A DNA stretch of 64,000 bases from positions 6,696,001 through 6,760,000 of the forward strand of contig NZ_CP030047.1 of NCBI RefSeq assembly GCF_015291625.1, read 5' to 3'. Positions within the stretch are counted from its first letter, which is position 1. Every line of letters starts with the position of its first letter. Shown piece after piece: positions 1 through 64,000 of the stretch. Both the position numbers and the translations under genes were made by a program. Source of the DNA: Bradyrhizobium sp. CCBAU 53421. GTDB lineage: Bacteria; Pseudomonadota; Alphaproteobacteria; Rhizobiales; Xanthobacteraceae. The notes below the pieces were generated by a model. That model worked only from the letters and a program-made list of their open reading frames with translations, ran no database searches and was not told the DNA's origin.

Positions 1-153
1 CACCAGGTCGCAACGCTCGAAGCTCGCGGTGTTCTGCCGAAGCGTCGCCTCATCGTCCGCTCCGCCGTCGATGTAATCGAAGATCGGCCCCGGAAGCCGC
101 CGCCGCGCCAGCTCGCGAAAGTCATGGAAATTGTGGCAATGGCTCAAGCGCAT
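1..153 (-). CDS. FMN-dependent 2-hydroxy-acid (L-lactate-type) dehydrogenase, N-terminal 51 residues only
   Basis: Partial gene. The ATG is at 151-153 on the minus strand and the frame stays open to base 1, so only the N-terminus is seen. The residues FHDFRELARRRLPGPIFDYI followed by DGGADDEATLR are the typical opening of the L-lactate dehydrogenase/glycolate oxidase family, in which Tyr of the DYIDGGA motif helps bind FMN and substrate. A GGAG ribosome site lies seven bases before the ATG. These enzymes oxidise L-2-hydroxy acids to 2-oxo acids in the cytosol or at the inner membrane. It lies 114 bases downstream of the isomerase-like gene, in the same direction, so it may end the operon described below. 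The substrate is unknown. Confidence 0.8.
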   Translation of the reverse strand, partial: MRLSHCHNFHDFRELARRRLPGPIFDYIDGGADDEATLRQNTASFERCDLV

Positions 154-267
154 GTCGTGCTCCGAAGGTCCGGACCGCGGCGTTCGACGGCCCCCAATTG
201 CCGTTCACACCCACAGCCTCCGGAATAACGGGCATGCTTCGCCTTGTCCACCGAACCTGCCGTTGGG

Positions 268-1131
268 TCAGACCACCGAACGGTGCCGTTCGATGCAGGT
301 CCGCAGCACCTCGTCCAGCGGCCGGCTCCACCAGTCGTTCGAGAAGATCTCGATCTCCGAATAGCCGGCAAATCCCTGCGCCTCGACCATCGCGCGCACC
401 GACTTGATGTCGATCACGCCGTCACCCATCATGCCGCGGTCGTTGAGGATGTCCCTGGTCGGCACCAGCCAGTCGCAGACGTGGAACGCGAGCAGCCGGT
501 CCTTGCCGGCGCGCGCGATCTGGCTCTTCAGCTCCGGATCCCACCAGATGTGATAGACGTCGAGCGCGACGCCGATCGCGCCAGTGCGGCCGGGATCGAG
601 CGCATCGCAGATGTCGAGCGCGTGCTTCGTGGTGTTCACGCAGGCACGGTCGGCCGCATAGGCCGGATGCAGCGGCTCGATCGCGAGCGGAAGCTTTGCC
701 TGTTTCGCATAGTCCAGCAGCTCGGCGATGCCGTCATGGACCTGATGGCGCGCTGCCGCGATGTCCCTGGACGCCGCGCTGCCCGGCCGCGAATATTGCG
801 GCAGGCCGCCGACCACGAGCACGATGCAGGAGGCACCGAGCGCGGCCGCCTCGTCGACCGCGCGGCGGTTGTCGTCGCGCGCTTCGCTGCGATGCGCATC
901 ATCCGCCGTGAACATGCCACCGCGGCAATAGCCGGATAGATCGAGCCCGGCATCCTTCACCGCACGCGCAGCGCGGTCGAGGCCGACGGCTGCGACCTGG
1001 TCACGCCAGGGATCGATGGCGCGGATGCCGTGACGCGCGCAGGCCTCGATGATGGCGAGGAGATCGCCCTGCTTGCGGACGGTCGCCGTGTTCAGCGACA
1101 GCCAGCGGTGATCGTTGGAGAAGTCGCGCAT
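268..1131 (-). CDS. Sugar phosphate isomerase/epimerase-like TIM-barrel protein (xylose-isomerase-like, AP endonuclease 2 fold)
   Basis: 287 residues, a normal length for the family. Candidate metal ligands of the fold are visible: E152 in AIEPLHP, D191 and H194 in ALDVYHIWWD, H217 and D220 in FHVCDW, and E259/E261 near the end. Members isomerise or epimerise keto sugars and related polyols with a divalent metal. The ATG was chosen because its first base is the last base of the upstream stop codon (TGATG), which implies translational coupling to the DUF993 gene. A longer open frame upstream overlaps that gene and is not credible. It is the last complete gene of the operon that starts with the ABC transporter. 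The substrate cannot be read from sequence. Confidence 0.85.
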   Translation of the reverse strand: MRDFSNDHRWLSLNTATVRKQGDLLAIIEACARHGIRAIDPWRDQVAAVGLDRAARAVKDAGLDLSGYCRGGMFTADDAHRSEARDDNRRAVDEAAALGASCIVLVVGGLPQYSRPGSAASRDIAAARHQVHDGIAELLDYAKQAKLPLAIEPLHPAYAADRACVNTTKHALDICDALDPGRTGAIGVALDVYHIWWDPELKSQIARAGKDRLLAFHVCDWLVPTRDILNDRGMMGDGVIDIKSVRAMVEAQGFAGYSEIEIFSNDWWSRPLDEVLRTCIERHRSVV

Positions 1132-2339
1132 CAGGCGTCGATACCTCGGGTGGCCAGGATCGTCGTCATCCGGCGCGTCGCGAGCTCCGGATTGGCGAGC
1201 AGTCCCGCCTGGTCGGCGAGCCGGAACAGCTCGGCGAGATGCAGGGTCGAGCGCGCACTCTCCTGTCCGCCGACCATCGTGAAGTGATCCTGGTGCCCGT
1301 TGAGGTAGGCCATGAACACGATGCCGGTCTTGTAGAAGCGGGTCGGCGCCTTGAAGATGTGGCGCGACAGCGGCACCGTTGGTCCCAGCACGTCGTGGAA
1401 GCCGGCCTCGTCGCCCGCAGCGAGCCGCGACAGTGCGTAGGACGCCGCGGGCGCGATCGCGTCGAAGATGCCGAGCAGCGCATGGGAAAATCCCTTGTCG
1501 TCGCCCGCGATCAGCTCCGCGTAGTTGAAGTCGTCGCCGGTGTACATCTTCACGCGCGGATCGAGCCGCCGCCGCATGTCGATCTCGCGCTGCTTGTCGA
1601 GCAGCGACACCTTGACGCCATCGACCTTGGCCGCATCGGCGTTGATGATCGCGACCGCCGTGTCCATCGCCTTGTCGAGATCGGCGGAGCCCCAATAGCC
1701 TGACAGCGCCGGATCGAACATGTCGCCGAGCCAGTGGATGATCACGGGCTCGCGGACCTGCGACAGCACGCGGTCATATACCTTGGCGTAATCCTCCACA
1801 TTCCTGCCGAGCTTGGCCAGCGCGCGCGAGGCCATCAGGATGATGCGGCCGCCGGCCTTTTCGACCGCCGCGATCTGCTCCTCATAGGCACGGATCACGT
1901 CGTCGATCGACCTGGCATCTTCCACCGCGAGGTGGTCGGTGCCGGCGCCGGAGAACACCAGCGCGCTACCCTTGGCCTTTGCCGCGTTCACCGAGCGCTG
2001 GATCAATTCGAGCGAGGTGGCCCAATCCAGGCCCATGCCGCGCTGCGCGGTGTCCATCGCCTCGGCAACGCCGAGGCCGAGATCCCAGACGTGCTCACGA
2101 AACGCGATCGTCTTGTCCCAGTCGATTGCAGCCGTCAGCCAGGGATCGACGTCGGCGCGCGGATCGGCCACCACATGGGCGGCGGAGAACGCCACACGAT
2201 TGAGCGTGCCCTCGAGCTTCGCCGGAAAGGTCCGCGACGCCGCGAGGCGATAGGTCTCGAGGCCGCCATCGGCAGTCGGCAGCTTCAGCGACAACGATGA
2301 CTTTGTCAGGATAGGCTTGGGCCTGACCGGCTTGTTCAT
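1131..2339 (-). CDS. DUF993 / dihydrodipicolinate-synthase-like family protein (putative aldolase or lyase)
   Basis: 402 residues. The sequence resembles the DUF993 group that annotation pipelines name dihydrodipicolinate synthase family, a TIM-barrel relative of class I lyases. No member with a proven reaction is known to me. Candidate features are a central VKVSLLDKQREIDMRRRL stretch with two lysines that could form a Schiff base, then the MYTGDDFNYAELIAGDD segment. The start at 2339 follows an AAAGGACG ribosome site, and the longer upstream open frame overlaps the dehydrogenase gene. It sits 14 bases after the Gfo/Idh gene and overlaps the isomerase gene by one base, so it belongs to the same transcript. 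A cleavage step between the dehydrogenase and isomerase is a reasonable inference, not a demonstrated role. Confidence 0.8.
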   Translation of the reverse strand: MNKPVRPKPILTKSSLSLKLPTADGGLETYRLAASRTFPAKLEGTLNRVAFSAAHVVADPRADVDPWLTAAIDWDKTIAFREHVWDLGLGVAEAMDTAQRGMGLDWATSLELIQRSVNAAKAKGSALVFSGAGTDHLAVEDARSIDDVIRAYEEQIAAVEKAGGRIILMASRALAKLGRNVEDYAKVYDRVLSQVREPVIIHWLGDMFDPALSGYWGSADLDKAMDTAVAIINADAAKVDGVKVSLLDKQREIDMRRRLDPRVKMYTGDDFNYAELIAGDDKGFSHALLGIFDAIAPAASYALSRLAAGDEAGFHDVLGPTVPLSRHIFKAPTRFYKTGIVFMAYLNGHQDHFTMVGGQESARSTLHLAELFRLADQAGLLANPELATRRMTTILATRGIDA

Positions 2340-2353
2340 GACAACGTCCTTTC

Positions 2354-3505
2354 TCAGACCACGATCGGGGCGACGTCGATCCAGCGCCGCTCCTTCCAGC
2401 TCTTCAGCGCGCATTCGGCGAGCTGCACGCCCTTGGCGCCTTCGAGCAGGGTGTACTTGTAGGGTGCATCCTCGCAGACATGGCGGATGAACATCTCCCA
2501 CTGCTCCTTGAAGCCGTTGTCGTAGACGACATTCTCAGGCAGCTTCTGCCAGTCGGCATAGAAATCGTGCAGCCGCTTCTCGTCCGGATTCCACACCGGC
2601 CGCGGCGTCGCCTGGCGCGCCTGGATCACGCAGTCGGTGAGCCCCGCCACAGCCGAGCCGTGGGTGCCGTCGACCTGGAAGGTGACGAGGTCGTCGCGGT
2701 AGACCCGCGTCACCCAGCTCATGTTGATATGGGCGATCACGCCGCCCTTCAGCTTGAAGGTGGCGTAAGCGGAATCGTCGGCGGTCGCCTGGTACTTCTT
2801 GCCCTTCTCGTCATAGCGTTCGGGGATATCGGTCGTCCCGATGCAGACCACGCTTTCGACCTCGCCGAAGAGGTTGTCGAGCACGTAGCGCCAGTGGCAG
2901 ACCATGTCGAGGATGATGCCGCCGCCGTCCTCGGCGCGGTAGTTCCACGACGGCCGCTGCGCTTCCTGCCATCCGCCCTCGAACACCCAATAGCCGAATT
3001 CGCCGCGCACCGAGAGCATGCGGCCGAAGAAGCCGGAGTCGCGCAGGAAGGCGAGCTTCTTCAGGCCGGGCAGGAACAGCTTGTCCTGCACCGTGCCGTG
3101 CTTGAGGCCCTTGGCGTTGGCGAGCTTCACGACCGCAACCGCTTCCTCGAGGTTCGTTGCGATCGGCTTCTCGCAATAGACGTGTTTGCCGGCATTGATC
3201 GCCTTGGTCAACAGCGAGGGCCGCGCCTGCGTGGTGGCGGCGTCGAAGAACACGGTGTCGCCCTTGTCGGCGAGCGCACGATCGAGATCGGTGGCGTGGC
3301 GCTCGATGTTGTAGCGCTTTGCCAGGGCGCCCACCTTCTCGGCATCGCGGCCGACCAGGATCGGGTCAGGCATGATGCGATCGCCGTTGGCGAGCTGCAC
3401 GCCGCCCTGCTCGCGGATCGCAACGATCGAGCGGATCAGATGCTGGTTGAGCCCCATCCGGCCGGTGACGCCGTTCATGATCAGGCCGAGGCGTTTGGTC
3501 GTCAT
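2354..3505 (-). CDS. Gfo/Idh/MocA family NAD(P)-dependent oxidoreductase
   Basis: 383 residues. It has an N-terminal Rossmann fold, although the glycine motif is the atypical NGVTGRMG at 11-18. The family signature EKP is at 112-114 (HVYCEKPIAT), where the lysine takes part in catalysis. In the C-terminal domain DMVCHW carries D200 and H204, matching the usual catalytic Asp and His. Such enzymes oxidise or reduce sugars, inositols or their acids with NAD(P). Its start overlaps the stop of the enolase-superfamily gene by four bases (ATGA), which indicates coupling. The substrate is probably the one imported by the ABC system of this operon, but its identity is unknown. Confidence 0.87.
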   Translation of the reverse strand: MTTKRLGLIMNGVTGRMGLNQHLIRSIVAIREQGGVQLANGDRIMPDPILVGRDAEKVGALAKRYNIERHATDLDRALADKGDTVFFDAATTQARPSLLTKAINAGKHVYCEKPIATNLEEAVAVVKLANAKGLKHGTVQDKLFLPGLKKLAFLRDSGFFGRMLSVRGEFGYWVFEGGWQEAQRPSWNYRAEDGGGIILDMVCHWRYVLDNLFGEVESVVCIGTTDIPERYDEKGKKYQATADDSAYATFKLKGGVIAHINMSWVTRVYRDDLVTFQVDGTHGSAVAGLTDCVIQARQATPRPVWNPDEKRLHDFYADWQKLPENVVYDNGFKEQWEMFIRHVCEDAPYKYTLLEGAKGVQLAECALKSWKERRWIDVAPIVV

Positions 3506-4908
3506 ACTGTCTGCTCCTGCGAAACGCGTGGTGTGGGCCGCTTGAGCGGCTGCATGGTGGACCAGTCCGGATGGATCGAACTGGCAAAGCCTGATGCTGT
3601 GGCGATCGATCCGGTCAGGAGATCGCCGTCATGGATCGCAAGGCGGACCTTGCCGCCGGCGCGCGTGTAGAGATCGAGATGCGCGGTGAGAAAGGCGTCG
3701 GCCTCGTCGGCCGGGGTGTCGGCAAAGCCGTCGACGTAATGATGTCCGTTGCGCTCGGCATGGGTAACGCCGATCAGCGCCCCGAGCGCAAGGTCCTGCT
3801 GCACGCCGAGCCCGGCCTGGCAGGTCAGGTCCTCGCCGCTGATGAAATACCGGCCACCATCCGTACTCCACGCCGCCGCACGGGTGGCGTTGATGACCGA
3901 CTTGTAGATGCCCTTGCACGATTTCGAGGAGATGCCGCGATAGCCGAGCGCCCGCGCCTGCGGGAACGCATCGTAGGAATCGTCGGCCTCGTCGATGATG
4001 AAACTGCGCGCGGCCAGCCCCCCGAGCGGCGAAGCCTTCGTGATATCGCGCGGCATCGGCTGTTCGATATAGAGCAGGTTCGCCGCGATCGGCTCGAGCG
4101 CCGCGTCGTGATCGAGCCGATCGACCAGCGCGCTCAGCGCCGCAAGGTCGGCATATTGCTCGTTGGCGTCGAGCGTGATCTTCGTGGCGTAAGGCAGTTT
4201 TGCAAGCTCTCCGCCGATCCGCGCCAGCCGCGCGGCGTCATGGGCGGGATCGCCGTTCAGCTTGAGCTTGAAGTAGCGTGCACCGGCGTTCTCGTTGGGA
4301 TCGGCGACGCCGCCCTCGCCTTCAACCTTGTCGTCCATCCCGACCGTGTGCCTGACCGCGACACGATCGAGCCGCCGGCGCGACGACAGGAACCGCGCGA
4401 TGGCAGCCTCGTCGATATCCGGCGTCAACCGCGCATCGATGCCGGCGACATTCCCGGCCATGCCGTCGAAGAAGTTGATGCCGGCCGCGCGCAGCAACGC
4501 ATCCAGGATCGCCTTGTCGATCTCGGCCGGGCCGAAGCTCGCGGCAAGCGGTGGAATGTCCTCCGCAGCGCAGGCCGCGACCTGCGGACCGATGCACGCG
4601 GCGTGCAGGCTGAATGCGGTGTCAAAGCCCCCACTCGCCAGATAGAGCTCGCGTGCAACGACGAGCGAGCGGCGCAGGCCGTCGAGCGACTGCGCCTCCG
4701 TCAGATGCGGCCGCTTGTCGAACCATTTCGGCGCCAGCATCTCGGCGCTGGCGCCGGTCGCCCGGCCCTTGCCCTCCACCTCGATCTCGGCCCGCACGAA
4801 CAACTGCGTCGACGCGGTGATCGTCACCGCGCCGAAACGGAACGGCCGGGCGAACACCAGCGGCCGTTCGAAGAAGGCGATATCGTTGACCTTGAGGCGA
4901 AGCGGCAT
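3502..4908 (-). CDS. Enolase-superfamily enzyme (mandelate racemase / muconate lactonising type)
   Basis: 468 residues, longer than the usual 360-440. The catalytic layout of the superfamily is visible: K214 and K216 in the KLKLNG motif, metal ligands D247 (LDANEQ), E282 (YIEQP) and D306/E307 (IIDEADDS), then K329 in SSKSCKG. The two lysines on one face and one on the other suggest an enzyme of the muconate-lactonising subgroup, which racemises, dehydrates or cycloisomerises carboxylates through an enolate. The gene lies 14 bases after the ABC ATPase gene and overlaps the dehydrogenase gene, in a tightly packed operon. I infer an acid sugar or similar carboxylate as substrate. The reaction is not assigned. 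Confidence 0.85.
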   Translation of the reverse strand: MPLRLKVNDIAFFERPLVFARPFRFGAVTITASTQLFVRAEIEVEGKGRATGASAEMLAPKWFDKRPHLTEAQSLDGLRRSLVVARELYLASGGFDTAFSLHAACIGPQVAACAAEDIPPLAASFGPAEIDKAILDALLRAAGINFFDGMAGNVAGIDARLTPDIDEAAIARFLSSRRRLDRVAVRHTVGMDDKVEGEGGVADPNENAGARYFKLKLNGDPAHDAARLARIGGELAKLPYATKITLDANEQYADLAALSALVDRLDHDAALEPIAANLLYIEQPMPRDITKASPLGGLAARSFIIDEADDSYDAFPQARALGYRGISSKSCKGIYKSVINATRAAAWSTDGGRYFISGEDLTCQAGLGVQQDLALGALIGVTHAERNGHHYVDGFADTPADEADAFLTAHLDLYTRAGGKVRLAIHDGDLLTGSIATASGFASSIHPDWSTMQPLKRPTPRVSQEQTV

Positions 4909-4922
4909 TGACAGCTCGGGTG

Positions 4923-5771
4923 TTAATCCAGCGACCCCTGCGTGAAGAAATGCTTGCGGATCCGCTGCACCAGTTCGGTGAAGACGGGATCGGACATCGT
5001 CTCGAGCGAGCGCGGCCGCGGCATCGGCACGTCGTAGATCGCGGCGATGGCGCCGGGGCGCTCGGTCATCACCAGCACGCGGTCGGCGAGGAATACGGCT
5101 TCCGGGATCGAATGGGTGATCAGGAGCACGGTCTTGCCGGTCTCGCGCTGAATCCGCATCAGCTCGACATTCATCCGCTCGCGCGTCATGGCGTCGAGCG
5201 CGCCGAACGGCTCGTCCATCAGCATGATCTTGGGATCGTGCACCAGCGCGCGGCAGATCGAGGCCCGCTGCTGCATGCCGCCGGAGAGTTGCCAGGGCAG
5301 CTTCTTCTCAAAACCCTCGAGCCCGACCAGCTTCAGCAGATTCTTGGCGCGGGCGAGATATTTGTCGCGTGGCAGGCCCTTCATGTCGATCGGCAGCATC
5401 ACGTTGGAGAGGATATTGCGCCAGGGCAGCAGCAGCGCGTTCTGGAAAACGATGCCGACATTGCCGTGCGGCTTCGTCACCGGCTCGCCGTCGACCAGCA
5501 CCTCGCCTGATGTCGGCGGCAACAGGCCCGAGATCATCTTGAGCAGCGTGGACTTGCCGCAGCCGGACGGCCCGACCACGACAAAGAACTCGCCGTCATT
5601 GATGGTGAAGTCGAGCGACCGCAGCGACGGCACGTCGCCGTCGCGCGAGCGGTAGGTCTTCGATACGCCGGACAGCTTGATGCCCGGCGTCGCGCCGGCC
5701 GCGCGGTCCGACACCAGGCGCAGATGCGCGGCGGGCTGACTGACGTCGGCTGGTTTGGTTGCAGGGATCAT
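4923..5771 (-). CDS. ABC transporter ATP-binding protein (nitrate/taurine/NMT1-type importer)
   Basis: 282 residues. The nucleotide-binding domain has Walker A GPSGCGKST at 67-75, Q-loop Q110, signature LSGGMQQR at 162-169, Walker B MLMDEP at 183-188 and a later switch His in LLITHSIPEA. It energises the permease encoded upstream. I place the start at the ATG at 5771, because GGAGAGG lies six bases before it. A GTG five codons earlier would put that ribosome site inside the gene. A palindromic repeat of the CGTCCC family fills the gap to the binding-protein gene. The transporter resembles the SsuB/TauB/ThiZ group, so the ligand may be an acid or an amine. Confidence 0.92.
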   Translation of the reverse strand: MIPATKPADVSQPAAHLRLVSDRAAGATPGIKLSGVSKTYRSRDGDVPSLRSLDFTINDGEFFVVVGPSGCGKSTLLKMISGLLPPTSGEVLVDGEPVTKPHGNVGIVFQNALLLPWRNILSNVMLPIDMKGLPRDKYLARAKNLLKLVGLEGFEKKLPWQLSGGMQQRASICRALVHDPKIMLMDEPFGALDAMTRERMNVELMRIQRETGKTVLLITHSIPEAVFLADRVLVMTERPGAIAAIYDVPMPRPRSLETMSDPVFTELVQRIRKHFFTQGSLD

Positions 5772-5787
5772 CACAGCCCTCTCCACC

Positions 5788-5925
5788 CGTCGTCCCTGCG
5801 AAAGCAGGGACCCATACGCCGTGTCCTCTCATTCGGGCACACGGGGAGGGACCTTCCGCAACAACTAACGCCGGGGCTTTTGGGTCCCTGCTCCGTGCGC
5901 AACAGCGCTCTCGGCAGTGACGACA
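5788..5925 (+). repeat. Dispersed palindromic repeat, CGTCCC family, copy 1
   Basis: The segment begins CGTCGTCCCTGCGAAAGCA and goes on to GGGACCCATA. It ends with the reversed arm TGGGTCCCTGCTCCGTGCGC followed by the closing GACGAC. The same architecture recurs at 11996, 16360 and 49706, with shorter forms at 22728 and 27496. It lies between the binding-protein and ATPase genes of one operon, so it is transcribed and would fold into a long hairpin. Such elements are common between genes in Bradyrhizobium. No coding function is seen. Confidence 0.8.
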
Positions 5926-5937
5926 GTTGAGTGTGGC

Positions 5938-6936
5938 TCACGAATCCCCCTTCGGCAGATAGTCGTTGGTGTAGAACGCCTTCGGATTGGCTTTGGCCTT
6001 GGCGTCGAGGCCGCCATATTCGACCATCAGATTGACCGACTCGGTCATGTTCTGGTCGGTGACCTGGAACGGCCGCTTGGCCTTGGTTTCCGCCGTGCGA
6101 TAGAGCGGGATCGTCAGCTCGAAGCCTTGCGTCAGCGTGTCGATCTTGCCGCCCTTCGGGTTGGCGTCGAGGATCGACTGCGCCGCCGCCTTCGGCTCCT
6201 TCTCCGCGGCTTCCACCGCCTTGGTGGTCGCCGACATGAAGCGGCGCACTAGGTCGGCATTGGCCTTCACATAATCGGAGTTCGCGATGATGCCGGACGA
6301 CACCATGTTGATGCCGTAGTCGGCGAACTTGATCGGATAGACGTCCTTAGCCGTCGCGTCCTTGATCTTCATCGACTGGTCCATGACGTAGCCGAGCAGC
6401 AAATCCGCCTGGCCGTTGATCACGGCGTTGAGCTTGGTCTGGCCATCGCCGGCGACGGTCTGGAAGTCGCTTTCCTTGAGGCCGGTCTTCTTCAGGAACA
6501 GCGGCCAGATCTGCGTCATCGAGTCCGCCGGCGTGATCGCGACCGTCTTGCCCTTGATGTCTTCCGGCTTCCTGATGTTCTTGTCGACGAAGCCCATCGC
6601 CGACATCGGACTGGTCTGCAGCAGCACGCCGGTGGCAATCACTGGCGCGCCCTTCACCGCCGCACGCATCATCGTCGGCACGTCGACATAGCCGAAATCG
6701 GCGGTCTTGGCGGCCGCCGCCTGCGTGGTGGCAGCCGAGCCGCGGCCCTCCTGGATCTCGAGGTCGATGCCCTCGGCGGCATAGATGCCCTTGGCCTTGC
6801 CGTAATAGAACGGCGCGTGCTCGCCATAGACGTACCAGTTCAGCATCAGCACGACCTTGTCGGCCGCGGCGGCTGGCGCCACGGCAAGCGCGGTCCAGGC
6901 CAGTGCGGCGCCGGCGACCGCAATCAAACGCTTCAT
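5938..6936 (-). CDS. ABC transporter periplasmic substrate-binding protein (NMT1/THI5-like)
   Basis: 332 residues. Residues 1-25 form a signal peptide (charged MKR, a hydrophobic alanine-rich core, APAAAA before the mature DKVV). The mature part opens with VVLMLNWYVYGEHAPFYYGK, the characteristic first strand of NMT1/THI5 and SsuA-like binding proteins, which bind pyrimidine precursors, sulfonates, aromatic acids or other small anions. It works in the periplasm with the permease and ATPase encoded next to it. It lies 62 bases after the permease gene. The family is too broad to give the ligand. The downstream enzymes suggest an acid feeding the enolase-superfamily step. Confidence 0.9.
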   Translation of the reverse strand: MKRLIAVAGAALAWTALAVAPAAAADKVVLMLNWYVYGEHAPFYYGKAKGIYAAEGIDLEIQEGRGSAATTQAAAAKTADFGYVDVPTMMRAAVKGAPVIATGVLLQTSPMSAMGFVDKNIRKPEDIKGKTVAITPADSMTQIWPLFLKKTGLKESDFQTVAGDGQTKLNAVINGQADLLLGYVMDQSMKIKDATAKDVYPIKFADYGINMVSSGIIANSDYVKANADLVRRFMSATTKAVEAAEKEPKAAAQSILDANPKGGKIDTLTQGFELTIPLYRTAETKAKRPFQVTDQNMTESVNLMVEYGGLDAKAKANPKAFYTNDYLPKGDS

Positions 6937-6998
6937 GGTTGTTCTCCCTTTATTGTACCGCGGTCCTTGTTGTGTGGGCCGTTTGTCCGGTTGCTACG

Positions 6999-7808
6999 CT
7001 AGGACGCGAAGCTGATGTCGTCGCGCTGGCTGACGTGCCAGGGGATCACCAGCCGCTCGATGCGGTCGACGACCCAGAACAGAATGACGCCGAGCAGCGC
7101 CAGGATCACCAGCGCGGCGAACATCGTCGGCAGGTCGAAAGTCCCGATCGAGCGCTGCATCACATAGCCGATGCCGGAATTGGACCCGACGAACTCGCCG
7201 ACCACGGCGCCGACCACGGCGAGCGTCACCGAGACTTTCAGGCCGGAGAAGATCGCCGGCATCGCATGCGGCAGGTTGACCGCGCAGAACACCTTGAAGC
7301 GGCTGCCCTGCATCGCGCGCGCCAGGTCAACCATGTCGGGATCGACCGCCCTGAAGCCCTGCACCGCCGAGACCACCACGGGGAAGAAGCCGAGCAGGAA
7401 CGCGGAGATCACCTTGGGGATGATGCCGAAGCCGAACCACACCACGAACAGCGGCGCGATCGCGATCTTCGGCACCGATTGGGAGAACACCAGCAGCGGA
7501 TAGACGTAGCTCTCAACCGTCTTCGAGCCCGCGATCAGCATGGCGACGGGAATACCGAACAGCGCCGAGAGCAGGAAGCCGCAGATCGTCGCATAGGTGG
7601 TCGGCCAGGACTGCCGCAGCAGCTCCGGCCAGTCGCTCCACAGCACCGCGACGACGTCGCCGGGCGACGGGATCTGATAGGCCGGGATGTGGAACAGGTG
7701 GATCGAAAGGTCCCAGGCCACCACGATGACCACCAGGAACAGGAACGGACGCACCCACGCCGCATTCAGCACCTTCGACACGCCCGAAGGGCTCTTCGCC
7801 TCCGCCAC
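6999..7808 (-). CDS. ABC transporter permease (BPD_transp_1, nitrate/taurine type)
   Basis: 269 residues with about six membrane segments, the first at roughly 20-38. The EAA coupling loop is visible as DLARAMQGSRFKVFCAVNLP near residue 165, where it contacts the ATPase. Translation starts at a GTG (7808) preceded by AAGGGAGCGTGAC. This is the first gene of the transporter operon. The 239 bases upstream, before the TetR gene, contain a long inverted repeat. The protein would sit in the inner membrane and move the ligand delivered by the NMT1-like binding protein. Confidence 0.92.
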   Translation of the reverse strand: MAEAKSPSGVSKVLNAAWVRPFLFLVVIVVAWDLSIHLFHIPAYQIPSPGDVVAVLWSDWPELLRQSWPTTYATICGFLLSALFGIPVAMLIAGSKTVESYVYPLLVFSQSVPKIAIAPLFVVWFGFGIIPKVISAFLLGFFPVVVSAVQGFRAVDPDMVDLARAMQGSRFKVFCAVNLPHAMPAIFSGLKVSVTLAVVGAVVGEFVGSNSGIGYVMQRSIGTFDLPTMFAALVILALLGVILFWVVDRIERLVIPWHVSQRDDISFAS

Positions 7809-7944
7809 GTCACGCTCCCTTGCAGTCCCTGTTGTTGGTCCAGAAATTAACCCGTTGGATAAATACTGTCCAGCCCCTCGCGCGCGACAAAATCGCGCCG
7901 AAGCACGCGACTTTCGTCAGGCGAGATTTTTATCGATGAGGGAT

Positions 7945-8035
7945 GCGTAGCCCGGATGAAGCGGAGTGCAATCCGGGACCACATCATCCGCAGATGCTAC
8001 TCCCCGGATTACGCTTCGCTTCATCCGGGCTACGC
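7945..8035 (+). repeat. Inverted repeat, GTAGCCCGGATGAAGCG family
   Basis: Two perfect 19-base arms (GCGTAGCCCGGATGAAGCG and its complement at the right end) enclose about 50 bases that themselves hold the weaker pair AATCCGGGA and TCCCCGGATT. The whole can form one long hairpin. This is a common dispersed element of Bradyrhizobium-like genomes. It separates the TetR gene from the ABC operon, where it may act as a terminator or RNA stabiliser. No gene lies here. Confidence 0.8.
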
Positions 8036-8047
8036 GGCCGCCGGACC

Positions 8048-8791
8048 TCACACCACCCGGTGTTCCGCCGTGCGCAGCACCGGCATCGCGCTACCGAACG
8101 CCGCGGTGGATTTGCCGGTCAGCGCCGCCAATACCAGCGCGGTCATGTGCTCGAGGCGCTCGTCGCGGGCGTCCTTCTTGAGCAGGTCGCGGCCGAAGAT
8201 CACGCTCAGCGTGGCGCTGTTGGAGAGATAGAAGAATGCCAGCCCCGCAATCGAGATATAGAGCTGCACCGGATCGACCGCGTCGCGGAAATCGCCGCTC
8301 TCGACCCCGCGCGTCACCACGGTGCGGATCATCTCGACAAAGGGCGAATGCATCGACTTCACCTTGGTCGAGCGCTTCAGATGCTTTGCCTTGGCGAGGT
8401 TCTCCGTGTTCAGCAGTGCCAGGAACTCGGGGTTGCGCAGAAAATAGTTCCACGTGAAGTCGATCAGGCGCCCGATCGCCTCGGGCGGGTCGAGATGCTC
8501 GAGATCGAGCGTGCGCTCCTCGGCGCGGATCTTCTCGTAGGCGCCTTCCAGCACCTCGAGATAGAGATCCTCCTTGTTGCCGACATGGTAGTACAGCATG
8601 CGCTTGTTGGCGTCGGCATTGGCCGCGATGCGGTCGACCCGCGCGCCCGCGAGGCCATGGGCGGCGAATTCCTGCTTGGCCGCCTCGAGAATCCGCAGCC
8701 GCATCCCCTGGGGGTCGCGCTGCCATCTCTGTACTCGCTTTGCCTTCGCCAACTCGACCGCCCGGTGATGCTGAATAGATGAATGTAGCAT
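8048..8791 (-). CDS. TetR/AcrR family transcriptional regulator
   Basis: 247 residues. The DNA-binding domain is at about 30-80 (RLRILEAAKQEFAAHGLAGA, then a helix-turn-helix ending KRMLYYHVGNKEDLY), and the C-terminal ligand/dimer domain is helical. The first 29 residues are basic and unusually long, so a later start is possible. The gene lies upstream of the ABC operon in the same direction, with a hairpin repeat between, so it is a candidate regulator of that operon. No operator could be picked out with confidence. TetR proteins usually repress until a small ligand binds. Confidence 0.88.
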   Translation of the reverse strand: MLHSSIQHHRAVELAKAKRVQRWQRDPQGMRLRILEAAKQEFAAHGLAGARVDRIAANADANKRMLYYHVGNKEDLYLEVLEGAYEKIRAEERTLDLEHLDPPEAIGRLIDFTWNYFLRNPEFLALLNTENLAKAKHLKRSTKVKSMHSPFVEMIRTVVTRGVESGDFRDAVDPVQLYISIAGLAFFYLSNSATLSVIFGRDLLKKDARDERLEHMTALVLAALTGKSTAAFGSAMPVLRTAEHRVV

Positions 8792-8861
8792 GACGCGCGG
8801 CGTTTGAGAACGAATGTTGTCGTGACGGCCATGCGGGAATATTTCTCGCAGCGGCCCGCTT

Positions 8862-9033
8862 CGTCATTCCCCGGTGCGCAATTGCGCACCTGAGGGCGTG
8901 CCACCGGGTCGCGCGAACGCGCCCGATGACAGGCTCGGCACGAACCCGGAATCCATTCATCCACGGCATTCATCCACGGAACGTGTTGCCTGATGGATTC
9001 CGGGTTCTCGCTTCGCGAGCCCCGGAATGACGG
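8862..9033 (+). repeat. Compound palindromic intergenic repeat (CATTCCCCGG / CCCCGGAATGACG arms)
   Basis: The segment runs from CGTCATTCCCCGGTGCGCAA to CGAGCCCCGGAATGACGG. It contains smaller hairpins, GGTGCGCAATTGCGCACC and an ATTCATCCACGG direct repeat near the middle. It occupies most of the 306-base gap between the TetR and VOC genes, and nothing coding is seen. The TTCCGGGTTC text is typical of Bradyrhizobium intergenic elements. Confidence 0.7.
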
Positions 9034-9097
9034 AGGAAATGAGCACTCATTTGCCCGCCGCGCACGCTGCCGTGACGACGCGCGGATGAGACGCGGC

Positions 9098-9952
9098 CTA
9101 GTCTGGCTTTCCCTGCGAGGGCTGCACCAGGAGCGTCGGCACACCGCAGGTGCCGTTGCGCACCGTCATCACGCGCGTGCCGGGCTTGCGTCCGGTGCGA
9201 ATCTCCGAGACGTCGACGCCGGCGGCAACCAGCCGCGCGCGCGTGGCATCGATCTCGGCGACGCGCCAGCAGATGCCGCGCAGCCGGTCCGGCGCCTCCG
9301 CCTTGCCGCTTTCCTTGGCCGGCCGGTGCGTGACCTCGACCACGAGGTCGCCGCAGCGGAAGAACATCAGCCGGCCCCACTCGGGATGCGAGCGGTCGAG
9401 CGCCATGTCGAGCCCGAGCCGCGCGCCATAGAGCGCGGCGGCGCGTTCCGGGTCGGCGGTCGAGACCACCACATGATCCATCGCGGTGATCGAGGCGGGC
9501 GTGGTGCGCACCGACAGCGGCCGCTCCTGCTCCCGCTCCAGGAAGAACATGCGCACGCCGCGCGTCGCATCGGTCGCCGCGCGCGTCCGCTTCCACGACA
9601 GCGTGGCGCCGCTGGTCTCGTCGCGGCTCTCGACCTCGGCGACGGGCTCGGGCTTCAGCGTCAGCCGCTCGAGCCTGCGGTGTGTCCTTACGATATCGCT
9701 GGTGCGGAAGCAGAGGCTCGCGAGCCCCTCGCCTTGCGTGACGAGCGCACTGCGGACGCGCTGGGCGGCCTCGTCATCGCCGCGCGGCGCCATCAATTCC
9801 AGCGTCGTGTTGTCGAGCGTGAACAGCACGCGATCGGCGCCGTCGCCGCTGTTGCGCCAGGCCGGCGCCCGCGCGAACAGCGTCTCGTAGGCGGCACTGG
9901 CGGCCGTGATGTCGCCGGTGAGGACGACGACGTGATCGAGACCGGTAATCAT
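9098..9952 (-). CDS. VOC-superfamily (glyoxalase/bleomycin resistance-like) protein with two modules
   Basis: 284 residues built of two related halves, each opening with a DHVVV strand (residues 6-10 and about 157-161: MITGLDHVVVLTGD and ITAMDHVVVSTAD). VOC modules bind a metal and act as glyoxalases, extradiol dioxygenases, isomerases or antibiotic sinks. The usual His/Glu ligands are only partly recognisable, so the activity is open. GGGGAGG precedes the ATG. The gene is divergent from the PfkB kinase pair, with 222 bases between, and shares no obvious pathway with its neighbours. It is probably cytosolic. Confidence 0.82.
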   Translation of the reverse strand: MITGLDHVVVLTGDITAASAAYETLFARAPAWRNSGDGADRVLFTLDNTTLELMAPRGDDEAAQRVRSALVTQGEGLASLCFRTSDIVRTHRRLERLTLKPEPVAEVESRDETSGATLSWKRTRAATDATRGVRMFFLEREQERPLSVRTTPASITAMDHVVVSTADPERAAALYGARLGLDMALDRSHPEWGRLMFFRCGDLVVEVTHRPAKESGKAEAPDRLRGICWRVAEIDATRARLVAAGVDVSEIRTGRKPGTRVMTVRNGTCGVPTLLVQPSQGKPD

Positions 9953-10174
9953 GGCGTCGGCCTCCCCGAATCTGCCGTCATTGCACTGCTCCTTGCGAAT
10001 CCCGGAACCGCAGCCCGCCGCGGGCCGTTATGCCGCATACCAGAACGGGGTGGCACCTCCATCATCTCTACCTGTAAACCAAGCAGGGTTGCGAATAATT
10101 TCAGCGATATCGGCCGATCAGCGGTGCTAGTCTCACGTTCGGCCGGGACCACACCAAGCGACGACAGGAAGCGA

Positions 10175-11068
10175 ATGCAGGCCCTCTTCATTGGACAGAC
10201 CTATATCGACGTCACCTTCATCACGGATCACATGCCAGTTGGCGACGAGAAACACGTTGCGGACGCCTATGCCGTGTCGTTCGGCGGCAACGCGGTGACC
10301 GCGGCGTTCTGCTGCGCCAAGCTCGGTGTCGAGCCGGACCTGATCGCCACCATGGCCAATGACTGGCTGGGACGGATGTTCTGGGACATGGCCGACCGGT
10401 ATGGAATCTCGTTCCATCCCCGCAAGGTCAACTCCTCCTCGTTGTCCTTCATCATGCCCAATGACGGCAAGCGCGCCATCGTCCGCTGCCGCGACGACCA
10501 GCACATCCACCCTTTTCCGCTGCTGAACATCAAGGGCTGCCGCGCGCTGCACATCGACGGCCACCAGCCGGACGCCGCGATCCATTATGCGAAGCTGTGC
10601 CGCGAGGACGGCATCATGACCTCACTCGACGGCGGCGGCCTGCGCACCAACACCCACGAACTGCTCGCATTCATCGACGTTGCGATCGTCGCCGAGCGGC
10701 TATGCGAGCAGATGGACAAGACGCCGGAGCAGATGCTCGACTATCTCAAGGGCCGCGGCTGCAAGGTCGGCGGCGTCACCATGGGTGAGCGCGGCCTGCT
10801 CTGGTACGACGAGGCGGGCACGGTGCAAACGCTGCCGGCGTTTCCGATCCCGCGCAAGCGGGTGATCGACACCAACGGCGCCGGCGACGTCTTCCACGGC
10901 GCCTACATCTATTCCTACCTCGCGAATCCCGGCAAAGCCTGGCATGAGCATTTCGAGTTCGCGCGCGCGGCGTCGACCTTCAAGATCCAGAAGCTCGGCA
11001 ACGAGGCCGGCCTGCCGACGCTCGCCGACATCGCCGCGGTCAGGCAGGAGTTTGGCGCCATGGTCTGA
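10175..11068 (+). CDS. PfkB-family carbohydrate kinase
   Basis: 297 residues. The N-terminal GGN motif (SFGGNAVTAA, 36-45) and the C-terminal PfkB signature DTNGAGDVFHGA at 232-243, with catalytic base D238, are both present. The family transfers phosphate from ATP to a sugar or nucleoside hydroxyl. The start at 10175 is preceded by AGGAAG. The open frame extends far upstream, but that part is antisense to the VOC gene. It lies 15 bases before a ribokinase-like gene, so the two kinases are probably one transcript. The substrate is not obvious; ketose-type (fructose-like) kinases share this overall form. Confidence 0.9.
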   Translation: MQALFIGQTYIDVTFITDHMPVGDEKHVADAYAVSFGGNAVTAAFCCAKLGVEPDLIATMANDWLGRMFWDMADRYGISFHPRKVNSSSLSFIMPNDGKRAIVRCRDDQHIHPFPLLNIKGCRALHIDGHQPDAAIHYAKLCREDGIMTSLDGGGLRTNTHELLAFIDVAIVAERLCEQMDKTPEQMLDYLKGRGCKVGGVTMGERGLLWYDEAGTVQTLPAFPIPRKRVIDTNGAGDVFHGAYIYSYLANPGKAWHEHFEFARAASTFKIQKLGNEAGLPTLADIAAVRQEFGAMV

Positions 11069-11083
11069 CAAGGGTAACTGGGC

Positions 11084-12025
11084 ATGGGGCGCGTCTTCGT
11101 CGCCGGCAGCATCAACATGGACGTGGTGGCGACCGCCGAGCGCCATCCGAAGGTCGGCGAGACCGTGGCCGGCGAGGCCGTGCTGTATTTTCCCGGCGGC
11201 AAGGGCGCCAACCAGGCGGTGGCATCGGCAAAGCTTGGCACGCCGACCACGCTCATCGGTCGGATCGGCATGGACGCGTTTGGCAAGGAGCTGAGAGCAT
11301 TCCTTGCCGCGCAAGGCGTCGATCTCTCCTTCGTCAAGACCACGGACGGCACGCATTCGGGCACCGCGATCATCACGCTTGCCTATGCCGACAACACCAT
11401 CGTCGTCGTGCCGGGCGCCAACGGGCTGGTCGATGCCGATGATGTCGCAGCCCCTGTGCTTGCCAGGGGTGACGTCGCCGTCAGCCAGTTCGAGATCCCG
11501 CTGCCGACGATCGCGGCGTTCTTCGGCCGAGCCCGCGCCGCCGGCGCCACCACGATCCTCAACCCGGCGCCGGCGAAACGCGCCGACAAGGCATTGCTCG
11601 ATCTGGTCGATGTCCTGATCCTCAACGAGACGGAGCTCGGCCTGCTGACCGGGCGCGAGCTCAAGGACGAAGACGGATACGAGACATTCATGGAGGCCGC
11701 GCGGTCACTGCAGGTCCGCGAGGATCAGATCATCTGCGTAACGCTGGGCAAACGCGGCATTGTGGCCCTCATCAATGGCAACATGCACGTCGATCAGGGG
11801 CGAGCCGTCAAAGCCGTCGATAGCACCGGCGCTGGAGACTGCTTTGTCGGAGCCGTCGCGGCGCTGCTCGCGGACGGACAGCCGATCCAGGCCGCGATGT
11901 CATACGCCAACATTGCTGCGTCGATCTGCGTCCAGCGAATGGGTGCCGCACCGTCCATGCCGACGGCTGAAGAGGTGAAGGCCGTTCTCTCCACACGTCG
12001 TCCCGGCGAAGGCCGGGACCCATAA
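11084..12025 (+). CDS. Ribokinase-like PfkB-family kinase with a repeat-derived C-terminal tail
   Basis: 313 residues. Ribokinase hallmarks are AGSINMDVV at 7-15, FPGGKGANQA at 36-45, NPAPA near 165, NETE near 185 and DSTGAGDCF at 246-254, with the catalytic Asp in GAGD. It would phosphorylate ribose or a related sugar with ATP in the cytosol. The kinase fold ends near residue 302. The last residues, STRRPGEGRDP, and the stop codon are encoded by the palindromic repeat starting at 11996, so the native end has been replaced or extended by the element. The first kinase gene lies 15 bases upstream. Confidence 0.92.
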   Translation: MGRVFVAGSINMDVVATAERHPKVGETVAGEAVLYFPGGKGANQAVASAKLGTPTTLIGRIGMDAFGKELRAFLAAQGVDLSFVKTTDGTHSGTAIITLAYADNTIVVVPGANGLVDADDVAAPVLARGDVAVSQFEIPLPTIAAFFGRARAAGATTILNPAPAKRADKALLDLVDVLILNETELGLLTGRELKDEDGYETFMEAARSLQVREDQIICVTLGKRGIVALINGNMHVDQGRAVKAVDSTGAGDCFVGAVAALLADGQPIQAAMSYANIAASICVQRMGAAPSMPTAEEVKAVLSTRRPGEGRDP

Positions 12026-12138
12026 CCACCGGATACAGTTTGGGGCACGCGTGCGTGACTGCGTTCATCTCCGCCAACCACAGCCGCGGATTATGGGTCC
12101 CGGCTCCGTGCGCAATCGCGCACTCGGCCGGGACGACG
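11996..12138 (+). repeat. Dispersed palindromic repeat, CGTCCC family, copy 2
   Basis: Begins CGTCGTCCCGGCGAAGGCC, runs to GGGACCCATAACCACCGGAT, and ends with the reversed arm TATGGGTCCCGGCTCCGTGC followed by CCGGGACGACG. The first 30 bases overlap the 3' end of the ribokinase-like gene and supply its stop codon. The rest separates that gene from the convergent flavoprotein gene, where a hairpin could stop transcription from both sides. Confidence 0.85.
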
Positions 12139-12143
12139 CTTGC

Positions 12144-13367
12144 TTACATTTGCGCCAGCGCACTCTTTAAATCAAAACTCGCATCCGCCGCCTGCTCCGG
12201 CGTGATCGAACCGCCTGCGCCGAGCAGACGGCGGCCGAACATATGGTCACCCGCGCGATTGACCGACTCGATGCCGAGCAGTTTGTCACCGCGATAGCAG
12301 AACGCCGAGAACGCGCCCGCCCCGCGGTCGCCGCGCACCACGACGCGGTCGTAGCCGGTGGTGAGCCCCGCCATCTGCAGCTTGTCGGGGCCCTGGTCGC
12401 TCCAGAACCACGGCAGCCCGTCATAGACCTCGGACTTGCCGGTCAGCCGCGACGCCACGCAGCGCGCATGGTCGGTCGCGTTCTGCACCGACTCCAGCCG
12501 CAGCGATCCGCCAAAACGCTTGCTGGTGTAGAGCGCGCAATCGCCGATCGCTGACACATTCGGATCGGCGGTCAGAAGATGCTCGTCGACGATGATGCCG
12601 GATGCGACCGGCAGGCCGGCCTCCGCGGCAAGCTCGACGTTCGGCAGCACGCCGACGCCGACCACGACGAGATCGGCCGGGATGTGCGTCCCGTTGCTCA
12701 GGCTGACGCCGGTGACCTTGGCGCCATCGGCCTCGATCGCCGTGACCTGCACGCCGAGATGAATCCGGATGCCGGCCGCGCCATGCCGCGACTGCGAGAA
12801 TTCGGAGATCTCCGCGGTCACTGCGCGCGCCATCACGCGCGAGGCGAGCTCGACCACGTCGACCTCGAGGCCCTTGGCCCGCGCTGTGGCGGCGAATTCG
12901 AGTCCGATGAAGCCTGCGCCGATCACCACGACGCGCATGCCAGGCGCGATCAGATCGCGCAGCGCCTGGCTCTCATCCAGGATGCGCAGGTAGCGGACTG
13001 CGTCGAGCTTGGCGTTGGGAATATCGAGCAGCCGGTTCCGCGCGCCGGTCGCGAACACCAGATGGCCGTAATCGAGCGACGCGCCGGACGCGAGCGCCAC
13101 CTTCCGCGCATTGCGGTCGACCGCATGAGCGCGATCGGTGATCAGCTCGATCTTGTTGTCCTGGTAGAACTTGTCGGGCCGGAACATCAGGGTCTCGGGC
13201 CCGCCGGTCCCCTTCAGATAGGCCTTCGACAGCGGTGGCCGCTGATACGGCAGATGGCCTTCGTCATTGATCAGGGCTATGCGCTCAGAAAAGCCGGCCT
13301 GGCGCAGCGACGCCGCGAGCTGGAAGCCGGCATGTCCGGCCCCGACGATGATGACCGAGCCTGTCAT
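12144..13367 (-). CDS. FAD/NAD(P)-dependent oxidoreductase, ferredoxin (rubredoxin/putidaredoxin)-reductase type
   Basis: 407 residues. The FAD-binding glycine motif is GAGHAGFQLA at 9-18, the NAD-binding motif is VVVIGAGFIGLEFA near 147-160, and the late FAD contact AIGDCALY is near 270. A reductase-type C-terminal domain follows. Length and order match flavoprotein reductases that pass electrons from NADH to a ferredoxin for a P450 or dioxygenase. No ferredoxin, P450 or oxygenase gene adjoins it, so its partner is elsewhere. The ATG at 13367 is favoured because the glycine motif then begins at residue 9. It is divergent from the enoyl-CoA hydratase gene. Confidence 0.9.
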   Translation of the reverse strand: MTGSVIIVGAGHAGFQLAASLRQAGFSERIALINDEGHLPYQRPPLSKAYLKGTGGPETLMFRPDKFYQDNKIELITDRAHAVDRNARKVALASGASLDYGHLVFATGARNRLLDIPNAKLDAVRYLRILDESQALRDLIAPGMRVVVIGAGFIGLEFAATARAKGLEVDVVELASRVMARAVTAEISEFSQSRHGAAGIRIHLGVQVTAIEADGAKVTGVSLSNGTHIPADLVVVGVGVLPNVELAAEAGLPVASGIIVDEHLLTADPNVSAIGDCALYTSKRFGGSLRLESVQNATDHARCVASRLTGKSEVYDGLPWFWSDQGPDKLQMAGLTTGYDRVVVRGDRGAGAFSAFCYRGDKLLGIESVNRAGDHMFGRRLLGAGGSITPEQAADASFDLKSALAQM

Positions 13368-13628
13368 CGGAACAACCCAAATACGCGCGAGCAGGAGTGA
13401 CCCATGCCGTTTCCTCTTGTCGATGTTAGCTTGCTTGCCCCGTCTCCACAGCGCTCGTGTCTGCGTACCGAAGGCGCGGGCCATTTGGCCCCATGGCTCG
13501 CGCCGATGCAAGGGGGGTCCGGGGCGATTCTGGACCTAACAAACGCCGGTCCCCGACGCCGGGCCGGATTGCCACGGCTCCCGCCAGGGCCTTAAATGTC
13601 CGGAACTAACAAGCCCAAGGTCTTCAAA

Positions 13629-14420
13629 ATGCCAGCACCCGTCTCTCCCAACGACCCCGCTCTGCTCCGCATCGACGGCGCCATCGCCACCATCACGCTG
13701 AACCGGCCGGCCGCGTTCAATGCGATCGACCTGACGATCGCCAAGAAGCTCGAACAGCTCAGCGCCGAGGTCGAGGCCAGCAAGGACGTTCGCGTGCTGG
13801 TCATCGAAGGCGAAGGCCGCGCCTTCTGCGCCGGCGGCGATCTGCAGACCATCGGTGCCGCCGCCGAAGCCAACAATGTCACCCCCGTGGTCAGCGAGAT
13901 GCTGCATCACTACCACGCCTTCATCGAGACGGTGCGGCGGATGCCGAAGATCGTGCTGTCCAGCGTGCATGGTTCGGCGGCCGGCGCCGGCATGGGCCTC
14001 GCCTTCGTCACCGACCTGTGTATCGCCGCGGAGGATGCCCGCTTCACGCCGGCCTATGCCAAGATCGGCGTGTCGCCGGACGGCGGCAGCACGGTCGGCA
14101 TCGTCGGCACGGTCGGCACCCGCCGCGCGCTGCAGATATTCCTGGCCGAGGACGGCTTCACGGCGCAGCAGGCCTATGAATGGGGACTGGTCGTCAAGAC
14201 CGTCCCGGCGACGGAGTTGAAGGCGGCCACCCGACAGCTCGCCGAGCGCCTGGCAAAGAATCCGCCCGCCGCGATCGCGGCAACCAAATCACTGGTCTAT
14301 CAGGCTGCCACCACGCCGACCAGGCAGCAGCTCGATGCCGAGGAACACAAGATCATCATCTCGATGCACACCGAGGATTTCCGCGTCGCCGTGAAGAAGT
14401 TCACCAGCAAGTCGAAATAG
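13629..14420 (+). CDS. Enoyl-CoA hydratase/isomerase family protein (crotonase fold)
   Basis: 263 residues from this ATG. A second ATG at 13596 would add 11 residues; both have weak ribosome sites. Crotonase motifs are ITLNRPAAFNAID near 20-32, the CoA oxyanion segment FCAGGDL near 67, and GSAAGAGMGLAFVTDLCIAA near 115-134. In the second catalytic region KIGVSPDGGST has Asp where hydratases have Glu, which is more like isomerases. It may act in fatty acid or aromatic acyl-CoA degradation. It is convergent with the TRAP permease gene, whose stop begins seven bases away. There is no linked acyl-CoA ligase or dehydrogenase. Confidence 0.88.
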   Translation: MPAPVSPNDPALLRIDGAIATITLNRPAAFNAIDLTIAKKLEQLSAEVEASKDVRVLVIEGEGRAFCAGGDLQTIGAAAEANNVTPVVSEMLHHYHAFIETVRRMPKIVLSSVHGSAAGAGMGLAFVTDLCIAAEDARFTPAYAKIGVSPDGGSTVGIVGTVGTRRALQIFLAEDGFTAQQAYEWGLVVKTVPATELKAATRQLAERLAKNPPAAIAATKSLVYQAATTPTRQQLDAEEHKIIISMHTEDFRVAVKKFTSKSK

Positions 14421-14426
14421 GGGTGG

Positions 14427-15767
14427 CTAATTCGGGCAGATGTATCCGGTGCCGCCGGGTGCCTTGAAGCAGCCGACCGATTCCGGGATCACCTGCTTGG
14501 GCAGCCACAGCACGACCTTCGGGAAATAGATCGTGAAGCAGATCGTGACCAGGAACACGACGTAGATCGGCAGCGCCGCTCGCAGCGCTTTTGCAAAGCT
14601 GATGCCGACGAATTTCGAGGCCATCAGCAGCACCAGCCCGTAGGGCGGCGTGATCAGGCCGAAGGCCAGCGTCGCGATCAGCACCACGCCCATATGCACG
14701 CCGTTGATGTCGCCGGCCTGGGTCAGCGCGTTGACCAGCGGCATGAAGATGATGATGGTCGGCACCGGCTCGATGAAGTCGCCGACCACGGTGAACAGCA
14801 GCACCATCAGGAGCATGATGAGGTGCGGATCGTTGCCGGCGATCGAGGTGATCCAGTCGGCGATGTAGATCGCGCCGCGCAGATAGGCCAGCATCCAGCC
14901 GAATGCATTCGCCGCCCCGATCGTGATCAGCGGTAGCGAGAATATCAGGCCGGCGAGACAAAAATCATACGGGATCTTCTTCAGGTGCCCGCGGTTCAGC
15001 GCCGGGATCACCACGAGGATGATGTAGGCGACCGCGACCACGCCGGCCTCGGTCGGCGTGAACCAGCCGGTCAGGATGCCGCCGAGCAGGATCACCGGGA
15101 TCATCAGCGGCAGCGCGGCGTCGCCGGCGGCGAAAACGACCTGGCGCAGCGGCGCGCGCGGCTTGCGCAGGCCTGATGGACCGAAGAAATAGCAATAGAT
15201 CATCAGCCCGAAGCCGATCATCAGGCCGGGCACCACGCCGGCCATGAACAGGCCGGCGATCGAAACGTTGCCGACCGCACCATAGACCACGGCCGTGATG
15301 CTCGGCGGCACCAGCGCCGCGATCGTCGAGGCCGAGGCGATGATCGCGGCGATGAAGGCCGGCTCGTAGCCTTCGCGCCGCATCGGCCCGCCGAGCGCCC
15401 GGCTCATGACCGCGACATCGGCGGTGGTCGAGCCCGACATCTCCGAGAAGAACATGCTGAAGACGACGACGACCTGCGACAGCCCGCCCCTGATATGCCC
15501 GACCAGCGAGACCGACAAATTGGCGATGCGGACCACGACATTCGCCGAGCTCATGAGCTCGCCGACCAGGAGGAAGAACGGGATCGCAAGCAGCGCCTCG
15601 GAATCGACGCCATCGAATATCTTCTGGATGATCGCTGCGAGCGATACATCCGACAGCGCCGCGCCGATGAACACGCCGGCCATCAGCGAGAACGGCACGG
15701 GCACTCCGAGATAACCGAAGAACAGGAAGCAGGACGACATCAGCACGAGCACGACCGGTGCGCTCAC
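14427..15767 (-). CDS. dctM: TRAP transporter large permease (DctM family)
   Basis: 446 residues, almost entirely hydrophobic with about 12 membrane helices, the usual size for DctM. Typical segments are FFLLVGELMSSANVVVRI near 65, VVFSMFFSEMSGSTTADVAVM near 100 and the late FGLITPPYGLVL. It forms the ion-driven transport channel in the inner membrane with the small subunit. Its start overlaps the end of the DctQ gene by four bases (ATGA). The neighbouring dehydratase and uronate-dehydrogenase-like genes suggest a sugar acid as substrate. Confidence 0.94.
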   Translation of the reverse strand: MSAPVVLVLMSSCFLFFGYLGVPVPFSLMAGVFIGAALSDVSLAAIIQKIFDGVDSEALLAIPFFLLVGELMSSANVVVRIANLSVSLVGHIRGGLSQVVVVFSMFFSEMSGSTTADVAVMSRALGGPMRREGYEPAFIAAIIASASTIAALVPPSITAVVYGAVGNVSIAGLFMAGVVPGLMIGFGLMIYCYFFGPSGLRKPRAPLRQVVFAAGDAALPLMIPVILLGGILTGWFTPTEAGVVAVAYIILVVIPALNRGHLKKIPYDFCLAGLIFSLPLITIGAANAFGWMLAYLRGAIYIADWITSIAGNDPHLIMLLMVLLFTVVGDFIEPVPTIIIFMPLVNALTQAGDINGVHMGVVLIATLAFGLITPPYGLVLLMASKFVGISFAKALRAALPIYVVFLVTICFTIYFPKVVLWLPKQVIPESVGCFKAPGGTGYICPN

Positions 15768-16348
15768 GGCTGCACTCCCGTGGTCGCGCCGGTGTTGATC
15801 ACCGGAATCGCAAGCCCCTCGTCCGGCGGCTCCGGATGATCAAAGCCGTGGCGGATGCCGTTGACGAGCTGCTCGATCGTGAACAGGCCGATCAGGATGC
15901 CGGACAGTGGAATCACCGCATAGAGCGACGCGATCGGTGTGCCCGACGGCAGGCGGAAACTGCCGAAGCCGCGGAGGTAATTTTGATAGCCGTACCAGAC
16001 GAGGCAGAAGGCAACGCCCAGCACCACCAGTCGGATGATAATCTCGACGACCAGCCGCGCCCTGCCGTGCATCGCCTCCGAGAGCGCGGTGAGATAGAGA
16101 TGGTCGTTGCGCCTGGTCGCAACCGCGGCGCCGATGAAGATTGCGTAGATGAACAGCGTCGAGGTCACCTCCTGCAGCCACAGCCAGGGATGACCGATGG
16201 TGCGGGTGACGATGTCGGCGGTGACCGAGAGCGAGAAGCCGAAACACAACAGGCCGCACAGCATCATCAGGATCAGCTCGAGCCGATCCAGTGCCTGCCA
16301 TTTCAGATGCCGCTGCCGTTGCAGCACCAGTCTGTCGGCCATGGCCAT
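15764..16348 (-). CDS. dctQ: TRAP transporter small permease (DctQ family)
   Basis: 194 residues with four predicted membrane helices, starting near LELILMMLCGLLCFGFSLSV. The segment TIGHPWLWLQEVTSTLFIYA matches the helix 2 region of DctQ proteins. It partners DctM. GGAG lies eight bases before the ATG and directly abuts a CGTCCC-family repeat that separates this gene from the DctP gene upstream. Translation is coupled to DctM by a four-base overlap. Confidence 0.92.
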   Translation of the reverse strand: MAMADRLVLQRQRHLKWQALDRLELILMMLCGLLCFGFSLSVTADIVTRTIGHPWLWLQEVTSTLFIYAIFIGAAVATRRNDHLYLTALSEAMHGRARLVVEIIIRLVVLGVAFCLVWYGYQNYLRGFGSFRLPSGTPIASLYAVIPLSGILIGLFTIEQLVNGIRHGFDHPEPPDEGLAIPVINTGATTGVQP

Positions 16349-16359
16349 GGCTCAAACTC

Positions 16360-16482
16360 CGTCGTCCCGGCGACGGCCGGGACCCATAACCACCGGCCTG
16401 AGTTGTTTGCAAGGAAAGGTGGCCACCGGATTGCACCACTGAGAAGCCGCGGCGTATGGGTCCCGGCTTTCGCCGGGACGAC
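16360..16482 (+). repeat. Dispersed palindromic repeat, CGTCCC family, copy 3
   Basis: Begins CGTCGTCCCGGCGACGGCC, then GGGACCCATAACC, and closes with GTATGGGTCCCGGCTTTCGC and CGGGACGAC. It lies inside the TRAP operon, between the binding-protein gene and the DctQ gene, next to the DctQ ribosome site. In the transcript it would form a long hairpin that could set the ratio of binding protein to permease. Confidence 0.85.
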
Positions 16483-16493
16483 ATGAATTGCCC

Positions 16494-17495
16494 TTAGTTG
16501 ACCGCGCGGATCAGGTTCTTGATCTTCTCCGCGTGCGGACCGAGTTCCTTGGCGAGCTTGTCGAGATAGGGATCGGCGATCGCGGTGAAACTCTTCTTGT
16601 CCACGTCCTCGACAACCTTGACGCCGAACGACTTCAGCTTGGTTAGCGCTGTGCGCTCCAACTCGAAGGCCTTCTGCGGCTCCTTGGCACTGACCTCGTT
16701 GGCGGCGGCCTGCACCCACTGCTTCTGCTCGGCGGACAGGCTCTGCCAGAGCTTATCGGAGACGAACAGCAGGGCGTTGTTGGCCTCGTGCTCGGTGATC
16801 GACAGCACCGGCGCGACCTCGTAGTGCTTGTTGACGAGATAGACGTTGATGCTGTTCTCGGCGGCGTCGACCACGCCGGTTTGCAGCGAGGTGTAGACGC
16901 TGCCGAACGGCATATGCACGGTCTGCGCGCCATAGGCCGGGAACATGGTGTCCTCGGTCGCGGTCGCCTGCACCCGGACCTTCATGCCCTTGAGGTCGCC
17001 GACGTTGTGGATTTCCCGCTTGCTGTAGATGTGGCGCACGCCTTGCGAGCCGGTGCCGATCACATGCAAGCCCTGCGTGGTCTCATCGATCATGGTCTTG
17101 ATCGCGTCGAACACCTGCGGGTCCGCCAGCGCCTTGATCACATGGGCGTCGTTGCGGAACAGGAAATGCAGCGACATCACACCGGCCTGCGGCGAGATCG
17201 TCGCAGTGTTGGCGGAGGAGATGATCGCGAACTCGATATCGCCTGATTTGACGAGCTGCAGCAGTTGCGGCTCCTGGCCGAGTTGCGCGCCGGGATATTG
17301 ATCGACGATCAACGTGCCCTTGCTCAATTCCTTGAGCTTTTCGGAAAAGAGATCGCCGGCAACCGAATAGCCGGTGTTGCGCGGCTGGTCGTAGGCGAAG
17401 CGGAAGTGCTTGACCTCCTGCGCGCCGGCGCTCGCGGGCAGCAGCAACGCTGCTGCGGTCATGGCGATCCCGACGATCCTGGCTGAATAGCCCAT
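16494..17495 (-). CDS. dctP: TRAP transporter periplasmic solute-binding protein (DctP family)
   Basis: 333 residues. The signal peptide is 1-25 (cleavage near ASAGA-QEV). The mature protein has the DctP pattern: the FRFAYDQPRNTGYSVAGDLF opening, the conserved arginine R174 in MKVRVQATATED, which in this family binds the substrate carboxylate, and GVVDAAENSINVY near 207. It delivers an organic or sugar acid to DctQM. The start has an AGGGGGAACG ribosome site. The upstream 150 bases hold two AT-rich palindromes like those in front of the GntR gene, which suggests common regulation. Confidence 0.93.
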   Translation of the reverse strand: MGYSARIVGIAMTAAALLLPASAGAQEVKHFRFAYDQPRNTGYSVAGDLFSEKLKELSKGTLIVDQYPGAQLGQEPQLLQLVKSGDIEFAIISSANTATISPQAGVMSLHFLFRNDAHVIKALADPQVFDAIKTMIDETTQGLHVIGTGSQGVRHIYSKREIHNVGDLKGMKVRVQATATEDTMFPAYGAQTVHMPFGSVYTSLQTGVVDAAENSINVYLVNKHYEVAPVLSITEHEANNALLFVSDKLWQSLSAEQKQWVQAAANEVSAKEPQKAFELERTALTKLKSFGVKVVEDVDKKSFTAIADPYLDKLAKELGPHAEKIKNLIRAVN

Positions 17496-17549
17496 CGCGA
17501 CGTTCCCCCTGTTTTTTAATTGACGCGATCATCCCACCAGTCCCGCGGG

Positions 17550-17625
17550 ATTGTCAATAAAACAGAGGTAAACAGCTCGTCATAGGCGCCAACGAGCGCC
17601 GCGTCGTAGAAATTATCGACAATTT
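17550..17625. promoter_or_regulatory. Candidate GntR operator half-sites upstream of the TRAP operon
   Basis: ATTGTCAATAA (17550-17560) and ATTATCGACAAT (17613-17624) lie 55-130 bases upstream of the DctP start. They match the palindromes found between the dehydratase and GntR genes (TTATTGTCAATA and TTATTGACAATAA). The shared core is TTGNCAA. GntR proteins with an FCD domain bind short AT-rich palindromes of this kind. Assignment to the regulator encoded at 19526 is inference. Confidence 0.5.
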
Positions 17626-17649
17626 GGCTGCTACCCCGAACTTTGCGCG

Positions 17650-19353
17650 TCACTTTCCCTTGGCGCGCATGAAGTCGAAGTCGCAGCCCTCATCGGCCTG
17701 CAGGATGGTCTCGTTGAAGAGATGCGCATAGCCGCGCTTCGCCCAGTCAGGCGTACCGGCCGGTGCGAGTGCTGCGCGACGCTTCTGCAATTCGGCCTCG
17801 TCGACCAGCAGATCAATGCTTCGCTTGGCGACATCGAGCCGGATCATGTCGCCGTTCCGCACCAGGCCGAGCGGACCGCCGACGGCTGACTCCGGCGTGA
17901 TGTGCAGCACGATGGTGCCGAACGCGGTGCCGCTCATCCGCGCATCGGAGATGCGGACCATGTCCTTCACGCCGGTGCGCGCGAGCTTCTTCGGGATCGG
18001 CAGGTAACCCGCCTCCGGCATACCCGGCGCGCCCTTCGGGCCAGCATTGCGCAGCACCAGCACATCGTCGGCGGTCACATCGAGCGCGGGGTCGTCGACC
18101 CGCAGCGTCATGTCCTCGACCGACTCGAACACCACGGCGCGGCCGGTGTGCTGGAGCAGCTTCGGGCTCGCCGCCGACTGCTTGATCACGGCACCGCGCG
18201 GCGCGAGATTGCCATGCAGGATCGCCATCGCGCCTTCGGACTTGATCGGATTAGCCCTGGGGCGGATCGCGTCCTGTCCGGGCACGTCCTCGGCGCTGGC
18301 GACGACGTCGCGCAGGGTCTGGCCGGTGATCGTCCTGGCATCGAGATCGATGAGGTCGCCGAGCTGCGCCATCAGCTTCGGCACGCCGCCGGCATGATGG
18401 AAATGCTCCATATAGTGGTCGCCTGACGGCTTGAGGTCGACCAGCACGGGCACCTCGCGACCGAGCCTGTCGAATGCCTCGAGGTCGATCTTGTGCGGCG
18501 AGCGGTTGGCGATGGCGGTCAGATGAATGAGCCCGTTGGTCGAGCCGCCGATCGCCTGCATGACGACCTGGGCGTTGCGGAACGACGACGGCGTCAGGAT
18601 CTCGCTCGGCTTCGGCCCCTTGGTCTTCGCCATTTCGGCGGCGACGCGCCCGCTGGCCTCCGCGGAGCGGAAGCGTTCGGCATGCGGCGCCGGAATCGTG
18701 GCGCTCATCGGCAGCGACAGGCCAAGCGCCTCGGTGATGCAGGCCATCGTGGACGCCGTGCCCATCACCATGCAAGTGCCGACCGACGGTGCGAGACGGC
18801 CGTTCACCGCCTCGATCTCGGTGTCGTCGATCTCGCCGGCGCGATACTTGCCCCACAGCCGGCGACAATCGGTGCAGGCGCCGAGCACCTCGCCCTTGTG
18901 ATGGCCGACCACCATCGGCCCGACCGGGATCACCACCGTCGGCAGATCGGCGCTGATGGCGGCCATGATCTGCGCCGGCAAAGTCTTGTCGCAACCGCCG
19001 ATCACGACAACCGCATCCATCGGCTGGGCGCGGATCATCTCCTCGGTATCCATTGCCATCAGATTGCGCAGATACATCGAGGTCGGATGCGCAAAGCTCT
19101 CGGCGATCGAGATCGTCGGGAACACGAACGGCATCGCGCCCGACAGCATCACGCCGCGCTTCACCGCCTCAATGATCTGAGGCACGTTGCCGTGGCAGGG
19201 ATTGTAGTCGCTGTAGGTGTTGGTGATGCCGACGATCGGGCGATTGAGCGCATCGTCGGAATAGCCCATCGCCTTGATGAAGGCCTTGCGCAGGAACAGC
19301 GAGAAGCCGGCGTCACCATAGCTGGTCAGTCCCTTGCGAAGTCCGTCGGCCAT
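17650..19353 (-). CDS. IlvD/Edd family dehydratase (probable sugar-acid dehydratase)
   Basis: 567 residues. The three iron-sulfur cysteines of the family are present: C53 (NPCHGNVP), C121 (GGCDKTLPA) and C194 (VGTCMVMGTAST). These enzymes remove water from 2,3-dihydroxy acids to give 2-oxo-3-deoxy acids. Members include DHAD, 6-phosphogluconate dehydratase and aldonate dehydratases for arabinonate, xylonate and the like. Its place between a sugar-acid TRAP system and a uronate-dehydrogenase-like gene favours an aldonate or aldarate substrate over branched-chain biosynthesis. The ATG at 19353 follows GGAAGAGAAG. It is divergent from the GntR gene. The longer upstream frame crosses the operator region and is rejected. 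Confidence 0.9.
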   Translation of the reverse strand: MADGLRKGLTSYGDAGFSLFLRKAFIKAMGYSDDALNRPIVGITNTYSDYNPCHGNVPQIIEAVKRGVMLSGAMPFVFPTISIAESFAHPTSMYLRNLMAMDTEEMIRAQPMDAVVVIGGCDKTLPAQIMAAISADLPTVVIPVGPMVVGHHKGEVLGACTDCRRLWGKYRAGEIDDTEIEAVNGRLAPSVGTCMVMGTASTMACITEALGLSLPMSATIPAPHAERFRSAEASGRVAAEMAKTKGPKPSEILTPSSFRNAQVVMQAIGGSTNGLIHLTAIANRSPHKIDLEAFDRLGREVPVLVDLKPSGDHYMEHFHHAGGVPKLMAQLGDLIDLDARTITGQTLRDVVASAEDVPGQDAIRPRANPIKSEGAMAILHGNLAPRGAVIKQSAASPKLLQHTGRAVVFESVEDMTLRVDDPALDVTADDVLVLRNAGPKGAPGMPEAGYLPIPKKLARTGVKDMVRISDARMSGTAFGTIVLHITPESAVGGPLGLVRNGDMIRLDVAKRSIDLLVDEAELQKRRAALAPAGTPDWAKRGYAHLFNETILQADEGCDFDFMRAKGK

Positions 19354-19402
19354 TTTCTTCTCTTCCGGTGGTTGGTCGGCCGCACTTAAGGAGCGACTGG
19401 AA

Positions 19403-19478
19403 TTATTGTCAATATGAGATAATTCGGCAGGGAAGCACGGCAGGTCTGCGGCAAAATCGCCCCCATTATTGACAATAA
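19403..19478. promoter_or_regulatory. Candidate operators between the dehydratase and GntR genes
   Basis: TTATTGTCAATA at 19403-19414 and the near-perfect palindrome TTATTGACAATAA at 19466-19478 lie 52 bases apart in the divergent control region. The first is about 50 bases upstream of the dehydratase start, the second about 50 bases upstream of the GntR start. The same core occurs upstream of DctP. Spacing and symmetry fit dimer sites of the FCD-type GntR protein encoded beside them. Confidence 0.6.
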
Positions 19479-19525
19479 CCCTGACGCCATGCTGACCTCC
19501 GGCGTCGATCCGAAGCCGAGCGCGC

Positions 19526-20218
19526 ATGACAGCCGAGCCCACATTGCCCGAACTCCAGGCCCCCTCGCGTGAGGAGGAGCAGGCGGAAGTGATCCGCCGG
19601 CTGGAGGAGGACATCATCTTCGGCCGCTTCGCGCCCGGCCTACGGCTGGTCGAGGATACTCTGATGCAGCGCTACGGCGCGAGCCGGCATTTCGTCCGCC
19701 AGGCGCTGTTCCAGCTCGAACGTCAGGGCATCGTGCTGCGCGAGAAGAATGTCGGCGCCACGGTGCGGTTCTATTCGGCGGAGGAAGTGCGGCAGATCTA
19801 CGAGGTGCGCGAGATGCTGACGCGGCAGGCCGCGCTGATGATCGCCCTGCCCGCGCCGGACAGCCTGATCGACCAGTTGAGCGAGCTGCAACGGCACTAC
19901 TGCATCAAGGCCGAGGCGCAGGACATGCGCGGCATTCACGAAACCAACGATGCGTTCCACCTCGCGCTGTTCTCTGCCTGCGGCAATCCCTATCTGGTCC
20001 GCTCGCTGCAGGACTACATGAACCTGACGCTGCCGATGCGCGCCAAGAACCTCGCCGACAGCGATGGCCTCGCGCTGTCGCGCCGCCAGCACGAGCTGAT
20101 GATCGAGCTCTTGAAGGGCCGTGACAGCTGGGCGCTGGCCCAGCTCTGCGTCGATCACATGCAGTACAGCAAGGCGGATTACCTCGTCCGCATCTCCAAC
20201 GACAAAAAGCCGCAATAG
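19526..20218 (+). CDS. GntR family transcriptional regulator, FadR/FCD subfamily
   Basis: 230 residues. A winged helix lies at about 20-88 (EVIRRLEEDIIFGRFAPGLR, then LVEDTLMQRYGASRHFVRQA and a wing ending GATVRFY). A helical FCD ligand domain follows, carrying the metal/ligand residues of HETNDAFHLALF near 140. FCD regulators respond to organic and sugar acids, matching the neighbouring dehydratase and TRAP genes. It is divergent from the dehydratase gene across a 172-base region with two palindromes. The ribosome site is weak, so the exact start is less sure. Confidence 0.9.
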   Translation: MTAEPTLPELQAPSREEEQAEVIRRLEEDIIFGRFAPGLRLVEDTLMQRYGASRHFVRQALFQLERQGIVLREKNVGATVRFYSAEEVRQIYEVREMLTRQAALMIALPAPDSLIDQLSELQRHYCIKAEAQDMRGIHETNDAFHLALFSACGNPYLVRSLQDYMNLTLPMRAKNLADSDGLALSRRQHELMIELLKGRDSWALAQLCVDHMQYSKADYLVRISNDKKPQ

Positions 20219-20252
20219 CGCGATACGCGGCCTCCTCGTGAAGGAGACGGCG

Positions 20253-20822
20253 ATGCGCTATGTGGCTTTGTTGATGGGATCGCTCGCCGTGCAGCTTGCG
20301 CTCGGCGGTGTCAGTGCAGCGGCCGATCCGCGCGCCACCGAGCTCAGCTATGAGCCCTGGAGCAAGACCTGCCTGACCCAGGCGAGCTGCTTCGTCGCGG
20401 CCGCCGCGCGCGGCCAGTGCGCGCCGTCGGGCGGCACCATCAGCATCTCGCCGCAGAGCAGCACGCGCGCACTGCTCACCGCCAATGTCGGAACGCGGAC
20501 CATGCTGGAAGGCACCATCAGCCTCAAGATCGATCAGGACGAACCGATGCAGATCGCCAGGACGCACTGCTACACGCTCGGCTGCGGCGGCACGCTGGAG
20601 GCCAACGGCGGGCTGATCGAACGGCTGAAGCACGCGCAAACGATCGTGGTGGAAGCGAAGAATCTGACGGGACAGAAGATCAGCCTCACCTTCCCGCTCG
20701 CGCATTTTTCCCAGACCTATGACGGGCCCGGAAGCGCACCCAAGGCATCCGGGCAAAGCTCGAATGAGCCGCAGCGCCAGCACACCGAGGCCGTGAAGCA
20801 GCTGCCGCAGTGCGACGACTGA
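20253..20822 (+). CDS. Secreted invasion-associated locus B (IalB) family protein
   Basis: 189 residues. The signal peptide covers about residues 1-23 (MRYVALLMGSLAVQLALGGV, cleaved after SAAA). The mature part has the IalB order: EPWSKTC near 45, CFVAAAARGQC near 56-66, a central beta domain with LKIDQDEPMQIARTHCYTLGC, and a hydrophobic-acid tail. Four to five cysteines probably form disulfides in the periplasm. IalB-like proteins are widespread in Rhizobiales and mostly of unknown role. AAGGAGACGG precedes the ATG. It follows the GntR gene by 34 bases and ends one base before the convergent dehydrogenase gene. It is probably unrelated to the sugar-acid pathway. Confidence 0.8.
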   Translation: MRYVALLMGSLAVQLALGGVSAAADPRATELSYEPWSKTCLTQASCFVAAAARGQCAPSGGTISISPQSSTRALLTANVGTRTMLEGTISLKIDQDEPMQIARTHCYTLGCGGTLEANGGLIERLKHAQTIVVEAKNLTGQKISLTFPLAHFSQTYDGPGSAPKASGQSSNEPQRQHTEAVKQLPQCDD

Positions 20823-21644
20823 TCACTTCTTCCAGTCGATCACCCTCGTCCGGTCGCCATCGAACTCCATGCTGCAGAACGTGCCGCCCTGGTAATAGTC
20901 GCCGACGGGATCCGGCGGCAGCTTGGCCTGCTCGGCCATCGCATGCTCGCGAAAATCTTCGCCACGCCCGGTCGGGCGATAGCCGAGATCGTAGGCGCGG
21001 TGATTGTCCCACCACGAGCGCTCATTGTAGGACGCGCCGTACAACACCTCGAAATGGATGTCGGGATGTTCGAGCCCGATCCGGCAGAGCTGAACCAGAT
21101 CTTCCGGCTTGAGCCAGATCGAGAGCCTGCGGTGATCGAGCGGCGCCTCACCGAAATTGCCGATCCGGATACAGGTCACCTTGATGCCGTGCTTGTCGGC
21201 ATAGAGCGCGCCGACGCCCTCGCCGAACACCTTGCTGACACCATAACGACTGTCCGGCCGCGCGGTGACGTCGGTACCGATGCGGTGATGGCGCGGGTAG
21301 AAGCCGACCGCGTGATTGGATGAGGCGAAGATCACGCGCTTGACGCCCTGCTTGCGCGCAGCCTCGAACAGATTGTACCCACCGATGATGTTGGCCTGCA
21401 GGATCGCATCCCAGGAACCTTCGACCGAATAGCCGCCGAAATGCAGGATGCCGTCGACGCCCTCGCAGATCGCCTCGACCTCTGCGAGGTCGGCGAGATC
21501 CGCCGCCTTGAATTTCTCGTTGCTGCCGAGGTCGGAGGGCTTCTTGATGTCGCTCAGCAGGAGGTCCGGATAGATCGGCGGCAGCAGTTTGCGCAGGCTG
21601 GTGCCGATTCCACCCGATGCGCCGGTCATCAATATGCGTGGCAT
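20823..21644 (-). CDS. udh: NAD-dependent epimerase/dehydratase family protein, uronate-dehydrogenase-like
   Basis: 273 residues, the length of bacterial uronate dehydrogenases. The Rossmann motif is TGASGGIG at 7-14. The active site has S109 in FASSNHAVGFY and the pair Y134/K138 in SRYGVSKVFGE. The text ASSNHAVGFYPR and RYGVSKVFGE closely resembles uronate dehydrogenase of Agrobacterium and Pseudomonas, which oxidises glucuronate or galacturonate to the aldarolactone with NAD. An SMP-30 lactonase gene starts divergently 113 bases away, which fits hydrolysis of that lactone. The ATG at 21644 follows GAGGGACGG. The symbol is by similarity only. Confidence 0.75.
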   Translation of the reverse strand: MPRILMTGASGGIGTSLRKLLPPIYPDLLLSDIKKPSDLGSNEKFKAADLADLAEVEAICEGVDGILHFGGYSVEGSWDAILQANIIGGYNLFEAARKQGVKRVIFASSNHAVGFYPRHHRIGTDVTARPDSRYGVSKVFGEGVGALYADKHGIKVTCIRIGNFGEAPLDHRRLSIWLKPEDLVQLCRIGLEHPDIHFEVLYGASYNERSWWDNHRAYDLGYRPTGRGEDFREHAMAEQAKLPPDPVGDYYQGGTFCSMEFDGDRTRVIDWKK

Positions 21645-21757
21645 GCCGTCCCTCGTCTTTCCTGTTTGCTGCAGCCGAATTGCGGTCGCAGGCCGACAAT
21701 GATAGCAAACCATGCGCTCAAGGAAACACCATCGAAACACAACAACGAGAACAGCAA

Positions 21758-22720
21758 ATGTCCGATGTTCATTCCGCCGGCTGGCGTCCCGCGACCTGTT
21801 ATCCCGATCCCGCGATCCACGCGCTCGATCCGCGCTTCGAGAAATACTGGCTAAAACTCTCCGCCGTTGAGCGCATCGCCACCGGCCTGCGCTGGGCCGA
21901 AGGTCCGGTGTGGTTCGGCGACGGGCGCTATCTGTTGTGCAGCGACATCCCGAACCAGCGCATCCTCAAATGGGAGGAAGAGACCGGCGCGGTCAGCATC
22001 TTCCGCAAGCCGTCGAACTTCGCCAACGGCAACACCCGCGACCGCCAGGGCCGGCTGATCACCTGCGAGCATGGCGGCCGCCGCGTGGTGCGCACCGAAT
22101 ATGACGGATCGATTACGGTGCTGATCGATTCCTTCGGCGGCAAGCGGCTGAACTCGCCGAACGACGTCGTGGTGAAATCAGACGGCGCGATCTGGTTCAC
22201 CGATCCGATCTTCGGCCTGCTCGGCAATTACGAGGGCTACAAGGCCGATCCCGAGATCGAGCCCAACGTCTACCGGCTCGATCCCGAAACCGGCAAGGCC
22301 AGCATCGTCGCCGAGGGCGTGCTCGGCCCGAACGGGCTGTGCTTCTCGCCGGACGAGAAGATCCTCTACGTCGTGGAATCCCGCGGCGAGCCGAACCGCA
22401 AGATCCTGGCCTACGATGTCTCCGCAGACGGCAAGACGATCTCCAACAAGCGCGTGTTCATCGATGCCGGCCCGGGCACGCCCGACGGCATGCGCTGCGA
22501 CATCGACGGCAATCTGTGGTGCGGCTGGGGCATGGGCGATCCCGAGCTCGACGGCGTCGTCGTGTTCGCGCCCGACGGCGTCATGATCGGCCGCATCGCG
22601 CTGCCGGAGCGCTGCGCCAATCTCTGCTTCGGCGGCGTGAAGCGCAACCGTCTGTTCATGGCGGCGAGCCAGTCGATCTATGCGCTCTACGTCAACACCC
22701 AAGGCGCGCTCGGCGGGTAA
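21758..22720 (+). CDS. SMP-30/gluconolactonase family lactonase
   Basis: 320 residues, a six-bladed propeller of the SMP-30/Gnl family. Metal-site residues are recognisable: Glu in RWAEGPVWFGDGRYL (near 47), Asn in LNSPNDVVVKSDGAIWFTDP (near 133), and the late GPGTPDGMRCDIDGNLWCGW with its Asp. These enzymes open sugar lactones with a calcium or zinc ion. Its divergent position next to the uronate-dehydrogenase-like gene suggests it hydrolyses the aldarolactone made there. No signal peptide, so cytosolic. The start has only a weak AACGAGAACAG ribosome site. Confidence 0.87.
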   Translation: MSDVHSAGWRPATCYPDPAIHALDPRFEKYWLKLSAVERIATGLRWAEGPVWFGDGRYLLCSDIPNQRILKWEEETGAVSIFRKPSNFANGNTRDRQGRLITCEHGGRRVVRTEYDGSITVLIDSFGGKRLNSPNDVVVKSDGAIWFTDPIFGLLGNYEGYKADPEIEPNVYRLDPETGKASIVAEGVLGPNGLCFSPDEKILYVVESRGEPNRKILAYDVSADGKTISNKRVFIDAGPGTPDGMRCDIDGNLWCGWGMGDPELDGVVVFAPDGVMIGRIALPERCANLCFGGVKRNRLFMAASQSIYALYVNTQGALGG

Positions 22721-22727
22721 GTCTCTT

Positions 22728-22774
22728 CGTCGTCCCGGCCGAGTGCGCAATTGCGCACGGGGGCCGGGACGACG
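22728..22774. repeat. Palindromic repeat, short CGTCCC form, between convergent genes
   Basis: Perfect arms CGTCGTCCCGGCC and GGCCGGGACGACG enclose the smaller palindrome GTGCGCAATTGCGCAC. It lies between the convergent lactonase and aldehyde dehydrogenase genes and could terminate transcription from both sides, though no T-tract follows. Confidence 0.75.
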
Positions 22775-22858
22775 ATGAAAACTTCTACCTTCCGTAACGT
22801 CTGACGCCGGAGCAGTTGCCTGCCCCGGCGCCAGAAATCGTGTCTCTAGTACTTCAGC

Positions 22859-24292
22859 TTACGCGGCGTTGTAGCCGGCGACCGCCTTGGCCTCGAGATA
22901 TTCTTCCAGGCCGTAGCGGCCCCACTCGCGGCCGTTGCCGGACTGCTTGTAGCCACCGAACGGCGCGGTGCGCTCGTTCGGCACGCCCTGCAGGTTGACG
23001 TTGCCGGCGCGGATCTGGCGGCCGACGCGGCGCGCGGTCTCCACGGTGTCGCCGTAAACATAGCCAGCGAGACCGTACGGCGTGTCGTTGGCGATCTTGA
23101 CGGCTTCGGCTTCGTCCTTGGCGCCGAGGATGGTCAGCACCGGTCCGAAGATTTCCTCGCGGGCGATCGTCATGTCGTTGGTGACGTCGGCGAAGATCGT
23201 CGGACGGACATAGAAGCCCTTGTTGACGCCCTCGGGCAGGCCCGGACCACCAGCGACGAGCGTTGCGCCCTCGTCGATGCCCTTCTGGATCAGCGCCTGG
23301 ATCTTGTCCCACTGGCCGCGGTTGACCACCGGACCGATCGTGGTGCCGTCGGCACGCGGATCACCGGCCTTGGTCTTGTCGGCGACGCCCTTCGCGATCG
23401 CGGCCACTTCCTTCATCTTGGAGAGCGGCACGATCATGCGCGACGGCGCGTTGCAGGACTGGCCGGAGTTGTTGAACATGTGCATCACGCCGCCGGTCAC
23501 TGCCTTGGCGAGGTCCGCACCCTCGAGGATCACGTTCGGCGACTTGCCGCCGAGTTCCTGGCTGACGCGCTTCACGGTCGGCGCCGCGCGCTTGGCGACG
23601 TCGACGCCGGCACGGGTCGAGCCGGTGAACGAGATCATGTCGATGTCCGGATGCTCGCTCATCGCGGCACCCACCTCCGGGCCGAGGCCATTGAGCAGGT
23701 TGAACACGCCTTTCGGCACGCCGGCTTCATGGAGGATTTCCGCGAAGATCAGCGCCGAGGTCGGGGTGAACTCCGACGGCTTCAGGATCATGGTGCAGCC
23801 GGCAGCGAGCGCGGGTGCCACCTTGCAGGCGATCTGGTTGAGCGGCCAGTTCCACGGGGTGATCATGCCGACGACGCCGACCGGCTCGCGCACGATCACG
23901 GCGGTGCCCATGGTCTCCTCGAACTCGTACTTCTTGAGCACTTCGAGGGTATTCATGAGGTGGCCAAGGCCGGCGCCGGCCTGCAGCTTCTCGGCCATCG
24001 GCAGCGGCGCGCCCATCTCGTCGGAGACGGCGGCGCCGATCTCCTTCATGCGGCCCTTGTAGACCTCCACGACCTTGGTGAGCAGCGCGATACGCTCCTC
24101 GCGGCTGGTCTTGGAATAGGTCTCGAAGGCGCGCTTGGCGGCGGCGACTGCCTTGTCGACATCGGCCTTGGAGCCGAGCGCAATCTCATACATCGCTTCT
24201 TCGGTCGCCGGATTGACGACCGGGGTGGACTTGCCTTTGACGACGGGATCGACCCAGGCGCCGTCGATGTAGAATTGCATGCGATTGACCAT
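22859..24292 (-). CDS. NAD(P)-dependent aldehyde dehydrogenase
   Basis: 477 residues. The catalytic signatures are the general-base Glu of SQELGGKSPNVIL near 245 and the nucleophile Cys of NNSGQSCNAPSRM near 280. The NAD-binding text is PWNWPLNQI near 145 and FTGSTRAG near 220. It oxidises an aldehyde to the acid; semialdehydes of sugar-acid pathways (for example 2-oxoglutarate semialdehyde) are candidates because of the neighbouring uronate genes, but many substrates are possible. The ATG at 24292 follows AAGAGG. The gene lies downstream of the E1-like gene in the same direction with 197 bases between, including a hairpin repeat. Confidence 0.9.
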   Translation of the reverse strand: MVNRMQFYIDGAWVDPVVKGKSTPVVNPATEEAMYEIALGSKADVDKAVAAAKRAFETYSKTSREERIALLTKVVEVYKGRMKEIGAAVSDEMGAPLPMAEKLQAGAGLGHLMNTLEVLKKYEFEETMGTAVIVREPVGVVGMITPWNWPLNQIACKVAPALAAGCTMILKPSEFTPTSALIFAEILHEAGVPKGVFNLLNGLGPEVGAAMSEHPDIDMISFTGSTRAGVDVAKRAAPTVKRVSQELGGKSPNVILEGADLAKAVTGGVMHMFNNSGQSCNAPSRMIVPLSKMKEVAAIAKGVADKTKAGDPRADGTTIGPVVNRGQWDKIQALIQKGIDEGATLVAGGPGLPEGVNKGFYVRPTIFADVTNDMTIAREEIFGPVLTILGAKDEAEAVKIANDTPYGLAGYVYGDTVETARRVGRQIRAGNVNLQGVPNERTAPFGGYKQSGNGREWGRYGLEEYLEAKAVAGYNAA

Positions 24293-24454
24293 CGGAAACC
24301 TCTTGTAGGGGGCGTATGGATAAGGGGAACGGAAAGCGTTCGGCAGGCATCCTTGCACGAAAGCAGTGCGAATTGAACCCGCCATATGCGGGGCGCGGCT
24401 CGTGCGCGCGAACGGGATATAAGGCGCGAGGCGCGCGGGTGGCAAGGCGTGCGT

Positions 24455-24479
24455 CACCCTCCCCTGGAGGGGGAGGGTG
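24455..24479. terminator. GC-rich hairpin (CACCCTCCCC / GGGGAGGGTG) downstream of the E1-like gene
   Basis: Ten-base perfect arms with a TGGAG loop, ten bases after the stop of the minus-strand E1-like gene. There is no clear T-tract. The text is a common dispersed element in rhizobial genomes, so it may be a repeat with termination activity rather than a dedicated terminator. Confidence 0.5.
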
Positions 24480-24489
24480 AAAGCAAGTG

Positions 24490-26856
24490 TCACACCGCCA
24501 TCTTGCGATGCCGCACCGGGGCGCCGGCCGAAACGCTTTCCGCCGCATCGATGATCGCATTGGCGTCGATGCCATAGTGGCGGTAGAGGTCGCCGATCGT
24601 CCCGGTCTGGCCGAAATGCTCGACACCGAGCGCCTCGACCCGATGGCCGCGCACGCTGCCGAGCCAGCCGAGCGAGGCCGGATGGCCGTCGATCACGGTC
24701 ACGATGCCGCAGTCGCGGCCGAGCGGCGCCAGCATGCGCTCGATGTGACTCAAATGCTGCACGCCGCGGCGGTCGCGGCGCAAATTCCGCGCGGCGGACC
24801 AACCGGCATAGAGCCGGTCGGCGGAGGTTACCGCCAGGAGACCGACATCGCGGTGGCTCTCGCCGATCAGGCCGACGGCCTCGATCGCCTCCGGCGCGAC
24901 GGTGCCGGTATACGCAATGACGATGTCGCAGTTCGGGCCCGGCTTGCGCATCCAGTAGGCGCCCTCGGTGATGTCGCGCTGCAGGTCCGGTGTCATGATC
25001 CGTTGCGGCTGCTCCAGCGTTCGCGTCGAGAGTCGCAAGTAAACCGAACCGCCCTCGGCGCCCTCGCGCTGCATGTGGCCAAAGCCCCAGCCCATGATCA
25101 CGGCAAGTTCATCGACGAAGCCCGGATCGAACGAGGCGAGCCCGTCCTGCCCGATCCCGATCAGCGGCGTCTTGATCGATTGATGCGCGCCGCCTTCCGG
25201 CGCCAGCGAGATGCCGGACGGCGTCGCCGCCACCATGAAGCGGGCGTCCTGGTAGCAGGCATAGTTCAAGGCATCGAGCCCGCGCTCGATGAAGGGATCG
25301 TACAGCGTGCCGACCGGCAGCAGTCGCGCGCCGTTGATCTGGTGCGACAGGCCGAGCGCCGAGAGCATGATGAACAGGTTCATCTCGGCGATGCCGAGCT
25401 CGAGGTGCTGCCCCTTCGGCGAATACTCCCAGGTATAAGCGGACGGGATCTTCTCCTGCCGGAACAGGTCGTGGTTCTCCAGTTTCGCGAACAGGCCGCG
25501 GCGGTTGACCCAGGCGCCAAGATTGGTCGACACGGTGACGTCGGGCGACGCGGTGACGATGCGCGAGGCGAGCTCGCTGTCGCCGCGTGCCAGCTCGTGC
25601 AGCACGAGGCCAAAACCCTGTTGCGTCGACATCTGCGCCGAAGCCTTGAAGGCCAGCCGCTCCGGCACGTCGATTTCAGGCGCCGAGAGACGGCGGCGTC
25701 CTTCGCGGTTGAACGGCGCCTCGGCCAGGAACGCCTCGAGTTGCGTGGGCTCTTGCGACAGGCCCTCGAACTTGTCCCACTCGTGGCCGGTGCGGATGTT
25801 CTGCGCGGCGCGCCACTTCTCCATCTGCGCCACCGTCATCAGGCCGGCGTGGTTGTCCTTGTGGCCCTGCATCGGCAGGCCGACGCCCTTGATCGTGTAG
25901 GCGATGAAGCAGACCGGACGATCGTGGTCGATCGCCTCAAAGGCCTCGATCATGCTCGCCATGTCATGGCCGCCCAGATTCGACATCAGCGCCAGCAGCT
26001 CGTCGTCGCTGCGGCGATCGATCAACGCCGACACCTCGCCCTGGTCGCCGATGTCGTCGCGCAGATGCTTGCGGAATGCCGCGCCGCCCTGGAAGCAGAG
26101 CGCCGCATACATCTGGTTCGGGCAATTGTCGATCCAGCGTCTGAGCGCCTCGCCGCCGGGCTCGGCAAACGCCTCGAGCATCAGCTTGCCGTACTTCACG
26201 ATCACCACGTCCCAGCCGAAATTGCGGAACATGGTCTCGAACTTGGCCCACAGCCCCTCGCGCACCACCGCGTCAAGCGACTGCCTGTTGTAGTCGACTA
26301 CCCACCAGGTATTGCGCAGGCCGTGCTTCCAGCCTTCCAGCAGCGCCTCGAAGATGTTGCCTTCGTCCATCTCGGCGTCGCCGACCAGCGCGATCATGCG
26401 GCCCTCGGGCCGCTCGCCCATCCAGCCATGCGCCTTGACGTAGTCCTGCACCAGCGAGGCGAACAGTGTCTGCGCCACGCCGAGACCGACCGAGCCGGTC
26501 GAGAAGTCGACGTCGTCGACATCCTTGGTGCGCGAGGGATAGGACTGCGCGCCCTTGTAGCCGCGGAAATTCTCCAGCTTGTCGCGGGTCTGGTGGCCGA
26601 ACAGATACTGGATCGCATGGAACACCGGGCTCGCATGCGGCTTCACCGCGACGCGGTCCTGCGGACGCAGCACCGAGAAATACAGCGCCGACATGATGTT
26701 GGCGAGCGAGGCCGACGAGGCCTGGTGGCCGCCGACCTTCAGCCCGTCGGCCGAGGGCCGCACATGGTTGGCGTGGTGGATGGTCCACGACGACAGCCAC
26801 AGCACCTTGCGGGCCAAAGCGGACAGCATGTCGAGGCGTTCAGGCGCGATTCCCAT
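24490..26856 (-). CDS. Homodimeric 2-oxoacid dehydrogenase E1-like / transketolase-family enzyme (AceE/MdeB type)
   Basis: 788 residues, about 100 shorter than AceE. Thiamine diphosphate residues are present: the GDAEMDEGNIFEAL motif at 159-172 with N190 (VVDYN). AceE-like landmarks are GGHQASSASLANIMSALYF at 42-60, FRGYKGAQSYPSRTKDVDDV and, in the pyrimidine domain, LELGIAEMNLFIMLSALGLS. It would decarboxylate a 2-oxo acid and acylate an E2 lipoyl group. No E2 or E3 gene is near. A divergent Lrp/AsnC gene gives the same arrangement as mdeB-mdeR in Pseudomonas putida (2-oxobutyrate from methionine), but no methionine gamma-lyase gene is present. AGGAA precedes the chosen ATG. Confidence 0.85.
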   Translation of the reverse strand: MGIAPERLDMLSALARKVLWLSSWTIHHANHVRPSADGLKVGGHQASSASLANIMSALYFSVLRPQDRVAVKPHASPVFHAIQYLFGHQTRDKLENFRGYKGAQSYPSRTKDVDDVDFSTGSVGLGVAQTLFASLVQDYVKAHGWMGERPEGRMIALVGDAEMDEGNIFEALLEGWKHGLRNTWWVVDYNRQSLDAVVREGLWAKFETMFRNFGWDVVIVKYGKLMLEAFAEPGGEALRRWIDNCPNQMYAALCFQGGAAFRKHLRDDIGDQGEVSALIDRRSDDELLALMSNLGGHDMASMIEAFEAIDHDRPVCFIAYTIKGVGLPMQGHKDNHAGLMTVAQMEKWRAAQNIRTGHEWDKFEGLSQEPTQLEAFLAEAPFNREGRRRLSAPEIDVPERLAFKASAQMSTQQGFGLVLHELARGDSELASRIVTASPDVTVSTNLGAWVNRRGLFAKLENHDLFRQEKIPSAYTWEYSPKGQHLELGIAEMNLFIMLSALGLSHQINGARLLPVGTLYDPFIERGLDALNYACYQDARFMVAATPSGISLAPEGGAHQSIKTPLIGIGQDGLASFDPGFVDELAVIMGWGFGHMQREGAEGGSVYLRLSTRTLEQPQRIMTPDLQRDITEGAYWMRKPGPNCDIVIAYTGTVAPEAIEAVGLIGESHRDVGLLAVTSADRLYAGWSAARNLRRDRRGVQHLSHIERMLAPLGRDCGIVTVIDGHPASLGWLGSVRGHRVEALGVEHFGQTGTIGDLYRHYGIDANAIIDAAESVSAGAPVRHRKMAV

Positions 26857-26953
26857 GTCAGTGTTCCTGGCAATGCTCCCAGCGATATCTTCGATGTTAC
26901 TGCCGCGGGGGCCGCCGAAAATCTCAATTCCACGCGACAGCACAGGAAAAATT

Positions 26954-26966
26954 GGGATAAATTCCC
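26954..26966. promoter_or_regulatory. Candidate Lrp/AsnC operator
   Basis: GGGATAAATTCCC is a symmetric AT-centred site in the 142-base divergent region between the E1-like and Lrp-type genes. It is flanked by AATT tracts (TCTCAATTCC, AAAAATTGGGATAAATTCCC). Lrp-family proteins bind loosely conserved AT-rich palindromes of about 13-15 bases. It lies about 35 bases upstream of the regulator start, consistent with autoregulation. Inference only. Confidence 0.4.
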
Positions 26967-26998
26967 ACGATCCGGCCTCCACCAGCGAGTTCATCCCA

Positions 26999-27460
26999 AT
27001 GCCTGCCCTCGATGCGATCGACCGCAAGATCCTGAGTCTGCTCCAGACCGACAGCCGCATGACCATGCAGGAGCTCGCCGACAAGGTCGGGCTGTCGGTG
27101 TCGCCCTGCCACCGCCGGGTCAAGCTGCTCGAGGAGCGCGGCGTGATCTCGCGCTACATCGCGACCGTCGACCAGAAATCGCTCGGGCTGCATGTCTCGG
27201 TCTTCATCTCGATCAAGCTCGCGCGCCAGAAGGAGGAAGACCTCAACCGCTTCGCGCGCGCGATCTCGAAATGGGACGAGGTGCTCGAGTGCTATTTGAT
27301 GACCGGCAACCGCGACTATCTCTTGCGCGTCGTCGCCGCCGACCTCTCCTCCTATGAAGCATTCCTGAAGAACAAGTTGACCCGGCTCGACGGCATCGCC
27401 TCGATCGAGTCGAGCTTTGCGCTGAGCCAGGTGAAGTATTCGACGGCGCTGCCGGTGTGA
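26999..27460 (+). CDS. Lrp/AsnC family transcriptional regulator
   Basis: 153 residues, full length for the family. Residues 2-60 form the helix-turn-helix (LDAIDRKILSLLQTDSRMTM, then QELADKVGLSVSPCHRRVKL). A RAM ligand domain follows at 65-145, including ECYLMTGNRDYLLRVVAADL, the usual segment contacting an amino acid effector. It is divergent from the E1-like gene, so it is likely to control it in response to an amino acid or oxo acid. The ATG at 26999 gives a normal N-terminus; the upstream frame runs antisense into the E1-like gene and is rejected. Confidence 0.92.
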   Translation: MPALDAIDRKILSLLQTDSRMTMQELADKVGLSVSPCHRRVKLLEERGVISRYIATVDQKSLGLHVSVFISIKLARQKEEDLNRFARAISKWDEVLECYLMTGNRDYLLRVVAADLSSYEAFLKNKLTRLDGIASIESSFALSQVKYSTALPV

Positions 27461-27495
27461 GTGTTGGTGAGTGACTCCACCGTGCCAACACCACG

Positions 27496-27523
27496 CGTCG
27501 TCCCTGCGAAGGCAGGGACGACG
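27496..27523. repeat. Palindromic repeat, minimal CGTCCC form
   Basis: CGTCGTCCCTGC and its exact complement GCAGGGACGACG around a four-base centre. It is the shortest member of the family in this window and lies after the Lrp-type gene, where it may act as a terminator hairpin. Confidence 0.75.
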
Positions 27524-27581
27524 ATGAGGGTGGGCCGCGATTCAAGTTGCCACACCATGCGGGTCATCACCCGCTTTCGCG

Positions 27582-28751
27582 AGGGCTTTGCGAAAGTCGA
27601 ACAGCTCGACGGGGCCGGACGGCTGTTGTTTGGGCCGGTTAGCGGCTGGACGGGCCAGCCATGATGGCGGTGCCTCGTTTGGTTAGGCGATGTGGGGTGG
27701 CGTCCTGGCCCATCGCTGGAGATTGATCGCGGTCGCGGCGAGCTGGAAAGCTGCGGCATTGCGTATCAGGCCCCGATAGCGGGCACGCGCAAGGCCGTAG
27801 ACGCGCTTGAGCAATGCGAACAACGGTTCGATCGGCGCGCGTCGATGCGAGATGACCGCGTTACGACGCACCGCCCAAGGCCCCAAGCGAAGCCAGCGGT
27901 TGTGTCTGCGCATAATGCCGTCGCGAATATCCATCTGCTTCAGCCGCCCACGTCGCGCGATGGTATCGTAGGCTTTGTCAGCGTAGACTGTTGCCTCGTC
28001 GCCGCAGATCAGCTCGTCGGCGGGCACGGTGTCGTTGACATTGGCTGGCGTAAAGGCAAGGCGCCGGATGATGCGACTGCCTTGGTCCATCGCCACGTGC
28101 ATCTTGTAGCCGAAGGCATATTTGCCGTCCTTCCTGGTCCAGGCGGCGTCAGGATCGTGAGGGCTTTTGACCAGCTTGCTGGCGGGGCGCCCGTCCGCAT
28201 CCGGGGGCAAATCGGGATCCGGTGGTTCGGGCGGATTAACCGCCGAGCGGATCAGCGAAGCGTCAATCAATGTGCCGCGCTTCAAGACGAAGCCGGACTT
28301 CTCGATCTGCGCCGTAATCAGGGCAAAAGCGCGCTCCGCCAGCCCGCTCCTGGCCAGTTGTTCGCGGAAACGCCACAGCGTGGAATGATCCGGTACCGGC
28401 TCACTCAGCGACAGGCCCAGGAAGCGCCGGAACGACAGGCGGTCCACCAGCGCCTCCTCAAGGCCCGGATCGGACAACCCATACCATTGCTGCAGCAACA
28501 GCGCCTTAAACAGCGCCAGCGACGGGTAAGCGGGCGCTCCCATCGACCCGCTACGCAAGCCGCTCAGCAGCGCTTCAATCGCGCTCCAGTCGACCAGTTC
28601 CGATACTCGCTGCAAAGGCGCGTTGGCTCGAGCCGCGTCATTCACCAGCCCGTCGGTAAAGCTCAATTGACCAATCTGCCGCTCCGCCATCCGTTCCTCC
28701 GGCGAATCCTTCACCAAAGAGAATCATCCCGGCAGACTTCTGCAAAGCCCT
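27582..28751 (-). mobile_element. IS5-family insertion sequence, about 1170 bp, inserted in the centre of a palindrome
   Basis: The ends are AGGGCTTTGCGAAAGTC on the left and, read inward, AGGGCTTTGCAGAAGTC on the right. They enclose one transposase gene on the minus strand. CGCG at 27578-27581 and again at 28752-28755 is the likely four-base target duplication. Outside it lie ATCACCCGCTTT on the left and its exact complement on the right. Removing the element therefore restores a 28-base perfect palindrome with half-arm ATCACCCGCTTTCG. Because the target is symmetric, the true tip could differ by a base or two. Confidence 0.85.
27683..28690 (-). CDS. IS5-family transposase (DDE type)
   Basis: 335 residues. 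An N-terminal DUF772-like domain (SALFKALLLQQWYGLSDPGLEE near 65-86, then the DHSTLWRFREQL helix) is followed by the DDE domain. Asp residues lie in GTLIDASLI (near 140) and VYADKAYD (near 230), and the glutamate is in RRAPIEPLFALLKR (near 285), matching the R-x3-E-x6-K signature. I start at the ATG at 28690, because GGAGGAACGG precedes it; a TTG nine codons earlier is in frame but has no such site. The frame is intact, so the element could be active. It cuts and inserts the surrounding IS. Confidence 0.9.
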   Translation of the reverse strand: MAERQIGQLSFTDGLVNDAARANAPLQRVSELVDWSAIEALLSGLRSGSMGAPAYPSLALFKALLLQQWYGLSDPGLEEALVDRLSFRRFLGLSLSEPVPDHSTLWRFREQLARSGLAERAFALITAQIEKSGFVLKRGTLIDASLIRSAVNPPEPPDPDLPPDADGRPASKLVKSPHDPDAAWTRKDGKYAFGYKMHVAMDQGSRIIRRLAFTPANVNDTVPADELICGDEATVYADKAYDTIARRGRLKQMDIRDGIMRRHNRWLRLGPWAVRRNAVISHRRAPIEPLFALLKRVYGLARARYRGLIRNAAAFQLAATAINLQRWARTPPHIA

Positions 28752-28991
28752 CGCGAAAGCGGGTGATCCAGTATCCCAGAGCCGGGGTGCGGCCCGGCGC
28801 AGCTGAACGGGCCAAAGTCGGGCCTCGACAAGTCAAGCCTCGAATTGCGTCGATTTGTTTGGCGCGTGATCCCGGGCAATACTAGACTTGCTGCCATGGG
28901 ACGCTCGAAAGATCCCGCCACAACGCACGGCCACAGCGACCAAGCCACCCGGACGTGACGGGCGGAGGGCGACCGGCCGGGAGGAAACCGG

Positions 28992-30863
<1,872 letters not shown>

Positions 30864-30865
30864 CG

Positions 30866-30906
30866 CACCTGTGGCAGGTGTGGCGCCACAGCTGTGGCGC
30901 TGCCAC
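30866..30906. promoter_or_regulatory. Palindromic upstream activator boxes for the AcoR-like regulator
   Basis: Three adjacent palindromes share the half-site GTGGC: CACCTGTGGCAGGTG (30866-30880), the perfect TGTGGCGCCACA (30879-30890) and GTGGCGCTGCCAC (30894-30906). They begin three bases after the activator stop and lie 66-106 bases upstream of the sigma-54 promoter. That is the usual enhancer distance for a Fis-type DNA-binding domain. No other feature explains this dense symmetry. Confidence 0.65.
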
Positions 30907-30971
30907 GCTGCGCGACACGCTGACGCGTCCCTAAATGCTTGATTTCATGTGACCTGCTCGCCCGGCCTCCT

Positions 30972-30986
30972 TGGCATGCAGCTTGC
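30972..30986 (+). promoter_or_regulatory. Sigma-54 (RpoN) promoter of the flavin monooxygenase gene
   Basis: TGGCATGCAGCTTGC matches the -24/-12 consensus TGGCAC-N5-TTGC at all but one position and has the exact GG-N10-GC spacing. It lies 62 bases before the monooxygenase ATG and just downstream of the activator boxes. The activator gene upstream carries the GAFTGA loop required to open such promoters. Confidence 0.8.
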
Positions 30987-31048
30987 GCTCCCTTGGCCGA
31001 ACGCCGCGATCGCCGATCGCCGGCGTAATCACCAAGAGGAGGAAATGC

Positions 31049-32848
31049 ATGCTGGACACCACTGCGAACGCCAAAGCTGAAGTTCTGCTCAGCCGGTTTG
31101 GCAAGGCACTCGAGGACGGCGACATCGACGCTGCTGTCGCGCTGTTTGCGACCGACTGCTACTGGCGCGATCTCGTCACCTTCACCTGGAACATCAAGAC
31201 GGTCGAAGGCCGCGACGGAGTTCACGATCTGCTCACTCACACCCTCAGGACGGCCAAGCCGCGCCAGTGGCGCGTCGCGGAAGGTGAGACCGCCAGCGAA
31301 GCCGACGGCATCCTGGAAGCCTGGATCAGCTTCGAGACCGACGTCGCACGCGGCTACGGTCTGGTCCGCTTCCGCGACGGCCTGATCTGGACGCTGCTGA
31401 CCACAATGGCCGAGTTGAAGGGGCATGAGGAGAAATCCGGCTTCACCCGACCGCTCGGCGCCAAGCACGGCGTCAATGCCGGCGCCAAGAGTTGGAAGGA
31501 GGAGCGCGAGGAGGAAGCCCGTTCCCTCGGCTACACCACGCAGCCCTATGTGGTGATCATCGGCGGCGGCCAGGGCGGCATCGCGCTCGGCGCGCGGCTG
31601 CGCCAGCTCAACGTGCCGACCATCATCATCGAGAAGAACGACCGGCCCGGCGACAGCTGGCGCAAGCGCTACAAGTCGCTCTGCCTGCACGATCCGGTCT
31701 GGTACGACCATTTGCCCTATATCGACTTCCCGAAGAACTGGCCGGTGTTCTCGCCCAAGGACAAGATCGGCGACTGGCTCGAGTTCTACACCAAGGTGAT
31801 GGAGCTGAATTACTGGACCCGAACGACGGCGAAGCATGCTTCCTTCGATGAGACGACCAGGGAGTGGAATGTCGTCGTCGATCGCGACGGCGAGGAGATC
31901 GTGCTGAAGCCGAAGCAGCTGGTGTTTGCCACCGGCATGTCCGGCAAGCCGAACATCCCGAAGTTCAAGGGGATGGACCAGTTCAAGGGCGAGCAGCATC
32001 ATTCCTCGCAGCATCCCGGGCCGGACGGCTACAAGGGCAAGAAGGTCGTCGTCATCGGATCGAACAACTCGGCGCATGACATCTGCGCCGCGCTTTACGA
32101 GAACGGCGTCGACGTCACCATGGTGCAGCGCTCCTCGACGCACATCGTCCGATCCGCGCCGCTGATGGAGGTCGGCCTCGGCGATCTCTATTCGGAGCGC
32201 GCGGTGAAGGCCGGCGTGACGACGGCGAAGGCCGACCTGATCTTCGCCTCGCTGCCGTACCGGATCCTCCATACCTTCCAGAAACCGGTCTACGACAAGA
32301 TCCGCGAGATGGACGCCGATTTCTACGCCGCGCTGGAGAAGGCCGGATTCAATCTCGACTTCGGGACCGACGATTCCGGCCTGTTCATGAAGTACCTGCG
32401 GCGCGGATCGGGCTACTACATCGACATCGGCGCCTCGCAACTGATCATCGACGGCAAGATCAAGCTGGTCGGCGGTCAGGTCGAGGAGATCACGGCAAGC
32501 GGCGTCAAGCTCGACAATGGCCGCGAGGTCCCCGCCGACGTGATCGTCTACGCGACCGGCTACGGCTCGATGAACGGCTGGGTCGCCGACCTCGTCAACC
32601 AGGGGACCGCCGATAAGGTCGGCAAGGTCTGGGGCCTCGGCTCGGATACGCCGAAGGATCCCGGCCCCTGGGAAGGCGAGCAGCGCAACATGTGGAAGCC
32701 GACGCAGCAGGAAGCGATGTGGTTTCACGGCGGCAACCTGCATCAGTCGCGCCACTACTCGCACTACCTGGCGCTCCAGTTGAAGGCGCGCCTGGAGGGC
32801 ATCCCGACACCGGTCTACGGACTGCAACAGACCCATCACAAAGGCTGA
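31049..32848 (+). CDS. NTF2/SnoaL-like domain fused to a flavin-containing monooxygenase
   Basis: 599 residues. Residues 1-140 form an NTF2/SnoaL-like cone (FGKALEDGDIDAAVALFATD, then CYWRDLVTFTW). From about 165 the protein is a flavin monooxygenase: FAD motif GGGQGG at 172-177, DRPGDSWRKRY near 196-206, NADPH motif VIGSNNSAHDIC near 335, and the ATGY motif (VYATGYGSM) near 500. Class B monooxygenases oxidise ketones, amines or sulfides with NADPH and oxygen. The strong ribosome site AGAGGAGG fixes the ATG. The sigma-54 promoter upstream implies induction by a compound sensed by the AcoR-like protein. The substrate is unknown. Confidence 0.88.
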   Translation: MLDTTANAKAEVLLSRFGKALEDGDIDAAVALFATDCYWRDLVTFTWNIKTVEGRDGVHDLLTHTLRTAKPRQWRVAEGETASEADGILEAWISFETDVARGYGLVRFRDGLIWTLLTTMAELKGHEEKSGFTRPLGAKHGVNAGAKSWKEEREEEARSLGYTTQPYVVIIGGGQGGIALGARLRQLNVPTIIIEKNDRPGDSWRKRYKSLCLHDPVWYDHLPYIDFPKNWPVFSPKDKIGDWLEFYTKVMELNYWTRTTAKHASFDETTREWNVVVDRDGEEIVLKPKQLVFATGMSGKPNIPKFKGMDQFKGEQHHSSQHPGPDGYKGKKVVVIGSNNSAHDICAALYENGVDVTMVQRSSTHIVRSAPLMEVGLGDLYSERAVKAGVTTAKADLIFASLPYRILHTFQKPVYDKIREMDADFYAALEKAGFNLDFGTDDSGLFMKYLRRGSGYYIDIGASQLIIDGKIKLVGGQVEEITASGVKLDNGREVPADVIVYATGYGSMNGWVADLVNQGTADKVGKVWGLGSDTPKDPGPWEGEQRNMWKPTQQEAMWFHGGNLHQSRHYSHYLALQLKARLEGIPTPVYGLQQTHHKG

Positions 32849-32867
32849 GACTCATCGTCCCGCCTGG

Positions 32868-32898
32868 TCTTTCGCTCCCGGACCAGGCGGGAATTTTT
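32868..32898 (+). terminator. Rho-independent terminator after the flavin monooxygenase gene
   Basis: TCCCGCCTGGTC and GACCAGGCGGGA pair perfectly over 12 bases with a short unpaired centre, followed by ATTTTT. It starts 19 bases after the stop codon and is the clearest intrinsic terminator in the window. Confidence 0.85.
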
Positions 32899-33106
32899 CA
32901 CAGACAAGGGCTGGCCGGCCGCCCTCCGCATCTCGCCTGCACCAGGCTTTTCAGCCGCAGCCGAAGGCAAATCGCTCGCCTTCGTCGCCCTCGCCCCCAT
33001 GTCCCGCCCCGCAAATTAAGTCGCCGCGACCGGATCGTCGCGGGAACCCGGCGGCTGGCCTCGATGTTGATGTCAGGCATCACTGAGTATCCGGAGGTGA
33101 GAACAG

Positions 33107-34699
33107 ATGCTGAGGGCTGCCCGTAGCAAACACGCCGTGTTGACATTCGCCGCGATCCTCGCAGTCGCGGCATCGGCCGCGCTGTTCGCAGGCAGCGCCT
33201 ACGCACGCGGCGGTGGCGGCGGTCACGGCGGCGGAGGCCACGGAGGCGGGGGTCATGGCGGTGGCGGCTTTCATGGGGGCGGCGGTGGTTTCCATGGTGG
33301 CGGCTTCCACGGCGGCGGATTTCACGCCGGCGGCGCGCGTGGCGGCGGCTTTCACACCATTCACCCCGCTGCAAGAGGCGGCACGAGGTTCAGCGGCGCT
33401 TCTGCTGCGCGTCATTCCCAATTCCGTCCAGCCGCTCACGCCGCGCGCACCGCGCCGAACATAGCTGCCGGCCGCCGCGCGGCCTCCCCGGCCGCGATGC
33501 GGCACAATGCGAGCGCCGTGGGGCACGCGCTAACCTCGCGCCAGGTCAGCACCGCCCTGCGCCAGCCCGGCGGCTTGCGCAATCCGATGACACGCGCCGC
33601 GATCACGACGGCCGCCGCCGGAGCCGCCCTGGGCGGCGCTGGGTGGTGGCGCCACTCGAACGGCGGCTATGGCTGGGTCGGCCCGGTCTTCTGGCCGTAC
33701 GCCTATTACGATCTCTACGACTACGCCTGGTGGGGCTGGGGCTACGACCCGTACTTTTGGGATTACGGCTATGGCGATCTTTATGCCGGCCTGTTCGGTC
33801 CCTATGACTACGATGCCTTGAGCGGCTATGCCTATTACCTGCCCGGCTATGCCGGTCCCCGGCCGCCGGCCACGCGGCGATCACGCGCCATTGGTCAAAC
33901 TACAGCCCTCGCCGACATGTGCGGCAGCGACAGGAGCGATATCGCGGGCTTCCCGATCGAGCAATTCCGCAGCGCCATTCAACCCAATGCGGAGCAGAGC
34001 GCAGCGCTCGACGACCTCGCCGGCGCATCGCAGAAGGCGTCCGCGACCATCCTCAATTCATGTCCCAGGGACGTGCCGTTGACCGCACCGAGCCGGCTCG
34101 CCTCGATGCAGCAACGGCTCCAGGCGATGCGCGACGCGGTCGGCATTCTTCAGCCGGCGCTGGAGAAGTTCTACGGGCTGCTCAGCGACGATCAGAAAGC
34201 CAAGGTGACGGCTCTGGTGGCAGATCAGCACCGCGGCCAGCGCGAGGCGACGGCGGACAACGGCAGTTGCAATACGGCGCAGCCTGCCCCCATCGCATGG
34301 CCCGGCGACGTCATCGAGCGCGATGTCAAGCCAACCGACGCGCAGCGGGCGAGCCTCGACGCCTTGCGGGATGCAGCGACAAAGGCCGAGGACACCTTGA
34401 AATCGTCCTGTCCGCCCATCGACGCGCGCACGCCACCGGCACGCCTTGCGGCGGTCGAGGCACGCCTCGATTCCATGCTGCAGGCGATCGGCACGGTGCG
34501 TCCGGCCCTGGATGGCTTCTACAGCGCGCTCAGCGACGAGCAGAAGGCCGCGTTCGATGCGATTGGCCCCGAGCGGGACGGCGGCAGGAGCGCGATGGCC
34601 GCCGCTAGCGGCGACGAACCGCCGCGAAGCCGTCATCGCCGTTACCACCATCATGGTCCCAATGTCGGCGGCATGATCTTCCGGATGATGGGCTTGTGA
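33107..34699 (+). CDS. Secreted Gly/His-rich and Tyr/Trp-rich protein with two Spy/LTxxQ-like domains
   Basis: 530 residues. The signal peptide is about 1-33 (LTFAAILAVAASAALFAGSA before YARG). Residues 34-85 are GGGHGGGG and GGGFHGGG repeats, likely a flexible metal-binding tail. A hydrophobic Ala/Gly segment near 163-180 is followed by an aromatic stretch (WPYAYYDLYDYAWWGWGYD near 197-215). Two helical repeats of Spy/LTxxQ type follow: LQPALEKFYGLLSDDQKAK near 346-364 and VRPALDGFYSALSDEQKAA near 464-482. The C-terminus has RHRRYHHHG. Spy-like domains are envelope chaperones; here they are joined to metal-binding-like tails. It is not in an operon. GGAGGTGAG precedes the ATG. Confidence 0.8.
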   Translation: MLRAARSKHAVLTFAAILAVAASAALFAGSAYARGGGGGHGGGGHGGGGHGGGGFHGGGGGFHGGGFHGGGFHAGGARGGGFHTIHPAARGGTRFSGASAARHSQFRPAAHAARTAPNIAAGRRAASPAAMRHNASAVGHALTSRQVSTALRQPGGLRNPMTRAAITTAAAGAALGGAGWWRHSNGGYGWVGPVFWPYAYYDLYDYAWWGWGYDPYFWDYGYGDLYAGLFGPYDYDALSGYAYYLPGYAGPRPPATRRSRAIGQTTALADMCGSDRSDIAGFPIEQFRSAIQPNAEQSAALDDLAGASQKASATILNSCPRDVPLTAPSRLASMQQRLQAMRDAVGILQPALEKFYGLLSDDQKAKVTALVADQHRGQREATADNGSCNTAQPAPIAWPGDVIERDVKPTDAQRASLDALRDAATKAEDTLKSSCPPIDARTPPARLAAVEARLDSMLQAIGTVRPALDGFYSALSDEQKAAFDAIGPERDGGRSAMAAASGDEPPRSRHRRYHHHGPNVGGMIFRMMGL

Positions 34700-34777
34700 G
34701 GCGCGCGATCGCCTCACGTGCTTTGGCGGATACCAACTCGCGGCATCTCAGCGGGGCAACCGGCCGGAGCAACCGGG

Positions 34778-34885
34778 CTACGGCGCGATCCATATGCCGA
34801 TCACGATGATAGCCAGCGAAACGGCGATCACCAGCATGTCGGTCGTGAGCCATTCGGGCATTCCATTTGATGGCTGCTCGCTCAT
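34778..34885 (-). CDS. Small single-span membrane protein, 35 residues
   Basis: A short frame of MSEQPSNGMPEWLTTDM followed by the hydrophobic segment LVIAVSLAIIVIGIWIAP and a TAG stop. GAAGGAGTC lies eight bases before the ATG. The hydrophobic 18-residue segment is long enough to span a membrane once, with a short N-terminal cytosolic or periplasmic part. I recognise no family. It lies in the 472-base gap between the Gly-rich protein and FAH genes. The good ribosome site and membrane-like composition argue that it is real. Confidence 0.6.
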   Translation of the reverse strand: MSEQPSNGMPEWLTTDMLVIAVSLAIIVIGIWIAP

Positions 34886-35138
34886 GTCCGCGACTCCTTC
34901 TGTTCGCGTCGAGCCAATATGCTGAAGCCGAACAGCGCGAACGAGGATGAACTAGATCACATATCGGCGCGACAAGCGGTCGCTGCGAATTTCATGCATC
35001 CGCGCGCCCTCAAGTTGCAGCACGCGAGTGATCTGCCGCGCAGGTTTCTGAACATGTTCGATAGTGCCGGCGGTGCACGGTAGCACGTCATCGAACCGCG
35101 CGCTCTCAAAACCGCAAGCGACCGTCCTGGGGAAGACG

Positions 35139-35162
35139 GTGGGTTACGCTTCGCTAACCCAC
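35139..35162. repeat. Hairpin repeat GTGGGTTA-CGCTTCGC-TAACCCAC
   Basis: Perfect eight-base arms with an inner CGCTTCGC, followed by CCTACG. This text is a widespread dispersed element in proteobacterial genomes. It lies ten bases after the stop of the minus-strand FAH gene, where it could act as a transcription end or RNA stabiliser. The stretch 34886-35138 holds nothing else I can support. Confidence 0.65.
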
Positions 35163-35171
35163 CCTACGCCC

Positions 35172-36344
35172 TCACAGCACCTTGCGCTGCGCCAGATTCT
35201 TCATCAGCGCACCGACGCCGAAGGTCCAGGGCTCGCATTCGTCGCTGCCCCGCATGCGGTTGACGAGTTTGCCGAGCTGCGGCGCGTCGATGGTAACGAT
35301 GTCGTCGCGCTTGTGGGTGAACCCCTCGCCCTTGGCGTCGCGGTCCTTCACGGGCGCGAACATCGTGCCGAGGAACAGCGCGAAACCGTCGGGATATTGA
35401 TGCACGGCGCCGATGGTCTGGGCGACCAGATCGGTCGGGTCGCGGCTGATCTTGCTGATCGAGGAATGGCCCTCGAGCACGAAGCCGTCGGCGCCTCTCA
35501 CGGTAAGGCCGACATCCATCTTCCTGACGTCGTCGAGCGAGAAGGTCTGATCGAACAGCCGGAGCAGCGGGCCGATCGCGCAGGACGCATTGTTGTCCTT
35601 GGCCTTCGACAACAGCAGCGCCGAGCGGCCCTCGAAGTCGCGCAGGTTGACGTCGTTACCGAGCGCGGCGCCGACGATCTTGCCGGCGGCGGAGACCACA
35701 AGCACGACCTCGGGCTCCGGATTATTCCAGGTCGACTTCGGATGCAGCCCGGCATCCATGCCTGACCCGACCGAGGACAGCGTCGGCGCCTTGGTGAAGA
35801 CTTCGGCGTCGGGACCGATGCCGACCTCGAGATACTGGCTCCAGGCGTTCTGGTCGATCAGCACCTGCTTCAACCGCATCGCCTGCTCGGAGCCCGGCTT
35901 CAGCTTGGAGAGATCGTCGCCGACGAGGCGCACCACCTCCTTGCGGATCGCCTCGGCCGACGACGGGTTGCCGCGTGCGCGCTCCTCGATCACGCGCTCG
36001 AGCATCGAGATCGCGAAGGTGACGCCGGCGGCTTTCAGCACCTGCAGATCGACCGGCGCGAGCAGGTGCGGTTTTGCCCTGTCGCGGCTGTCGGGCGGCG
36101 TGTTGGCGAGGATGGCGTCGAAATCGCCGATCCGCTCACCACGCGTGGCGCGCAAGGCTGCGGCGGGATCGGCTTCCTCGCACAACGCGCTCACGGTCGG
36201 GAAACGCGCGGTGACGTCGAACACGCCGTCCGCCCGCACCGCGACCACGGCCGGCCCGCCGGCCTGCGGCAGCCACACCCGTCCGACCAGCGTGCCGGCG
36301 GTGCCGTCCTCCGGCAGGACGTCTTTTGGCGTGAGCGAAATCAT
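35172..36344 (-). CDS. Fumarylacetoacetate hydrolase (FAH) family protein
   Basis: 390 residues. The C-terminal half has the FAH fold pattern: NPEPEVVLVVSAAGKIVG near 212-229 with the metal-binding glutamates, GNDVNLRDFEGRSALLLSKAKD near 235-256, and the late FLGTMFAPVKDRDAKGEGFTHK. The family hydrolyses C-C bonds of beta-diketo acids, or acts as hydratase, isomerase or decarboxylase on 2-oxo acids. AAAAAAGGAGACGCC fixes the ATG; an upstream in-frame codon is not needed. It stands alone, divergent from PPK2. Sugar-acid or aromatic pathways are both possible. Confidence 0.85.
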   Translation of the reverse strand: MISLTPKDVLPEDGTAGTLVGRVWLPQAGGPAVVAVRADGVFDVTARFPTVSALCEEADPAAALRATRGERIGDFDAILANTPPDSRDRAKPHLLAPVDLQVLKAAGVTFAISMLERVIEERARGNPSSAEAIRKEVVRLVGDDLSKLKPGSEQAMRLKQVLIDQNAWSQYLEVGIGPDAEVFTKAPTLSSVGSGMDAGLHPKSTWNNPEPEVVLVVSAAGKIVGAALGNDVNLRDFEGRSALLLSKAKDNNASCAIGPLLRLFDQTFSLDDVRKMDVGLTVRGADGFVLEGHSSISKISRDPTDLVAQTIGAVHQYPDGFALFLGTMFAPVKDRDAKGEGFTHKRDDIVTIDAPQLGKLVNRMRGSDECEPWTFGVGALMKNLAQRKVL

Positions 36345-36363
36345 CGGCGTCTCCTTTTTTGAT

Positions 36364-36377
36364 CTTGTGATCACTTG
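36364..36377. promoter_or_regulatory. Possible operator upstream of the FAH gene
   Basis: CTTGTGATCACTTG has the perfect core GTGATCAC and lies about 20 bases upstream of the FAH start codon. GntR or CRP-like repressors bind similar sequences. No regulator gene is adjacent, so this is only a candidate. Confidence 0.25.
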
Positions 36378-36492
36378 TTAGCACAGACCGCCCGGCAGCG
36401 TGAAACAGCAGTCATGCCAATGTCATAGAGGGGTAACATCGCCCGTCAATGCTCCCCGTCGTTCCATCTAACACACTGAAAGACGGACCTTC

Positions 36493-37440
36493 ATGACCGC
36501 CTCCGCCCTCACCGACGAAGCCATGCGCGACGAAGCCCTGCGTGAGGAAGCTTTGCGCGCCCGCATCCATCAGGAAATGGCCGACAGCCTCGACGAGGAA
36601 CTCGAGCTCGAGCTCGACGACATGAGGCTCGACGAGCTCGACCATGACGGCGCCGCCGGCAAGCCGTCGATCGACCGCAAGTTCTACTTCCGCGAATTGC
36701 TGCGGCTGCAGGGCGAACTGGTCAAGCTGCAGGACTGGGTGCAGCACGAGAGGAAGAAGGTCGTGGTGCTGTTCGAGGGCCGCGACTCCGCCGGCAAGGG
36801 CGGCGTCATCAAGCGCATCACCCAGCGGCTCAACCCGCGCGTCTGCCGCATCGCGGCGCTGCCGGCGCCGAACGAGCGCGAGCGCACGCAATGGTACTTC
36901 CAGCGCTATGTCTCGCATCTGCCGGCCGGCGGCGAGATCGTCCTGTTCGACCGCAGCTGGTACAACCGCGCCGGCGTCGAGAAGGTGATGGGTTTCTGCA
37001 CCGACGAGCAATATGAGGAATTCTTCAATTCGGTGCCGGAATTCGAGCGCATGCTGATCCGCTCCGGCACCATCCTCTTGAAATACTGGTTCTCGATCAC
37101 CGACGAGGAGCAGGCGTTCCGCTTCTCGATGCGGATCCAGGATCCACTCAAGCAGTGGAAGCTGAGCCCGATGGACGTCGAGGCGCGGACCCGCTGGGAG
37201 CTCTACACCAAGGCCAAGGAGACGATGCTGGAACGCACCCATCTACAGGACTCGCCGTGGTGGATCGTCGATGCCGTCGACAAGAAGCGCGCCCGGCTCA
37301 ATTGCATCTCGCATCTGTTGAGCCAGATCCCCTATCAGCAGGTCACCCACCAACCGGTGGCGCTGCCGCCGCGGGTGCGCAACCCCGACTATCACCGCGG
37401 CCCGATCCCGCCGGAGATGTACGTGCCGGGAAGGTATTGA
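36493..37440 (+). CDS. ppk2: Polyphosphate kinase 2 (PPK2 family)
   Basis: 315 residues. The PPK2 core shows Walker A GRDSAGKGG at 96-104, NPRVCRIAALPAP after it, and Walker B LFDRSWYNRAGVE near 151-163. The lid-region residues QWYFQRYV lie near 134-141. PPK2 enzymes move phosphate between polyphosphate and nucleotides, usually making GTP or ATP, in the cytosol. The first 55 residues are an acidic, Glu/Asp- and Arg-rich extension found in several rhizobial homologues. It stands alone, divergent from the FAH gene. Class (I or III) cannot be told from motifs alone. Confidence 0.93.
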   Translation: MTASALTDEAMRDEALREEALRARIHQEMADSLDEELELELDDMRLDELDHDGAAGKPSIDRKFYFRELLRLQGELVKLQDWVQHERKKVVVLFEGRDSAGKGGVIKRITQRLNPRVCRIAALPAPNERERTQWYFQRYVSHLPAGGEIVLFDRSWYNRAGVEKVMGFCTDEQYEEFFNSVPEFERMLIRSGTILLKYWFSITDEEQAFRFSMRIQDPLKQWKLSPMDVEARTRWELYTKAKETMLERTHLQDSPWWIVDAVDKKRARLNCISHLLSQIPYQQVTHQPVALPPRVRNPDYHRGPIPPEMYVPGRY

Positions 37441-37463
37441 TGCGGGCGCGCGCTCGCTCAGCT

Positions 37464-37491
37464 CCATCTCCCCGTTCTTACGGGGAGATGG
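37464..37491. repeat. Hairpin CCATCTCCCCGT-TCTT-ACGGGGAGATGG
   Basis: Twelve-base perfect arms with a four-base loop, 23 bases after the PPK2 stop. The text CCCCGTTCTTACGGGGAGA recurs in similar form at about 39047-39060, so it is a dispersed repeat that may double as a terminator. Confidence 0.65.
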
Positions 37492-37616
37492 TTGGGGCGA
37501 GGGGCTGCCTCCGCGCCGGCGGGTAATGTTACGCTCGCCGGGTGAGGCGCGCCTGCACAGTTTCGGAATAATAGAATAGTGCCACTGATTTGCCCGACAT
37601 GTCAAGCTGCCGTGTC

Positions 37617-37969
37617 GAATGCCGGCACGCCGCCGGCTACTGTGCATGGGGTTGTTTTCGATATTTGGCAGAGCACCCCTGCGCAGGCCGGCTATACGCG
37701 ATGAGCCTGCCGCAAGCTGGGACAAGGTGAAGAGATGGGCATCTTCTCTTCGCCACGCCTACCAATGGTGCAGGCGCGCGCCCTTGCTGGCAGAATGCCG
37801 GCACGCCGCCGGCTACTGTGCATGGGGTTGTTTTCGATATTTTGGCAGAGCACCCCTGCGCAGGCCGGCTATACGCGATGAGCCTGCCGCAAGCTGGGAC
37901 AAGGTGAAGAGATGGGCATCTTCTCTTCGCCACGCCTACCAATGGTGCAGGCGCGCGCCCTTGCTGGCA
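37617..37969. repeat. Tandem duplication of a 176/177-base intergenic unit
   Basis: Copy 1 (37617-37792) and copy 2 (37793-37969) both start GAATGCCGGCACGCCGCCGG and end CCTTGCTGGCA. By eye they differ only by one extra T in copy 2 (GATATTTTGG against GATATTTGG). The near-identity implies a recent duplication. The unit has small inverted repeats (CCGGCACGCCGCCGG) but no gene motif. Together with the flanks it fills the 576-base gap between PPK2 and the binding-protein gene. No promoter could be named with confidence. Confidence 0.85.
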
Positions 37970-38016
37970 CCGGATACCGACGCTAGGCTTCCCCGATCTG
38001 GTGCAGGGAGGCCCGC

Positions 38017-38895
38017 TTGACTCAATCCGACGACATCGCAATTTCCGAAGATCGCCGCGACGCGCTGCGCTATGCGCTCGGGATCGGCAGCGGCGCGGCG
38101 CTCGCGGCCGCGATGGCCACCCCGGCCGCGGCGCAGGCGCAAGCCGACAATACACTCGACCGCATCAGGGCCAACAAGGTGCTGCGGATCGCCGTGCTGC
38201 CGGGCGAGCTGCCTTATTTCAACAAGGACCTCGCCACCGGCACCTGGTCCGGCTTCTCGATCGAGATGGCCAACGACCTCGCCAAGCTGCTCGACGTCAA
38301 GCTGGAATATGTCGAATCGACCTATGGCAACTCGATCCTCGACCTGCAGGCCAACAAGATCGACCTCGGCTTTGCGCTCAACCCGACCCCGCAGCGGGCG
38401 CTGGTGGTGGATTTCACCAATCTGGTGTTTCCGCATCCGTTCGGCGCGATGCTGAAGAAGGGGCTGGAGGCCAAGACCTGGGCCGACATCAACAAGCCCG
38501 AGGTCAAGATCGCGGTCGACGTCGGCTCGGCCAACGAGGCGGTGGCGCGGCGCTTTGCGCCGAACGCCACCATCAAGTCGCTAAAGTCGCGCGACGAGGT
38601 GATGCTGGAAATGTCGTCGGGTCGCGTCGACTGCGTGGTCAACGCGCTGGTGCTCGGGCTGACCGCGATCGCCAAAAACCCGAACCTCGGCACCTACAAG
38701 ATCCTGGCCTCGCCGTCGGTGACGATCGCGAGCGGCACCGCGGTGCGGCGCGAGCAGGACAAGCGCTGGCGCGATTTCCTCTCGGTGTGGATCGACTACA
38801 ACCGCGGCATCGGCCAGATGCGCGAATGGTTCGTCAAGGGCCTCGGCCTCGCCGGCGTCAAGCCCGAGGACGTGCCGGTGGAGCTGAATATCTGA
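38017..38895 (+). CDS. Periplasmic solute-binding protein, polar amino acid ABC type (SBP family 3)
   Basis: 292 residues. The export signal is about 1-42, with paired arginines (EDRRDALRYALGIGSGAAL) that could be a Tat-like signal, ending TPAAAQAQA. The mature protein has family 3 landmarks: RIRANKVLRIAVLPGELPYF, TGTWSGFSIEMANDLAKLLD, and LDLQANKIDLGFALNPTPQR. Translation begins at TTG (38017) after GCAGGGAGG, and no ATG in frame fits better. It binds an amino acid or derivative. The matching permease gene is convergent on the other strand, and no ATPase gene is nearby. Confidence 0.9.
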   Translation: MTQSDDIAISEDRRDALRYALGIGSGAALAAAMATPAAAQAQADNTLDRIRANKVLRIAVLPGELPYFNKDLATGTWSGFSIEMANDLAKLLDVKLEYVESTYGNSILDLQANKIDLGFALNPTPQRALVVDFTNLVFPHPFGAMLKKGLEAKTWADINKPEVKIAVDVGSANEAVARRFAPNATIKSLKSRDEVMLEMSSGRVDCVVNALVLGLTAIAKNPNLGTYKILASPSVTIASGTAVRREQDKRWRDFLSVWIDYNRGIGQMREWFVKGLGLAGVKPEDVPVELNI

Positions 38896-38916
38896 GGTTG
38901 AGGATGTCTCCGCTTA

Positions 38917-39076
38917 ACCTCGCCCCGCGCTTTGCGGGGAGAGGTCGGATCGCATCGCAGATGCGATCCGGGTAAGGGGCGAAGCACCTTGCTCAACAAG
39001 CACCGAACTGCTCGCCGGATAGAAGCCCCTCACCCCAACCCTCTCTCCGTAAGAACGGGGAAAGGGAGCGGAGAGG
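38917..39076. repeat. Compound hairpin repeat between convergent transport genes
   Basis: Contains a hairpin of ACCTCGCCCCGC with GCGGGGAGAGGT, then the perfect CGGATCGCATC-GCA-GATGCGATCCG stem at 38946-38970, and a right end with CCGTAAGAACGGGG as at 37470. It fills the gap between the binding-protein and permease genes and could terminate both transcripts. Confidence 0.7.
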
Positions 39077-39745
39077 TCACACCTTGTCGTAGGTCAGCCC
39101 GCGCTCCAGCCGCCTCGCCACCAGCGTCGACGGAAACAGGATCGCAAAATAGATCAGCGCAACGATGGTGTAGACCTCGAGCGGCCGGTAGGTGTCGGCG
39201 TTGATCAGCGTCGCGTTGTAAACGAGATCGGGCACCGCGATGATCGAGACCAGCGAGGTGTTCTTGAGCTGCGTCACCGACTGGTTGACATAGGGCGCCA
39301 TCATCGGCTTCAGCGCCTGCGGCAGGATCACGAGCCGCATCAGGCGCCAGCCGCGGAAACCGAGTGCCTTCGCCGCGTCCCACTGCCCGACCGGCACGCT
39401 CTCGATCGAGCCGCGCACGATCTCGGCATAGAACGCGCCGCCATAGAGCGACAGCACGCTGACGGCGGCGACATGCGCCGGGATGTTGACGCCGATCACG
39501 ACCGGAAAGGCGTAGTAGAACCAGATGATCTGCACCAGCAGCGGCGTGCAGCGGAACAATTCGATATAGGCGATCAGCAGCCAGTCGATCACGGGAATGC
39601 GCCGCAGCCGCAGCATGCCGACGATCAGGCCGATCAGCGTGCCGAGGATGATCGTTCCGATCGTGTAGGCGATGGTCCAGCCGAGCCCGAGCCAGAACAG
39701 ATGGCTGTACTTGGCGAGGATCCCGAAATCCCAGACGTAGTTCAT
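39077..39745 (-). CDS. Amino acid ABC transporter permease (HisM/GltJK type)
   Basis: 222 residues with about five membrane helices. The family signature is present: IELFRCTPLLVQIIWFYYAF near 61-80, and the EAA loop ALGFRGWRLMRLVILPQALK near 127-146. It forms the inner-membrane channel for a polar amino acid importer. It is convergent with the family 3 binding-protein gene and follows the D-amino-acid-dehydrogenase-like gene by 64 bases in the same direction. That grouping suggests import and oxidation of one amino acid. No ATPase gene is in the window. Confidence 0.92.
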   Translation of the reverse strand: MNYVWDFGILAKYSHLFWLGLGWTIAYTIGTIILGTLIGLIVGMLRLRRIPVIDWLLIAYIELFRCTPLLVQIIWFYYAFPVVIGVNIPAHVAAVSVLSLYGGAFYAEIVRGSIESVPVGQWDAAKALGFRGWRLMRLVILPQALKPMMAPYVNQSVTQLKNTSLVSIIAVPDLVYNATLINADTYRPLEVYTIVALIYFAILFPSTLVARRLERGLTYDKV

Positions 39746-39809
39746 CCTGCTCCTCGGTTGCCGCGCATGACGCTTTGCGCGCCCAGCATCGCAGGCGGCC
39801 TCGCGCGAG

Positions 39810-41069
39810 TCACGCGATATACCGGGCGGGCGAAAATGCCTTCATCTCGAACGGCAGCGTGGCGCCTGCGATCATCGCAGCGATCGCAGCGCCCGTTCCG
39901 GGGCCGGTGGTGAAGCCGATATGCTGGTTGCCGAAGGCGAGCCAGAGCCCGCGATGCCGCGGTGCCGCGCCGATCATCGGCAGGCTGTCCGGCAGCGTCG
40001 GCCGCGCGCCGCGCCAGCGCTCGCCGACCGCGTCGCCAAATTCGACCACCTCACGCGCCATCGGCACCACTGACTCCAGTTGCGCATAGTTCGATGGCGC
40101 GTCGCGGGCTGTGAGCTCGACGCCGCTGGTGACGCGAATGCCCTGCTCCATCGGCGTCATCAGGAAGCTACCCTCCGCATCATGGATCGGCCGCAGCAAT
40201 TTGCGTGCCGGGTTCGGCACGAAATGCTGGTGATAGCCGCGCTCGAATGCGAGCGGCACGCGATAGCCGAGCGGCCGCAGCAGCTCCGCCGACCATGGGC
40301 CGAGCGCGACCACGACATGGCGCGCGGCGATCTCGCCGTCGGCAAGCTGCACGCGCCAGCCATCGTTCTGTTGCTCGATCCGCCGGATCTCGGATTGCCG
40401 CACCGTGCCGCCGCTGGCGGCGAGCATCTGCGCATAGGCCTTGACCACCGCGCCCGGTGAATCGACCGATGCCGTCTGGCTGTGCAGCAGGCCGACACGA
40501 TAGGCGGGGATAATGTTCGGCTCGAGCGCGGAGATCGCCTGGCGATCGAGCACCTCGCTTTTGATGCCGAACTCGGCGAGCGCCGCCTGCTCGGCCTTGG
40601 CGGTCGCAAGGCCGTCGCCGCGCCAGGCCTTGAGCCAGCCGGTCTCGCGGATGCGATGGCCGGCACTGGCCTGCACGATCCAGTCGCGATGCAGGGTCAG
40701 CGACGTGCCGATCAGACCGTGCAGCGCCGCGGCGCGCGGTTTTGTTTGCGCCGGTGTCGCCGCGGCGAGGAAGCGGATCACCCAGCCGGCATTGGCGAGC
40801 GCCCACGGAAGATTCCAGCGCAGCGCCGGATGCGTGTTGGTGAGATATTTCGGTAGGTTCTTCAGCAGCGACGGCGTGTTCAGCGGCAGGATCGAGCCCG
40901 ACGAGATGATGCCGGCATTGCCGTAGGAGGTCTCGCAGCCCGGCTCGCGGCGGTCGACGATGACGACGGAGAGTCCGCGCTGCCGTGCGGCAAGCCCGGC
41001 CGAGACGCCGACCATGCCGGCGCCGAGCACGACGACGTCAGCCTTCTGTGCGGACATGCTCTCGCTCAT
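39810..41069 (-). CDS. FAD-dependent oxidoreductase, D-amino acid dehydrogenase (DadA)-like
   Basis: 419 residues. The FAD dinucleotide motif VVVLGAGMVGVSAGLAARQR is at 12-31, with the acidic VDRREPG strand end. The family text SYGNAGIISSGSILPLNTP is near 48-66 and GLWLAFGNQHIGFTTGPGTG is near 375-394. DAO-fold enzymes deaminate D-amino acids or oxidise N-methyl amines. It lies four bases after the SDR gene and before the amino-acid permease gene, so it likely oxidises the imported amino acid. The start has no strong ribosome site because it is close behind the SDR stop. Confidence 0.88.
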   Translation of the reverse strand: MSESMSAQKADVVVLGAGMVGVSAGLAARQRGLSVVIVDRREPGCETSYGNAGIISSGSILPLNTPSLLKNLPKYLTNTHPALRWNLPWALANAGWVIRFLAAATPAQTKPRAAALHGLIGTSLTLHRDWIVQASAGHRIRETGWLKAWRGDGLATAKAEQAALAEFGIKSEVLDRQAISALEPNIIPAYRVGLLHSQTASVDSPGAVVKAYAQMLAASGGTVRQSEIRRIEQQNDGWRVQLADGEIAARHVVVALGPWSAELLRPLGYRVPLAFERGYHQHFVPNPARKLLRPIHDAEGSFLMTPMEQGIRVTSGVELTARDAPSNYAQLESVVPMAREVVEFGDAVGERWRGARPTLPDSLPMIGAAPRHRGLWLAFGNQHIGFTTGPGTGAAIAAMIAGATLPFEMKAFSPARYIA

Positions 41070-41073
41070 GCCG

Positions 41074-41832
41074 TCACACCAAGGTCAGGCCGCCATCGAC
41101 CGGCAGCGTGGCGCCGGTGATGTGGCCCGCTTCCGGCGACAGCAGGAACGCCACGACCGCGGCGATCTCGTCGGGCTCGGCCAGCCGCTGCATCGGATTG
41201 GCTTTCGCCACGCGCTCCCAGGTCGCGGTATCAAGCGCGCCGAACAGGCCGGGATCCTTGCGCGTATAACCGGGCATCACGGCATTCGAGGTGGCGCCCG
41301 ATGCGGCGAGCTCGATCGCCAGCGACTTCACCAGCACCTCGAGCGCGGCCTTCGCCGCAGCCGATCCCGGATAGGTCGCGCCCGGCACGAAGCGATGCGG
41401 CCCGAAGCTGGAGACCGCGACGACGCGGCCCCGCGCGCTGCGCGCGAGGTCGGGCAGCGCGGCGGCCGCGATCTCGTGGAAGGCCGCCGCCATCACGGCG
41501 AAGGCGCGCTCCAGTGCCTCGCGCGGCAGGCTGGCGAATTCGCGCCGGTCGGCAAAGCCCGCGGCGTGCACGATTGCATCGATCGGCCCGAACGCGGCAC
41601 GCGCCGCCTCGACCAGCGACGTGCCCGCGCCGGCCTTGGCGAGATCGCCGGTCGCGATCGCAACCCTCGCGCCCTTGCCGCGGCATTCCTCCGCAACCGA
41701 ATTCAACCGCGCGAGGCCGGCCGCCTCGGCGCCCTGGCCATGCAGCATCAGCCCCTGATCGGGGCCGGCGAGCCGGCGCGCAACCGCCGCGCCGATGCCG
41801 GAGCCGCCTCCCGTGATGATTGAAACGCGCAT
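41074..41832 (-). CDS. Short-chain dehydrogenase/reductase with an enoyl-reductase-like Y-x6-K active site
   Basis: 252 residues. The cofactor motif is TGGGSGIGAAVARRL at 7-21. The catalytic Ser is in AVSSFGPHRF, and 13 residues later comes Tyr in TYPGSAAAKAAL. Lysine follows the Tyr by seven positions, so the motif is Y-x6-K, as in FabI/FabL, rather than the Y-x3-K of classical SDRs. The C-terminal NAVMPGYTRKD and GATLPVDGGLTLV match SDR reductases. It precedes the DadA-like gene by four bases, so the two are coupled. Its substrate is probably in the same pathway; a role in fatty acid synthesis is unlikely from the context. Confidence 0.88.
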   Translation of the reverse strand: MRVSIITGGGSGIGAAVARRLAGPDQGLMLHGQGAEAAGLARLNSVAEECRGKGARVAIATGDLAKAGAGTSLVEAARAAFGPIDAIVHAAGFADRREFASLPREALERAFAVMAAAFHEIAAAALPDLARSARGRVVAVSSFGPHRFVPGATYPGSAAAKAALEVLVKSLAIELAASGATSNAVMPGYTRKDPGLFGALDTATWERVAKANPMQRLAEPDEIAAVVAFLLSPEAGHITGATLPVDGGLTLV

Positions 41833-41906
41833 GCGGTGGGTGCTTCCAGAGGACAGCGAACTATAGGTTCGGTGTCACGAAATGCAAACCGCGCGACGCC
41901 ATCGAC

Positions 41907-42989
41907 TTAGCGCCACGGCTCGACCAGGATCTTGGTGTGCGCCTCCGGATTGGCGAGATCGGCAAAGGCCTGCGCGACGCCGTCGATGCCGACGCGGCCG
42001 GTGACCAGCGATGCGGCATCGACCTGGCCTTCCGCGATCAGGCGCAGCGAATAGGCGAACTCCTCCGGCGTGTAGCCGAGCACGTACTGGACGTTGAGCT
42101 CCTTGATGATGCCGAGCATCGGCTCGGACTTGTCGGTCTCCATGCAGACACCGACCACGACGACGCGGGCGCTGCGCGGAGCGCCCTCGAACACCTGCTG
42201 CAACACGCCGGGCACACCGACGCATTCGAAGATCAGCGCGGGCTTCAGCGGCGGCAGCAGCGCCTGCAGCGGCGGCCGTGCCGCCTTCTCCGCCTCGGTC
42301 ATCTGGGCATGCTCGGCCCAGCTCGCATAGGGCTGCGTCCTGGCCGGATCGACCACGACATCGGCGCCCATCTTCTCGGCGAGCAGGCGCCGCGCCGGCG
42401 AGTAATCCGCGGCAACGATCGGACCGATCCCCTTGATCTTGAGCGCCGCAATCACCGCGAGCCCAACCGGGCCGCAGCCGATCACCAGCGGCACCTCGCC
42501 GCCTTTGATGCTGGCCATCGCCACCGCGTGCACGCCGACCGCAAGCGGCTCGGTGAGCGCGGCGTGCTCCGCCGCAAGGCCGTTCGGCACTTCGAGCAGC
42601 AGCGGCTCGCTGAGCAGCATCTGCTCGGCATAGGCGCCGAGATAATCGTTGGAATAGCCGATGCCCTTCGGGCCCTCCGGCGTCAGCAGCGCCGGCAGCG
42701 AGCAGACACGCGTGCCGGGCTTCAGCTTGCGCGTGGTGCCCGGGCCGTAGTCGAGGATCTCGCAGCAGAACTCATGGCCGAACACGACGTCGCGCGACAG
42801 ATCCATAGGCGTGCGGCCGGGCAGGAACTTGCTCAGCTCCACCATGCGGTGGGCATGCTTGCGCGCGTGCAGGTCGGAACCGCAGATGCCGCAGGCGAGC
42901 GATTTGACCAGCACCTGTCCGGCGCCGGGCTTCGGCTCCGGCATCTGGTCGACGACAATCTCGCCGTTTCTGAAGATCGCTGCGCGCAT
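41907..42989 (-). CDS. Zinc-dependent alcohol dehydrogenase (MDR family)
   Basis: 360 residues. The zinc site is visible as C36 (CGICGSDLHA) and H72-E73 (GHEFCCE). The Rossmann motif is VIGCGPVGLAVIAALK near 168-183. The usual structural-zinc cysteine cluster is not evident, so it may lack the second zinc. It would oxidise an alcohol with NAD(P) in the cytosol. It lies 74 bases upstream of the SDR gene in the same direction and may belong to that operon. The substrate is not known. Confidence 0.9.
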   Translation of the reverse strand: MRAAIFRNGEIVVDQMPEPKPGAGQVLVKSLACGICGSDLHARKHAHRMVELSKFLPGRTPMDLSRDVVFGHEFCCEILDYGPGTTRKLKPGTRVCSLPALLTPEGPKGIGYSNDYLGAYAEQMLLSEPLLLEVPNGLAAEHAALTEPLAVGVHAVAMASIKGGEVPLVIGCGPVGLAVIAALKIKGIGPIVAADYSPARRLLAEKMGADVVVDPARTQPYASWAEHAQMTEAEKAARPPLQALLPPLKPALIFECVGVPGVLQQVFEGAPRSARVVVVGVCMETDKSEPMLGIIKELNVQYVLGYTPEEFAYSLRLIAEGQVDAASLVTGRVGIDGVAQAFADLANPEAHTKILVEPWR

Positions 42990-43027
42990 GTTCTCTCCCG
43001 CGTGGGTTTCGCCCCACTCATTTTGAT

Positions 43028-43076
43028 GCGTATTTCGTCCCGCGAAATACGCTGTCGCGGATCAAATCCGCGACAG
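43028..43076. repeat. Two adjacent hairpins downstream of the autotransporter gene
   Basis: GCGTATTTCG pairs with CGAAATACGC (43028-43052). Then CTGTCGCGGAT pairs with ATCCGCGACAG around a CAA loop (43052-43076). They lie 33 bases past the autotransporter stop and 39 bases before the alcohol dehydrogenase start. There is no T-tract, so this is a dispersed repeat with possible terminator or processing activity. Confidence 0.6.
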
Positions 43077-43108
43077 GCTTTCGCCGCAGGAGGCTATAGC
43101 ACGGAGGG

Positions 43109-46100
43109 TCACCACGTATAGCGCATAACGCCCTTGCCGGCGTAGGACTGGGTGACGTTGGAGAATTCACCCTCGAAAGTCGCAGCCGCCGACCAGCCGT
43201 TGCGCCACTTGATCTCCGCCGAGGCGGTGGTCAGCGCGGACTCGCGGGCCTGCGCCGCACCGTTGACCACGAAGGCCGCCCCCGGCAGCGCCTGGAACAC
43301 GGACGCGGCGCTGCGGTTCGGGCTGAAATCGTGCGCCCAGGCGACGCGGCCGCGCAACGTCACGATCCCGCCATCGACCGCGAAGGATTTGTCGGAGCGC
43401 AGGCCGAGCTCGCTCCTGACGTCGGTGACGCTCTTCGCCGCATAGTTCAGCGCGAAGGCGCCGCCGCCGGAGACCACGCTCTCCGCGTAGTTCGGCAGCT
43501 CGAAGCTGGTGAACTGCGCCGCCGCATAGGGCGACAACCCGATCCACGGCGTGGCGTAGCGATAGCCGCCCTCGAACCGGCCAGACCAGGCGTTGGCATT
43601 GAAGTTTGCGCGCAGGTGATCGGCGCCTGCGGCGGTGACGATGCGGTCGGTGGTGATGTCCTGCCAGCCATAGGCGAGCGCTGCGCTCAGATACGCCGCA
43701 CCGACGGTGTGACGGACGAACGCGCCGGCCTGGAACAGGTCCGAGCGGCCCCAGCCGAGACCGTTGGTGCTGAAGCTGGTGGCGCCGCCGGCGAGCGCAA
43801 AGCCTGCAATGGTGTTCGGCGAGAAACGGTAGTCGGCGCCGACTGCGGTGCCATAGAGGCTGCTGCTGGTGCTGTTGGAGCCCAGCACCGCGTTGCCGCT
43901 GGTGGTCTGCGAGCCGCCATAGCCCGCCGTCCAGACGCTCCAGCGCTGCACGAAGTCGAGCTGCGGCGGCGGCGCCTTGGCGTAAATCGCAGCCAGCGCA
44001 TCGCGCGGCTCGGTCGTGCGCGCTGCATACGCCAGCGAAGCGCTCTCCTCGGCAAACGGAGTGGCGCTCGCGCCGCCACCAAAACCGCCATCGCGCCCGG
44101 CGATGAATGGATCGGTCAGCAGACCGAGGAACTGGTTCATCGCGTTGAACGTCGCCTGCTGCGAGCCGGTCGCGCTCTCGCCCGAAGCCTGGGTCAATCC
44201 ATTCGGCGAGAGTCCCGCGTAAGTCAGTTTGATGCCGCCATTGGCACTAAAGAAGTTCTGCAGCGTCGCGGCAACATTGATCTGGTTGACGTTGAGCTTC
44301 GATTTCACGGCGTAATCAAGCGCGAGATTGAGATAGGCATTATTTGCGTCGTAGCCGAGCGTTGCAACCAGACCCGACGGCAGCCCGGATGAAGCGACAC
44401 CGGCGAACACGCCGTTGCGACCGCCGGCCGCCGACAGGATGGTGTATTGCCTGGCGATCGTGCTGCCGGCAGCGATGCTGACACCCACCGATCCGGCAAG
44501 CGCCGCGGTGCCGGTCACCTTGGCTGATGTGGCGGCGGTCGCATTGAGCCCGACCAGATACAGCGCGCCAGACTGGAAGGCGAGATTGCCCGCCACGTTG
44601 AGGAATGCGCCCGGTGTCGCATTGCCTGGCAGCAGGATGCCACCGCTCGCAATCGTCGTATTGCCGACGGTGCCGATACCGGAGAGCGCGCCGCCTGAAT
44701 TCACCGTGACTGAACTCGACGACACGATCGAACCATCGACTTGCAGGACGCCGCCATTGACAACGGTAGCTCCGGTATAGGTGTTGACACCCGAGAGAGT
44801 CAGCGTGCCACTGCCGGTCTTTTCCAGATTGCCAGGCCCGGCCGGGCCGCAACCGCAGGGATTGGAATCCGCGATCACGCCGCTGACGACTGTCGAGAGA
44901 TTGTTGCCACCGACCGCGAGCGTATTGCCGCTACCGATGTAGTAGGTGCCCGAGCCCGCGATCGAACCTGCCGTGATGCGACCATCACCGTTCGGCCCAA
45001 GGCTGCCGCCGAAGTCGACATAGCCGGTTCCCTGGGTGATGAACTGCGCGGCACCGCCGGTCGCGTTGTCGACGAACTTGACGCTCGCGCCGCTCTCGGT
45101 CGTGATCATGGCGTTTCCGGCCGTCGCATATCCGGCAAAGATCAGCGCGCCGCCGGACCGGTTGGTGATCGTCGCGTTGCCTGCGGTCGGCGCTTCGGTC
45201 GCGTCGCCGAACGGGCCGAAATAGGTCAAGCCGCTGTTGTCGATGTTTGCGTTCGCCGCGGTGCTGCTCTGGAAGAAACTGATATAGCCGGTGGCGGACG
45301 TCGTCATCTTCGCCGACGCCGCCGACGAAAATCCGAGGAAATACGTCGAGCCGCCGTTGTTACCATTGGTGTTGTCACCATTGGTAATGGTGGAATTGCC
45401 GGCAGTGCTGCTGTCGCCAAACACCGTGGCGCCGAAATTCCGGTTGACGATCACGGCCGTCGACGCCGTCGTGGAATTGTAGAACGTCGTGCTGGCGAAC
45501 CCGTTGAAGCCGTCGTTGACGATCTTGGTGATGCCCGCCGTGTTGGCGTTGACGATCTCGAACCTGCCGTTGACAGTGACTTCGCCGACGATCGAGGCGG
45601 TGTGGCTGGCGTCGCCGAGTTGCAGCGTTGCGCAATTGCAGATCGTGGTGCCGCCGGCATAGGTGTTGGAGCCTGTCAACACCACGCGGCCGAGGAAGGC
45701 CGAAGCGCCCAGCACTGACAGTCCACCGGCGCCGCCAATGTTGCCCGAGTAAGTGAAGGTGTATCCGTTGCCGTCGATGCTGCCGCCGGTGGCGTTGACC
45801 TGCGCGTTGTTCGCGATCGTGTAGTTGCCGCCGGCCTGCAGCGTCCCGCCGTCGAAGGTCAGTAGGCCGGTGCCGATCGCCGACGAGACGATCGCGCCCG
45901 GCGTACCCACGGTGCCGACGCCGACTTGCAGCACGCTGCTGCCGCCGGCAACGCCGCACGCAGTGCCGCAGATCGTGGTGCCGCCGGTATATGTATTCGC
46001 TCCGGACAGCACCAGCGTGCCGCCCCCGTTGAGCACGATATCGCCGGCACCGCTGATAGGCCCCGACATCGTGTTTGTGGTACCGGCGGCGACGGTGATG

Positions 46101-47416
46101 ATGGGATCGCTGTTGATGACGATAGTGTTGGCGATGTTGAAACCGTTGCCGTCCAGCACCAGCTTGGTGAGACCGGCAAGCGTCTCGCCCATCTTCAGCG
46201 TGCCGCTGCCGAGTGCATTGCTGTTGCGGATGACGAGCGTTGATCCGTCGCTCACCGAGGTGCCGCCGGTGTAGGTGCTGGCACCGGTGACGATCAGCGA
46301 GCGCCCAGCATCCAGCTTGACGGCAACCGAGGCGTCGGTGGCCAAGCCATTGAGGCCCGTTATGCCGGAGATGGTGACATCGCCCGACGCGCCGGCCGCG
46401 CTGGTTTGCAGGAACGTCAGGCTGGCACCGACGCCATTTGCAATCGCAAGATTGCCACTGAGCGTTCCACCGATCGACGTCAGCGTATTGGCTCCGCCGG
46501 TGAAGCCGATCGCGTTGCCCTGCGCACCCGGGCCGCCGCCGCCGGTGATCGTCCCGCTGTTGATGATGGTCAAGCCGCTACCGACGATTCCGGAACCGCC
46601 CGTGCCTGCTGCACCGGGCTTCCCCCGCGTGCCGCCGGTGGACGGCTCGCCTTGATTCGCGTCGACATCGGACACCTGCGCGCCGCCACCACCGCCCGCA
46701 CCGCCCGAGATCGAGCCGGAATTCCTGATCGTTGCGCCTGGCGCACTGACGACGATGCCGGTGCCGCCGTCACCTCCGCCGCCACCAACATCGCCGGCGC
46801 CGCCCGCACCGCCATTGCCGCCTGTGATGCTGCCGCTGTTTGAGTGGATTCCTGCGCCGGTGATGGTGAATGCACTGCCGCCCGCACCACCACCACCGCC
46901 GCCGCCAGCGATTTGGGCTGAAGGGTTCGAGGCGTTGACGCCACCGTCGCCGCCCCTGCCGCCATTGCCGCCCATCACTATCCCGTTATTGTTCAGCGTC
47001 GCGCTGGACGTTCCGCTGAGACCGCCGCCGCCACCGCCACCACCGCTCGCGGTAAATGAACCGATCGTTCCAGCAACGCCATCCTGTCCGGCCGCGCCAC
47101 CGGCACCGCCGTCGGGAGAGGCGTTATTCCCGCCGGGGCCGCCGGCACCTCCGGCGGCGCCTTCAGCGCCGCCGCCGCCACCACCACCGGTGCATTGGCA
47201 CGAGCGATTCGGAGCGCCGCCGTCGCCGCCGACGCCACCGCTCACACCGGGAATGCCGCCGGCGCCGCCATATTGTCCTGTCGACTGATAATTACCCTCG
47301 CCGCCGACGCCGCCGTTTTGTGCGACAACCGGCCCGGCGAGCAGAGCGGTTGAAAGGATGATCGCGACCATCAACCAGCCTCGCCGACGGATTCGCGCGC
47401 AGCCCCACTCCCGCAT
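43109..47416 (-). CDS. Autotransporter with a glycine-rich PGRS-like passenger
   Basis: 1435 residues. Signal peptide about 1-33 (WLMVAIILSTALLAGPVVAQ at the end). Residues 34-300 are extremely glycine-rich (GGVGGDGG, GGGGGGGAEG, GGAGGAG), punctuated by short STI strands such as IHSNSGSITGG. From about 300 to 1000, beta-helix turns with GANTYTGGT and NTYTGATVVNGGVLQVDGS are autotransporter-associated repeats. The C-terminal barrel spans roughly 1145-1435 with WSVWTAGYGGSQ, YRYATPWIGLSPYAAAQFTS and a final aromatic strand ending YTW. It would expose the passenger on the cell surface. The start has a GGGGC site. It is a large solitary gene, probably for adhesion or biofilm. Confidence 0.9.
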   Translation of the reverse strand: MREWGCARIRRRGWLMVAIILSTALLAGPVVAQNGGVGGEGNYQSTGQYGGAGGIPGVSGGVGGDGGAPNRSCQCTGGGGGGGAEGAAGGAGGPGGNNASPDGGAGGAAGQDGVAGTIGSFTASGGGGGGGGLSGTSSATLNNNGIVMGGNGGRGGDGGVNASNPSAQIAGGGGGGGAGGSAFTITGAGIHSNSGSITGGNGGAGGAGDVGGGGGDGGTGIVVSAPGATIRNSGSISGGAGGGGGAQVSDVDANQGEPSTGGTRGKPGAAGTGGSGIVGSGLTIINSGTITGGGGPGAQGNAIGFTGGANTLTSIGGTLSGNLAIANGVGASLTFLQTSAAGASGDVTISGITGLNGLATDASVAVKLDAGRSLIVTGASTYTGGTSVSDGSTLVIRNSNALGSGTLKMGETLAGLTKLVLDGNGFNIANTIVINSDPIITVAAGTTNTMSGPISGAGDIVLNGGGTLVLSGANTYTGGTTICGTACGVAGGSSVLQVGVGTVGTPGAIVSSAIGTGLLTFDGGTLQAGGNYTIANNAQVNATGGSIDGNGYTFTYSGNIGGAGGLSVLGASAFLGRVVLTGSNTYAGGTTICNCATLQLGDASHTASIVGEVTVNGRFEIVNANTAGITKIVNDGFNGFASTTFYNSTTASTAVIVNRNFGATVFGDSSTAGNSTITNGDNTNGNNGGSTYFLGFSSAASAKMTTSATGYISFFQSSTAANANIDNSGLTYFGPFGDATEAPTAGNATITNRSGGALIFAGYATAGNAMITTESGASVKFVDNATGGAAQFITQGTGYVDFGGSLGPNGDGRITAGSIAGSGTYYIGSGNTLAVGGNNLSTVVSGVIADSNPCGCGPAGPGNLEKTGSGTLTLSGVNTYTGATVVNGGVLQVDGSIVSSSSVTVNSGGALSGIGTVGNTTIASGGILLPGNATPGAFLNVAGNLAFQSGALYLVGLNATAATSAKVTGTAALAGSVGVSIAAGSTIARQYTILSAAGGRNGVFAGVASSGLPSGLVATLGYDANNAYLNLALDYAVKSKLNVNQINVAATLQNFFSANGGIKLTYAGLSPNGLTQASGESATGSQQATFNAMNQFLGLLTDPFIAGRDGGFGGGASATPFAEESASLAYAARTTEPRDALAAIYAKAPPPQLDFVQRWSVWTAGYGGSQTTSGNAVLGSNSTSSSLYGTAVGADYRFSPNTIAGFALAGGATSFSTNGLGWGRSDLFQAGAFVRHTVGAAYLSAALAYGWQDITTDRIVTAAGADHLRANFNANAWSGRFEGGYRYATPWIGLSPYAAAQFTSFELPNYAESVVSGGGAFALNYAAKSVTDVRSELGLRSDKSFAVDGGIVTLRGRVAWAHDFSPNRSAASVFQALPGAAFVVNGAAQARESALTTASAEIKWRNGWSAAATFEGEFSNVTQSYAGKGVMRYTW

Positions 47417-47567
47417 TGCCCCAGCCCCAAATCGATAGCGCCGCGCGGACGCGGCTTGACCCGAATGGGCTATCTTGCAACTCGCGGGAGGCGCGTCTTC
47501 TCAAGCCGTGCACAGTCAGCGCATCAGGTCGGATTCAGGGCGTCTGTTGTAAAATGGATACGCGCGG

Positions 47568-48593
47568 TTAGGCGTTCGGCGACGGCTCGCTGGCCACCGC
47601 CAACACTTGCGAGCGGCGGATGCGCTCGCGATGCGCGGTGTAGAGGCCGGAGGCGACGATGAAGCCGGCGCCGAGGATGGTCCAGTGATCCGGCACCTCA
47701 CCGAAGATCAGGAAGCCGAGGATGCTGACCCACAGCAGCTGCGTGTAGGAGAACGGCGCCAGCACCGAGGCATCGCCGTAGCGGAACGCCAGCACGACGA
47801 TCCACTGTCCGACGGTTGACGCGACGCCGATCAGGATGCCGAACATGATGTCGTGCCAGGTCGGCGTTACCCAGACGAACGGCACCAGCGCGCTGACGAT
47901 GGCGACGCCGACAATGGACGAATAGGTCATCACGGTAATCGGACGCTCGCTGCCGCTCATCATGCGCGTCAGGATCAGCGTGGCGGCCCAGGCCAGCGCC
48001 GAGACGATCGGAAAGACCGCGGCGGGATGGAAGGCGCTGGTGCCCGGCCGCAGGATGATGAACACGCCGGCGAGGCCGACCGCGGTCGCGACCCAGCGCC
48101 GCATACCGACCTTCTCGCCGAGGAAAGCGATCGACAGCGCGGTGACGAACAGCGGCGAGACGAAACTGGTGGCCGAGGCCTCGGCGATCGGCAGGAAGCC
48201 CAGCCCCGTGATGAAGATCAGGGACGAGCCGAGCAGCGCGGCGCCGCGCAGCACGTGCAGGCCGGGACGGCTGCTGCGCAGCGCGAACAGCGGCGTGCCC
48301 GGCAGCATCGCCGGCGTCATGATCAGCGCGAACACCAGGAAGCGGATCCAGGCGATCTCGATCGAGGGCAGCGTGGACGACAAATATTTTGCAGTGACGT
48401 CGGACGTGCCCAGGAACACCGTCGACAGCAGGATCAGCGCAATGCCCCTGAACGGCCGGTCGGTGCGCGCCGGCGCTTTATCGCGTGCCACGCTTGTCTT
48501 TGCGGACGTCGTCTTTGCGGGCAATACGAGGGGAACGCTGTCCAGCCTGGCGGCTACGGCGGGGGGCGGTGTCACGGCAATCTCGATGAGCAA
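47568..48593 (-). CDS. EamA/DMT family transporter
   Basis: 341 residues with ten predicted membrane helices in two EamA repeats of about 140 residues (IALILLSTVFLGTSDVTAKYL at about 51-71, and FPIVSALAWAATLILTRM in the second half). DMT exporters move metabolites or drugs out of the cell. The open frame starts at a TTG at 48593 without a clear ribosome site. The first 45 residues are a Pro/Ala-rich tail, so the true start may be a GTG further in. It stands alone between the autotransporter and aldo/keto reductase genes, all on the minus strand. Confidence 0.85.
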   Translation of the reverse strand: MLIEIAVTPPPAVAARLDSVPLVLPAKTTSAKTSVARDKAPARTDRPFRGIALILLSTVFLGTSDVTAKYLSSTLPSIEIAWIRFLVFALIMTPAMLPGTPLFALRSSRPGLHVLRGAALLGSSLIFITGLGFLPIAEASATSFVSPLFVTALSIAFLGEKVGMRRWVATAVGLAGVFIILRPGTSAFHPAAVFPIVSALAWAATLILTRMMSGSERPITVMTYSSIVGVAIVSALVPFVWVTPTWHDIMFGILIGVASTVGQWIVVLAFRYGDASVLAPFSYTQLLWVSILGFLIFGEVPDHWTILGAGFIVASGLYTAHRERIRRSQVLAVASEPSPNA

Positions 48594-48768
48594 AATAAGG
48601 GGAATCTGCGGTTCACACAGAACGCCAATTCCGCAGCGAGAACAATGCCTGAAAACGGGACTCCGATATGCACCAGCGCGCGCGACCGCCCGTCGCAGCC
48701 TGTATGCGGCCGCAATTGCAACAGTTTGTTAAGAACTGTGTGGAGCGGAGCCGCGTGAATCCCGCGAA

Positions 48769-49608
48769 TTAGAGCATCGGCAGCGAGCGCGGCTTCGGCC
48801 CGCGCGGGAACGCCGCGTCGAGCGCGGCAATCTCGTCGCCGCTGAGCTTGAGCGTTCCCGCCGCGGCATTCTCCGCCGCGTGGTCCGCGCTCGACGCCTT
48901 CGGAATCGCGAGCACTGACGGCAGACGCGTGAGGAAGCTCAGCGCGACCTGGCGCGGCGTCGCCCGGTGCGCCTGCGCGATCGATTGCAGCACCGCTCCT
49001 GATTTGCTCGACAGCGCGGGAAAATCATTGTGGCCGAACGGCGAGTAGGCGACCACGGCGACGCCATGCTGCTCGCACCACGGAATCACGGCGTGCTCGA
49101 TGGCGCGCTCGCGCAGATGGTAGAGCACCTGGTTGCAGGCGATCTTGCCCTCGCCCGCGACATCGCGCAGTTCATCGAGATCGTCCGCGTCGAAATTGCT
49201 GACGCCCCAGGAGCGGATCTTGCCGGCCGCCATCAGTTCGTCGAACGCCGCGACCGTCTCGGCGAGCGGGTAGGTTCCGCGCCAGTGCAGCAGATAGCAA
49301 TCGAGACGATCGGTCTTCAGCCGCTTCAGCGAGCGCTCGCAGGCGGTGATGGTACCGCGCCGCGACGCGTTGCTCGGCAGCACCTTCGAGACCAGGAACA
49401 GTTCGTCGCGGCGGCCGGCGATGGCGTCCGCGATCACGAGCTCGGCGTCGCCATACATCTCGGCCGTGTCGATATGGATCATGCCGGCATCGATGCCGCG
49501 CTTCAGCGCAGCGATCGCCGCCTTGCGGTCACCGCGATCGAGATACCAGGTGCCCTGCCCGATCACCGGGACCTGCGGGCCGCTGTTGCCGAATTTTCTG
49601 GTCTGCAC
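48769..49608 (-). CDS. Aldo/keto reductase
   Basis: 279 residues. The catalytic tetrad is present: D47 and Y52 (HIDTAEMYGDAE), K75 (LVSKVLPS) and H108 (YLLHWRG). NADPH-contact text is AIPKASSADHAAEN near 240-253. It reduces aldehydes or ketones with NADPH. Translation begins at GTG (49608) with GAGG upstream. It is the lone gene between the EamA exporter and a repeat-filled gap before the aldehyde dehydrogenase gene. Confidence 0.9.
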   Translation of the reverse strand: MQTRKFGNSGPQVPVIGQGTWYLDRGDRKAAIAALKRGIDAGMIHIDTAEMYGDAELVIADAIAGRRDELFLVSKVLPSNASRRGTITACERSLKRLKTDRLDCYLLHWRGTYPLAETVAAFDELMAAGKIRSWGVSNFDADDLDELRDVAGEGKIACNQVLYHLRERAIEHAVIPWCEQHGVAVVAYSPFGHNDFPALSSKSGAVLQSIAQAHRATPRQVALSFLTRLPSVLAIPKASSADHAAENAAAGTLKLSGDEIAALDAAFPRGPKPRSLPML

Positions 49609-49705
49609 GATTGCCTCATTCTGCGTGGGTCGTATCTCGCCCCGTGCAGAACGATAAACGAAACGCTCAACAATGTCTCCACACCGCCCGACGGTGTCTC
49701 CACAT

Positions 49706-49828
49706 CGTCGTCCCGGCGAAAGCCGGGACCCATACTCCGCAGCAGGCGTAGTTGGTGGGACTCGTCATTCCAACTGTGCGCAACAACAGCCACTCGTGGT
49801 CATGGGTCCCGGCTTTCGCCGGGACGAC
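49706..49828. repeat. Dispersed palindromic repeat, CGTCCC family, copy 4
   Basis: Begins CGTCGTCCCGGCGAAAGCC and runs through GGGACCCATAC. It closes with CATGGGTCCCGGCTTTCGCC and GGGACGAC. Almost the whole 313-base gap between the aldo/keto reductase and aldehyde dehydrogenase genes is this repeat plus short flanks; nothing else is seen. Confidence 0.85.
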
Positions 49829-49921
49829 ACCTATTATGCGGCGCGTTATATGTGCGCGCTCGCGCGATCCCATCAGCGCGGATCCTCCGATCCGCGCCCT
49901 TATTGCCCGCGTTACGCGCGG

Positions 49922-51409
49922 TCAAACGTTGAGATTCATCCACACCGCCTTCGGCTCGGTGAAATTGTCGAGCGTGGCGGTGCCGTGCTCGCGGCCGAGG
50001 CCGGAGTCGCGCTCGCCGCCCCACGGCAGCCGCACGTCGGTATAGCCATAGGTGTTGATCCACACCGTGCCGGCGCGGGCCTTCTTGGCGAAGCGCTGCA
50101 CACGTCCCATGTCGGCGCTCCAGACGCCGGCAGCGAGGCTGTAGGCCGTGCCGTTGGCGATGCGCAGCGCATCCGCCTCGTCCTTGAACTTGATCACGCT
50201 GACGACGGGACCGAAGATCTCCTCCTGCGAGATCCGCATCTCGTGCGCGACATTGGCGAACACCGCGGGGCTGATGAAGTAGCCGCGGTCGCCGACACGT
50301 TCGCCGCCGGTGGCGAGATGCGCGCCCTCGTTCTTTCCGATCTCGACATAATCGAGGATCGACCGCATTTGCTTCTCGGAGATCACGGGTCCGAGCGCGG
50401 TGGCGCGGTCCGCGGGATCGCCGATGCGCAAGGCTTCGGCGCGCGCGACCAGGCGCTCGACCACCTCGTCATAGGCCTTTTCCTGCACCAGGACGCGCGA
50501 GCCGGCCGAGCAGACCTGCCCGGCATTGAAGAAGATGCCGGCGGCCGCGGCCTTGGCGGCGGCCTCGAGATTGGCGTCGTCGAAGATCACATTGGCGGAC
50601 TTGCCGCCGAGCTCGAGCGAGACGCGCTTAAAGTTGCCGGCGGCGCCCTTCATGATGCCGCGGCCGACGCCGGGCGAGCCGGTGAACGTCACCTTGTCGA
50701 CATCGGGGTGATTGACCAGCGCGTCGCCGACGACCCGGCCGGGTCCGGTCACGATGTTGAGCACGCCCTTCGGCAGCCCGGCCTCGAGCGCGAGCTCGCC
50801 GATCCTAAGCGCCGACAGCGAGGTCAGCTCGGCCGGCTTCATCACCACCGTGCAGCCGCAGGCCAGAGCCGGCGCCAGCTTCCACATCCCGATCATCAGC
50901 GGGAAATTCCACGGCACGATCGCGGCGACCACCCCGACCGGCTCGCGCACCGTGTAGGTCAGCGCATCGTCGCGCGTCGAGACGACGTCGCCGCTGATCT
51001 TGTCGGCCCAGCCCGCGTAATAGGTCAGCGTGTCGATCGCGGCCGGAAAATCCTGGCGCAGCACCGCCGCGATCGGCTTGCCGGCATCGAGGCTCTCAAG
51101 TGCCACGATCTCGTCGGCGTTCTGCTTGAGCAGCTCAGCCCACCTCAGGAGGATGTGGCCGCGCTCGGCGGCGCGCATGGTGCGCCACGGCCCCTCGAAG
51201 GCGCGGCGGGCGGCCGCGACCGCGCGGTCGACGTCGAGCTCATTGCCTTCGGCAATGGTCGCGATCACCTGCTCGGTGGCGGGATTGAGCGATTTGAAGG
51301 CTTTTCCGGACAGCGAGCGGACGCGGGCGCCGTCGATCAGCAGCAGTTCGTCCCGGACGGGCGGGGCGTGGCTGAAGCCGCGCTCATAGTCATATGCAAC
51401 CGACATCAT
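49922..51409 (-). CDS. Aldehyde dehydrogenase
   Basis: 495 residues. The catalytic Glu is in VSLELGGKSANVIF near 262, and the nucleophile Cys is in FNAGQVCSAGSRV near 296. The NAD site shows PWNFPLMIGMWKLAPAL near 158 and FTGSPGVGRG near 236. The C-terminus has WGGERDSGLGREHG, typical of betaine-aldehyde or aldehyde DHs. It oxidises an aldehyde with NAD(P). ATG ATG follows AGGAGGAAAT, and either could start. It is divergent from the ModE-like regulator, its probable controller. Confidence 0.93.
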   Translation of the reverse strand: MMSVAYDYERGFSHAPPVRDELLLIDGARVRSLSGKAFKSLNPATEQVIATIAEGNELDVDRAVAAARRAFEGPWRTMRAAERGHILLRWAELLKQNADEIVALESLDAGKPIAAVLRQDFPAAIDTLTYYAGWADKISGDVVSTRDDALTYTVREPVGVVAAIVPWNFPLMIGMWKLAPALACGCTVVMKPAELTSLSALRIGELALEAGLPKGVLNIVTGPGRVVGDALVNHPDVDKVTFTGSPGVGRGIMKGAAGNFKRVSLELGGKSANVIFDDANLEAAAKAAAAGIFFNAGQVCSAGSRVLVQEKAYDEVVERLVARAEALRIGDPADRATALGPVISEKQMRSILDYVEIGKNEGAHLATGGERVGDRGYFISPAVFANVAHEMRISQEEIFGPVVSVIKFKDEADALRIANGTAYSLAAGVWSADMGRVQRFAKKARAGTVWINTYGYTDVRLPWGGERDSGLGREHGTATLDNFTEPKAVWMNLNV

Positions 51410-51463
51410 ATTTCCTCCTGGTGTTGCTCTTCAACCTAGGAGGCTTTGTCCAGCAGTAAATAT

Positions 51464-51495
51464 GATATCTTGTGCCTATTGCATGCCAGGATATG
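51464..51495. promoter_or_regulatory. Candidate operator for the ModE-like regulator
   Basis: GATATCTTG (51464-51472) and CAGGATATG (51487-51495) form an inverted pair matching at seven of nine positions, with 14 bases between. They lie in the 101-base region between the divergent aldehyde dehydrogenase and regulator genes. The first arm overlaps the perfect GATATC. Inference from symmetry and position. Confidence 0.4.
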
Positions 51496-51510
51496 AAATC
51501 AACTTCATAA

Positions 51511-52608
51511 ATGGTGGCCACGATGCTGCAGATCGAGATCGAGACCGTCTGGCGCTTTCGGAAAGAAAACTCGCCGCAGACCGCGGTCGTGATGCTCGGC
51601 ATCCTCAACGAGATCAGGAAGACCGGGAAGATCACCAGCGCCGCCAACGATGCGCAGCTGTCCTATCGCCATGTCTGGAACCTGATCGAGCAATGGTCCG
51701 AGTTCTTCGGCGTGCCGCTGGTGGAGACCCAGCGCGGCAAGGGCTCGAAGCTGACGCCGTTCGGCGAGAAGCTGGTGTGGGCCGGCGAGCGCATGCAGGC
51801 GCGGCTCGGGCTGCAGCTCGAGAACCTCGCGCAGGAACTGGTCACCGAGATCAAGCCGTTCCTCGAGCAGCGGCCGCAGGTCATCCGCGTTCATGCCAGC
51901 CACGGCTTTGCGGTGTCCAAGCTGCGCGAGTTCCTCGATCGCGCGGGCGGCGTCGGCGTCGACCTCCGCTACGTCAGCAACCAGAACTCGCTGGTCTCGC
52001 TGGCGCAGGGTGCCTGCGATCTCTCCGGCGTGCATCTGCCGCGCGGCGAATTGCGCGCGCAGAGCATCAAGGCCTGCCGCGAATGGCTCGACCCGCGCGA
52101 GGACCGCGTGATCAATTTCGTCACGCGCGAGATGGGCCTGATGGTCAAGCGCGGCAACCCGCTGAAGATCACCTCGCTGAAGGACCTGGTCGAGCGCAAG
52201 GCCCGCTTCGTCAACCGCGACCACGATTCCGGCACGCGGCTGCTGTTCGATCAATTGCTGGCGCAGCACAAGATCCCGCAAAGCCGGATCAACGGCGCCC
52301 AGCACATGGAGTTCACCCACGCCGCGGTCGCCGCCTATGTCGCAAGCGGCATGGCGGATGCGAGTTTCGGCGTCGAGGCCGCCGCACGGCAGTTCGGCCT
52401 CGATTTCATCCGCCTGCTCACGGAAGATTACTTCTTCGTCTGCAAGCGTGCCTTCCTCGAGACCGAGCCGATGCAGCGGGTGCTCGACATCATGAAGAGC
52501 AGCGAGTTCCACAAGGCCGTGGGTGCCCTTCCCGGCTATGTCGCCTCGAATACCGGCGCCGTCAGCGGCGTGAAGGATTTTCTCGAGAAGCTACATTCCG
52601 ACCGCTGA
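51511..52608 (+). CDS. ModE-like winged-helix regulator with periplasmic-binding-protein-like effector domain
   Basis: 365 residues. Residues 1-115 form a ModE/LysR-type winged helix (LGILNEIRKTGKITSAANDA, then QLSYRHVWNLIEQWSEFFGV). Residues about 125-360 form a PBP-like effector domain (QVIRVHASHGFAVSKLREFL, then GVDLRYVSNQNSLVSLAQGA). This pairing occurs in one-component regulators that sense a small ligand. It is divergent from the aldehyde dehydrogenase gene with a partial inverted repeat between. The ATG at 51511 or 51523 could start; both lack a strong ribosome site. The ligand is unknown. Confidence 0.85.
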   Translation: MVATMLQIEIETVWRFRKENSPQTAVVMLGILNEIRKTGKITSAANDAQLSYRHVWNLIEQWSEFFGVPLVETQRGKGSKLTPFGEKLVWAGERMQARLGLQLENLAQELVTEIKPFLEQRPQVIRVHASHGFAVSKLREFLDRAGGVGVDLRYVSNQNSLVSLAQGACDLSGVHLPRGELRAQSIKACREWLDPREDRVINFVTREMGLMVKRGNPLKITSLKDLVERKARFVNRDHDSGTRLLFDQLLAQHKIPQSRINGAQHMEFTHAAVAAYVASGMADASFGVEAAARQFGLDFIRLLTEDYFFVCKRAFLETEPMQRVLDIMKSSEFHKAVGALPGYVASNTGAVSGVKDFLEKLHSDR

Positions 52609-52693
52609 CCGGCCCCGCGCCGCGGCGGCTGGACTCGCCGTGACCCACCGCGCTATATTTGAGATTATATAGCGAAAAGACTGGACGTTCGAG

Positions 52694-53431
52694 ATGCGAC
52701 CACCCCGCTCCGCCATTGCCATCCGCCATGTGGCGTTCGAGGATCTCGGGCTGCTGGCCCCGATCATGGAGCGTGCCGGCTGGAGCGTGTCGTTCTGCGA
52801 TGCGCCAGTCGACGACCTCGCCGATCGCGCGATTCGCGACGCGGACCTGCTGATCGTGCTGGGCGGGCCGATCGGGGTCTACGAGACCGAGACCTATCCG
52901 TTCCTCTCGACCGAGATCGCGCTGCTGGAACAGCGGCTGCGCCGCGGACTGCCGACGCTCGGCATTTGTCTCGGCGCGCAGTTGATGGCGCAGGCGCTCG
53001 GCGGCCGCGTGTTCCCGGGCAAGGTCAAGGAAATTGGCTGGGGCCCGGTCGAGCTGACGGCGGACGGCAAATCATCCTGCCTGCGCAACCTGCACAGCAA
53101 AGTGCTGCACTGGCACGGCGACACCTTCGACCTGCCCAGGGGTGCGGTACGGCTGGCCGCGAATGCCGATTACGAGAACCAGGCCTTCGCTTATGGCCGC
53201 AACGCGCTGGCGCTGCAATTCCATCTCGAAGCCGATCCGCGCCAGCTCGAGGAATGGTATGTCGGCCACGCCATCGAGCTGTCGGCGGCGAAGGTCTCGA
53301 TATCAGAACTGCGCGCGGCGACGCATGCTCTGGCAAGGCCGGTCGCCGTGCAGGCCGAGCAAGTGTTCGGCGACTGGCTGTTGTCGATCGCACCAGGCGA
53401 CAGCGTGCTTGGTTCCAGCGCAGGCGGCTGA
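52694..53431 (+). CDS. Class I glutamine amidotransferase-like protein
   Basis: 245 residues. The triad is present: Cys in GICLGAQLMAQAL near 96, His in LQFHLEADPRQ near 178, and Glu two residues later. GGPIGVYETE near 57 is the oxyanion region. It resembles GuaA-type or YfeJ-like stand-alone amidotransferases, which release ammonia from glutamine or hydrolyse gamma-glutamyl bonds. It is 85 bases after the ModE-like gene. The partner synthase is not adjacent, so the product is unknown. The ribosome site is weak. Confidence 0.87.
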   Translation: MRPPRSAIAIRHVAFEDLGLLAPIMERAGWSVSFCDAPVDDLADRAIRDADLLIVLGGPIGVYETETYPFLSTEIALLEQRLRRGLPTLGICLGAQLMAQALGGRVFPGKVKEIGWGPVELTADGKSSCLRNLHSKVLHWHGDTFDLPRGAVRLAANADYENQAFAYGRNALALQFHLEADPRQLEEWYVGHAIELSAAKVSISELRAATHALARPVAVQAEQVFGDWLLSIAPGDSVLGSSAGG

Positions 53432-53488
53432 GTCGGCGCGAACAATGCAGCCGAAGGGCGTGCAGTCGCCCTTGAAGCAGTCAGGAGT

Positions 53489-53932
53489 TCATGACCTGTT
53501 GCCCGCACTGACGGCGTAGCTGCCAGGCCCGAAGCTTGCGATCATCGCGAGTGCGCCGAGCAGGCCGAGGTTCTTCAGGAAGTTGATGGTCTGGGCGACG
53601 ACCTGCGCCTCCGGTGCCGCCCAGAAATTGTGGAACATCAGCGTCGCGGCGATGGTGAACAGGAACAGGATGGCGGCGGCGGGGCGCGCGAACAGGCCAA
53701 GCACGAGCGCGATGCCGCAACCAAGCTCGACCGCGGTCGCGCCGGCCGCGAGCACGGCGCCGAGACCATCGGCCGCGCCGAGCCGTGCTGCGGTTGCCGA
53801 GAACGCCATCGCCTTGCCGATGCCGCTGTAGAGGAACAGCGGCGCGACGGCGAGGCGCGCGAATAGCAGCACCAGGGATTCCGGAAGTCGTGCAGCGCCG
53901 GTCTCTGTGGCGGCATAGGTAGAACCGGACAT
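53489..53932 (-). CDS. DoxX family membrane protein
   Basis: 147 residues with four membrane helices. The DoxX pattern LVLLFARLAVAPLFLYSGIGKAMAF is at about 19-43, and ELGCGIALVLGLFARPAAA is near 70. Function in this family is poorly known; some members act with quinone or thiosulfate oxidation. GAAAGGAGACC precedes the ATG at 53932. It lies 25 bases after the MFS transporter gene in the same direction and may be co-transcribed with the gamma-resorcylate genes. Confidence 0.85.
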   Translation of the reverse strand: MSGSTYAATETGAARLPESLVLLFARLAVAPLFLYSGIGKAMAFSATAARLGAADGLGAVLAAGATAVELGCGIALVLGLFARPAAAILFLFTIAATLMFHNFWAAPEAQVVAQTINFLKNLGLLGALAMIASFGPGSYAVSAGNRS

Positions 53933-53957
53933 CAGTGGTCTCCTTTCGTGTCGATCG

Positions 53958-55316
53958 CTATTCCGCGGGTGCCGTGTCGATGGCGGCAGGCTGCACCGCG
54001 GTGGTAAGTCCAAGCGAGCCGATCGCGAACGCGCCGACGATCGCGGCCCCGCCGATCACCCAGAACACGATGTCGGGCCCGCCGGTCACCTGCTGCAGCA
54101 ATCCGATCAGATAGGGCCCGAGGATCGCGCCGACCCGGCCGACACCCAATTCCATGCCGACGCCGCTGGCGCGCAGCAGGGTCTCGTACGAGCCCGCGGT
54201 GAAATTGTTGAGCACGTGCTGTGCGCCGATGATGCAGAAGCCGGCGATGGCGACGATCGCGAGATTGACGCCATGGCCGCTGACGAACACCAGCGCCAGC
54301 ACGGCAATGCCACCGGTCAGCCACCATGTGGCAAGGTAGCGCGGCGTCAGCGACAGATTGCGATCGGCCAGCATCGCGAGCGTCAGCCCGCCGACGAACG
54401 ACATCGCCTGCATCAGCGCGCCGAAACCGAACGATGCCGCAAACGTCTCGCCGCGCTTCTGCATGACCGTCGGGATCCAGCCGGTCAGACCGAAGATCGC
54501 GAACAGGCTGAGGAACGCGGTGATCCAGATCGTCAGCGAGACGCGGCGATAGCGCGGGCTCAGCAGCGCGGCGATCGGATTGGGCACACTGCCGGCATCG
54601 ACCGAGACGAAGCTCGCGTTGCGATAGACCGCGGCGCGCTCCGGACGCAGCCGCCCGAGCAGCGCGCGCAACGCCTCGGTGCGGCGCCGCGCCGCCAGGA
54701 ATTGCGGGCTTTCGGGCAGCACCGCGTGCGCGACGAAGGTCAAAGGGATCGACAGCGCGCCGAGGTAGTAGAGGATCTGCCAGCCGAAATGCGGCGTCAG
54801 ATAGACGCCGACGAGCCCGGCGCAAACGCCGCCGAGCGACCAGCCCAGCGTCACGCCCCATAATGAAAACGCGTTGCTGACCCGGCGCGGCGCCAGCTCG
54901 TTGACGAAGGTCGTGCCCAGCGGCAGCAGCACGCCGAGACCGAGGCCGGTCGCGAAGCGCAACGCGCAGAAACTCCAGAAATCGCTGGCAACCGTTGCGG
55001 TCAGCAACGTGAAGACGTTGACGATCCAGAGCCCTGCCAGAAGCGTGCCGCGCCGGCCGAGCCGGTCGGCGACCGTGCCATGCCCGACCGCACCGAACAG
55101 GAATCCGACGAGGCCCGAGCTCACCAAAAACCCCGCTTGGCTCGGCGACAGCCCCCATGGCTTTGCCAGATAGTGGATGACATAGGCCGGATTGAACGTG
55201 TCATAGCCGTCGAACAGCGTGATGAGCGTGATCAGGATGCCGAGGAGGATGTGCAGCCGGCCGACGGCCGCACTGGACAACTCCTCATGCACGTCGAGTT
55301 CGGGCGAAGTGCTCAC
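53958..55316 (-). CDS. MFS transporter, aromatic acid:H+ symporter (AAHS) type
   Basis: 452 residues with 12 predicted helices. The AAHS signature DGYD is present early (LITLFDGYDTFNPAYVIHYL), and the MFS loop is GHGTVADRLGRRGTLLAG near 79-96. AAHS proteins such as PcaK, BenK and GraK import aromatic acids with protons. It lies 60 bases after the gamma-resorcylate decarboxylase gene in the same direction, so gamma-resorcylate is the likely substrate. It is the obvious partner of that enzyme. Confidence 0.9.
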   Translation of the reverse strand: MSTSPELDVHEELSSAAVGRLHILLGILITLITLFDGYDTFNPAYVIHYLAKPWGLSPSQAGFLVSSGLVGFLFGAVGHGTVADRLGRRGTLLAGLWIVNVFTLLTATVASDFWSFCALRFATGLGLGVLLPLGTTFVNELAPRRVSNAFSLWGVTLGWSLGGVCAGLVGVYLTPHFGWQILYYLGALSIPLTFVAHAVLPESPQFLAARRRTEALRALLGRLRPERAAVYRNASFVSVDAGSVPNPIAALLSPRYRRVSLTIWITAFLSLFAIFGLTGWIPTVMQKRGETFAASFGFGALMQAMSFVGGLTLAMLADRNLSLTPRYLATWWLTGGIAVLALVFVSGHGVNLAIVAIAGFCIIGAQHVLNNFTAGSYETLLRASGVGMELGVGRVGAILGPYLIGLLQQVTGGPDIVFWVIGGAAIVGAFAIGSLGLTTAVQPAAIDTAPAE

Positions 55317-55376
55317 CGTTTCCTCCCTTGCAACAAATGATGCGCCCCTGCTCTGCGGCAGGCTTGATGCGCGCGC

Positions 55377-56351
55377 TTAGAGCCTGAACAGCCTGCGGGC
55401 GTTGTCGCGGCCGATCTTGATGCGATCGCCCTCGGCGATGGTCGCGCTGTCGAACCATTCAGCGGCATGGTCGATGTTCTCGAACGGCCAGTCGGCCGAG
55501 AACAGGATGCGGTCGGCGCCGATCTCGAGCATCGCGTCGATCAGCGCCTGGGTGCGGAAGTTGCCTGACGTGGTGATGTAGAAATTCTCGCGGAAGTAAT
55601 CGGCGATCTTGCGCTTGGCCGGATAGACGTTCTGCGCGCGCATCCACTTGTTGTGGTTGTCGACCCGCCACATCGAGTACGGCAGGCCCTCGCCCATGTG
55701 GCCGAGGATGATCTGCAGCCGCTGATGGGCGTCGAACAGTCCCGAGCCCATCAGGCGCAGCGCGTGCACCGCGGTTTCCTGCCCGAAGGCCCAGGTCGGG
55801 CCCATCAGCCAGCGATGCCCCTCGTAGATCGCGGCGTCCTTCGCCAGCGGGTTGCGCGGATGCAGGTAGAACGGAACGTCGAGCCGCTCGACCTCGGACC
55901 AGAACGGCCAGAACTCCTTCCGGTCGTAGTAGACGGCGCCGTCATGGCCTTCGACCTCGCTGAAGCCGTTGACCAGCGCGCCGCGGAATTTCAGTGCGCT
56001 GACGCAGCGATCGAGCTCGCGCGCGGCGGCTTCCGGATCCTGCATCGGCAGCGCGGCCAGGCCCTGGAAGCGCTCAGGCCGCCGCGCGACCTGCTCGGCC
56101 AGGAAATCATTGGCGCGACGCGACAGCTCCAACGCGCGGTTGCGGTCGGGAATGGCCTGGATCGCCGGCGCGTTGAGCGACAGCAGCATCAGTTCGATGC
56201 CGTGCGCATCCATCTCGGCGAGCCGGCGGTCCTGGATGTCGAGCAGGCGGGCCTTGAGCTCGACCCAATCGTCGGCCGGCGAGAAGCCCGCGCTGTCGCG
56301 AACCGTCTCCTCGATGGCGAAGTGCTCCTCCAGTGCGATCTTTCCCTGCAT
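55377..56351 (-). CDS. Gamma-resorcylate (2,6-dihydroxybenzoate) decarboxylase
   Basis: 324 residues. It is an amidohydrolase-superfamily enzyme very like the Rhizobium gamma-resorcylate decarboxylase. The metal ligands known from that enzyme are in place: E8 and H10 (MQGKIALEEHF), H164 (FYLHPRNP), and D287 (LFSADWPF); H218 (ILGHMGEG) is the catalytic His. It reversibly removes CO2 from gamma-resorcylate to make resorcinol. GAAGGGAGCAGCCG precedes the ATG. It is divergent from a MarR gene and upstream of an aromatic-acid transporter. In described gra/tsd clusters the same three functions are linked. Confidence 0.93.
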   Translation of the reverse strand: MQGKIALEEHFAIEETVRDSAGFSPADDWVELKARLLDIQDRRLAEMDAHGIELMLLSLNAPAIQAIPDRNRALELSRRANDFLAEQVARRPERFQGLAALPMQDPEAAARELDRCVSALKFRGALVNGFSEVEGHDGAVYYDRKEFWPFWSEVERLDVPFYLHPRNPLAKDAAIYEGHRWLMGPTWAFGQETAVHALRLMGSGLFDAHQRLQIILGHMGEGLPYSMWRVDNHNKWMRAQNVYPAKRKIADYFRENFYITTSGNFRTQALIDAMLEIGADRILFSADWPFENIDHAAEWFDSATIAEGDRIKIGRDNARRLFRL

Positions 56352-56411
56352 CGGCTGCTCCCTTCGGGCCCGCGTCCTCGTTTCCGTGTTGACAGAGCAA
56401 AGCATCCGGTT

Positions 56412-56462
56412 CAAATATTTGTCAATGATAAAGTTGCAAATGCAAATGATTGAGATGCAACT
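56412..56462. promoter_or_regulatory. Candidate MarR operators between the decarboxylase and regulator genes
   Basis: The 172-base divergent region holds the perfect palindrome CAAATATTTG (56412-56421), TTGCAAATGCAA (56434-56445, TTGCA-N2-TGCAA) and the outer pair AGTTGCA (56432-56438) with TGCAACT (56456-56462). MarR proteins bind such short palindromes to repress divergent catabolic promoters. Position and symmetry support a role in switching the gamma-resorcylate genes. Confidence 0.55.
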
Positions 56463-56523
56463 GTTGTCGATGCGAAGACCGGCAGCTATTCCGGGCAGAC
56501 ATCTGCTGCCAGGAACTAACTCC

Positions 56524-57075
56524 ATGTACCGATTTTCGAATTCGCTGCCCTACCTGCTCGCCCGGCTCGGCGTGCGGATGGGCGATCTGTTCGTCCGCGT
56601 CATCCGTCACGAGAAATTGACGCTGCCGATGTACCGCGTGCTCGCCGCGCTTTCCGAGCAGGGACACCCGCTGCGGCTCGGCGAGATCGCCGAACTGACT
56701 TCGGCCGACGTCTCGACCTTGTCGCGCATCGTTGCCGAGATGAGCCGCGCCGGCCTTTTGACGCGCAACCGGCCGGAGAACGACCAGCGCAGCCTGCAGG
56801 TCGCGCTGACGCCGAAGGGCGCCGAGCTGGCGTCCAGGCTGATGCCGATCGCCCAACACTATGAGGAAGTCGCAACCGGCGCGATGTCGGCGAAGGAAGC
56901 GGCCGAGCTCAAGCGGGTGCTGGTCGAGCTCTACAAGAATCTCGATCAGCTCGAGCACGAGGTCGAGGCCGGCCTGATCGAGGTGCCCGTAGCGGCGGCA
57001 TCGAAAGAAGCGCGCGAGCCCAAGGTCGACATCAAGGGCAATGCCGGCCGGCGGCGCAAGATACCGAGGAAATAG
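56524..57075 (+). CDS. MarR family transcriptional regulator
   Basis: 183 residues from the ATG at 56524, preceded by CAGGAACTAA. The MarR winged helix is at about 35-100 (YRVLAALSEQGHPLRLGEIA, then ELTSADVSTLSRIVAEMSRA and the wing NRPENDQRSLQVALTPKG). A basic C-terminal tail (GRRRKIPRK) is unusual. MarR proteins release DNA on binding aromatic acids. It is divergent from the gamma-resorcylate decarboxylase gene and 18 bases before the FAD hydroxylase gene, so it probably controls both. Confidence 0.92.
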   Translation: MYRFSNSLPYLLARLGVRMGDLFVRVIRHEKLTLPMYRVLAALSEQGHPLRLGEIAELTSADVSTLSRIVAEMSRAGLLTRNRPENDQRSLQVALTPKGAELASRLMPIAQHYEEVATGAMSAKEAAELKRVLVELYKNLDQLEHEVEAGLIEVPVAAASKEAREPKVDIKGNAGRRRKIPRK

Positions 57076-57093
57076 AACCACCAGGGAGAGGAC

Positions 57094-58293
57094 ATGCGCA
57101 GGGATCCGATCATCATTGCAGGCGGCGGCATCGGCGGACTGGCCGCGGCGGTCGCGCTGGCTCGCAAGGGATTTGAGATCACCGTGCTGGAACGCGCGCC
57201 GCGCTATCAGGAGATCGGCGCCGGCATCCAGCTCGGTCCGAACGCCTTCCATGCCTTCGACCTCCTCGATCTCGGCGACGCCGCCCGCGCGATTGCGGTG
57301 TTCATCGACCAGTTGCGGCTGATGGACGCGATCTCGGCCGAGGAGATCACCAGCATCGATCTGACCAGCTATTTCCGCCAGCGCTTCGGCAATCCCTATG
57401 CGGTAGTGCATCGTGGCGATCTGCACGGCATCTTCCTGCGCGCCTGCGAGGCGCATCCCGGCATCACCTTACGCAGCGATTGCGATGTCGTCGGATATGA
57501 CCAGGACGGCGCGACGGTCGTCGCGCGGCTGAAATCTGGCGAGCGCATCAAAGGTTGCCTACTGATCGGCGCGGACGGACTCAGGTCCCGGATTCGCCAG
57601 CAGATGGTCGATGACGGCCCGCCGCGAATCGCCGGCCACACCACCTATCGATCGGTGATTCCGACCGACCAGATGCCGGAGGATCTGCGCTGGAACGCCG
57701 CCACCCTATGGGCCGGCGCCAAATGCCATCTGGTGCACTACCCGCTGTCGGGCTGGAAGGTCTTCAACCTCGCCATCACCTGCCACAACGATCCCTTGGA
57801 AGCCTTTGCCGCGAAGCCAGTCACCCACGAGGAGGTGCTGGAAGGCTTTCGCGACGTCCATCCCCGCGCCAAGGCGATCATTCACCACGGCAAGGACTGG
57901 AAGGCCTGGGTGACCTGCGATCGCGATCCCGTCGAGCGCTGGGTCGACGGGCGCGCGGTGCTGCTCGGCGACGCCGCGCATCCGATGCTGCAGTACTTTG
58001 CCCAGGGCGCCTGCATGGCGCTGGAGGACGCGGTCTGGCTCGCCGAGCTGCTGGGCGAGATGCCCGATCGCATCGAGCATGCCCTGGAGAACTACCGGCA
58101 GGTTCGGCTGATGCGCACGGCGCGGGTCCAGCTTCAGGCCCGCGAACTCGGCACCCACGTCTATCATCCATCCGGCGTGCACGCGCTACTGCGCAATCAA
58201 CTCATCCGCGAGACCAGCCTCGAGAAATTCTGCGACAAGCTGGCCTGGCTGTACGACTCGCCCTTCACGGAACGGCCGCGCGTCGCCGCCTAG
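57094..58293 (+). CDS. FAD-dependent aromatic hydroxylase (class A flavoprotein monooxygenase)
   Basis: 399 residues. The FAD motif GGGIGGLAAAVALARKGFEI is at about 10-29, the DG motif IGADGLRSRIRQQ near 158, and the GD motif LLGDAAHPMLQYFAQGACMA near 290. Its text strongly resembles 3-hydroxybenzoate 6-hydroxylases. In this cluster it would more likely convert resorcinol to hydroxyquinol, or hydroxylate gamma-resorcylate directly. Described gra/tsd pathways use a two-component resorcinol hydroxylase instead, so this would be an alternative. GGGAGAGGAC precedes the ATG. It follows the MarR gene by 18 bases, and its stop overlaps that of the convergent SMP-30 gene. Confidence 0.88.
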   Translation: MRRDPIIIAGGGIGGLAAAVALARKGFEITVLERAPRYQEIGAGIQLGPNAFHAFDLLDLGDAARAIAVFIDQLRLMDAISAEEITSIDLTSYFRQRFGNPYAVVHRGDLHGIFLRACEAHPGITLRSDCDVVGYDQDGATVVARLKSGERIKGCLLIGADGLRSRIRQQMVDDGPPRIAGHTTYRSVIPTDQMPEDLRWNAATLWAGAKCHLVHYPLSGWKVFNLAITCHNDPLEAFAAKPVTHEEVLEGFRDVHPRAKAIIHHGKDWKAWVTCDRDPVERWVDGRAVLLGDAAHPMLQYFAQGACMALEDAVWLAELLGEMPDRIEHALENYRQVRLMRTARVQLQARELGTHVYHPSGVHALLRNQLIRETSLEKFCDKLAWLYDSPFTERPRVAA

Positions 58294-59189
58294 CCGAGCC
58301 CGCTGATGTCGGCGACCAGCACCGTGCCCGTCACCGATTCCGTGATGTACAGCCGGTCGCGTTTGGCGCCGCCGATCGCGACATTGGTGCAACTTGGCCC
58401 GGCGCAGGACTTGATCCGCGCGATGCACTCGCCGTTCGGTGCGAACACGAAGACGTGGCCGAGCGAGGCGTGCGCGACGAACAATCGCCCGGCCCTGTCC
58501 ATCGTCAGGCCGTCGGGGCCGCTGGGGCCGAACAGCGAGCAGAAGCGGCCCACTTTGGAGACGCTGCCGTCCTTCATGAACGGCGCACGCCAGACCGCAT
58601 TGTCGCGCGTCATGGCGACGAACAGCACGGCCTCGTGCGGATCGAGCACCAGCCCGTTCGGGCTGATGCCGGTGTCGATCAGGCAGTCGAGCGCACCGCT
58701 CGTGCGCAGCCGATAGACCCGGCCGGTCGGATCGTGCAGCCCGGTCTGGCCCTGATCGGTGAAATAGATGTCACCGTTCGTGGCGATGTGCAGGTCGTTG
58801 CAGCCGCGGAACGATTCCGAATTGCGCGAACGCAGCAGCGGCGTGACCTCACCTGACTTGGCATCGAGCTCCATCAGCCCGTGCCGGTAATCGGCGATCA
58901 GGATGCGCCCCATCGGATCGATCTTCAGCCCGTTCGGCCAGCCGTCATATTCGGCGACCTGGGTCCATGACTTGTCCGGCGCGATCCTGAAGATGCGGCC
59001 GAACGGAATGTCGACGATGTAGAGATTGCCGTCAGCGTCGAATGACGGCCCTTCGATGAAGCAGTCGGTCACCGCGCCCGGCCGATTGGCGTCGGCCCAC
59101 TCGCTCGCCACCTTGCGGCGGAACTCGGCCGGCACGGCGGAGAAGGTTTCGGTCGGGATCGGTTTCGGCGGCGTTTCCAGGAACATCAT
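58290..59189 (-). CDS. SMP-30/gluconolactonase family protein
   Basis: 299 residues of a six-bladed propeller: FIEGPSFDADGNLYIVDI near 44, GWPNGLKIDPMGRILIAD near 83, FRGCNDLHIATNGDIYFTD near 127 and ISPNGLVLDPHEAVLF near 175. Metal-site Glu, Asn and Asp are recognisable. It opens a lactone; a role on a lactone from the aromatic pathway is possible. Its stop overlaps the convergent hydroxylase stop by three bases. The ribosome site is weak, and two ATGs occur in a row. It is separated from the globin gene by a repeat. Confidence 0.85.
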   Translation of the reverse strand: MMFLETPPKPIPTETFSAVPAEFRRKVASEWADANRPGAVTDCFIEGPSFDADGNLYIVDIPFGRIFRIAPDKSWTQVAEYDGWPNGLKIDPMGRILIADYRHGLMELDAKSGEVTPLLRSRNSESFRGCNDLHIATNGDIYFTDQGQTGLHDPTGRVYRLRTSGALDCLIDTGISPNGLVLDPHEAVLFVAMTRDNAVWRAPFMKDGSVSKVGRFCSLFGPSGPDGLTMDRAGRLFVAHASLGHVFVFAPNGECIARIKSCAGPSCTNVAIGGAKRDRLYITESVTGTVLVADISGLG

Positions 59190-59240
59190 TTTTTTGGTTC
59201 ACCCGTTGGCGGAACGGGGTGGACCATAGATCGATCTTTT

Positions 59241-59357
59241 CGTCATTGCGAGGAGCCCGCGCCAAAATTGCAAATGCAATTTTGCGCTGAAGCGAACGAA
59301 GCAATCCATCTCTCGGCAAGCGGAGATATGGATTGCTTCGCTTCGCTCGCAATGACG
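59241..59357. repeat. Inverted repeat, CGTCATTGCGAGGAGC family
   Basis: Begins CGTCATTGCGAGGAGC and ends GCTCGCAATGACG. It includes the inner hairpins AAAATTGCAAATGCAATTTT and GCAATCCATCTCTC...GATATGGATTGC. This is a very common dispersed element in Bradyrhizobium and other bacteria. It lies between the SMP-30 and globin genes and may end the nitrate operon transcript. Confidence 0.85.
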
Positions 59358-59422
59358 TGGATAGAGTTTCCGCTCGCAGCGGAACCGACGTCACGCGGCA
59401 AGCGCCGCCGACGACGACCGCC

Positions 59423-59848
59423 CTACTCCGCCGCCTGCGGGCCGCCATAGGCTTCCGAAATCATATAGCCCGACAGCGTGCCGTAGGCCGCCGTCCATGC
59501 AGCGGCGACATCGGGCGTCCAGGCGGCGCCGAGGCCTTTCTCCAAGGTCCAGAGCAATGCGCCGCCGACCACCGGATAGTGCTCGGGCCTCGCGCCATAG
59601 TTGACATGACGCTTGGCGAGTGCACTCGCGGCCGGCAGGATCGTGTCGAGATTGCTCAGCCCGTTGACGACGACGGCGAGCGTCGTCATCAGCTTCTTGC
59701 GCTGCTCCTTCATGTCGGCGGGAAACATTGCCTTTACGGCTGGCGCGACTTCGAACAAGCGATCGTAGAAAATGACCGCAGCTTGCTCCGAGATCGGCGC
59801 GACCTTGCCAAAGCTTTCCTGAACCAGCTTGATTTGGGCCGGATTCAT
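59423..59848 (-). CDS. Single-domain bacterial haemoglobin
   Basis: 141 residues, a globin without a reductase domain. The haem pocket is recognisable: Tyr28 (B10, FYDRLF), Phe42 (CD1), Gln49 (E7) and proximal His81 (F8, KRHVNYGA). The Tyr/Gln pair fits oxygen and NO binding. It lies 115 bases downstream of the nitrate-type ATPase gene in the same direction, so it may be part of that operon. In Bradyrhizobium a related haemoglobin accompanies nitrate assimilation and protects from NO. CCGAGGAGAGTT precedes the ATG. Confidence 0.88.
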   Translation of the reverse strand: MNPAQIKLVQESFGKVAPISEQAAVIFYDRLFEVAPAVKAMFPADMKEQRKKLMTTLAVVVNGLSNLDTILPAASALAKRHVNYGARPEHYPVVGGALLWTLEKGLGAAWTPDVAAAWTAAYGTLSGYMISEAYGGPQAAE

Positions 59849-59963
59849 CTCAACTCTCCTCGGTTCTGAAATGAATTCTGAAATGACTTTCCAAAATGCC
59901 AGCATTGGTAGCCGCATCCGGCGTTTCGGTTCAAAGCGGACGCGTTTGCCGCCGGCGTGATCA

Positions 59964-60758
59964 TCAAGCCGCCTCGACGAAGCTGTGGCGCTCATAGAGG
60001 AATTCGAGCACGCGCTGCCGGCACTTCAGGTAGCCAGGGTTGTTCGCGAGCTCGAGCCGCTTGCGCGGGCGCGCCAAGGGTACCTCGAGCACCTCGCCGA
60101 TCCGCGCGCTCGGGCCGTTGGTCATCATTACGATGCGATCCGACAGCAACACGGCCTCGTCGACGTCGTGGGTAATCATCAGGATGGTGTTGCCGAGCTT
60201 CTGGTGCAGCGCCATCACCGAATCCTGCAGATGCGCCCGGGTCAGCGCGTCGAGCGCGCCGAACGGCTCGTCGAGCAGCAGCACCTTCGGCTCCATCGCG
60301 AGCGCGCGTGCGATGCCGACGCGCTGCTTCATGCCGCCCGAGATTTCGCTCGGCCGCTTGTCCTTGGCATGCGCCATCTGCACCAGGCTGAGATTGTGCA
60401 TCACCCAGGCGTCTCGCTCGACCCTGCTCTTGGTTCTGGCGAACACCTTGTCGACGCCGAGCTTGACGTTCTCGTAGACGGTCAGCCAGGGCAACAGGCT
60501 GTGGTTCTGGAACACGACGGCGCGATCAGGCCCCGGCGAGTTGACCTCGCGGTTCTCCAGCAGCACGCCGCCATTGGTGGCGCCGGTGAGGCCGGCCACG
60601 ATGTTGAGCAGGGTCGACTTGCCGCAGCCGGAATGGCCGATGATCGAGACGTATTCGCCCTTCTCGATCGTCAGGTTGATGTCCTTCAGAACTTCCGTGG
60701 TAGCGTTGCCGCGGGTGAAAATCTTGTCGATGTGATCGAGCTTCAGATAGGCCTGCAT
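59964..60758 (-). CDS. Nitrate/cyanate-type ABC transporter ATP-binding protein (NrtC/NrtD-like)
   Basis: 264 residues. Walker A is GHSGCGKST at 41-49, the signature SEISGGMKQRVGIARALAM is near 137-155, and Walker B VLLLDEPFGALD is near 159-170. The FTRGNATTEVLKDINLTIEKG opening is typical of nitrate/bicarbonate ATPases. It powers the permease encoded 12 bases upstream. The C-terminus RPRKRLELANNPGYLKCRQR matches the NrtD family. It is third in a binding protein-permease-ATPase-globin series. Confidence 0.92.
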   Translation of the reverse strand: MQAYLKLDHIDKIFTRGNATTEVLKDINLTIEKGEYVSIIGHSGCGKSTLLNIVAGLTGATNGGVLLENREVNSPGPDRAVVFQNHSLLPWLTVYENVKLGVDKVFARTKSRVERDAWVMHNLSLVQMAHAKDKRPSEISGGMKQRVGIARALAMEPKVLLLDEPFGALDALTRAHLQDSVMALHQKLGNTILMITHDVDEAVLLSDRIVMMTNGPSARIGEVLEVPLARPRKRLELANNPGYLKCRQRVLEFLYERHSFVEAA

Positions 60759-60770
60759 GACTGGTCCTCC

Positions 60771-61670
60771 TCAGTTCGCCGCCGTGCCGCGGGTCACCAC
60801 TTTGCCGAGGCCCGCAATGAGCCGGTCGAGCACGAAGCCGATGATGCCGACATAGAACAGCGCCAGGATGATTTCGCTGATGTGCGAGGAATTCCACGCA
60901 TCCCAGATGAAGAAACCGATGCCGACACCGCCGATCAGCATTTCCGCGGCCACGATCGCAAGCCAGGACAGGCCGATGCCGATGCGCAGGCCGGTGAACA
61001 TGTAGGGCGCGGCCGCCGGGATCATGATCTTGGTGAAGAACTCCAGCGGATTGAGCTGCACCACGGCAGCGACGTTACGGTAGTCCTGCGGGATGTTGCG
61101 GATGCCGACCGCGGTGTTGATGATGATCGGCCACACCGAGGTGATGAAGATGACGAAGATCGCCGACGGCTGGCCGTCGCGGAATGCGGCGAGCGACAGC
61201 GGCAGCCAGGCCAGCGGCGGAATCGTCCGCAGCACCTGGAACAGCGGATCGAGCCCGCGCATCGCCCAGACCGATTGCCCCACCAGCGTGCCGAGCGCGA
61301 TGCCCGCGATCGCCGCCAGCGAGTAGCCGTAGGCGACGCGCTGGAGGCTGGCGGAAAGATGCCAGAACAGGCCCTTGTCGATGCCGCCATGGTCGAAGAA
61401 CGGATCGAGGATCAGCTCCCTGGTGTCCTTGAACACTTTTGACGGCGGCGGCAGGCTGGAGCCGGCTCGCCGGCAGATCAGCTCCCACACCACCAGTAGC
61501 AGCGCGACCACGAACAGTGGCGGCACCACGCGCACCGCGGTCTCCTTCGCAATCCTCGCGTAGGTCTCTGCGCGCGGCGGGCGCTTCGGCGTCATGGTCA
61601 CGACCGGCGCGGGGGCGGTCGGCGGAATCGCCACCGCCGACACTTCGGTCTTCATGGCAGGCATCGACAT
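60771..61670 (-). CDS. Nitrate-type ABC transporter permease (NrtB-like)
   Basis: 299 residues. A hydrophilic N-terminus of about 50 residues is followed by six membrane segments. Recognisable text is LARDQVRTIPP-type loop as VLRTIPPLAWLPLSLAAFRD near 146-165 and the EAA-like NVAAVVQLNPLEFFTKIMIP near 198-217. GLSWLAIVAAEMLIGGVGIG near 233 is a hallmark of NrtB and related permeases. It lies 56 bases after the binding-protein gene and before the ATPase gene. Confidence 0.92.
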   Translation of the reverse strand: MSMPAMKTEVSAVAIPPTAPAPVVTMTPKRPPRAETYARIAKETAVRVVPPLFVVALLLVVWELICRRAGSSLPPPSKVFKDTRELILDPFFDHGGIDKGLFWHLSASLQRVAYGYSLAAIAGIALGTLVGQSVWAMRGLDPLFQVLRTIPPLAWLPLSLAAFRDGQPSAIFVIFITSVWPIIINTAVGIRNIPQDYRNVAAVVQLNPLEFFTKIMIPAAAPYMFTGLRIGIGLSWLAIVAAEMLIGGVGIGFFIWDAWNSSHISEIILALFYVGIIGFVLDRLIAGLGKVVTRGTAAN

Positions 61671-61726
61671 TGACAGATGATCTCCGTGAAAAAGGGAGAG
61701 CCGCGCGCGAGGCGCAGCTCCTCAAA

Positions 61727-63043
61727 TCAGACGTCGACGCGCTTGATGGACAGCGACTTCAGGTAGGCGGCGGGATCGGCGGGATCGAACACCTTGCCGT
61801 CGAAGAAGGTCTCCTTGCCGCGCGAGGTCGAGGTCGGGATCTCCGATGCCGGCACGCCGAGCTCCTTGGCGGCCTCCTTCCAGAGATCCTCGCGGTTGAC
61901 CTTGGCGATCAGCGCCTTGGTGTCGAAGCCGGCCTCATACTTGCCCCAGCGGATGTCCTCGGTCAGGAACCAGAGGTCGTGGCTCTGATAGGGATAGGAG
62001 GCGTTGTCGCTCCAGAACCGCATCTGCTGCGGCGAGTTCTCGACCACGCGGCCGGTGCCGTAGTCGAACTTGCCCTTCATGCGATCGCTGATGTCTTCCA
62101 CCGGGCAGTTGATCCACTGCCGCTTGGCGCAGATCGCCGCGGTCTCCTCGCGATTCTCCACCTTCTCGCACCACTGCTGGGCTTCCATCACGGCCATCAG
62201 CAGCGCCTTCGCAGCCTTCGGGTTCTTGTCGACCCAGGCAGCGCGCAGACCGAAGGACTTCTCCGGATGCTTGTCCCAGAGCTCGCCCGTCGTGATCGCG
62301 GTGTAGCCGATCTCCTTATGGATCAGCTGCAGATTCCACGGCTCGCAGACGCAGAAGCAATCCATCGTGCCGACCTTCATATTGGCCACCATCTGCGGCG
62401 GCGGCACCACGATGGTCTCGATGTCCTTGTCGGGATCGATGCCGCCGGCGGCGAGCCAGTAGCGGATCCACAGATCGTGCGTGCCGCCGGGGAAAGTCAT
62501 CGCGGCCTTCACCGCCTTGCCGGAGGCCTTCTTCTTCTCCAGCGCCGCCTTGAACGGCCCAGTGTCGATGCCGACCTTGAGATCGGCATATTCCTTGGCG
62601 ACCGAGATGCACTGACCGTTCAGATTGAGCCGCGCCATGATGTACATCGGCGTCGGCTGATTGTTCTGCGTCACCTTGCCGGCCGAGATCAGGTACGGCA
62701 TCGGGGTCAGGATGTGCGCGCCGTCGATGCCGTTGCCCTCGGAGCCGAGCACGAGATTGTCGCGCGTGGTGCCCCACGAGGCCTGCTTCTGCACCTCGAC
62801 GTCGGGCATGCCGTACTTGGCGAAGATGCCCTTCTCCTTGGCGACGAACAGCGGCGAGGCGTCGGTGAGCGCGATGAAGCCGAGCTTGGCGCCCTTCACT
62901 TCCGGGCCCCCGCCCTGCGCGAATGCACCGGCGGGGAAGTTGAGCCTGGCCGCTGCGAGCAGCGCGGCGGCGCCGCCGGTTGCCTTCAAGAGCCGGCGAC
63001 GGCTGATCGCGCGGCCCGGGGGCTTGATGGTGGGCTTGGTCAT
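61727..63043 (-). CDS. Nitrate/bicarbonate-type ABC transporter substrate-binding protein (NrtA/CmpA-like)
   Basis: 438 residues. A Tat signal with SRRRLLKATGG at about 15-25 and an Ala-rich core ends near residue 45. The mature part has the NrtA/CmpA pattern: GAKLGFIALTDASPLFVAKE, GAHILTPMPYLISAG, MVANMKVGTMDCFCVCEPWN and CAKRQWINCP. NrtA-type proteins bind nitrate or nitrite; CmpA binds bicarbonate, and I cannot separate these by eye. The globin downstream favours nitrate. AAAGGACGACC precedes the ATG at 63043. The long region upstream has a structured leader and a sigma-54-like promoter. Confidence 0.93.
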   Translation of the reverse strand: MTKPTIKPPGRAISRRRLLKATGGAAALLAAARLNFPAGAFAQGGGPEVKGAKLGFIALTDASPLFVAKEKGIFAKYGMPDVEVQKQASWGTTRDNLVLGSEGNGIDGAHILTPMPYLISAGKVTQNNQPTPMYIMARLNLNGQCISVAKEYADLKVGIDTGPFKAALEKKKASGKAVKAAMTFPGGTHDLWIRYWLAAGGIDPDKDIETIVVPPPQMVANMKVGTMDCFCVCEPWNLQLIHKEIGYTAITTGELWDKHPEKSFGLRAAWVDKNPKAAKALLMAVMEAQQWCEKVENREETAAICAKRQWINCPVEDISDRMKGKFDYGTGRVVENSPQQMRFWSDNASYPYQSHDLWFLTEDIRWGKYEAGFDTKALIAKVNREDLWKEAAKELGVPASEIPTSTSRGKETFFDGKVFDPADPAAYLKSLSIKRVDV

Positions 63044-63138
63044 CGGTCGTCCTTTGCGTCGTTGCGTTGCGGTGATGCGGCTTTGCGTCGAGCGCCCTCC
63101 TTCGGGTGGCGACGCGCGCAGGGCGCAAATGGGCATGC

Positions 63139-63155
63139 ACCGGGGAGGCCCCGGT
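63139..63155 (-). promoter_or_regulatory. Leader hairpin upstream of the nitrate transporter operon
   Basis: ACCGGGG and CCCCGGT pair over seven bases with a three-base loop, about 100 bases before the binding-protein ATG. It lies downstream of the sigma-54-like promoter, so it would be in the mRNA leader. Nitrate assimilation operons are often controlled by the antiterminator NasT through leader RNA. Whether this leader is such a target is not known. Confidence 0.4.
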
Positions 63156-63222
63156 CTGGCGGCGTCAGAAATCCGATGGGGTGGCCTCGAGGGACGGCTT
63201 CAATGGCGTCGGGGCTTGACTA

Positions 63223-63238
63223 TTCAAGCCTTGTGCCA
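63223..63238 (-). promoter_or_regulatory. Sigma-54-like promoter upstream of the nitrate transporter operon
   Basis: On the minus strand TGGCACAAGGCTTGAA has a perfect -24 element TGGCAC, five bases, then TTGA in place of TTGC at -12. It lies about 180 bases upstream of the binding-protein start, and nitrogen genes commonly use sigma-54 with NtrC. The lost C at -12 makes it less than certain. Confidence 0.45.
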
Positions 63239-63290
63239 AGCTACCGCACCGCAAAAATCGATTTTATTGCAAAGTCTTGCGCAACATGTC

Positions 63291-63360
63291 GCAGCGCGCG
63301 TGGAGCTTGCGCGCGCTGCCAAAAATTGCGATTCGCTTAAATCTTGTGCGCCGCACAAGA
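63291..63360 (-). terminator. Two hairpins after the hydroxyquinol dioxygenase gene
   Basis: TCTTGTGC pairs with GCACAAGA (63342-63360), followed on the minus strand by TTTAAG, about 30 bases past the dioxygenase stop. A second GC-rich hairpin, GCAGCGCGCG with CGCGCGCTGC, is at 63291-63319. The first resembles a weak intrinsic terminator. They separate the dioxygenase transcript from the nitrate operon in the 345-base gap 63044-63388. Confidence 0.5.
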
Positions 63361-63388
63361 ATTGGGCAAGCGCCTTCGATGATCGCGA

Positions 63389-64000
63389 TCAGGCGTCTTC
63401 GGCAACCTTGGTGCCGAGCGGCGCCGGCGCCATTCCGCCACCGGGCTTCACGCGGAATTCGTAGGTCATCAGGCTCCACGGACCATCCGACCGCGCGCCA
63501 TCCGGCATCACAGCATCGGTGCGCCGCTCGACCTTGGCGATCAGCTCGTCCTTCACGCCGAACACGACGTCGGAATCGATGTACTCGTCGCCTTCGACGA
63601 ACACATGCGTGATCAGCGGCTCATGGCCCTTGGCGTTGACCAGGAAGTGCACATGCGCCGGCCGCATCGGATGCCGGTTGGTCTGCGTGATCATCTGCCC
63701 GACCGGGCCGTCGGTCGGGATCGGATAGCTGCAAGGCACGATAGTGCGGAAGAAGAAGCGGCCGTCGGCATCGGTGATGAAGCGCGCCCGCGACGACGGG
63801 CCTTCGCTGGCATAGCTCGGCTTCTGCGAGTCGTAGAACCCGTCGTCGTCCGCGTGCCAGACATCGACCGGCACATTGGCCAGCGGCTTGCCGTCGAGAT
63901 CGGTGACGCGGCTTTGCACGAACATGCGCTCGCCGGGCAGGCTCGCCGAGATGTCGGTGCCGTGCGGCGTCACCTTGTGCTCGCCGACATAGAACGGGCC
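63389..64000 (-). CDS. Hydroxyquinol 1,2-dioxygenase (intradiol), C-terminal 203 residues; N-terminus outside the window
   Basis: Partial: the frame enters at base 64000 with GPFYVGEHKVTPHGTDIS. Intradiol features are present: a ligand Tyr in GPFYVGE, WHADDDGFYDSQ, a second Tyr in PCSYPIPTDGPVGQM and two ligand His in RPAHVHFLV. GFYDSQ, SYPIPTDGPVGQM and THVFVEGDEYIDSDVVFGVKD closely match hydroxyquinol 1,2-dioxygenases rather than catechol enzymes. It cleaves hydroxyquinol to maleylacetate with non-haem Fe(III). It would complete the route from gamma-resorcylate. A maleylacetate reductase gene is expected beyond the right edge. Confidence 0.9.
   Translation of the reverse strand, partial: GPFYVGEHKVTPHGTDISASLPGERMFVQSRVTDLDGKPLANVPVDVWHADDDGFYDSQKPSYASEGPSSRARFITDADGRFFFRTIVPCSYPIPTDGPVGQMITQTNRHPMRPAHVHFLVNAKGHEPLITHVFVEGDEYIDSDVVFGVKDELIAKVERRTDAVMPDGARSDGPWSLMTYEFRVKPGGGMAPAPLGTKVAEDA

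What the first reader, a model, noticed from the sequence alone, without database searches (positions are those of the whole stretch)
53958..64000. Gamma-resorcylate pathway with a single-component FAD hydroxylase and a distant hydroxyquinol dioxygenase
The decarboxylase matches the Rhizobium enzyme at E8, H10, H164, H218 and D287. Beside it are an AAHS transporter, a MarR regulator and a class A flavin hydroxylase; a hydroxyquinol 1,2-dioxygenase follows 5 kb away. Known gra/tsd clusters use a two-component resorcinol hydroxylase. Here the hydroxylase looks like 3-hydroxybenzoate 6-hydroxylase, which suggests a replaced or different hydroxylation step, possibly directly on gamma-resorcylate. 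The unrelated nitrate operon sits in the middle.
Basis: partly seen in the sequence, partly recalled or inferred. Interest (0 to 1): 0.7.

Follow-up and report, generated by a model that had tools for sequence, protein, structure and literature searches.

The report
Resorcylate cluster with swapped hydroxylase
In Bradyrhizobium soil bacteria, a known type of gene cluster for breaking down the aromatic acid gamma-resorcylate seems to have exchanged its usual two-part hydroxylase for a one-part enzyme related to that of a different (3-hydroxybenzoate) pathway; this looks like a modest new variant of a known pathway, still to be tested at the bench.

Summary
The genes are real. The window (Bradyrhizobium) holds a gamma-resorcylate decarboxylase (GRDC), an aromatic acid transporter, a MarR regulator and a one-component FAD hydroxylase of the 3-hydroxybenzoate 6-hydroxylase (3HB6H) family. 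They form one unit, window 53425-58294, absent as a block in relative G252. In the 80 GRDC loci kept, the hydroxylase slot holds the two-component GraA type (47), the window type (18), an MhpA-like enzyme (3) or none of these (12), never two. In 117 Bradyrhizobium genomes, 16 of 16 window-type hydroxylases lie beside GRDC; 0 of 33 other 3HB6H-like ones do. The window type is one clade; a 3HB6H beside gentisate 1,2-dioxygenase exists elsewhere in the genome. An operator-like site recurs in clusters with other hydroxylases. Relatives L030, L032-L034 and L149 keep maleylacetate reductase and a second dioxygenase in the unit; the window strain lacks both. The "distant" dioxygenase is genus-wide (116 of 117), not part of the unit. 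Best reading: GRDC makes resorcinol and the 3HB6H-like enzyme makes hydroxyquinol from it. Substrate untested; hydroxylation before decarboxylation is not excluded.

The parts
53425..58294 (.). whole unit: present here, absent as a block in G252 (L158), which matches the window up to 53424 and again from 58295 with 15 bp between
   Evidence: blastn of window against L157 and L158
53489..53932 (-). DoxX-family membrane protein
   Evidence: Pfam PF07681 54.5 bits; found in 18 of 18 window-type loci
53958..55316 (-). aromatic acid transporter of the MFS (AAHS-like)
   Evidence: TIGR00895 264 bits, under its cut-off of 418.55; PF07690
55377..56351 (-). gamma-resorcylate decarboxylase (GRDC, GraF/TsdA type)
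   Evidence: PDB 3s4t/4qro and 2dvt; active-site residues; 73-74% to plasmid genes annotated tsdA
56434..56445 (.). operator-like site TTGCAAATGCAA between MarR and GRDC
56524..57075 (+). MarR-family regulator
   Evidence: PF01047; start
57094..58293 (+). one-component class A FAD hydroxylase of the 3HB6H family, proposed resorcinol 4-hydroxylase; starts 18 bases after MarR
   Evidence: NF006021 548 bits; tree; linkage
58290..59189 (-). SMP-30/gluconolactonase-like gene; flanking backbone, not part of the unit
   Evidence: PF08450; present without the unit in L157 and L158
63389..64000 (-). hydroxyquinol 1,2-dioxygenase (continues to 64303); flanking backbone, possible ring-cleavage partner
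   Evidence: PDB 1tmx; matched in 116 of 117 genus genomes

Best explanation
[quoted passage not shown] Shown by comparison: the unit, its conservation, the mutual exclusion of hydroxylase types, the shared regulator and operator-like site, and a separate 3HB6H beside gentisate dioxygenase. Inferred: the transporter imports gamma-resorcylate; GRDC gives resorcinol and CO2; the hydroxylase, using NADH, adds a hydroxyl para to one OH to give hydroxyquinol; [quoted passage not shown] The chemistry fits: 3HB6H hydroxylates para to a phenol OH with a carboxylate meta to it; in resorcinol the second OH sits where that carboxylate sits.
For: Slot and exclusion: of 80 loci, 47 GraA, 18 window type, 3 MhpA-like, 12 none, 0 with two. 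Linkage: 16 of 16 window-type genes lie 728-771 bp from GRDC, 0 of 33 others of 65-68% identity lie beside it. Units with reductase and second dioxygenase: L030, L032, L033, L034 and L149. Window-type hydroxylases are one side of a branch, 19 rows, support 100/98. The own genome keeps another NF006021 enzyme (531 bits) with gentisate 1,2-dioxygenase (TIGR02272, 608 bits) and an isomerase-like gene. Residues matching His213, Tyr217, Tyr105 and Gln301 of the Rhodococcus enzyme are kept in 19 of 19. Operator-like site within one mismatch upstream of MarR in 23 of 31 non-redundant loci not of the window type, shuffles mean 0.21, most 2.
Against: No substrate evidence at all. The same four residues are kept in 22 of 22 of the comparison group too, so they do not show a change of substrate; the 7 strict clade-specific changes could not be placed in the pocket because no coordinates were available. 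NF006021 names it 3-hydroxybenzoate 6-monooxygenase above its cut-off. Only 4 of 18 window-type loci hold both maleylacetate reductase and a dioxygenase within 6 kb, against 32 of 47 of the GraA type, so the link to hydroxyquinol is weaker here. Five rows in the same GRDC clade (L046 and L156 appear to be one record) have no recognised hydroxylase. The 80-locus set and the 117-genome set overlap (for example L029 and G315 give the same coordinates), so they are not independent.
Confidence: 0.72

Rival explanations
1. Hydroxylate first: the enzyme acts on gamma-resorcylate itself, para to one OH, giving 2,3,6-trihydroxybenzoate, which GRDC then decarboxylates to hydroxyquinol. The product is the same; only the order differs.
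For: The enzyme comes from a family whose known substrate is a benzoate, and the catalytic residues of that family are kept.
Against: In 3-hydroxybenzoate the carboxylate is meta to the phenol OH; in 2,6-dihydroxybenzoate it is ortho, so it would sit elsewhere in the pocket (inference). In canonical clusters the enzyme in this slot is a resorcinol hydroxylase (recalled; Yoshida 2007, seen here only as a reference entry).
Confidence: 0.12
2. The enzyme is an ordinary 3-hydroxybenzoate 6-hydroxylase that happens to sit beside GRDC; its gentisate is used by the gentisate cluster elsewhere.
For: NF006021 above cut-off; catalytic residues kept.
Against: 0 of 33 other family members of the genus panel are beside GRDC and 16 of 16 of this type are; the genome already has one with gentisate dioxygenase; exclusion with GraA.
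Confidence: 0.1
3. The enzyme hydroxylates another phenol or phenolic acid brought in by the same transporter, and resorcinol is handled by some other hydroxylase, such as the FAD monooxygenase in the reductase-dioxygenase group at 6.65 Mb.
For: That group (L124) holds a maleylacetate-reductase-like gene, a dioxygenase 73% identical to the window's and a FAD monooxygenase.
Against: No operator-like site within two mismatches in that stretch; a similar second dioxygenase (72-74% to the window's) occurs in genomes without GRDC, such as G252.
Confidence: 0.06

Closest known systems
gra cluster of Rhizobium sp. MTP-10005 (recalled) and its kin, here R. johnstonii 3841 pRL12 as annotated
   Same: GRDC, MarR regulator, aromatic acid transporter, and in some relatives of the window maleylacetate reductase and intradiol dioxygenase; operator-like site shared by most clusters of this kind
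   Different: flavin reductase plus flavin-dependent monooxygenase there; a one-component FAD hydroxylase directly after MarR here; reductase and dioxygenase absent from the unit in this strain
3-hydroxybenzoate 6-hydroxylase (NF006021; Rhodococcus jostii 4bjy)
   Same: family profile, residues of the active site
   Different: own clade; beside GRDC, with no gentisate dioxygenase found in the 18 window-type loci of about 21 kb
rol operon of Corynebacterium glutamicum (resorcinol route)
   Same: resorcinol degraded through 1,2,4-trihydroxybenzene, under a repressor (passages of PMC7764795)
   Different: different regulator, RolR; that its hydroxylase is one-component and that it lacks GRDC are recalled, not tested

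Membership tests
gra/tsd gamma-resorcylate cluster | gamma-resorcylate decarboxylase | tested here: met
   (by sequence)
gra/tsd gamma-resorcylate cluster | two-component resorcinol hydroxylase (GraA/GraD) | tested here: not met
   absent beside GRDC in the window; best genome match to GraA 35%
gra/tsd gamma-resorcylate cluster | maleylacetate reductase and hydroxyquinol dioxygenase in the cluster | tested here: not met
   absent in the window unit (25 bases between transporter and DoxX); present in L030, L032, L033, L034 and L149
gra/tsd gamma-resorcylate cluster | MarR regulator beside GRDC with the shared operator-like site (a feature found here, not from the literature) | tested here: met
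3-hydroxybenzoate 6-hydroxylase | family profile above curated cut-off | tested here: met
   548 against 459 bits
3-hydroxybenzoate 6-hydroxylase | active-site His and Tyr of the Rhodococcus enzyme | tested here: met
   residues named in passages of PMC5472690
3-hydroxybenzoate 6-hydroxylase | turns 3-hydroxybenzoate into gentisate | not testable with these tools
   needs enzyme assay
resorcinol hydroxylase | turns resorcinol into hydroxyquinol | not testable with these tools
   needs enzyme assay

The most novel reading that the evidence does not exclude
A hydroxylate-first route: a benzoate hydroxylase turns gamma-resorcylate into 2,3,6-trihydroxybenzoate and the decarboxylase then makes hydroxyquinol from it, so resorcinol is never formed and the decarboxylase has a changed natural substrate.
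Probability: 0.12. Interest if true: 0.55.

Novelty: new variant of a known kind. Interest (0 to 1): 0.42.

Why it matters
If true, one regulated slot in a known pathway has been filled by at least three unrelated or only distantly related hydroxylases (two-component GraA/GraD, 3HB6H-like, MhpA-like). That gives a natural series for asking how class A hydroxylases move from benzoates to simple phenols, and it warns that the NCBIfam model NF006021, which names the window enzyme 3-hydroxybenzoate 6-monooxygenase, may misname this clade.

Tried and rejected
The dioxygenase 5 kb away as a cluster member: rejected, genus-wide gene. A GraA homologue elsewhere serving the pathway: best match 35%, its best profile is the steroid-pathway HsaA model, under cut-off, and no operator-like site within one mismatch lies near it. 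The second exact copy of the operator-like site (window 59268, before the SMP-30 gene): looked like a second regulated gene, but it lies in a stretch that looks by eye like a dispersed repeat, and no copy within one mismatch stands before that gene in the 10 other loci compared, L029-L036, L157 and L158; judged chance. Within one mismatch the genome holds 23 copies against 8 for the reversed control pattern, so single-mismatch copies in the genome were given no weight. Clade-specific residues: 25 loose and 7 strict positions; 6 of the 7 strict ones fall between residues 175 and 280, but no coordinates were laid in the Python box, so no pocket claim is made. A structure search of the model could not be run. 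The ferredoxin-like genes in L046 were judged by eye only, because the Pfam call that held them failed and was not repeated. Maleylacetate reductase has no model of its own in the NCBIfam hits; the name rests on similarity to the Rhizobium gene of the canonical cluster, annotated so.

Literature: searches of open-licence papers (two found no paper; one listed 25 of 72 and 55 listed 15 of 357) listed none whose title or opening abstract pairs a 3HB6H-like enzyme with gamma-resorcylate decarboxylase. Passages only were seen of PMC5472690, PMC6043778, PMC7764795, PMC10811679, PMC5125639, PMC3915288 and PMC3546652; the other papers as listings. Four papers asked for by id (PMC3764827, PMC1855702, PMC1636210, PMC5988983: Montersino 2013, Yoshida 2007, Huang 2006, Sheng 2018) are not held.
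Full report
What is there. The window is from a genome of 9,259,049 bases whose nearest named relatives by GRDC are Bradyrhizobium. GRDC is a clear gamma-resorcylate decarboxylase by sequence: 540.7 and 538 bits to the solved enzymes 3s4t/4qro and 2dvt, against 275 bits for the next decarboxylases, with E8, H10, H164, H218 and D287 in place. The hydroxylase scores 548 bits to NF006021, 3-hydroxybenzoate 6-monooxygenase, cut-off 459. It starts 18 bases after MarR, so the two are probably one transcript, divergent from GRDC, transporter and DoxX.

The unit and its edges. Its DNA matches the window up to 53424 and again from 58295, with 15 bp between. So DoxX, transporter, GRDC, MarR and hydroxylase are one block of about 4.9 kb. 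G258, also without GRDC, has the same flanks, but its gap also takes in the glutamine amidotransferase gene. Whether this is gain or loss is not decided.

The distant dioxygenase. It is a hydroxyquinol 1,2-dioxygenase by its nearest solved relatives. A match of 76% identity or more is in 116 of 117 genomes of the genus; the one without is 75% complete. GRDC is in 36 of 117. In G252 and G258 the dioxygenase sits with the ABC transporter genes and the beta-lactamase-like gene, without GRDC. It may serve the pathway but is not part of the unit.

Slot comparison. I classified the hydroxylase within 5 kb of GRDC in the 80 loci kept by the species-collection scan (225 relatives were found, 80 kept). 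GraA type 47, window type 18, MhpA-like 3, none of these 12, two types 0. Of the 12, five are cut by a contig end close to GRDC (L051, L052, L085, L087, L105). The window type is in 17 Bradyrhizobium loci and one Rhizobium (L050). Public annotation shows the canonical arrangement in R. johnstonii 3841: MarR, flavin reductase, flavin-dependent monooxygenase, tsdA, maleylacetate reductase, intradiol dioxygenase. Bradyrhizobium itself has both kinds: of the 20 GRDC copies at 70-74% identity I read seven; six have GraD-GraA (L150-L155) and one, L148, has an MhpA-like enzyme. G347 carries that one and also a window-type unit with reductase and dioxygenase, L149.

Linkage in the genus. Of 37 GRDC copies in 36 genomes, 17 are at least 86% identical to the window's and 16 of those have the window-type hydroxylase; the exception is G359. 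All 16 window-type hydroxylases (77% or more) lie 728-771 bp from GRDC; none of the 33 others (65-68%) lies beside GRDC. In that search only part of the candidates in each genome was scored, for example 16 of 50 in the window's own. The genus set and the 80 loci overlap: L029 and G315, for one, give the same coordinates.

Tree. With 42 rows, the 19 GRDC-linked hydroxylases, L050 included, form one side of a branch with support 100/98; the 22 comparison rows and the outgroup lie on the other side. Of the 22 comparison rows, 15 have a gentisate-dioxygenase or isomerase match in the stretch read (12 of them the dioxygenase); in 7 (L129, L130, L136, L137, L139, L140, L143) neither was found in stretches of about 3 to 4 kb, so for these the label is by family only. 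L050 is a long row and its place is less sure.

Own paralogue. At 8.925 Mb lies a 66% identical enzyme (531 bits to NF006021) with gentisate 1,2-dioxygenase (608 bits, cut-off 442) and an isomerase-like gene. The 3-hydroxybenzoate route therefore seems to have its own enzyme.

Lower pathway. A maleylacetate-reductase-like gene and a second dioxygenase stand between transporter and DoxX in L030, L032, L033 and L034 (reductase 88-94% to L030's in the other three); L037 keeps only the dioxygenase. In the window 25 bases separate transporter and DoxX, so both are absent. The genome has reductase candidates at 6,656,448-6,657,491 (55% to the Rhizobium gene), beside a dioxygenase 73% identical to the window's, and at 2,357,943 (53%). 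The first is about 92 kb from the unit.

Regulation. TTGCAAATGCAA stands at 56434-56445 between MarR and GRDC. Among 65 loci not of the window type (GraA, MhpA-like or none) I found MarR in 52 and reduced these to 31 non-redundant upstream regions; 23 of 31 hold the site within one mismatch, dinucleotide shuffles mean 0.21 and at most 2. The pattern was chosen after seeing some of these regions; leaving out L054, L081, L148 and L058 (taken as standing for its kin L059) it is 19 of 27. In the whole genome there are two exact copies; the second is judged chance. The stretches with the reductase candidate at 6.656 Mb (L124) and the gentisate cluster (L109) have none within two mismatches. So this unit seems to share its control with the canonical gra clusters.

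How it probably works. Import of gamma-resorcylate, decarboxylation to resorcinol, para-hydroxylation to hydroxyquinol, ring cleavage and reduction by enzymes outside the unit. Only the gene-level facts are shown; each reaction is inference from family and context. A Martelella 3HB6H is reported inactive on salicylate and 4-hydroxybenzoate (passage of PMC6043778, data not shown there), so the family can be narrow; on the other hand a single change let a 3-hydroxybenzoate hydroxylase of another kind (MobA) act also on phenol (passage of PMC3915288). His213 and Tyr217 of the Rhodococcus enzyme are named as active-site residues in PMC5472690 (passages); the matching residues are kept in all 19 rows, and in all 22 comparison rows.

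Verdict. A real, conserved variant of a known catabolic cluster, with a hydroxylase from another family in place of the usual one. Moderately interesting; the substrate is the open question.

Noticed in passing
L046:6750-9307 (and L156, apparently the same record): A GRDC 86% identical to the window's, with the same kind of MarR, has beside it what looks by eye like a Rieske ferredoxin, a ferredoxin reductase and a 231-residue protein; a fourth possible filling of the slot.
   Followed up: partly
L148:3620-5683, L081:8408-9943: MhpA-like FAD hydroxylase (NF004829, 535 bits for L081) between MarR and GRDC in Roseomonas loci and in a second gra cluster of Bradyrhizobium genome G347.
   Followed up: yes
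window 59268-59279: Second exact copy of the operator-like site, about 80 bases before the SMP-30 gene, in a repeat-like stretch; not found at that place in the 10 loci compared.
   Followed up: yes
L124:4275-9566 (G000 about 6.652-6.658 Mb): Group of a maleylacetate-reductase-like gene, a hydroxyquinol-type dioxygenase, a FAD monooxygenase of roughly 600 residues and, by eye, an ABC-type binding protein; a separate route of unknown entry substrate.
   Followed up: partly
Its own upstream pathway is unknown.
   Followed up: partly
L047, L048, L049: GRDC with MarR, transporter or DoxX nearby but no recognised hydroxylase within 5 kb.
   Followed up: no
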